Under the pieces are notes generated by a model. The model saw nothing but the letters and a program-made list of their open reading frames with translations. It was not told the DNA's origin and made no database searches. 24,072 bases of DNA, taken from IMG/VR virus record IMGVR_UViG_3300009428_000071, positions 1 to 24,072 of that record, one strand, 5' to 3'. The first letter of the stretch is position 1. Each line of letters begins with the position of its first letter. This document shows, in pieces, positions 1 to 24,072 of the stretch. The position numbers were made by a program, and so were the translations under genes. The stretch comes from a virus.

Positions 1-477
1 ACTGGCTCTAGTGGTCTTCGTATGGGTGCTGAGAGCTTAGGTGCTAGTGGAGGTGGTATGTTGTCTCCTCAAGGATATGGATTTGCTCAAGCATTTGCAC
101 AACAGGATGCAGCAGATCGTTACAATGCATTTGATAGAGCACAGCAGCAACGTCAGACTGATATTGATATTGGTCAAAGCATGTTAAATTCTTCTCAAGG
201 TCTTGATCAAATGGGACTAAAGCAACAAGAGTTGGGCGGTATGTTCGGTAACTACGCTGCTAATGCTGCTAATGCTGCAGGTAGTAACTTAGTATCAGGT
301 ATGTCAGGTGCTGCTGGAAATACTCAGAATGCTGGAATGGCTAAAGCTGGTGGTTACATTGGTATTGGTGATTCTCTAGGTAAGATTGACTGGAGTGGTC
401 TTGATCAACCTACAACTCCTTCGCCTACATACAATACCAGCCCAAACACTTCTGGCAACAACCCATTCGGATACTAA
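1..477 (+). CDS. Putative virion protein, 5' end outside window
   Basis: The reading frame is open from the first base, so the gene probably begins upstream of the window and only its last 158 residues are seen. An internal ATG at 22 has no ribosome binding site. The visible part is rich in Gly, Ala, Ser, Asn and Gln, with a central stretch likely to be helical (AFAQQDAADRYNAFDRAQQQ), a small-residue segment around residues 75-110, and a Pro/Thr/Ser/Asn-rich tail. That composition is common in podovirus tail-tip or internal (ejected) proteins. It is followed after 12 nt by another virion-type gene in the same direction. The role is inferred from composition and position; no family was recognised. 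Confidence 0.6.
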   Translation, partial: TGSSGLRMGAESLGASGGGMLSPQGYGFAQAFAQQDAADRYNAFDRAQQQRQTDIDIGQSMLNSSQGLDQMGLKQQELGGMFGNYAANAANAAGSNLVSGMSGAAGNTQNAGMAKAGGYIGIGDSLGKIDWSGLDQPTTPSPTYNTSPNTSGNNPFGY

Positions 478-489
478 TAGGAGAATATT

Positions 490-1419
490 ATGGCTAGTGA
501 TGTAATGAGTTTGTTTGGTTTAGATCCAAATACAATACAACAGAATAGAACTAACAAGGCAGTGTCGCAAGCATCTGCTATGAATCCCTACTTCGCTGCA
601 GGTGCGGCAGGTGGTGCATTAGTAGGTCAAAGCGTTAACAACATGTTTGGATTACAGACTCCAGAGATGGCACAGGCTCAGAGTGTGAAAGATGGTATGC
701 AAGGGGCTGATCTTAATACTCCTGAAGGTATGAGGGGCGCTGCTCAACAACTAATGATGAGTGGTGACTATGCTCAGGCTATGGCTCTACACTCTCGTGC
801 TAATGAGATGGAGGCTGCAGGAACTGAAGCAACTAGAAGTACAGAGGATAGGGCTTTAGGTAAGCCTCGTAATGTTATTGTTACCCCTGCTTCTTCTAAT
901 TCTGTAACTGGTAATACTACTCCTGCTGTTACACACAGCATAACTGAGTACCCTGATGGTCGAATAGCTGATGCAACACAAGGCATGGAATTTAATTCAT
1001 ATGCAGAGTGGATGGCTAGTTTAAGAAATGATCGTCAAACCCCTTCCGATCCTGAAGGAGATAGTACTGTTAAAAATTTAAGTCCAAGTGAGAGTGAGGC
1101 AGGTTTAGATCAAAGTGAAATTGAATCGACTGTTAATGATTTAGAAGAGCAGTTGTTATTTACTAGTGACGAGGGTCTTAAACAGGAAATCCTTAATCAA
1201 ATAGAGAATGTAAAAGCAGGTGATCCCAAAGGTGTTGAAATTAAAATAACAAGTTTACTAGCGCAAGCAACCAGTTTGTACAATGAGCTTAGAGCTGGTG
1301 GATTAGAGCCTTATGAAATTCAGAATCGTTCTATAGAGTTAGGAAAAATTAAAGCTATGTTAGGTACTTTAGGTGCTACCCCTGATGAGATTTCTAAGAC
1401 TTTAAAAGTAACACCTTAA
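490..1419 (+). CDS. Putative internal virion / ejection protein (309 aa)
   Basis: Starts at an ATG preceded by AGGAGA about 6 nt upstream. The N-terminus has a small-residue hydrophobic patch (about residues 35-45, YFAAGAAGGALVG), followed by a polar helical region with many Met, Gln and Ala, a Ser/Thr/Asn-rich linker around 125-205, and an acidic helical C-terminal third. There is no signal peptide and no enzyme motif. Together with its neighbours it looks like one of a set of proteins that travel in the head and are ejected with DNA, as in T7 and P22 type phages. This is inference from gene order and composition. Confidence 0.55.
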   Translation: MASDVMSLFGLDPNTIQQNRTNKAVSQASAMNPYFAAGAAGGALVGQSVNNMFGLQTPEMAQAQSVKDGMQGADLNTPEGMRGAAQQLMMSGDYAQAMALHSRANEMEAAGTEATRSTEDRALGKPRNVIVTPASSNSVTGNTTPAVTHSITEYPDGRIADATQGMEFNSYAEWMASLRNDRQTPSDPEGDSTVKNLSPSESEAGLDQSEIESTVNDLEEQLLFTSDEGLKQEILNQIENVKAGDPKGVEIKITSLLAQATSLYNELRAGGLEPYEIQNRSIELGKIKAMLGTLGATPDEISKTLKVTP

Positions 1420-1432
1420 CTCTGGAGGTATC

Positions 1433-3289
1433 ATGACTATTTTTTATGAGCACCCTACGTTAGGGACAATGGAGTTTCCTAATGGTACTCCAAGAGAAGT
1501 AATGGTCAATAAAGTAGTGGAGATGGAAGCAGCGGAAGGTAAGCAATACGGAAACTTTGAAACTTTTGGTGATCAAGCAGGGCGTTCGTTCACTTCAAGT
1601 ATCCGAGGGATTAAAGATTTTGCAGGAGTGCAGAAAACTCCTAGACAAGAGAAAGCTGAACAAGTAGCTGAGTATCGTTCTAGGATACAGATGGAACAGA
1701 ACCCAGTATCTTCTGTTCTTGGTATGCTTGGCGGTGGTATTCTTGATCCTATTACTATACCTGCGTTTGCTCTCAAGCCTCTTACATTCGCTTCTAAGGT
1801 AGGTACATATGCTTCTAGGGGCGCTGCCCAAGGATTCTTTGGAGGCGCTCTAGAGCCAGTGTATGAGCAGTATGGAGACTCCACTGTAGCTAATATGTTT
1901 GCAGGTACTGTGTTAGGAAGTGGCTTAGGTGCTGGTATTGGTAAGCTTTTAACCAAGTCTACAGACAAGGTAGCTAAAGCAGTAGATGAAGTAGACTCAA
2001 GTGCTCCTGTAAAGACAGAGTCAGTAAATATAGAGCAAATATTTAATGCTCCTGTGCGTACTGTTGAACAGTCTAATGCTAAGATACTGAAAGAACTAGA
2101 GTTAGAAGCTAAGGGTGCTCCTTCTAAAGAAGACGTAGCTACTCTTAACCAAACTTTAAAGCTTGAGAAAGATAAGTCGTTTAAGCTAGGTAATATTCTT
2201 GCAAAACTTCAGGGATCTGGTTCTAAACCAACTCTAGGTAATCGTAATTCTTCTAGGGTTATGGAAGCTAGGGCCGTTGAGTCTAATGCTAAGATTAAAA
2301 AGTTAGAGCTTGATCTAGCTTCAGCTACTACTTTAAGAAAAGCAGTTACTAATCTTGAGAATGCAAAGCTAGGTAAATTCAGTAAGATAGAAGGGTATGC
2401 TGATAGGCTGAAACAATCTTCTGTTCCACTACCTCGTACTCCTATAGCACAAGCTGTGCAAGGACAACCACCTGCCCCTCCTTCTATACTTAGCATCAAA
2501 CCTTCTCTAGCTAGGAAGCTAGGCTTAGGACTTGACACTCCTAGATTCTTAGATAGGAATGATACAGCAGGTGCTCAAAGAGTTAACCAAGATCCATTTG
2601 TCCGTCAACAGTTTATGCCTCGTAGTAAAGAAGACAGTACTCGTAGGGTAGTTCAAGGTAAGGTTAGTGGGGATAATAAGGAAACAATAGTACCTATCAA
2701 ACTATCTTCCTCTTCTAAAGAAGCTATTGATAATGTAAATCGTAAGGTGAATAAAGGAGAAGAGATTACTCCTGATGATTTTGATAAGTATGACAAGGCT
2801 AAGAGAGAGCAGACTACCCTTGATGAGTACTCTGATACTGTGGCTCAGATTGCACGTAGTCGTGGGTTGGATACTTATGCGGCTAGGTTCGGTTCATCAG
2901 GAAGGTATACATTTGAGAACATTGAAAAGAGTGCTAGTAAATTCTTAAAGGACGAGGACATTGATAACCTTGATGACATGGTTAGGTATATATTAGCCAA
3001 CCCTGAGAAGATATTCAATGCCGCTGAGTTGACAGGTATGAGAGATTTATTATCTGAAGTAGATCAGAAGTTACTAGATTTTAGTATGCTTACTAAACAC
3101 ACTGATGGTATGTCAGACGCTGAGATAGCTCTACTGCATAATGATATTGATGTGTTCTATGGTATACAGGCATGGTTCAAAGGACAAGGAAGTAAAGTTG
3201 CTGGTGTAATGACAGCTCGTAAAAAATTGCAGCAAGATATAGCGAACAATCGTGAGATTAAGCAGTTGTTTGCAGGAGTGGAATGTTAA
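1433..3289 (+). CDS. Large putative internal virion / ejection protein (618 aa)
   Basis: ATG preceded by GGAGG about 5 nt upstream. The first about 35 residues (FPNGTPREVMVNKVVEMEA) resemble a short segment seen at the N-terminus of many phage internal proteins, of the type 'FPdGTs'. Residues about 90-175 are Gly/Ala-rich and hydrophobic (GMLGGGILDPITIPAFALKP, then FAGTVLGSGLGAGIGKLL) and could insert into a membrane. The remainder is charged and helical, with coiled-coil-like Lys/Glu/Leu stretches around 215-310. The stop overlaps the next start (ATGTTAATG), so the two proteins are probably made in fixed ratio. In relatives they may be one longer polypeptide; that is untested. Confidence 0.6.
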   Translation: MTIFYEHPTLGTMEFPNGTPREVMVNKVVEMEAAEGKQYGNFETFGDQAGRSFTSSIRGIKDFAGVQKTPRQEKAEQVAEYRSRIQMEQNPVSSVLGMLGGGILDPITIPAFALKPLTFASKVGTYASRGAAQGFFGGALEPVYEQYGDSTVANMFAGTVLGSGLGAGIGKLLTKSTDKVAKAVDEVDSSAPVKTESVNIEQIFNAPVRTVEQSNAKILKELELEAKGAPSKEDVATLNQTLKLEKDKSFKLGNILAKLQGSGSKPTLGNRNSSRVMEARAVESNAKIKKLELDLASATTLRKAVTNLENAKLGKFSKIEGYADRLKQSSVPLPRTPIAQAVQGQPPAPPSILSIKPSLARKLGLGLDTPRFLDRNDTAGAQRVNQDPFVRQQFMPRSKEDSTRRVVQGKVSGDNKETIVPIKLSSSSKEAIDNVNRKVNKGEEITPDDFDKYDKAKREQTTLDEYSDTVAQIARSRGLDTYAARFGSSGRYTFENIEKSASKFLKDEDIDNLDDMVRYILANPEKIFNAAELTGMRDLLSEVDQKLLDFSMLTKHTDGMSDAEIALLHNDIDVFYGIQAWFKGQGSKVAGVMTARKKLQQDIANNREIKQLFAGVEC

Positions 3290-5448
3290 TGTCAAAGTTA
3301 AGCCCTAAGTGTAGAGTTGCCGTAAACACTAATTCTTTAAATGCAGGAGTTATAAGTAACTTAACTCCCCAGCAGCAGAAGAATTGGATGGACGCGCACC
3401 TCGCTCGTAAGGATAATAAGGTAAGTGCGTTTGACGTAGCACTGGACGTAGCTATTAACTCAATGCTCTCAGGTATGGGTACGCCATTAGTCAACATGAT
3501 TTCTATTGCTCTTCAGCAGACTCTTAAGAATGCTAATGAGACTATTGGATTTGCATTAGACAGTATAGGTTTAACCAACGGAGGCAGAGAGTGGAGGCAG
3601 GTTAAGGCGATGTGGGATGCATCTCTCGAAGGCTTCAGTGCTGACCTTCTATACTTCCGTGAAGGATTTGGAAAAGGATATTCACTGGATCAAGAGACTG
3701 TAAGACGATCTCTACAAATGGACAAGGCTGAGTGGGATGATTATGTTAAGACTACACTCAAGATAGATGACACTGCTAAGTTAACTAATGACGAGGTAAA
3801 TGATCTACTGAATGACATGCAGGATTACATGCATAACTCCATTGGTCGTACTCGTGTAGGTGGTACTAAGATTGAAGGGGCTGCGCGTTTCCCTACTAAG
3901 CTTATCGTAGGCATAGACGAGTATGGTAAGTCTAGGTATCGTAGGCAGAGCCTATACCAAGCAGCCTCTAAGTATGCTTCTGAAGATAGTAAGCTAGGTA
4001 TGGGTTCTTACGATGAGCTTTATAAAGATTATAAGGGTCAGTTATTTAGTAAGGAATCCCCTACTACTCAGTGGGATGCTCGTCTTAAAGCTTTTGTAGC
4101 TGCTCGTAATACTGACAGGGTCAACGCAGGACATAAGGGAGTTGGCGATGATTTAGATGTACTGAGGAAAAGTAATGAGATGGTTTCATGGGTGAGGGAT
4201 GATGCTTTGTTTAATGCTTTTCAGCAGAAGCTTGAAGGTATTCCCCTTAAGGCACAGAAGCTTAGGCATGAGTACCCAGCCTTTACTTTGTTTGCTCCAT
4301 TCATTAAGACTCCTTGGAATATTATTAAAGAAGGTTACAATTATATTCCAATAGTCCCTGCTCTACACATCAGGAAGATAAATAAGGAAGGACTAGGGGA
4401 TGCACTACTAGATTTCCGTACTTCTGTAATACCTATGCATGGCCCTTCACGGAAGATGACAACAGCAGAGCTACTGCCTCGTCAGGTTATTGGAGCTTCT
4501 GTCTTTGCTATGGTAGGCACTATGTATCAAGAAGATAACCTTACTGGTAGTCTACCTCGTACCGCTTCTGAGAGGCAGCGTTGGAAGGACACAGGCAAGA
4601 AGCCATACTCAATTAAGATTGGGGATACTTGGATGGAGTATAATCGTATAGAACCTTTAGCCACTCCTCTTGCTATGGCTGCTGATCTATTTGATTTCAC
4701 TAAGGATTATTTGGATGATGATGACATCAACACTGAGGAAGGGATGGAGTTGGTTCAGGATATGTTGTATGCTGTTAAGAGCAACTTAACCTCTAAGACA
4801 TTCCTAGAAGGCTTCCACGCTTTAACGGAAGTGATTATTGATCCTAACATAGATACTGGTTCAGCTCTTCTAGAGACAGCGGCTCGTCCCTTTACACCAG
4901 CTATTACAGCCAACATAGCTAAGGCTATGGACACGTATGAGAGACAAACTGAGTCTGTTCTAGAAAGACTTCAGGCTCGTATACCTATCTTTCGTGAGCA
5001 GTTGCCTAAGAAGTATGGTGTGTATGGTGGCCCTCAAGAAACTGATATTACCAAAGCTTTACTTAATATAGGGTTCTCTTCTGAAGATAATCTATCTCCT
5101 TTACAGAAACATATTACTGATATTGAGTGGAACAAGGGAGGGATTGTTAATAAGTTCCAAGGTGTTAAACTTTCTAGTGAGGACGTTGCAGAGCTTAGAG
5201 AAATCAATGCTCAGGTGTTAACTCCTATACTAGAAGCTGTCATTAAAGAACCAGAGTATCAAGCTCTTTCTGATTCTAAGAAGAAAAAGATATTAGATAG
5301 TAGGGTACGTAAGGCTCGTCTAAGAGTGGGTAAGCAGTTTGCTTATAAACTAAAGCAGAAAGATCCAGAGTTTGCTAGGAAGTGGCTGTCTGCTTGGTAT
5401 AGGAAGCAAGGTCTTGGTGATGTGATGCCTGATAATTTGAAGGACTAG
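3283..5448 (+). CDS. Large putative internal virion / ejection protein (721 aa), last gene of late operon
   Basis: Begins inside the stop of the previous gene. AGGAG at 3274-3278 is 4 nt from the ATG at 3283 and 10 nt from a second ATG at 3289, so either start (MLMSK or MSK) may be used. The protein is mostly charged and helical, with hydrophobic segments near residues 340-365 (FTLFAPFIKTPWNIIKEGYN) and 405-420 (VIGASVFAMVGTMYQ). The latter is followed by a region with LPRTASERQRWKDTGKKPYS and a RIEPLATPLAM block, which I associate with large internal or tail proteins of podoviruses. It is the last rightward gene before the terminator at 5459. Probably ejected with DNA; the mechanism is not visible. 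Confidence 0.6.
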   Translation: MLMSKLSPKCRVAVNTNSLNAGVISNLTPQQQKNWMDAHLARKDNKVSAFDVALDVAINSMLSGMGTPLVNMISIALQQTLKNANETIGFALDSIGLTNGGREWRQVKAMWDASLEGFSADLLYFREGFGKGYSLDQETVRRSLQMDKAEWDDYVKTTLKIDDTAKLTNDEVNDLLNDMQDYMHNSIGRTRVGGTKIEGAARFPTKLIVGIDEYGKSRYRRQSLYQAASKYASEDSKLGMGSYDELYKDYKGQLFSKESPTTQWDARLKAFVAARNTDRVNAGHKGVGDDLDVLRKSNEMVSWVRDDALFNAFQQKLEGIPLKAQKLRHEYPAFTLFAPFIKTPWNIIKEGYNYIPIVPALHIRKINKEGLGDALLDFRTSVIPMHGPSRKMTTAELLPRQVIGASVFAMVGTMYQEDNLTGSLPRTASERQRWKDTGKKPYSIKIGDTWMEYNRIEPLATPLAMAADLFDFTKDYLDDDDINTEEGMELVQDMLYAVKSNLTSKTFLEGFHALTEVIIDPNIDTGSALLETAARPFTPAITANIAKAMDTYERQTESVLERLQARIPIFREQLPKKYGVYGGPQETDITKALLNIGFSSEDNLSPLQKHITDIEWNKGGIVNKFQGVKLSSEDVAELREINAQVLTPILEAVIKEPEYQALSDSKKKKILDSRVRKARLRVGKQFAYKLKQKDPEFARKWLSAWYRKQGLGDVMPDNLKD

Positions 5449-5458
5449 AAACAAAGAA

Positions 5459-5484
5459 GGGGACAATTAAGTCCCCTTTATTTT
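5459..5484. terminator. Bidirectional rho-independent terminator between converging operons
   Basis: Perfect 6-bp stem GGGGAC/GTCCCC with loop AATTAA, followed on the + strand by TTTATTTT. On the - strand the same stem is followed by TTCTTTGTTT. It lies 10 nt after the stop of the rightward 721-aa gene and 21 nt after the stop of the last leftward gene, so it can end both transcripts. Confidence 0.85.
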
Positions 5485-5492
5485 GCCTTGAA

Positions 5493-5505
5493 TTTCCCTA
5501 GGAAA
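5493..5505. repeat. TTTCC-N3-GGAAA inverted repeat, copy 1
   Basis: TTTCC CTA GGAAA. It directly abuts the TAG stop (5506-5508) of the last leftward gene and lies between that stop and the terminator. In the leftward RNA the flanks AG and UU extend the stem to 7 bp through a G-U and an A-U pair. Confidence 0.8.
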
Positions 5506-5652
5506 CTATAACAAACTCTTCTGCCCTTCCTCTAAGTACCAATCAAACTCTATGTGACAATCCACACATGCTTTCTTATTGATACTTGTGAAGGTGAGTA
5601 GGTCTTTGTTCCCACACTGAGGACACTCTTTGGTAGTTACTTTCTCACTCAT
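5506..5652 (-). CDS. Small zinc-ribbon-like protein (48 aa)
   Basis: A short gene of 49 codons. The ATG at 5652 overlaps the stop of the DUF3310 gene (ATGAGTGA) and has GGAG four nt upstream. The product has two Cys pairs, CPQCG at residues 10-14 and CVDC at 29-32, spaced as in a small zinc ribbon, then an acidic C-terminus. It is the last gene of the leftward replication operon. Small zinc-ribbon proteins are common in lytic phages and often bind nucleic acid or host proteins, but the role here is unknown. The Cys spacing, coupling and Shine-Dalgarno make it a credible gene despite its length. Confidence 0.75.
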   Translation of the reverse strand: MSEKVTTKECPQCGNKDLLTFTSINKKACVDCHIEFDWYLEEGQKSLL

Positions 5653-5959
5653 GATTCTCCATCCAATCTTCTATCATCATATCGATACAATGCTTTGCCT
5701 TAGCTAAGTCCTGTAATGGTGTACCCTTATCTTGATAACGAGTGACGTACTTAATAGCTGTATGCTGTAGTGCATTCAACTCATTAGCCATAGAGTATTC
5801 CATAGGCTGAATCTTAAGCTTAGAGTAGTGGTCACCTCCTACCTGAGTAGCTTTAGCAGAACCTAGGAATGGTTCATCTTCCTCAGGGACTCCCCATACA
5901 TAGTCTTCATTCATAGTAGGCTCCTGTTTAACCTGATCCCATACTCTAGCTCTGATCAT
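5645..5959 (-). CDS. DUF3310 family protein (possible nucleotide kinase, T7 gp1.7-like)
   Basis: The C-terminal about 65 residues carry the DUF3310 signature: QVGGDHYSKLKIQPMEY, then a helix leading to AIKYVTRYQDKG, then LAKAKHCIDMMIE. The family includes T7 gp1.7, reported to phosphorylate nucleoside monophosphates; whether this copy does so is not shown by the sequence. The start at 5959 (MIRARVW) was chosen because GGAGG lies about 9 nt upstream; the frame stays open to a TTG at 5986 without such a site. A second good site (AGGAG, 6 nt from the ATG at 5914) might give a shorter product starting MNEDYVW. It overlaps its neighbours on both sides, so translation is coupled. Confidence 0.8.
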   Translation of the reverse strand: MIRARVWDQVKQEPTMNEDYVWGVPEEDEPFLGSAKATQVGGDHYSKLKIQPMEYSMANELNALQHTAIKYVTRYQDKGTPLQDLAKAKHCIDMMIEDWMENHE

Positions 5960-6122
5960 ATTGTTTGTCCTCCAATTGTTCTTCAAGGTCTGAGAACTTA
6001 TTAATTATAATGTCCTCATACCTCTCAACTAATGTTGCACTGTCAAGCTGTAACAACTCAATGAGCATGACTTCATCCAACGCTTGTAAATGTACTTTCA
6101 ACTCTTCGAGTGTCATTGACAT
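5946..6122 (-). CDS. Small acidic helical protein (58 aa)
   Basis: A short leftward gene that fills the gap between the metallophosphoesterase and DUF3310 genes. The ATG at 6122 has AAGGA six nt upstream. The product is acidic and helical with a heptad-like leucine pattern (LEELKVHLQALDEVMLIELL, then LVERYEDIIINKFSDLEEQL). Small proteins of this type, with an 'LDE..LLELL' core, are familiar as hypotheticals in lytic phages. It overlaps the 3' end of the metallophosphoesterase gene and the start of the DUF3310 gene, as expected for a coupled operon gene. Function unknown. Confidence 0.75.
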   Translation of the reverse strand: MSMTLEELKVHLQALDEVMLIELLQLDSATLVERYEDIIINKFSDLEEQLEDKQYDQS

Positions 6123-6870
6123 ATCGTTTCCTTAAATAGTTCATACTAACTGGCATCTCGTCAAAGCTACCATCCTTTACATCATTCATTACCCACAGTC
6201 CACGCCATGATCCATTGGTCTGAGGTGTCAAGTACTCTTCATCGTGTTGGTAGTAGATACCAGCAAAGAGTCCTGTCATATTCAAACCATCAGCCCTACG
6301 TGCATAGGCTATGTCCCTGTCTTGAACATGCCCCATCACACAGCTCATGTGCTTCTTAGTGAGTAGCATCTTAGCAGAGGATACTGGTCTACCCATAACA
6401 CCTGATGTAAAGTAGTGGCAGTACGCTACACCATCAACAACAATGGGGTCTAAGAACTGCTTAACTTCCCAGCCTTGTAGGTTGAAATCATCGTAGCTAA
6501 TTAACCCATCAAGTTTAGGATCATTCTCAGCGGCTCTGTTGATTCGGTTCTCATGGTTGCCCATTAAGAATATCATTCTAGGATTCCACTGCTTCTTCTT
6601 GTTACGAGTTAGCCGCCATTGCTCCTGCAGGATAGGCTTCATGAGAGCAGCCATAGCCTCATTACCAGACTGTATGTCCTTAGTGTACCGCCTACCTTCA
6701 AAGCTCTTCTTACCTACATCATAGGAGCTTAGGGAGGACATATCCCAGTGATCTCCTAAGTGTATAATAACATCAGGCTTAGTGTCAGCAGCAAACTTAC
6801 CTGCCCACTCTAAGTGATCATAACTTGTGTCGGGTTTGACCTGCGTATCAGGTATGATTAAATGTTTCAT
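6073..6870 (-). CDS. Calcineurin-like metallophosphoesterase (265 aa)
   Basis: Contains the ordered motifs of the metallophosphoesterase superfamily: PDTQV near residue 7 (a Gln stands where the usual His of D-x-H would be), GDHWD at about 39-43, GNHENR at about 104-109 and GHVQD at about 181-185. These residues bind two metal ions in the family. Phage members are thought to act on nucleic acid ends or nucleotides; the substrate here is unknown. AAGGA lies 7 nt before the ATG, which overlaps the stop of the HNH reading frame (TAAATG). The GHVQ in place of the usual GHxH may change metal binding. Confidence 0.8.
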   Translation of the reverse strand: MKHLIIPDTQVKPDTSYDHLEWAGKFAADTKPDVIIHLGDHWDMSSLSSYDVGKKSFEGRRYTKDIQSGNEAMAALMKPILQEQWRLTRNKKKQWNPRMIFLMGNHENRINRAAENDPKLDGLISYDDFNLQGWEVKQFLDPIVVDGVAYCHYFTSGVMGRPVSSAKMLLTKKHMSCVMGHVQDRDIAYARRADGLNMTGLFAGIYYQHDEEYLTPQTNGSWRGLWVMNDVKDGSFDEMPVSMNYLRKRYVNDTRRVESTFTSVG

Positions 6871-7121
6871 TTAGTATTCCTTCTAGTTAAGGTTCTAACT
6901 TCACGTTCATCACGAGTCTTAATGCCATGACATACCCAACACAAGACTTGATAACCATCTTCTTCTAGGAACATACGCTTTATGTATGTGTCCCAATCTA
7001 CAAAGCCCACTGCTGGGTCAACAACAGGATCGATGTGATCCACTGCAGCGTTGTTTCTCCTACGACCTTTTCCAACAGGTGGAAGAGAGTAGCAGGGCCA
7101 ATGACCCCACAGCAAGCACAA
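6867..7121 (-). CDS. HNH endonuclease, C-terminal part in a shifted frame
   Basis: This frame carries the catalytic half of a phage HNH nuclease: NNAAVDHIDPVVDPAVGF, then WDTYIKRMF, then VLCWVCHGIKT. DH and the C-x2-CH pair are the expected HNH and zinc residues. No ribosome binding site or plausible start lies at its 5' end, so it is likely translated only as a continuation of the frame that starts at 7270. Sense homology in this frame probably begins around the GKGRRRNN segment. It ends inside the start of the metallophosphoesterase gene. See the matching N-terminal entry for how the two parts may be joined. Confidence 0.65.
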   Translation of the reverse strand: MCLLWGHWPCYSLPPVGKGRRRNNAAVDHIDPVVDPAVGFVDWDTYIKRMFLEEDGYQVLCWVCHGIKTRDEREVRTLTRRNTK

Positions 7122-7270
7122 CGATAGCGCCCTGTAGAAACTCTAGCAGATTTCTTAACATCAGTCTTCACTCCCCACTTACCATGTGCTCCACGTAAAG
7201 CGGAGGTTATGAAGGACTTATGTCTAGCTTCTGTCCAGCGCCCGTTGTTACGGGTCTTGGTGGTTGCCAT
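6998..7270 (-). CDS. HNH endonuclease, N-terminal part (frame disrupted)
   Basis: The ATG at 7270 has AGGA about 9 nt upstream. The first about 60 residues match the start of phage HNH nucleases (RNNGRWTEARHKSFITSALR, then YRCACCG, the first zinc-binding Cys pair). After that the frame turns into unrelated sequence and stops at 6998, while the remaining half (VDHI...VLCWVCH) continues in the -1 frame. The switch can be placed at the A-run on the coding strand at 7071-7068 (GAA AAG G). One extra A, or a -1 slip on A-AAG, would give LLEKGRRRNN and a whole protein of about 135 residues. A lesion, a sequencing error or recoding are all possible. Confidence 0.7.
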   Translation of the reverse strand: MATTKTRNNGRWTEARHKSFITSALRGAHGKWGVKTDVKKSARVSTGRYRCACCGVIGPATLFHLLEKVVGETTLQWITSILLLTQQWAL

Positions 7271-7938
7271 AGTTCATCATCCTGTCTACGTAAGTATAAG
7301 AGAATCCCATTCTCAATGGCTCTCTCTTCACTACCTAGTTTATCAACACATATATTATACATTTCAAGCTCAGTCTTACCAGCCAGTAACTTACCAGCTT
7401 TAACAGGGCCAATGCCAGCAACACCTATGATGTTGTCAACCTTGTCACCTTCTAAGAATTGCTTATAGAAATTAAGTAAGCCTTCTTCTTCCGTAATATA
7501 ATATTTAATCTTCTTAACAAAGTTATAATGCCAGCCTTTAAACTGGTCAAAGTCTTTATCTAAAGATATGGCGATAGCTTTATCACCTTCCTGTGTTGCA
7601 CGTATTGCTATCCTATCATCTGTCTCTTCACCACTAGTCACAATAGCGCCGAGTTCTTCTACAAAGAAATCCCTCAGTGCTTGTAGGTGTATAGGCTTGA
7701 CCATGCCATCACGATTACCTTTGTAGGGTACAGTGACAGCGTGATCATTCCTAAAGTTACCTTTGCCTGTTAGGTAATACTCAACCTCATGAGTAGCATC
7801 ATCTGAATCTATTACTAAATCTTCGATGATGGTATTCACGTAGCTGAGTAGTGTCTTACAAGCGACCTGTTGTGACTCGTTGTTGCAAGCGAAACCTATG
7901 CGATAGCAAAAGATGTCTGCATCAACGAGTAAGATCAT
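7207..7938 (-). CDS. 5'-3' exonuclease / flap endonuclease (T7 gp6 and T5 FEN-like)
   Basis: 243 residues with the layout of phage 5' nucleases: an N-terminal LLVDADIFCYRIGFA strand with the first metal-binding Asp, PYKGNRDG near 70, the acidic cluster GEETDDRIAIRA near 103, SLDKDFDQ near 125, and a helix-hairpin-helix-like region VDNIIGVAGIGPVKAGKLL near 165, which grips duplex DNA. In T7 the equivalent removes RNA primers and degrades host DNA. It starts inside the SSB stop (ATGA overlap) and ends past the HNH start, so it sits within a coupled replication operon. Confident family call; exact polarity and substrate inferred. Confidence 0.87.
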   Translation of the reverse strand: MILLVDADIFCYRIGFACNNESQQVACKTLLSYVNTIIEDLVIDSDDATHEVEYYLTGKGNFRNDHAVTVPYKGNRDGMVKPIHLQALRDFFVEELGAIVTSGEETDDRIAIRATQEGDKAIAISLDKDFDQFKGWHYNFVKKIKYYITEEEGLLNFYKQFLEGDKVDNIIGVAGIGPVKAGKLLAGKTELEMYNICVDKLGSEERAIENGILLYLRRQDDELWQPPRPVTTGAGQKLDISPS

Positions 7939-8342
7939 AGCTCTGGAATATCCTCAAAGCTAGTAGCAGCAGACTCGTAACGAACCAAGTCATTCACTCG
8001 TGCTTTGGATATGCCTAAGCTAACACCTGTCTTACCTTTAAAGTTGTAGTCAAAAGGTTTAACAATGAAGGTACACTTAGATCCATTACCTACAGATTCA
8101 GTCATCTTGAAACCCATGTCATCCTCTACATGAGGTGGATACTTAGACGACTTAGCTGTGACAAAGTAACCTCGGTCATCACCTTTGTTCTTAACTGATA
8201 CACCCATACCTTCTAGGCGATCAACTTGTTCTTCTGATAGTTCACTAAGATCTACCTGATACTTGTCTGACATTTCATTCTTCTCTAGGAATGAGAACCA
8301 GAAAGCAGTGGCTTCGATTTTAAGTGGGTTATGATTTTGCAT
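7935..8342 (-). CDS. Putative single-stranded DNA-binding protein (135 aa)
   Basis: AAGGA lies 7 nt before the ATG. The sequence FWFSFLEKNEMSDKYQVDLS, VKNKGDDRGYFVTAKSSKYPP, VGNGSKCTFIVKPFDYNFKGKTGVSLGISKARVNDLVRY looks like the beta-rich core of SSB-like proteins seen in marine podoviruses and pelagiphages. The C-terminus is short and acidic (FEDIPEL), a feature of SSBs that contact polymerase and helicase. It lies between DNA polymerase and the exonuclease, as expected for a replisome part. The family is inferred from pattern memory, not from a catalytic signature. Confidence 0.7.
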   Translation of the reverse strand: MQNHNPLKIEATAFWFSFLEKNEMSDKYQVDLSELSEEQVDRLEGMGVSVKNKGDDRGYFVTAKSSKYPPHVEDDMGFKMTESVGNGSKCTFIVKPFDYNFKGKTGVSLGISKARVNDLVRYESAATSFEDIPEL

Positions 8343-8388
8343 GGATTTTTCCTTTGTTTAAACATTATCACTAGACCTATGTGCAAAG

Positions 8389-10077
8389 CTAGTGTGTGTG
8401 CGCCCAAGTTGGCCCTACGTTGTAGTCACCATCCAATGGACAATTCATTTCAAAGTGCAGCCCAGCATCAACGATGGCCTGTACTCCTAACTTACCTACC
8501 AAGTCTGCATCTTCTGCTGAAGATTCGATCTGCCATTCGTCATGGACGTTAGCTACAAACTTGTACCACACTCCACTATCATCAAGAGATTTCTTGAGAA
8601 TAACTAGAGCTTGCTTCATCACTATTGCGCCAGCAGATTGTAAGAGAAAATTTAAAGCACTGTGCTCTGACTCTACTCTTAACCTACGTCCGTCCAGCCC
8701 TCGTAGTGTACCACGTTTACGCATACTCTGCAATACGATCTCTTTCAACCGAGCATACGCAGGTAGGTTCTTCATAAACTTATCAACCAGTTGCTTACCC
8801 TTACGAGCAGAGCCACCAGCTATCTCTCCAATCTTAGCGAAACCTCCGCCATAAATCAGGGCGTATATGAAAGTCTTCGATTGATCACGAGTAGCTAGCC
8901 CAGCCATGTGTTGATTATACGTATGTATATCCCCTTCAAGTAGTTGCTTGATGTAGGCTTTATCATTCATGTAATGGGCAAGCATCCTCAATTCGAGGCC
9001 AGAAGCATCGATGCCAGTTAATAAGTTCCCTTCCTCTACAATCCAACAGGCTCTACAGTCTGTACTATAGGTTGAACCTGCACCAAATAGTAACTCACCT
9101 GTCTTCTTGTCCTTCTTAGCTGATGGTACTTGGGCCATGTTAGGATTATTATGAGTCATACGTCCAGAGACAGCTCCATTAGTAATCACTCCACCATGTA
9201 CACGACCATCACTACCAACTGCATTTACCCAGCTATCGATCTGACTAACTCTTTTCTGTAAGGTTAGATATTCTAGTATCAACTTAGCTTCAGGTAAATC
9301 TATTCCTGCCAAGGTCTTCTCATTAACAATGATGTTACCCTTGTCAGTTTGACTACTGAATACTACTCCTTTGCCTTGGAGTCTTTCAGCGATTTGCTTA
9401 CGGCTTCCGAGGTTGAAGACTGTGACTTTATCTTTAAGCCGCTTACCTGTCTTTTCCGAGACTCGCTCCTCCACCAAGGGTGGGAAGACTGCTTGGACTG
9501 CTCGTTCGATTTCATTCATTCTCCCCATAAGATCACTTAACAATTGGTTTGCTCTAACAGTGTCTAACTTAAATCCATTAGACTGCTGCTCTGCAATTAT
9601 GATTGCTACTTCATGCTCTAGCTTAATACATTCCTCTGAGAATCCATCCTCTAGTAGTAGGCTGGTGAGGTGAGGCTCAAGTAGATGGGTTATCTCAACA
9701 TCCATCTTGCAGTAGGTACGCATCTCCTCTGTTAGACCACCATCATAATCATCGAACTTAATCTTAGGGTATCCCAACCTGTCACCCCAAGCTGATAATG
9801 AATGACCACCTTCTAATCGTGGACACCATAGCCGAGACATTAACACTGTATCTCTCAGCTTGTAGTTAGGTATCTGTACCTGCCATAGTTTATCTATCTT
9901 AGGTGCATCAAACCCTGTGATGTTATGTCCTATTACGTGGCTTGTATGACGCAGGTGCTGCTCTAACTGCATCGGGTTCACTAGTAACCTCTGCTTTACC
10001 TCGCCCTCTCTTTGGATTCCACAACACCATATATGATCCTGCTTCCATGTTGTCTCTATATCTAGCGTTAGCTTCAT
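8389..10077 (-). CDS. Family A DNA polymerase with 3'-5' exonuclease (T7-like)
   Basis: 562 residues. Exonuclease motifs: LDIET at 4-8, GHNITGFDAPK at about 50-60, and YCKMDVEIT near 122-130. Polymerase motif A is GIDASGLELRMLAHY near 353, motif B RDQSKTFIYALIYGGGFAKIG near 393-415, and motif C VANVHDEWQIE near 512-522, giving both catalytic Asp residues. It is shorter than the 704 residues of T7 gp5, partly from a compact N-terminal domain, with no obvious long thioredoxin-binding insertion. GAGG stands about 9 nt before the ATG, which lies inside a short overlapping reading frame starting at 10117. It replicates the phage genome with the primase-helicase encoded two genes upstream. Confidence 0.95.
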   Translation of the reverse strand: MKLTLDIETTWKQDHIWCCGIQREGEVKQRLLVNPMQLEQHLRHTSHVIGHNITGFDAPKIDKLWQVQIPNYKLRDTVLMSRLWCPRLEGGHSLSAWGDRLGYPKIKFDDYDGGLTEEMRTYCKMDVEITHLLEPHLTSLLLEDGFSEECIKLEHEVAIIIAEQQSNGFKLDTVRANQLLSDLMGRMNEIERAVQAVFPPLVEERVSEKTGKRLKDKVTVFNLGSRKQIAERLQGKGVVFSSQTDKGNIIVNEKTLAGIDLPEAKLILEYLTLQKRVSQIDSWVNAVGSDGRVHGGVITNGAVSGRMTHNNPNMAQVPSAKKDKKTGELLFGAGSTYSTDCRACWIVEEGNLLTGIDASGLELRMLAHYMNDKAYIKQLLEGDIHTYNQHMAGLATRDQSKTFIYALIYGGGFAKIGEIAGGSARKGKQLVDKFMKNLPAYARLKEIVLQSMRKRGTLRGLDGRRLRVESEHSALNFLLQSAGAIVMKQALVILKKSLDDSGVWYKFVANVHDEWQIESSAEDADLVGKLGVQAIVDAGLHFEMNCPLDGDYNVGPTWAHTH

Positions 10078-10117
10078 TGTCCATCACCTCTAGTGCGTAG
10101 CTGCCTATCTTACTCAT
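9923..10117 (-). CDS. Small protein overlapping the DNA polymerase start (64 aa)
   Basis: The ATG at 10117 has the best possible ribosome binding site for this operon, GGAGG six nt upstream, and sits 3 nt after the preceding gene. The frame (MSKIGSYALEVMDNEANARY...) runs for 155 nt through the 5' end of the polymerase gene in another frame. Its N-terminal part looks like a small phage protein; its C-terminal part is basic and low in complexity, as expected where another frame dictates the sequence. It may be a real overlapping gene, or its translation may mainly serve to deliver ribosomes to the polymerase start, which has a weaker site. Function unknown. Confidence 0.5.
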   Translation of the reverse strand: MSKIGSYALEVMDNEANARYRDNMEAGSYMVLWNPKRGRGKAEVTSEPDAVRAAPASYKPRNRT

Positions 10118-10120
10118 GAA

Positions 10121-10429
10121 TCACCTCCATCCCTTACGTTTTGCATAGGCCATGTAACTCACTCCATGTTCTTCAATAGCTTTATATACTGCATCCATTG
10201 AAGTGGCACGATTCCATTTCCTATTAGCTTTGTTCCGTAAGCACCAGCTCCAAGTTAATGTATTGATGAAGAAGTAGTTTCCTTTATGATGAAAGCATAT
10301 CTTACCATTATCATAAGGCATAGGGTTCCTCTTACCTTTTAGTTTAAGATAAGCCATAGCCTCCTCAAAGTTAACTAGGTCAATCTCCTCAGGATTGGTA
10401 ATGCTATAAGTGTTTATCCGTTTACTCAT
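10121..10429 (-). CDS. Hypothetical protein (102 aa)
   Basis: The ATG overlaps the stop of the primase-helicase gene (TTATGA) and has AGGAG 8 nt upstream, within the helicase's Glu/Lys-rich 3' end. The product is basic, with FEEAMAYLKLKGKRNPM, an aromatic stretch NYFFINTLTWSWC and a Lys/Arg-rich C-terminus ending KRKGW. I recognise no family. Its place between primase-helicase and polymerase suggests a replication or nucleic-acid role, but nothing in the sequence proves it. Confidence 0.8.
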   Translation of the reverse strand: MSKRINTYSITNPEEIDLVNFEEAMAYLKLKGKRNPMPYDNGKICFHHKGNYFFINTLTWSWCLRNKANRKWNRATSMDAVYKAIEEHGVSYMAYAKRKGWR

Positions 10430-12024
10430 AACTCTTTCTCCTCTTCCTTCTCAAGCATTCTACCAGTGCTGTGACTGTAGGCTAACTCATTAGCCTTACC
10501 TGTGAGGCCACAGAATCGGTTCTTAAGTACACGTACATGAGTAGTGTTCCTAGTCTCTTCATCCTCTGCTTGTCCATTACGTTCAAGACCTAGTACCATA
10601 TCACTAAGCTGTGCGATAGAGCCAGAGCCACGTAGCTGTGACAAGCTAGACGCTGCACCTTCCTCATGACCTTTACCATCAGGACGCTTGAGGTGAGATA
10701 CAATGAACAGTGCAATGCCTGTCTCCTGTACTAGCATACGAAGCCTAGTCATGATCTCGTCTAATGCTTTACGTTCATCGCCACTAGCCTGTGCTGACAC
10801 CACGATAGATACGTGATCCAATACTACATACTTACATCCTAATCCTTTAGCCATGTAACGTACACGAGCTACAATATTATCAACACCAGTAGAACCGAAG
10901 TGGTCGAATAAGAATATACGATCAGTGCCTAACGTGGCATCGAATGCATCCTTCCTCTCCTCGTCTGTAGCTATAGTGTCAGGTAGATGTAATGGTTTGT
11001 TAGCAGCAAGGGACATTAAAGATAGAGCAGCTTTCTTAATACTCTCTTCAAGGAATAATATTCCTATGTTATCTTCTGTCTTACTGATGATCTGCCATAT
11101 AATCTCACGCATGAACTGACTCTTACCTAGTCCAGATCCAGCGGTAACTGTAACCAACTCACCAAATCTAATTCCATACGTAAGTTTATTGAGTCCATCG
11201 AAAGGATAGAGGCAGTCTGCTGGGGCGATAGGCTTGTTAACCTCTTCCCATAGTGAAGCTCCTGCAATAATTCCATCTGGGACAAAGCGTTCTGAGTTCC
11301 ACCATCGGTCAATGAACTCTTTTGTACGTCCAAACTTAAGGTAATCGTTTGCATCCTTCTCGTCCTTAGTGTGCTTATATACCTTAGTCTTACCACCAAA
11401 CAACTCAGCCACTTGGTTAGCAGCCTTGACCCCTACCTCGTCTGAGTCGAAGCATACCACTATGGTATCGAAGCTATCTAGGTACTCGTATGAGGCTCGA
11501 CAATCTTTCAATGCACCAGAGCTGCCATTCTTAATAGATACTACAGGGTACTTACTACCTAGCATCTGGTAGGCAGACAGAGCGTCATACTCACCTTCAG
11601 TTACAGTAATGTACTTACCGCCTTTAGGGAACAAGTTCTGTCCGAACAGTACTGTGTCCGACCAAGCACCTGATGTAAAGAACTCCTTCTCTGGAGTCCG
11701 AGTCTTAGCTCCCACTAAGAAACCATCCTTATCATGGTATCCGAAGATCATACGTTCGCCATGTAACTGGGCCTTGTATGTCTTACAGGTATCGCTTGAT
11801 ATGCCACGAGCAACTACACTCTTATATGGCTTGGTGTTTAAGTCTTCTTTAGTTCTATCGAAATTTCCTGAGGAAACTTTAGTACTAGGTACATCCATAT
11901 CTATCTCCTTACCTCTAGTTCGTTTATCGCAGGCGAAGCAAGTGCGCCACCCTTTATCATCAATGCTCAGTGCGTCACTGCTACCGCAGTCGTCACAAGG
12001 CAAGTGTGTTTTGACGAAGCCCAT
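10426..12024 (-). CDS. Primase-helicase (T7 gp4-like)
   Basis: 532 residues from the start chosen at 12024 (MGFVKTHL), which has GAGG 9 nt upstream; the frame extends 7 codons further to an ATG with no such site. Order of domains: Cys4 zinc finger C10-C13/C29-C32 (CDDC...CFAC), TOPRIM primase core with VTEGEYDALSAYQ and VCFDSDEVGVKAA, then RecA/DnaB-type helicase with Walker A TAGSGLGKSQFMRE, a Walker B-like strand YVVLDHVSIV, and LRGSGSIAQLSDMVLGLERN. It unwinds DNA and makes primers for the polymerase. A second start with a strong ribosome binding site at codon 43 would give a 490-residue form lacking the zinc finger. The C-terminus is very acidic and Glu/Lys-rich, as in T7, where the tail contacts the polymerase. 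Confidence 0.95.
   Translation of the reverse strand: MGFVKTHLPCDDCGSSDALSIDDKGWRTCFACDKRTRGKEIDMDVPSTKVSSGNFDRTKEDLNTKPYKSVVARGISSDTCKTYKAQLHGERMIFGYHDKDGFLVGAKTRTPEKEFFTSGAWSDTVLFGQNLFPKGGKYITVTEGEYDALSAYQMLGSKYPVVSIKNGSSGALKDCRASYEYLDSFDTIVVCFDSDEVGVKAANQVAELFGGKTKVYKHTKDEKDANDYLKFGRTKEFIDRWWNSERFVPDGIIAGASLWEEVNKPIAPADCLYPFDGLNKLTYGIRFGELVTVTAGSGLGKSQFMREIIWQIISKTEDNIGILFLEESIKKAALSLMSLAANKPLHLPDTIATDEERKDAFDATLGTDRIFLFDHFGSTGVDNIVARVRYMAKGLGCKYVVLDHVSIVVSAQASGDERKALDEIMTRLRMLVQETGIALFIVSHLKRPDGKGHEEGAASSLSQLRGSGSIAQLSDMVLGLERNGQAEDEETRNTTHVRVLKNRFCGLTGKANELAYSHSTGRMLEKEEEKEL
11864..11876. repeat. TTTCC-N3-GGAAA inverted repeat, copy 2 (inside primase-helicase)
   Basis: TTTCC TGA GGAAA inside coding sequence, about 20 nt downstream of the internal start at 11898. 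In the leftward RNA it forms AGUUUCC-UCA-GGAAAUU, a 7-bp stem with one G-U pair. Confidence 0.65.
11896..11910 (-). promoter_or_regulatory. Internal ribosome binding site for short helicase form
   Basis: On the coding strand AAGGAG-ATAGAT-ATG: a perfect Shine-Dalgarno with 6-nt spacing before Met43 of the primase-helicase. It is stronger than the site for the full-length start. This mirrors T7 gene 4, where an internal start gives the 4B helicase without the zinc-binding domain. Confidence 0.8.
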
Positions 12025-12211
12025 TAGCAAAATCCTCATATTCATGATCTGTCATGAAATGGCTCAGCACCACATCCAGTGACATTAATAATTCCCAATC
12101 AGCAGCCCTCGCTGTTGCGTGGTGCCCACCTCGATAGTTATCTAGGTAGTACTGCTTCAAGCAATCAACAGCGATTGCATTAGCATCCTCTATCCCTACT
12201 TCAATCTTCAT
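11993..12211 (-). CDS. Hypothetical protein (72 aa)
   Basis: The start at 12211 (MKIEVGIED) is set by GGAGG five nt upstream; the frame reaches a GTG at 12232 with no site. The start lies inside the end of the membrane-protein gene (ATGAAGATTGA), and the end overlaps the primase-helicase start. The product is acidic, with a single predicted helical body (VGIEDANAIAVDCLKQYYLD, then ADWELLMSLDVVLSHFM). Similar short 'GIEDANAIAVDCLK' proteins are hypotheticals next to replication genes in lytic phages. Function unknown. Confidence 0.75.
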   Translation of the reverse strand: MKIEVGIEDANAIAVDCLKQYYLDNYRGGHHATARAADWELLMSLDVVLSHFMTDHEYEDFANGLRQNTLAL

Positions 12212-12443
12212 CCTCTCCTCCTTCCTTAGCACTATGCATAAGCGTAATGCTGATTGGTTTACCTGTCTCCTCAGACTTATCTAACGCTTCACACATGATA
12301 GTGTATAGCTTAGTCTCTGTATCTACACTATGTTTAGTGTACTGGAAGAACTCATACATAGGTGACAGGAAGAATATGATAACAGATCCTAGTATGGAAA
12401 GTCCAGCCGCTAGCCACACTACCTCCGTGAACCAACTAAGCAT
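12201..12443 (-). CDS. Small single-pass membrane protein (80 aa)
   Basis: One clear hydrophobic segment at about residues 8-27 (VWLAAGLSILGSVIIFFLSP) followed by a polar, acidic C-terminal region (KLYTIMCEALDKSEETGKP, ending GGEDED). AGGGG lies 6 nt before the ATG, which overlaps the stop of the HTH gene. An N-terminal membrane anchor with an acidic cytoplasmic or periplasmic tail could suit a holin-like, spanin-like or host-modifying role, but it lies in the replication operon rather than next to a lysis gene, so a lysis call is not supported. Confidence 0.75.
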   Translation of the reverse strand: MLSWFTEVVWLAAGLSILGSVIIFFLSPMYEFFQYTKHSVDTETKLYTIMCEALDKSEETGKPISITLMHSAKEGGEDED

Positions 12444-12720
12444 CAGTCACCCCTGCTATGTGCATAGCCCTCTTCTCAGCTATCTTCTCGTACAGGTCGT
12501 GGTGTACTATAGCTGCTGATACTGAGGTGTGTCCTCTATTTAGTATTTTAGCAGTGTCTGATAGTGATACTCCTAATGCTCTTAGGTCTACTACTTTCTG
12601 AAGCTCAGAAGATACCCAGTATTTATGAGGTCGTCCACTAACTTTCTTTACTACAGATTTTACTGGCTCCTTCTTATCACCGAACCAAGCAGCGATCTTA
12701 GGTTTGAATATTATACTCAT
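12436..12720 (-). CDS. Putative helix-turn-helix DNA-binding protein (94 aa)
   Basis: The core VVDLRALGVSLSDTAKILNRGHTSVSAAIVHH (about residues 43-74) has the spacing of a helix-turn-helix of the resolvase/transposase or sigma region 4 type, with GVS at the turn. A basic N-terminus contains SGRPHKYW, a minor-groove-binding-like GRP. GAGGGG lies 8 nt before the ATG. It is the only convincing small DNA-binding regulator in the window and is thus a candidate reader of the TTTCC-N3-GGAAA repeats or of the two leftward promoters. That link is a guess. It could equally be a host-directed transcription factor. Confidence 0.65.
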   Translation of the reverse strand: MSIIFKPKIAAWFGDKKEPVKSVVKKVSGRPHKYWVSSELQKVVDLRALGVSLSDTAKILNRGHTSVSAAIVHHDLYEKIAEKRAMHIAGVTDA

Positions 12721-12893
12721 AGCAACTGCCCCTCTTTAAATAATTTAATAGTCTTGACAAGGTTCTCTGCTTTGCCCTTGTTGTAGGTTCCAAATGGCTC
12801 AGACATTAAAGCCCCCTTCGAGTACGCATCTAGCTCATTGTTCAGCCTCTCTAACTTTCTTGCTCGTGCTAATTTTTCTTTAAGTTCTGACAC
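12717..12893 (-). CDS. Small basic protein with GTG start (58 aa)
   Basis: A short gene starting at GTG (12893), with GGAG 8 nt upstream inside the end of the preceding zinc-finger gene, and ending inside the HTH start (CTATGA). The first half is a charged helix (SELKEKLARARKLERLNNEL), the second a polar segment (EPFGTYNKGKAENLVKTIKL). I recognise no family. The close fit between neighbours, with only 1 nt to the upstream stop and overlap downstream, makes it credible. Confidence 0.7.
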   Translation of the reverse strand: MSELKEKLARARKLERLNNELDAYSKGALMSEPFGTYNKGKAENLVKTIKLFKEGQLL

Positions 12894-13055
12894 CTATTCA
12901 TCTCCAATTGATAACAAGTCCATACGATTAATAGTTCCTATCTCTTCATCCATACATTTACTACAACCACCACACAGATCAAGGTATTCACCTGACTCGT
13001 ATTTTCTTGTTGATTCGTAATCCGTTAACTCACAGTCGCAACTAATACAACGCAT
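12894..13055 (-). CDS. Small zinc-finger protein, first gene of replication operon (53 aa)
   Basis: ATG at 13055 with AGGGG five nt upstream, just downstream of a strong promoter. The product has C-x2-C-x-C at residues 3-8 (CISCDC) and a second cluster C-x2-C-x2-C at 28-34 (CGGCSKC), with TRKYESGEYLDLC between. Small proteins of the 'MRC..C...T..E.TRKY..GE..DLC..C' type are common in T7-like and other lytic phages, function mostly unknown. Probably binds zinc. As the first gene of the operon it would be expressed at the highest level. Confidence 0.8.
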   Translation of the reverse strand: MRCISCDCELTDYESTRKYESGEYLDLCGGCSKCMDEEIGTINRMDLLSIGDE

Positions 13056-13084
13056 AACTACCCCTATACATAACCCAGTGGTTA

Positions 13085-13113
13085 ATTATACCATAGGGGT
13101 TTACTTGTGTCTA
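13085..13113 (-). promoter_or_regulatory. Sigma-70 promoter of the leftward replication operon
   Basis: -35 TAGACA (13113-13108), 17-bp spacer, -10 TATAAT (13090-13085) with an extended -10 TGG just before it. Expected start near 13078, about 23 nt before the zinc-finger gene's ATG. The -35 is identical to that of the early leftward promoter at 16988-17016. Confidence 0.85.
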
Positions 13114-13128
13114 CATATGTGCTATACT
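13100..13128 (+). promoter_or_regulatory. Possible divergent promoter overlapping the leftward one
   Basis: -35 TTTACT (13100-13105), 17-bp spacer, -10 TATACT (13123-13128) with extended TGC. The -10 is good and the -35 weak. It would transcribe rightward, antisense to the early operon. No rightward gene follows. Confidence 0.35.
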
Positions 13129-13253
13129 CTACTCTGTTGTTAACAAGGCATGAACATCTAATAATAATTATGTATAATCCTATTAAGAAACTCTATAGAG
13201 ATAGCAAAATAAGAATACTATAATTATATATAACACTATCTTTCTAACAACCA

Positions 13254-13604
13254 TTATTCATTGTCCTCAGATCCATACAACTCATGCAGTAAGACACTAT
13301 CACTTATCTGGGCAAGTAACGGATGGGGAGAATAGTACTCAGTCCATCCTTCAACAGAACTAACTAGCTGCATGTCACCAATCAATGCATCATGAACATA
13401 GCTATCCCCATAATCAAATGACCCATGAGTTGCGTCAGTCTTAGCACCAATAAGCCATTTAGCGTATCGATTCTTTCTCTCATTGTCGGGGTGTTGGTAG
13501 GTTTTAATTACATGTACAGTGCAATGTCCCCACGGCCCTTCCCCCTCATAGATTGCATGTGGTGTATCAAAGTTACTCTTACCAAACGGATTCTTTTTTC
13601 TCAT
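13254..13604 (-). CDS. Hypothetical early protein (116 aa)
   Basis: The start at 13604 (MRKKNPFGK) is supported by GGAG six nt upstream and an ATGA overlap with the preceding stop; the frame extends four codons to an ATG without a site. The product has PWGHCTVHVIKTYQ and a block RYAKWLIGAKTDATHGSFDY GDSYVHD typical of a conserved phage hypothetical family that I cannot name. It is the last gene of the early leftward operon, about 140 nt before the next promoter. Function unknown. Confidence 0.75.
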   Translation of the reverse strand: MRKKNPFGKSNFDTPHAIYEGEGPWGHCTVHVIKTYQHPDNERKNRYAKWLIGAKTDATHGSFDYGDSYVHDALIGDMQLVSSVEGWTEYYSPHPLLAQISDSVLLHELYGSEDNE

Positions 13605-13789
13605 GTTGCACTCCATTCATCATATGATAGTTGAAAGTCATCATCATCTAAGCTATTGATATAGAGTATGTAGTCTGCATTATACTCTGCTTTAGTGTCA
13701 TCGTTGTCGTCAGCCATTGCCATGACTGCCTTGATAATCTTCCTGTCCTCTGCTTGACGCATCCACACCCTGCTCTTTGAATTAGTCAT
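13601..13789 (-). CDS. Hypothetical small acidic protein (62 aa)
   Basis: AGGAG lies 8 nt before the ATG, and both ends overlap neighbours by 4 nt (ATGA). The N-terminal third is basic (SRVWMRQAEDRKIIK), the rest strongly acidic (ADDNDDTKAEYNADYILYIN SLDDDD). Strongly acidic small phage proteins sometimes mimic DNA, but charge alone does not establish this. Unrecognised. Confidence 0.75.
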   Translation of the reverse strand: MTNSKSRVWMRQAEDRKIIKAVMAMADDNDDTKAEYNADYILYINSLDDDDFQLSYDEWSAT

Positions 13790-13992
13790 ACTAAACTCTC
13801 CTCTATAGCTATTCGTAAGTTATAAGATGCTGACAGCGCGTCAGATAGTAGTGACTCAAGCGCCTTATCATCTCCCTTGTACTTGATCATAACGTCTATA
13901 AGGTGTGAACGAACTCGCTCTAACTTATACACATCTAGTGCGTCATAAGTTTCCTTGGGAAATTTTAATTCTTCTGTTTCTATAATATTCAT
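13786..13992 (-). CDS. Hypothetical small helical protein (68 aa)
   Basis: AGGA seven nt before the ATG; the ends overlap both neighbours by 4 nt. The product is predicted mainly helical (YDALDVYKLERVRSHLIDVM, then ALESLLSDALSASYNLRIAI) with no motif. One TTTCC-N3-GGAAA repeat lies within its 5' coding region, encoding KFPKET. Part of the tightly coupled early cluster. Function unknown. Confidence 0.75.
   Translation of the reverse strand: MNIIETEELKFPKETYDALDVYKLERVRSHLIDVMIKYKGDDKALESLLSDALSASYNLRIAIEESLV
13950..13962. repeat. TTTCC-N3-GGAAA inverted repeat, copy 3 (inside a small early gene)
   Basis: TTTCC TTG GGAAA in coding sequence about 30 nt into the 68-aa gene. It is the most divergent copy: in leftward RNA the outer pair is A-C instead of G-U or G-C. 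It could be a chance match. Confidence 0.5.
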
Positions 13993-14189
13993 GACATCGT
14001 CCTGTAATCTGAGTTAACCATGTATAGGTATTCGGGCTGGCCTACGACAGTGGATTTAGGGTTATTAACTTGCGTAACAAAACCAACAGCTATAGCCTTA
14101 GCTACAAGCTCTTCTTCACCTAACTCAAAGTTAAATGATGGGGCGTGATTATGAAACAACTCTTTACTGGTTAAGAATATATCACTCAT
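13989..14189 (-). CDS. Hypothetical small protein (66 aa)
   Basis: The start at 14189 (MSDIFLTSKE) has AGGGG seven nt upstream; the frame is open for 15 more codons but without a better site. The ATG comes 1 nt after the preceding stop. The product has an acidic middle (NFELGEEELVAKAIAVGFVT) and a C-terminal PEYLYMVNSDYRTMS. No family recognised. Belongs to the coupled early cluster. Confidence 0.7.
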   Translation of the reverse strand: MSDIFLTSKELFHNHAPSFNFELGEEELVAKAIAVGFVTQVNNPKSTVVGQPEYLYMVNSDYRTMS

Positions 14190-14190
14190 A

Positions 14191-14379
14191 TTATTTCCCC
14201 TTGATTCCAAATTGCCTAAAGCTGTAGCCATCACGCTTACCTGCCTTGATTAAATACTCGGTGTCCTCACTCTCAGAACATCCCTTCAATTCTTTAATCA
14301 TTATGTCTTCATATGCTAGGGAGTTACCTAGTCTTAGAAACTTACGTGCTCGTTTTACTGTTGAATCTAATGCGTTCAT
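14191..14379 (-). CDS. Hypothetical small basic protein (62 aa)
   Basis: GGAG seven nt before the ATG, which overlaps the preceding stop (GCATGA). Basic N-terminus (STVKRARKFLRLGNSL), a short acidic stretch, then a Lys/Gly-rich end. No motif or family recognised. Lies in the early leftward cluster. Confidence 0.7.
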   Translation of the reverse strand: MNALDSTVKRARKFLRLGNSLAYEDIMIKELKGCSESEDTEYLIKAGKRDGYSFRQFGIKGK

Positions 14380-14609
14380 GCTTTCTCTCCTTCATTATGA
14401 TTATATACAGACCACCATTGCTCGTCACTGAGTAGTTCAAGGTACTCAAGAGACTCAATCCACCCACTCTTTTCCTCAAGGATGTCAAAGTACTCACTAT
14501 TCACTAAAATAGTCTTCTGATCTCCGTAATAGTCTAAAGCCCTAGTAACAATAGCCTTAGCTTCAGGCGACATTGCATCTAATTCATCCATCAAGTCTTG
14601 ATATTTCAT
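14376..14609 (-). CDS. Hypothetical acidic protein (77 aa)
   Basis: The start at 14609 (MKYQDLMDEL) is set by GGAGG six to seven nt upstream; the longer frame to 14651 would run through the inverted repeat and lacks a site. The product is acidic and helical (DLMDELDAMSPEAKAIVTRA, later LEYLELLSDEQWWSVYN). A TTTCC-N3-GGAAA repeat fills the space between the stop of the GP88-like gene and this gene's ribosome binding site. Function unknown. Confidence 0.75.
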   Translation of the reverse strand: MKYQDLMDELDAMSPEAKAIVTRALDYYGDQKTILVNSEYFDILEEKSGWIESLEYLELLSDEQWWSVYNHNEGEKA

Positions 14610-14625
14610 TATAAAACCTCCAATG

Positions 14626-14638
14626 TTTCCTAGGGAAA
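14626..14638. repeat. TTTCC-N3-GGAAA inverted repeat, copy 4
   Basis: TTTCC TAG GGAAA flanked by G and C, so the stem GTTTCC/GGAAAC is 6 perfect bp. It lies 2 nt after the stop of the GP88-like gene and about 10 nt before the next ribosome binding site. Confidence 0.8.
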
Positions 14639-14640
14639 CT

Positions 14641-15375
14641 CTATGCTGCATTTAATAAAGGGATTCGGGTAGTGTCCACTATAAAGTTAGACTTAAGAGG
14701 ATCAATCTTTTCCTCACCAGCCACTGCTTTTACTACCTTATAAGTAAGGCCAATAATCTTACCTTTCTGAGATAGGTTGAGTATGTCACTTACATCCCCA
14801 TTAACTACCTCTCTACCTAAGAACGTATCTGGCATTGGGCCATAGAATACGACTGAGATAGGTACATCTGTTTGTAACGCAATCTCCACATACTTCTGAT
14901 ACTCAGGTGCTTTGGAGTAGGAGAACATGAGGGAATAATTATCTGGTAGTTTTTTCTTTAGCCTATGAGCATGTTTGGTATAGTCGTAGAAATTTATGTT
15001 AGGGAACATCTGAGGAATAGCATAAGCTGCTAACTCCCATCGTACATCACTAAAGACATTGAGCCTTACCCAACACTCCACACCTGACTTATTGCATAAC
15101 TTCTCAAAGAGAGTAATCTCATGTATAAGCTGCTTAAGAAAAGCCTCTGGGTCAGCGTGGAACAAATCTGATTTGGCCTGTCGTGCCGCCATTACCGCAT
15201 TAAATCTACCTCTACCAGAGTAGCGTAAACATTCCAAAGCACAGGCTGCTATCCATCGGAATACGCAGAGATCGTCATCAGGCATCATTGATAATCCTGC
15301 CGATCTTATAAGAACATCTTTATTATTCTTAGCTAGCTTAGTGTTTCCACCGCTGGTGTCTAATAACTTGATCAT
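14641..15375 (-). CDS. GP88-like phage protein (244 aa)
   Basis: GAGG lies 7 nt before the ATG. The sequence shows the pattern I associate with the GP88 family of phage proteins: an N-terminal SGGNTKLAKNNK, a Cys-containing segment LCVFRWIAACALECLRYSGR GRFNAV, VRLNVFSDVRWE in the middle, and FPNINFYDYTKHAHRLKKKL followed by YSLMFSYSKA. The Cys/Arg/Asp/Tyr residues kept in this pattern suggest an enzyme or metal site, but no activity is established for the family as far as I know. It is the largest gene of the early operon, flanked on both sides by TTTCC-N3-GGAAA repeats. Family call moderate. Confidence 0.65.
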   Translation of the reverse strand: MIKLLDTSGGNTKLAKNNKDVLIRSAGLSMMPDDDLCVFRWIAACALECLRYSGRGRFNAVMAARQAKSDLFHADPEAFLKQLIHEITLFEKLCNKSGVECWVRLNVFSDVRWELAAYAIPQMFPNINFYDYTKHAHRLKKKLPDNYSLMFSYSKAPEYQKYVEIALQTDVPISVVFYGPMPDTFLGREVVNGDVSDILNLSQKGKIIGLTYKVVKAVAGEEKIDPLKSNFIVDTTRIPLLNAA

Positions 15376-15415
15376 GATACTACCTCTCTAAGCTCCTGTA
15401 GGACTGTCTAACGAG

Positions 15416-15428
15416 TTTCCTAGGGAAA
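15416..15428. repeat. TTTCC-N3-GGAAA inverted repeat, copy 5
   Basis: TTTCC TAG GGAAA with G/C flanks, in the 97-nt gap between the 113-aa gene (stop at 15473) and the GP88-like gene (start 15375). The rest of this gap shows no clear -10 element or terminator. Confidence 0.8.
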
Positions 15429-15472
15429 CCCAAGCTACCCTACTAGGTGCTAATAAATTATCTTAGATCGCA

Positions 15473-15814
15473 TTACACGATCACAACTACTTCTTCAATA
15501 ATCTTAATAGAATTGCACAAGTATACATTGCCTCGTGCATGATTCTTCTTCTCGTATGCTCGGCACTCAACTAACACAATGGTCTTGTCAAGTGGATCAT
15601 CAAAGTTCTCCATATATTTTAGAGCGTCAGCCAAGGAGGGTAGAACGTGAATACCAGAGTAATAGTATTTACCGCCACTACCATCACGAACATGTTTAAT
15701 GTTAGCATACAACCACTCCTTCTCTTTAACTTGCTTCGACCCATCAATAGCATGAAACAAAGTGCTCCACCAACCTTCAGTTTTACCATACTTCATAATT
15801 TTATAAGCAATCAT
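15473..15814 (-). CDS. Hypothetical early protein (113 aa)
   Basis: GAGGGA lies six nt before the ATG, which overlaps the preceding stop (TAATGA). The product has an N-terminal YKIMKYGKTEGWWSTLFHAI, a central GSGGKYYYSGIHVLPSLADALKYMENF and a beta-rich C-terminus (TIVLVECRAYEK, then NSIKIIEEVVVIV). The 'GIH.LPSL.DAL.Y' pattern recalls small phage proteins with a GFH-like core, but I cannot name the family. Function unknown. Confidence 0.75.
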   Translation of the reverse strand: MIAYKIMKYGKTEGWWSTLFHAIDGSKQVKEKEWLYANIKHVRDGSGGKYYYSGIHVLPSLADALKYMENFDDPLDKTIVLVECRAYEKKNHARGNVYLCNSIKIIEEVVVIV

Positions 15815-16008
15815 TACTGTTCCCTCATAACATAAATGCGTTCAAACATTGGCACATCATCAGCTAGAACCTCGTTCCATCCATCCCCACCATCATTAAG
15901 ATAGTACCATTCGGGCCACAGATTAGACAAACTCATACGCATGAATTGCTGACCGCCTATAACCATAACGCTGCATGCACCCTTAACTACTGACTCAGCT
16001 TTAAACAT
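15814..16008 (-). CDS. Hypothetical small protein (64 aa)
   Basis: GGGAG five nt before the ATG. It overlaps the upstream gene by 22 nt and the downstream start by 1 nt. Trp-rich centre (SNLWPEWYYLNDGGDGWNEV), no motif recognised. Part of the early coupled cluster. Confidence 0.7.
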   Translation of the reverse strand: MFKAESVVKGACSVMVIGGQQFMRMSLSNLWPEWYYLNDGGDGWNEVLADDVPMFERIYVMREQ

Positions 16009-16157
16009 ACTAACTCCCTATCATAATTATCTTGTAAAGTTTGGCTCACAGCATCACCTGAAGCATAAGCTAATGTAATATAATACGCCATCGCCATCAT
16101 CCTAGGCCAACCACGGGCCATTATCAATCTGTTAACATCTCGCATCGTGTATTTCAT
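15987..16157 (-). CDS. Hypothetical small protein (56 aa)
   Basis: The start at 16157 (MKYTMRDVNRL) has AGGA nine nt upstream; a longer version from 16181 has only AT-rich terminator sequence before it. The centre is moderately hydrophobic (MMAMAYYITLAYASGDAV) and could touch the membrane, but it is too weak to call a transmembrane helix. First gene after the terminator at 16181-16224, so it depends on read-through or an unseen promoter. Unrecognised. Confidence 0.65.
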   Translation of the reverse strand: MKYTMRDVNRLIMARGWPRMMAMAYYITLAYASGDAVSQTLQDNYDRELVCLKLSQ

Positions 16158-16180
16158 AAGATCAATTCCTGAAATTTTCA

Positions 16181-16224
16181 TACAAATAAAAATAAGGAAA
16201 CTCTCTAGACTTCAGAGAATTTCC
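16181..16224 (-). terminator. Rho-independent terminator after the first early gene
   Basis: On the - strand GGAAATTCTCT, 7-nt loop, AGAGAGTTTCC: 11 bp with one U-G wobble, followed by TTATTTTTATTTG. On the + strand the wobble would be a C-A mismatch and there is no T-run, so it is leftward. It shares its first five bases with inverted-repeat copy 6. Confidence 0.8.
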
Positions 16225-16232
16225 TAGGGAAA
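16220..16232. repeat. TTTCC-N3-GGAAA inverted repeat, copy 6, overlapping the terminator
   Basis: TTTCC TAG GGAAA, 2 nt after the stop of the 165-aa gene. In leftward RNA the GGAAAU arm can pair either with the upstream AGUUUCC of the repeat or with the downstream GUUUCC of the terminator, not both. Confidence 0.8.
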
Positions 16233-16234
16233 CT

Positions 16235-16732
16235 TTACGCTGCCAAGGCTTCAGCAATTGCCTCTTTGATTTCCGTTGGCGTAACGTCACAAGCCTTGTA
16301 GCTATCAATTAGCTTTTGCAAATCCTTCAGTGTAATTTCTGGCTTTTCAGCTTCTAACCATTTAGCTATCGTTTCTAGCTTTGAGGGTGGGGTTTCATTA
16401 TATACAGCTTTTCGCCATTCTGAATAGGTACTGAAGTTATTAGGTGATAGATTCTCATCACGCGACTTCTTAAAACATGATAGCACTTGTCGCACCGCAC
16501 TCACTGCTTTTTTCTCTGCTTCGTCCGCATTTTTACCAGTTCCTTTAGGGAAAGCCTTGGCAATATCTACTTTAATTTCGAGGGCAGATTCTGCATTGTT
16601 TAGGTTGATTCCACTATCCTGCAATGTTACTGCAAACACTCTGCGAGCGTCATTAGTCTTGTCACTAGCCTTAACTTGCTTGGTTAACATGTTGCCGATA
16701 TTCTTAATTTCTGTTTGAAAATTCATAATCAT
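16235..16732 (-). CDS. Hypothetical first early protein (165 aa)
   Basis: First gene of the leftward early operon. AAGG lies 4 nt before the ATG at 16732 (MIMNF) and 10 nt before the one at 16726 (MNF); the second is perhaps more likely. The product is helical and soluble, Ala/Lys/Glu-rich, with KNIGNMLTKQVKASDKTNDA, a middle ADEAEKKAVSAVRQVLSCFK and a C-terminal EITLKDLQKLIDSYKACDVT PTEIKEAIAEAL. No Arg-rich N-type motif is present, so a lambda N homologue is not supported even though the gene occupies the equivalent position between a boxA leader and a terminator. Unrecognised; likely a host-takeover or early regulatory protein by position. Confidence 0.75.
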   Translation of the reverse strand: MIMNFQTEIKNIGNMLTKQVKASDKTNDARRVFAVTLQDSGINLNNAESALEIKVDIAKAFPKGTGKNADEAEKKAVSAVRQVLSCFKKSRDENLSPNNFSTYSEWRKAVYNETPPSKLETIAKWLEAEKPEITLKDLQKLIDSYKACDVTPTEIKEAIAEALAA

Positions 16733-16752
16733 TCTACCTTATTGGTCAATTC

Positions 16753-16758
16753 ATTATA
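16753..16758 (-). promoter_or_regulatory. Possible second early -10 box (TATAAT) with repeat at -35
   Basis: A perfect TATAAT on the - strand, 20-26 nt before the start codons of the 165-aa gene. No -35 hexamer stands upstream; instead repeat copy 7 occupies that place (13 nt away). Could be an activated or repressed promoter, or chance in AT-rich DNA. Confidence 0.45.
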
Positions 16759-16771
16759 TCCTTCGGAATAA

Positions 16772-16784
16772 TTTCCTAGGGAAA
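16772..16784. repeat. TTTCC-N3-GGAAA inverted repeat, copy 7
   Basis: TTTCC TAG GGAAA upstream of the first early gene, centred about 32 nt before the start site that the TATAAT at 16753-16758 would give. In leftward RNA it forms AGUUUCC-CUA-GGAAAUU. Confidence 0.8.
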
Positions 16785-16881
16785 CTTTTTACTCTTTAAA
16801 TCGGAGGCGTACTTGCCCGTTAAGATCAATCCGAAATGTAGACGGACTAACCCCTTGAAACATTCACACCTAAATCCAGAT

Positions 16882-16893
16882 TGTTAAAGAGCG
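16882..16893 (-). promoter_or_regulatory. boxA antitermination element
   Basis: CGCTCTTTAACA on the - strand, an exact match to the bacterial boxA consensus and one base from the E. coli rrn boxA (TGCTCTTTAACA); the match to rrn continues for two more bases (AT). boxA RNA binds NusB-NusE(S10) and makes RNA polymerase resist termination. It lies about 90 nt into the early leader. Confidence 0.8.
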
Positions 16894-16987
16894 CATGGTC
16901 TATTTTCACGGAGGTATCAGCTCCAACTAAGCACACTAAAGTAACCTACCTTTAACTACTTCTATATACTTAACTAACCATATGACT

Positions 16988-17016
16988 ATAATACGTTAAC
17001 CATGCACCACTGTCTA
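16988..17016 (-). promoter_or_regulatory. Sigma-70 promoter of the early leftward operon
   Basis: -35 TAGACA (17016-17011), 17-bp spacer, -10 TATTAT (16993-16988). The -35 and spacing equal those of the promoter at 13085-13113. Expected start near 16981, upstream of the boxA. Confidence 0.7.
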
Positions 17017-17021
17017 TACTG

Positions 17022-17056
17022 TCAGATGAATAGTGCGTATAGCTCAGATGAATAGT
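17022..17056 (+). repeat. 13-bp direct repeat
   Basis: TCAGATGAATAGT at 17022-17034 and again at 17044-17056, a 22-bp period (about two helical turns). It lies just upstream of the early leftward promoter, where a regulator binding site would be expected. Confidence 0.7.
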
Positions 17057-17064
17057 AGACAACA

Positions 17065-17228
17065 CTACATTAGCTATCACTAAATTAGGATAGGGGAGCA
17101 CTATATAAATAAGCTATGGGTACCTACTTAGACATTCACACTGGTTATATCAGGGAAGTCTACATTAGTCTTTACTATATTAGCATTGTCTACATTAGAT
17201 TCTGCTACATTAGGGTAGTCTACATTAG
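17065..17228 (+). repeat. CTAYATTAG iteron-like array
   Basis: Seven copies of a 9-mer: CTACATTAG at 17065, CTAAATTAG at 17080, then 17160, 17175 (CTATATTAG), 17190, 17205 and 17220. Within each group spacing is exactly 15 bp; a degenerate copy (TTATATCAG) lies at 17145 in phase. Three copies are extended to GTCTACATTAG with a 30-bp period. Iteron origins or terminase small-subunit binding sites have this appearance; the choice is open. Confidence 0.8.
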
Positions 17229-17278
17229 GGACGGGGGGTATATGGCAGCGCGGGTCACAATAGCGGTACCTGCTTAGA
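17119..17278 (+). repeat. 14-bp direct repeats flanking the main iteron block
   Basis: GGTACCTACTTAGA at 17119-17132 and GGTACCTGCTTAGA at 17265-17278, one mismatch, bracketing the five 15-bp repeats and a G-rich patch (GGGACGGGGGG at 17228-17238, then GGCAGCGCGGG) that stands out from the AT-rich surroundings. Confidence 0.7.
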
Positions 17279-17500
17279 TACTAAAAAGGTTGAAATTAGA
17301 AAGTTATGTAATTATTCTAAGTCTTTGTAATTAAAAGGAATAAGAACTATGTAGTTATAACTTATTGATATTGATAAAGGAGAAGTACCTGCAGGGGATT
17401 GCATAGTGGTAGGGAGTCCTGCCAAGGGAGTACTAGGGAGATAGCTAGGGTGCTCTAAGTTGTACATTGTAAACTATTAGATACATATATAATTAAGATA
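17279..17500. other. Gene-free stretch of the control region
   Basis: No credible reading frame, tRNA or promoter seen. It contains repeated TGTAATTA (about 17309 and 17327), a purine-rich segment with several GGGAG/AGGGAG runs (17405-17450), and very AT-rich DNA near 17475-17500 just before the late promoter. It may belong to a replication origin or packaging site with the neighbouring repeats. Confidence 0.5.
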
Positions 17501-17504
17501 TGTC

Positions 17505-17533
17505 TTGACTTATGTGAGAAAGTATGCTACCCT
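17505..17533 (+). promoter_or_regulatory. Likely rightward late promoter upstream of terminase genes
   Basis: -35 TTGACT (17505-17510), 17-bp spacer ending in an extended -10 TGC, -10 TACCCT (17528-17533, weak). The -35, spacer length and AGTATGC ending match the promoter at 22029-22057. It would give a leader of about 130 nt before the first packaging gene. Confidence 0.55.
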
Positions 17534-17673
17534 CTATTCCTACTATATAGGACTGAACAGAAAGACAGAGTATCTGTGTACCTGATAACCATTCTCCTTA
17601 TGATAAACACTACTCTCTGTTCTCAATTCAGAGTCTATATAGAGACAAAGTTCTCTAATTAGGTGTTTATTAT

Positions 17674-18066
17674 ATGAATGATGATTGTTCTCAAAGTGGT
17701 GATGTTAAACCTAAAAGGGGCCGTCCAACTAAAGCTTCTATTGCTGCTAAGAAGAAAGGCAATAGGAATAGTGTTGGAAGACCTAAAGGGGATGCAGCAA
17801 GAATCAACGAGCTTAAGGCTAGGTTGTTAGCCACGAGTGGTGATAAGGTTATTAATAAGGTTATAGCTATCGCGTTAGAAGATGGTCATCCTGTTCAATC
17901 AGCAGCTCTTAAGATGTGTATGGATCGTGTGTTACCTGTTTCTTATTTTGATAAAAAGAATGAGAGTGGAGGAAGGAATGCTGTGTCAATCACTATTACG
18001 GGTGTCGGTGGTACTACTATTATTGGGGGCGATGATGCCCTTGAAGGGGAATACGAAGATGTCTGA
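17674..18066 (+). CDS. Putative terminase small subunit (130 aa)
   Basis: First gene of the rightward packaging block. AGGTG lies about 8 nt before the ATG. The N-terminus carries two AT-hook-like elements (KRGRPTK at 13-19, VGRPKGD at 35-41) in a Lys-rich segment, followed by a helical part (INELKARLLATSGDKVINKV, then SAALKMCMDRVLPVSYFDKK) and a beta-like tail SITITGVGG. Proteins of this pattern precede TerL in related phages and are usually taken as small terminase or DNA-packaging subunits. It could recognise the CTAYATTAG array 450 nt upstream. Role inferred from order and DNA-binding features. Confidence 0.6.
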   Translation: MNDDCSQSGDVKPKRGRPTKASIAAKKKGNRNSVGRPKGDAARINELKARLLATSGDKVINKVIAIALEDGHPVQSAALKMCMDRVLPVSYFDKKNESGGRNAVSITITGVGGTTIIGGDDALEGEYEDV

Positions 18067-18826
18067 ATTATTTAGTGGGGATAGGTTCCAACTATTCTTA
18101 GACTCAATTGCCGAGATAGAGAGCAAAGGAGTCTATGATATTAAAGGAGGATCTAATGATCACTATGATGGTAAGTATCAACTAGGTGAGGCTGCTAAGA
18201 AAGATGCAGGAGAAATACTAGGAATAGATTTAGGACACACTGCATCAGCGAGAGAATCATTTAGAAAAGACCCAGAGTTACAAGAACGTGCAATGAAAGC
18301 ACTTGTAATGAAGAATCATCAATCCCTTAGTAACAAACAAGGGGAGTCTTATACCTCTCTACCTGAAGCAGAACAGCTCGCTATATTAGGCTATGCTCTT
18401 AACCAAGGAGCTGGTGGTGCGAGTAAATGGATGAGTACAGGTGAAGTTGGGGAGGATGGTTTTGGTACTGCAGGTACAAAGTATGTAGACAGTATACGAG
18501 ATAACTTAGGGATCTATGGTTATAACGGATTAGGTGACTTAGCTTCTCTTAAAGGGGAGGAGTTTATGAATCTAACAGGAGATGCTAAAGAAACTATTAC
18601 ATCTCTATATGATGACTCAATGAACTGGTTAGATGGTTTTAATGCTAACCCTGCATCTGCCTCTACTTACACAGCAATAGCTGGTGATGATCCTTACACT
18701 ATTGCTCAAAGACATGGAATCAGTTTAGAAGAATTAGCATCTCTTAACCCAGAGGTTGGTAATGCCCTTCAACAGGGAAAGTTAGGTATTGGTCAACAAC
18801 TAAATGTAAGGTATGATGATCTTTAA
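18059..18826 (+). CDS. Putative lysozyme/transglycosylase with C-terminal LysM domain (255 aa)
   Basis: The start at 18059 (MSELFSGDRF) has AAGGGG 9 nt upstream and overlaps the previous stop by 8 nt; the longer open frame from 17882 runs through the terminase small-subunit gene and is not credible. Residues about 10-45 (FLDSIAEIESKGVYDIKGGS then DGKYQLGEAAKKDAG) match the catalytic-Glu region of transglycosylase-like muralytic enzymes (E-S-x-G...G-x-YQ). Residues about 205-252 form a LysM (YTAIAGDDPYTIAQRHGISL EELASLNPE, GQQLNV) that binds peptidoglycan. No signal peptide or membrane segment. Either an endolysin or a virion-associated enzyme; its position between terminase genes is unusual. 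Confidence 0.75.
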   Translation: MSELFSGDRFQLFLDSIAEIESKGVYDIKGGSNDHYDGKYQLGEAAKKDAGEILGIDLGHTASARESFRKDPELQERAMKALVMKNHQSLSNKQGESYTSLPEAEQLAILGYALNQGAGGASKWMSTGEVGEDGFGTAGTKYVDSIRDNLGIYGYNGLGDLASLKGEEFMNLTGDAKETITSLYDDSMNWLDGFNANPASASTYTAIAGDDPYTIAQRHGISLEELASLNPEVGNALQQGKLGIGQQLNVRYDDL

Positions 18827-20079
18827 TGACAGATCTTAATGTTGCGTTCCTAGATTGGCAAAGAGAAGTGTATGAAGATCCTGTTCGATTCAAAGTAGTT
18901 GCAGCAGGTAGACGTTGTGGTAAGAGTAGACTTGCAGCGTGGGCCTTAATTATAGAAGGACTGCAGACAACTAAAGGACAAGTGTTTTATGTTGCCCCTA
19001 CTCAGGGACAGGCACGAGACATCATGTGGGAAACTCTTATGGAGCTAGGCCACAGTGTTATTAAAAGCAGTCATATTAATAATCTTCAAATAAAATTAAT
19101 AAATGGTACTACGATTGCACTTAAGGGTGCAGATAGACCAGAGACTATGCGTGGTGTTAGCTTAAAGTTCCTTGTTATGGACGAGTATGCTGACATGAAG
19201 CCCGAAGTGTGGGAGCAAATCCTACGACCAGCACTAGCTGACCAAAAAGGTAAGGCTATCTTTATAGGTACTCCTATGGGACGTAACCATTTCTATGATT
19301 TGTATAGACATGGACAAGGTGATGACCCTACTTTTGCAAGCTGGCACTTTACTTCTTATGATAATAACCTACTAGACCCTGAAGAGATAGAAGCTGCTAA
19401 AGGAAGTATGTCATCCTTTGCATTCCGTCAAGAGTTCCTAGCTAGCTTTGAAGCTGCTGGTGGAGCTGTCTTTAGTGAGGACTGGATTGAGTTTGAGACA
19501 GAAGAACCTGACGAAGGAGACTACTATATCTCTGTTGACCTTGCAGGTTTCGCTGACATAGAGAAAGCAACTACGTCTAAACAAAAGAAACTAGATACAA
19601 CTTCTATATCTGTTGTTAAATGTGGCCCTGATGGTTGGTGGGTTGATAATATAATCTATGGTCGATGGGATGTTAAGAAGACAGCGGATAAAATCTTCCA
19701 AGCTGTACGAGACTATCAACCTATTGCTATAGGTGTGGAGAAAGGAGCACTGAAGAATGCAGTACACCCTTATCTATTAGATAAAATGAAGCAAGAACAG
19801 TTCTTCTTTCGAGTCGAGGAACTAACTCATGGTAATAAACGGAAAACTGACCGAATTATCTGGGCTTTACAAGGACGATTCGAGCATGGACAAATAACTT
19901 TAAACGAAGGAAAGTGGAATACAGAGTTTTTAGACCAGTTATTCCAGTTCCCTAATCACTTAGTACACGATGACTTAGTAGATTCACTTGCATACATTGA
20001 CCAGTTAGCTAAGGTTAGTTATGCATATGACTATGAGGAAGACGAGTACGAATTTATGGATGCTATCGCAGGATATTAA
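18826..20079 (+). CDS. terL: Terminase large subunit
   Basis: 417 residues, ATPase plus nuclease. Walker A AAGRRCGKSR near residues 27-36, Q-motif-like LDWQREV upstream, Walker B FLVMDEYAD near 115-123, coupling motif IFIGTP near 149. The nuclease domain has the metal-binding acids in YISVDLAG near 230, IGVEKGA near 303 and HDDLVDSLAY near 388. It cuts concatemeric DNA and pumps it into the prohead through the portal encoded next. Translation is coupled to the lysozyme gene (TAATG overlap) without a clear Shine-Dalgarno. Somewhat shorter than many TerL proteins. Confidence 0.93.
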   Translation: MTDLNVAFLDWQREVYEDPVRFKVVAAGRRCGKSRLAAWALIIEGLQTTKGQVFYVAPTQGQARDIMWETLMELGHSVIKSSHINNLQIKLINGTTIALKGADRPETMRGVSLKFLVMDEYADMKPEVWEQILRPALADQKGKAIFIGTPMGRNHFYDLYRHGQGDDPTFASWHFTSYDNNLLDPEEIEAAKGSMSSFAFRQEFLASFEAAGGAVFSEDWIEFETEEPDEGDYYISVDLAGFADIEKATTSKQKKLDTTSISVVKCGPDGWWVDNIIYGRWDVKKTADKIFQAVRDYQPIAIGVEKGALKNAVHPYLLDKMKQEQFFFRVEELTHGNKRKTDRIIWALQGRFEHGQITLNEGKWNTEFLDQLFQFPNHLVHDDLVDSLAYIDQLAKVSYAYDYEEDEYEFMDAIAGY

Positions 20080-20081
20080 TT

Positions 20082-22025
20082 ATGTCAGATGAAAATGAAC
20101 TACTACTTGAAGAGTCTGCACAAGAATGGATCATGGAAAAGTGTGATGGTTGGCGTGACCATTTTGAATCTAACTATGTAGAACGCTTTGACGAGTACAA
20201 TCGCCTATGGCGTGGTATATGGTCAGGAGAGGACTCTCTACGTACTAGTGAACGATCCCGTATAATCAGTCCTGCTCTGCAACAAGCTGTTGAAAGCAGT
20301 GTTGCTGAAGTAGAAGAGGCTACCTTTGGTCGTGGTCAATTCTTTGACATTCGTGATGACATGGATGACAAGGAACGTGCAGATGTTGAGTACCTAAAGA
20401 ATGCTCTTAGTGAAGAGTTTTCCCTTAACAAGACACGACAAGCTATTTCTGAATGTATTGTAAACTCTGCTGTATTCGGTACAGGTATTGGAGAGGTTGT
20501 TGTACAAGAGAAGACCCGAAGAGTTCCTTCTACACAGCAAGCTATGGATGGTCAGGTAGCTACCTATGGTGTTATGGAAACTAAAGAAGTTTCATGTACT
20601 ATTCGTCCTGTCCTACCACAGAACTTCTTAATAGACCCAGTAGCTTCCTCTATTGACGAGGCATTAGGCTGTGCTATTGACGAGTATGTGCCGATACATC
20701 AGGTACAACAGTTAATAGAAGAAGGTGTATATGAAGATGTTGATATTGATCCATCCTCTACGTATTCCTTCCTAGAAGCTAACGATGATATTACTGATTA
20801 TGATGAAGATCGTATTCGTTTAACTAAGTATTATGGTTTAATTCCTCGTTCAATGTTAGAGAGTTATCTGTACTCAGAAGATGAAGAAGTTATTTCCCTA
20901 TCTGAAACACTTACAGACAATGGTTCTGACTATGTTGAAGTAGTTGCAGTTATTGCTAACGGAACAAGTGTCCTAAAGCTAGAAGAAAACCCTTACATGA
21001 TGCAGGATCGTCCTGTAGTTGCATTCCCTTGGGATGTAGTACCTAGTCGCTTCTGGGGCCGTGGTGTTTGTGAGAAAGGATACAACAGTCAGAAAGCTTT
21101 AGACACAGAACTACGTGCTCGTATTGATGCACTAGCTCTGACAGTACATCCAATGATGGCTATGGACGCATCTCGTATGCCTCGTGGCGCTAAGATGGAA
21201 GTGAGGCCAGGAAAAACTATTCTTACGAATGGCAATCCTGATGAAATTCTAAAGCCAATGCACTTTGGTAATGTAGATAATATTACATTCAGTCAAGCTG
21301 ATCAACTACAGAGGATGGTACAGAACGCTACAGGAGCTATTGATAGTGCTGGTATCTCTGGTATGGTTGGTGGTCAATCGGCTTCTGGTGCTGTGTCTAT
21401 GGGGCTTGGTTCTATTATTAAACGTCATAAGCGCACCTTGATTAATTTCCAAGAGTGTTTCCTTATACCATTTGTACAGCAAGCTGCATGGCGCTACATG
21501 CAATACAACCCTGATAAGTTTCCTACTGGTGACTTTAAGTTTGTTCCCTCTAGTTCGTTAGGTGTTATTGCTCGTGAGTATGAGGTTGCTCAGTTAGTAC
21601 AACTACTACAAACAATGTCTCCTGATACTCCTATGTATCCTGAACTTGTTAAATCTGTTGTAGATAATATGAACCTAGCTAACCGAGAAGCTCTTATTGC
21701 TAAGTTATCAGAAGCTGCTCAACCAGATCCTATGGCACAGAAAGCTGCTCAAGTAGATATACAACAGAAGGAAGCTTACATTGCAGTGCTACAGGGACAG
21801 GCTCAGGAATCACAAGCCCGTACTGCTAAGTATAATACTGAGACTCAATTACTTCCTATGGAAGCAGAGACTGATCGTTTAAAAGTTCTTACTACTAATG
21901 TAGCTGATGGTGACACTGATGAAAAAGAGTTCGCCAAAAGAGCTAAGATTGCAGAGCTTGTATTGAAAGAGCGCGAGATCGAAAGCAAAGAAGCTATTGT
22001 TAATAAACAAATGAATGAGAAATAG
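20082..22025 (+). CDS. Portal protein (647 aa)
   Basis: Directly follows terL with AGGA 8 nt before its ATG. The N-terminal part (RFDEYNRLWRGIWS, then RIISPALQQAVESSVAEVEE ATFGRGQFFDIRDD) is typical of podovirus portal proteins, and the middle holds PFQ-like segments (VVAFPWDVVPSRFWGRGVCE KG, FSQADQLQRMVQNATGAIDS). The last about 110 residues are a charged coiled-coil-like tail (QKEAYIAVLQGQAQESQART, KEFAKRAKIAELVLKEREIE), as in P22-type portals whose C-terminal helices form a barrel into the head. Dodecameric DNA gateway and terminase docking site by family knowledge. Confidence 0.9.
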   Translation: MSDENELLLEESAQEWIMEKCDGWRDHFESNYVERFDEYNRLWRGIWSGEDSLRTSERSRIISPALQQAVESSVAEVEEATFGRGQFFDIRDDMDDKERADVEYLKNALSEEFSLNKTRQAISECIVNSAVFGTGIGEVVVQEKTRRVPSTQQAMDGQVATYGVMETKEVSCTIRPVLPQNFLIDPVASSIDEALGCAIDEYVPIHQVQQLIEEGVYEDVDIDPSSTYSFLEANDDITDYDEDRIRLTKYYGLIPRSMLESYLYSEDEEVISLSETLTDNGSDYVEVVAVIANGTSVLKLEENPYMMQDRPVVAFPWDVVPSRFWGRGVCEKGYNSQKALDTELRARIDALALTVHPMMAMDASRMPRGAKMEVRPGKTILTNGNPDEILKPMHFGNVDNITFSQADQLQRMVQNATGAIDSAGISGMVGGQSASGAVSMGLGSIIKRHKRTLINFQECFLIPFVQQAAWRYMQYNPDKFPTGDFKFVPSSSLGVIAREYEVAQLVQLLQTMSPDTPMYPELVKSVVDNMNLANREALIAKLSEAAQPDPMAQKAAQVDIQQKEAYIAVLQGQAQESQARTAKYNTETQLLPMEAETDRLKVLTTNVADGDTDEKEFAKRAKIAELVLKEREIESKEAIVNKQMNEK

Positions 22026-22028
22026 TTC

Positions 22029-22057
22029 TTGACTTTATAGTATTAGTATGCTATAGT
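22029..22057 (+). promoter_or_regulatory. Sigma-70 promoter between portal and scaffold block
   Basis: -35 TTGACT (22029-22034), 17-bp spacer, -10 TATAGT (22052-22057) with extended TGC. It starts 3 nt after the portal stop; expected start near 22064, about 33 nt before the next ATG. Very close in sequence to the promoter at 17505-17533, and probably boosts scaffold and capsid expression. Confidence 0.8.
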
Positions 22058-22096
22058 CCAGTCATTCTATCAGCGCCCTATCATAAGGAAAACGCA

Positions 22097-22351
22097 ATGT
22101 CAACACATACAGATCCTGAGTTAGAGAAGTATTACAATTCTTTAATTGATATTTTTCAAACAGAAGGATGGAAGAGCTTACTAGAAGACTTTACGTCATC
22201 GGAGACATCTCTCCGTGATCTTGTCACTTGTAAGACTGAAAAAGAATTACACTACCGCCAAGGGCAATTAGATATTATTGGAAAGCTATTAAGTTTTGAA
22301 GATGGTATCAAGAACTCTTATGAGGATTTCATGAATGATTCGAGTTTATGA
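22097..22351 (+). CDS. Hypothetical small acidic protein (84 aa)
   Basis: AAGGA seven nt before the ATG. Helical and acidic (DPELEKYYNSLIDIFQTEGW, TEKELHYRQGQLDIIGKLLS), ending in FMNDSSL. Small proteins with the 'YRQGQLDI...LLSFE' pattern sit between portal and scaffold genes in podoviruses as hypotheticals. Its last 17 nt overlap the next gene. Possibly a head assembly accessory by position. Confidence 0.8.
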   Translation: MSTHTDPELEKYYNSLIDIFQTEGWKSLLEDFTSSETSLRDLVTCKTEKELHYRQGQLDIIGKLLSFEDGIKNSYEDFMNDSSL

Positions 22352-22565
22352 TTTCAAATGTAGTGAATGTAGTTACATAGAAGAGAAGTATGTACGCTCC
22401 GACAGTCGGGAAAGTGTATGCTCTAAATGTAACAGTCTGTCTCATCGACAACTCGCTTCACCCATGTGTAAGTTAGACCCCCTATCAGGAGACTTTGCAG
22501 GGGCTACAATCAAATGGACGAAGCAACGCCAAAAACAGATTGAGATAGAACGTAGTAAAGCTTGA
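22335..22565 (+). CDS. Small zinc-ribbon protein (76 aa)
   Basis: GAGG nine nt before the ATG, inside the previous gene. Residues 9-32 hold CSEC and CSKC pairs in an FmdB-type zinc-ribbon arrangement (YDFKCSECSYIEEKYV, then VCSKCNSLSHRQLASP). The rest is basic (IKWTKQRQKQIEIERSK). Such proteins are frequent between portal and scaffold genes in podoviruses; the role is unknown. Confidence 0.8.
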   Translation: MIRVYDFKCSECSYIEEKYVRSDSRESVCSKCNSLSHRQLASPMCKLDPLSGDFAGATIKWTKQRQKQIEIERSKA

Positions 22566-22628
22566 GACTTCTTTTTGAAGTAACCTCATTTATATAAATT
22601 CCATAATACTAGATAGTACGGAGCAAAC

Positions 22629-23417
22629 ATGGCAACATTTTTAGATGGCAACCAAGAACCTCAACTAGATGATAATGAAGAGTATCAATCCTTAACTGAA
22701 TCCCTTGAATCAGCCTCTCATGAAGAAGAGCAAACTGGTGAAGCGGAAGAGATACCTGATAAATATCGAGGAAAGTCTGCTGCTGATTTAGTCCGAATGC
22801 ACCAAGAAGCCGAGAAGATGGCAGGTCGACAGGGCAATGAAGTAGGTGAGTTGAGAAAGCTGGTAGATGAATTTATAGTAAATAAATCAGCCGCTAAAGA
22901 ATCGCAACAGGAAGAGGTGAGTGATCTGGATTTCTTAGAGAATCCTAATGCAACCCTTGATAAGAAACTAGAAAACCATCCAGCTTTGAAAGCGGCAAAG
23001 GAAGCTACTGAGAAGTTAACAAAGATGGAAGCACGAGACAGGATCTTTGCAACCCATCCAGATGCGATGGATATAGTGAATGACAGTGGCTTCCAAGAAT
23101 GGGTTGGTAAGTCTCAGGCTAGGACTACTAAGTTACAGAAAGCAGACGCAGAGTTTAACTTTGACGCTGCTGATGATCTGTTTACAACTTGGAAAGAACA
23201 GCAAGAACTGATTGCAGGAGCTAAAGCTGCTACTGAAGGGGATCGTAAGCGTTCTCTTAAAAGTGGAAGCAATGGATCAGCACGAGGATCTGGTGAGACT
23301 ACTAAGAAGTTCCTGAAACGATCTGAACTATTACACATGATGCAGTACGAACCTGAACGATACCTTGCTAACAATGACGTTATAATGAAAGCGTATGCAG
23401 AAGGTAGAGTTCGTTAA
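22629..23417 (+). CDS. Capsid assembly scaffolding protein (262 aa)
   Basis: CGGAG five nt before the ATG. Acidic N-terminus, then DKYRGKSAADLVRMHQEAEK MAGRQGNEVGELRKLVDEF, a segment typical of podovirus scaffolds, a helical middle, and a basic C-terminal end (KSGSNGSARGSGETTKKFLK RSELL), the usual scaffold-coat contact region. It lies directly before the major capsid gene. It guides procapsid assembly and leaves before maturation, by family knowledge. Confidence 0.87.
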   Translation: MATFLDGNQEPQLDDNEEYQSLTESLESASHEEEQTGEAEEIPDKYRGKSAADLVRMHQEAEKMAGRQGNEVGELRKLVDEFIVNKSAAKESQQEEVSDLDFLENPNATLDKKLENHPALKAAKEATEKLTKMEARDRIFATHPDAMDIVNDSGFQEWVGKSQARTTKLQKADAEFNFDAADDLFTTWKEQQELIAGAKAATEGDRKRSLKSGSNGSARGSGETTKKFLKRSELLHMMQYEPERYLANNDVIMKAYAEGRVR

Positions 23418-23443
23418 TCTACTATTATTAGGAAATTTTTAAA

Positions 23444-24072
23444 ATGGCTACTTCAGTATATCCCGCCCAAGGTGGCGTAACAAACAACACTACTTCTGCT
23501 AGTTTTATCCCTGAGATTTGGAGTGATGAAATCATTGCTGCTTATAAGAAGGAACTAGTTATTGCAAACCTAGTTAACAAAATGCCTATGTCAGGTAAGA
23601 AGGGTGATACTATTTTCATCCCTAAGCCTAGCCGTGGCGCTGCTACTGCTAAAGTTTCTGGCACAGCAGTAACAATCCAGAATGAGACTGCAACTCAGTT
23701 GTCTATTCTCATTAACAAGCACTTTGAATACTCACGTATGATCGAAGACATTACCGACATTCAAGCGCAAGCTTCTATGCGTAAGTTCTATACTGGTGAT
23801 GCTGGTTATTCTTTGGCTAAGAAAGTTGAAGACGATCTATTCTCGTTAGGTAAGTCTGCTAATGGTGGTAATGGTTCTAGCTGGGCTAAGGCTCAGAAGA
23901 TCGCTGCTAATGGTGCTTTGTCAGATTATGCTGGTTCTGGTGCTCTAGCCTTTAACGATGCTGGCTTCCGTAACTTAATTCAGATGTTAGATGATGCAGA
24001 TGTACCTATGGACGGACGTTCTTTAGTTCTTCCACCTTCTGCTCGTAACTCTATCATGGGTATTGAGCGTTA
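23444..24072 (+). CDS. Major capsid protein, 3' end outside window
   Basis: The ATG at 23444 (MATSVYPAQGG) follows TAGGAAA about 9 nt upstream. The 209 visible residues are open to the window edge: TTSASFIPEIWSDEIIAAYK KELVIANLVNKMPMSGKKGD TIFIPKPSRG, a pattern of podovirus HK97-fold coat proteins, with an N-arm, E-loop-like GTAVTIQNETATQLSILINK and the start of the P-domain. It immediately follows the scaffold gene. It forms the icosahedral head shell. Truncated by the window, not by a lesion as far as seen. Confidence 0.9.
   Translation, partial: MATSVYPAQGGVTNNTTSASFIPEIWSDEIIAAYKKELVIANLVNKMPMSGKKGDTIFIPKPSRGAATAKVSGTAVTIQNETATQLSILINKHFEYSRMIEDITDIQAQASMRKFYTGDAGYSLAKKVEDDLFSLGKSANGGNGSSWAKAQKIAANGALSDYAGSGALAFNDAGFRNLIQMLDDADVPMDGRSLVLPPSARNSIMGIER

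Follow-up and report, generated by a model that had tools for sequence, protein, structure and literature searches.

The bacterial origin oriC is composed of clustered DnaA boxes and an unwinding element. The lambdoid phage origin consists of iterons bound by the O protein and of an AT-rich region (PMC7466680), while the origin of the iteron plasmid RK2, oriV, combines iterons, DnaA boxes and a DNA unwinding element (DUE) (PMC4980987). DnaA is known to double as a transcription factor (PMC8203912). In the literature searched, which leaves most subscription journals outside, we found no description of an origin for the phage family considered here.

We analysed a 24,072-base IMG/VR virus record (the window, meaning this whole stretch), which is a fragment of an uncultured phage whose complete relatives measure ~36 kb. 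The evidence throughout is the comparison of metagenomic contigs. As in the lambdoid origin, the locus under study has directly repeated, putative initiator sites in a row beside an AT-rich stretch (PMC7466680); however, the O gene itself contains ori-lambda, with iterons that are bound by O, whereas here the 9-mer is intergenic and recurs at 15-bp intervals, and no O-like initiator could be recognised in this phage. With RK2 oriV the phage family shares the same types of parts, i.e. iterons, DnaA boxes and an unwinding element (PMC4980987), but iterons and DnaA boxes alternate between its members and no Rep protein was recognised in this phage either. As for oriC, many phage relatives carry consensus DnaA boxes, with ~11/21/32-bp spacing, at the position of the array, whereas the window has no DnaA box in the region and belongs to a phage that encodes both a primase-helicase and a polymerase of its own.

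The repeat array and its surroundings

The array sits inside a 941-bp gap that separates two divergent operons, the rightward genes encoding lysin, large terminase and portal. The genes and repeats referred to below are the following.

5.6-16.7 kb, minus strand: leftward gene block with T7-type primase-helicase, family-A polymerase, exonuclease and single-strand-binding protein
8389-10077, minus strand: family-A DNA polymerase, with at most 47% identity to polymerases of Pelagibacter phages
10426-12045, minus strand: T7-type primase-helicase (phrog_239, E 5e-177)
16235-16732, minus strand: 165-aa ORF that opens the leftward operon, modelled as all-helical, a candidate for an initiator or a regulator
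17065-17088, plus strand: iteron group 1, CTACATTAG (17065) and CTAAATTAG (17080), 15 bp apart, identical in the relative L001
17160-17228, plus strand: iteron group 2, five CTAYATTAG copies, one per 15 bp, with the same strand and spacing in relatives
17674-18066, plus strand: 130-aa ORF, assigned as putative small terminase solely from its position
18826-20079, plus strand: large terminase (TerL; PHROG 2, E 6e-46)

The polymerase of the fragment is 37-47% identical to those of Pelagibacter and Roseobacter phages. A search for cultured relatives found no close one, and a TerL search in bacterial genomes returned four contigs, placed in MAG bins of three different groups, which indicate no clear host. 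Rfam and tRNA scans gave no matches. In the leftward operon of one array-bearing relative, L110, three adjacent genes (3993-5977, minus strand) match Pfam DAHP_synth_1, CTP_transf_3 and HAD hydrolase, a trio that resembles KdsA/KdsB/KdsC of KDO synthesis.

A preliminary description had reported seven clear CTAYATTAG copies in two groups. The array itself stands, and the count has to be corrected: CTACATTAG is found at 17065, 17160, 17190, 17205 and 17220, and CTATATTAG at 17175 is also an exact copy, but the copy at 17080, CTAAATTAG, has one mismatch, which gives six exact copies and one single-mismatch copy. The spacing of exactly 15 bp inside each group was recovered as described, and so was the extension of alternate copies, since those of group 2 at 17158, 17188 and 17218 read GTCTACATTAG. 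Because every second copy of this group is so extended, Tandem Repeats Finder prefers the 30-bp period (score 96) to the 15-bp one (score 57), in what is the strongest array of the 24-kb window. CTACATTAG occurs five times in the 941-bp intergenic region, a number reached by any exact 9-mer in 1/5000 first-order Markov simulations, a figure computed before counting the regular spacing. Two further exact matches are located elsewhere in the window, at 18381 (plus strand) and 21895 (minus strand).

The two groups had been said to lie in different reading frames and hence to form a DNA-level repeat. They are indeed offset by 95 bp, which is not divisible by 3. A 53-aa ORF (17116-17277) would translate group 2 as a YIR repeat; this ORF is truncated or start-less in most array-bearing relatives, and therefore we discarded the coding explanation and consider that the repeat acts at the DNA level. 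The placement between divergent operons, about 450 bp before the putative small terminase gene, agrees with our measure of 445 bp between the end of the last copy and the 130-aa ORF (17674).

Repeats and DnaA boxes at the same position in relatives

Relatives of the 130-aa protein are encoded in 353 stretches of viral contigs, from which we compared 120 non-redundant upstream regions. The preliminary description had counted the lack of an array at this position in relatives among the findings against its reading, and the outcome favours a conserved feature: 13 of the 120 regions, the window among them, contain at least two exact same-strand CTAYATTAG copies. In the relatives these copies, generally 15 bp apart, precede the same gene; most of them stand 400-635 bp ahead of the 130-aa ORF, distances for which the ORF start is approximate at some loci. 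For three relatives of 31-36 kb (G005, G007 and G008) CTAYATTAG is confined to the array. Considering tandem repeats of any kind, they were found in 71/120 regions vs 67/360 random control pieces. Longer tandem repeats (25, 36 and 53 bp) occupy the same place upstream of the 130-aa homologue in L203, L205, L263, L265 and L269, where they are candidates for further iterons.

Many of the other regions carry DnaA boxes. Precisely, the 120 regions contain 110 TTWTNCACA boxes, whereas 300 permuted motifs average 12, and in 22 regions at least three such boxes fall within 250 bp (mean of the permuted motifs, 0.09); among the permuted motifs only TTATCNWCA scored high, and it overlaps this same DnaA box. 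As many as 94 of the 110 boxes are positioned between -600 and -300. The clusters hold three to seven helically phased boxes, whose spacings group at 11, 19-22, 30-34 and 41-42 bp, i.e. at helical multiples, mostly 11/21/32 bp. An exact DnaA box is present in 8 of 10 whole records searched, and nearly all copies fall inside the one cluster. In the 941-bp gap of the window, the TTWTNCACA scan found no DnaA box and consequently no oriC-like cluster. Array and DnaA-box clusters never co-occur in the regions listed. Unlike that of the DnaA boxes, the 15-bp spacing of the array is off the helical repeat, and therefore the protein binding the array is probably other than DnaA; comparison of the regions suggests that host DnaA probably does the equivalent job in those members of the family that have DnaA boxes at the array position.

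The perfect DnaA-box clusters of the relatives could bind host DnaA, so that the repeats might titrate the host initiator as a datA-like sink, holding back host replication rather than starting that of the phage. We regard this as highly improbable: a sink could work from any place, whereas the repeats keep a constant position, and CTACATTAG is unlike a DnaA box.

On a TerL tree of 108 members (a quick tree, read with a two-box threshold that we chose), all the array rows belong to one well-supported set of 21 rows, 12 of which have the array. DnaA-box clusters are scattered over the same tree and need ~21 state changes, and 69 of the 108 rows have neither boxes nor array under the thresholds used. 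Inside the clade of the fragment, L012, L014 and L025 carry other repeats, yet in TerL they differ by no more than a few percent from the array-bearing L013, L019 and L022. From these sequence comparisons, the replication-start signal seems to turn over frequently in this family. A stronger statement, namely that this is an exchangeable origin module in which the array is replaced wholesale between close relatives, passing between host DnaA boxes and private iterons with an initiator to read them while the neighbouring genes stay nearly constant, is one that we put forward only tentatively.

Candidate binding proteins and the packaging alternative

The array had also been proposed as a packaging recognition site bound by the 130-aa protein, i.e. 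a packaging initiation (pac) or terminus (cos) site. It directly precedes the 130-aa ORF and the terminase genes, and the sequences that flank it are conserved:

17119-17132, plus strand: conserved flank GGTACCTACTTAGA before group 2, with the motif GGTAYCnnCnTAG
17228-17238, plus strand: conserved GGGACGGGGGG, abutting the last iteron
17265-17278, plus strand: conserved flank GGTACCTGCTTAGA following the array, in direct repeat with 17119-17132

What is conserved around the array comprises GGTACCTRCTTAGA, GGGACGGGGGG and the rightward promoter; GGTAYCnnCnTAG was found in 21 regions of the clade of the fragment, irrespective of their repeats. The GGTACC and GGGACGGGGGG flanks are conserved with the rightward operon and could themselves be a packaging signal. 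With a pac or cos site, however, the small terminase and its site are expected to co-vary, and we observed instead that the core of the 130-aa protein hardly varies, whether a phage has CTACATTAG arrays, other repeats or DnaA boxes, while the array differs or is absent. Therefore, this protein is unlikely to be the array reader. Furthermore, different arrays stand on near-identical TerL backbones, and two circular assemblies are broken far from the array (G007, with 127-bp identical ends, and G026, with 126 bp at 99%, as is typical of such assemblies). The ends of contigs upstream of TerL are dispersed, with no single-position pile-up, and are uninformative on termini. Taken together, these data disfavour the packaging proposal, which we judge to have a very small chance of being correct.

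The 130-aa protein gave no family match in profile searches and its structure model was too poor to use. It has an N-terminal AT-hook-like GRP motif and a second GRP, both invariant in the aligned relatives.

The best positional candidate for an initiator was the 165-aa protein. Of the array-bearing relatives whose upstream sequence is long enough, 12/12 encode it, as against 0/20 DnaA-box relatives, a distribution drawn from a single clade, and its model gave no significant structural or fold match. We did not retain it as initiator since it does not track the array type: the homologues of the array-less L014 and L025 are 54-56% identical to the window protein, vs 41% for those of the array-bearing L013 and L022.

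A 94-aa helix-turn-helix-like protein (12436-12720, minus strand) was considered as a stand-alone DnaA domain IV. By eye its sequence looks like the DnaA signature, but it has no Pfam DnaA match, the signature is absent in relatives and the syntenic homologues do not track the array type, so this candidate was dropped as well. Its putative recognition helix differs strongly among the syntenic homologues. As a possible opener of the origin we also searched for a phage RNA polymerase and set it aside: there was no match in nine records, a result that does not establish absence given that the search control was equally silent.

Origin and operator readings of the locus

The best reading of the array is an origin with lineage-specific iterons. 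On sequence comparison we think it likely that the array supplies the iterons, or initiator-binding sites, of a phage replication origin between the divergent replication and structural operons, and the origin proposed in the preliminary description is supported in this sense. The main ground is that the DnaA-box clusters of relatives share the position of the array. The remaining elements to be weighed are the following.

16988-17016, minus strand: candidate leftward sigma70-type promoter TAGACA-17-TATTAT, from a consensus scan
17305-17364, no strand: AT-rich stretch, candidate unwinding element, the least stable part of the gap
17505-17533, plus strand: candidate rightward promoter TTGACT-17-TACCCT, conserved in alignment A1

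In an iteron origin one expects regular direct repeats of the same orientation with an AT-rich element next to them. Here the six exact copies and the near copy keep a 15-bp register, and the stretch at 17305-17364, downstream of the array, is predicted to be less stable than every other 60-mer of the window but one (nearest-neighbour energies). The cumulative GC skew, suggested earlier as a check, has its minimum in the window at ~16.5-17 kb, near the array. A minimum near the locus was also obtained for G007, G008 and G028, and in G028 it lies beside DnaA boxes. This minimum is not independent support, because the direction of transcription switches at the same place.

Further observations weigh against the origin reading. 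Many relatives, the 69 of 108 tree rows mentioned above, have neither boxes nor this array under the thresholds used. In the lineage of the window no initiator was recognised and the array spacing of 15 bp differs from that of the DnaA boxes, so that the array need not do their job. Moreover, a possible leftward promoter is situated ~50 bp from the array, and a regulator could bind at this place. The array might then be an operator or activator-binding array for the divergent replication and structural promoters, at which a phage or host regulator sets the timing, DnaA being in relatives the transcription factor there. Besides the location between divergent operons, the possible leftward promoter (17016-16988) close to group 1 and the conserved rightward promoter ~280 bp from group 2 fit this proposal, and so does the role of DnaA as a transcription factor (PMC8203912). 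The number of hits in the promoter consensus scan was no higher than in shuffles. On the other hand, helically phased clusters of three to seven DnaA boxes with an adjacent unstable element look origin-like, and promoter control can coexist with an origin. We consider a purely regulatory array rather unlikely.

If lambda and iteron plasmids are taken as models (PMC7466680, PMC4980987), an origin at the array would work in steps that lead from the binding of a protein through melting and helicase loading to the start of replication. The 9-bp boxes, 15 bp apart, would be bound side by side by an initiator, whose complex would melt the AT-rich stretch just downstream (~17305-17364); the T7-type primase-helicase of the phage would be loaded at the melted stretch, and the phage polymerase would then copy the genome. 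If this is true, the origin of an uncultured phage family is located, and one site switches between private repeats and host-type (DnaA) ones within a short evolutionary span. It would then be testable how phages change their initiator dependence and which protein reads the 15-bp array.

The -10 element of the rightward promoter, TACCCT in the fragment, is TATAGT in most aligned relatives. A conserved inverted repeat (17525-17552, plus strand) surrounds it and reads CTATAGTC..GACTATATAG in relatives. The leftward replication operon has in its leader, by sequence match, the following element.

16879-16892, minus strand: rrn-like boxA GCTCTTTAACAATC

Such boxA-like (antitermination) sequences were found in 9 regions, the window included.
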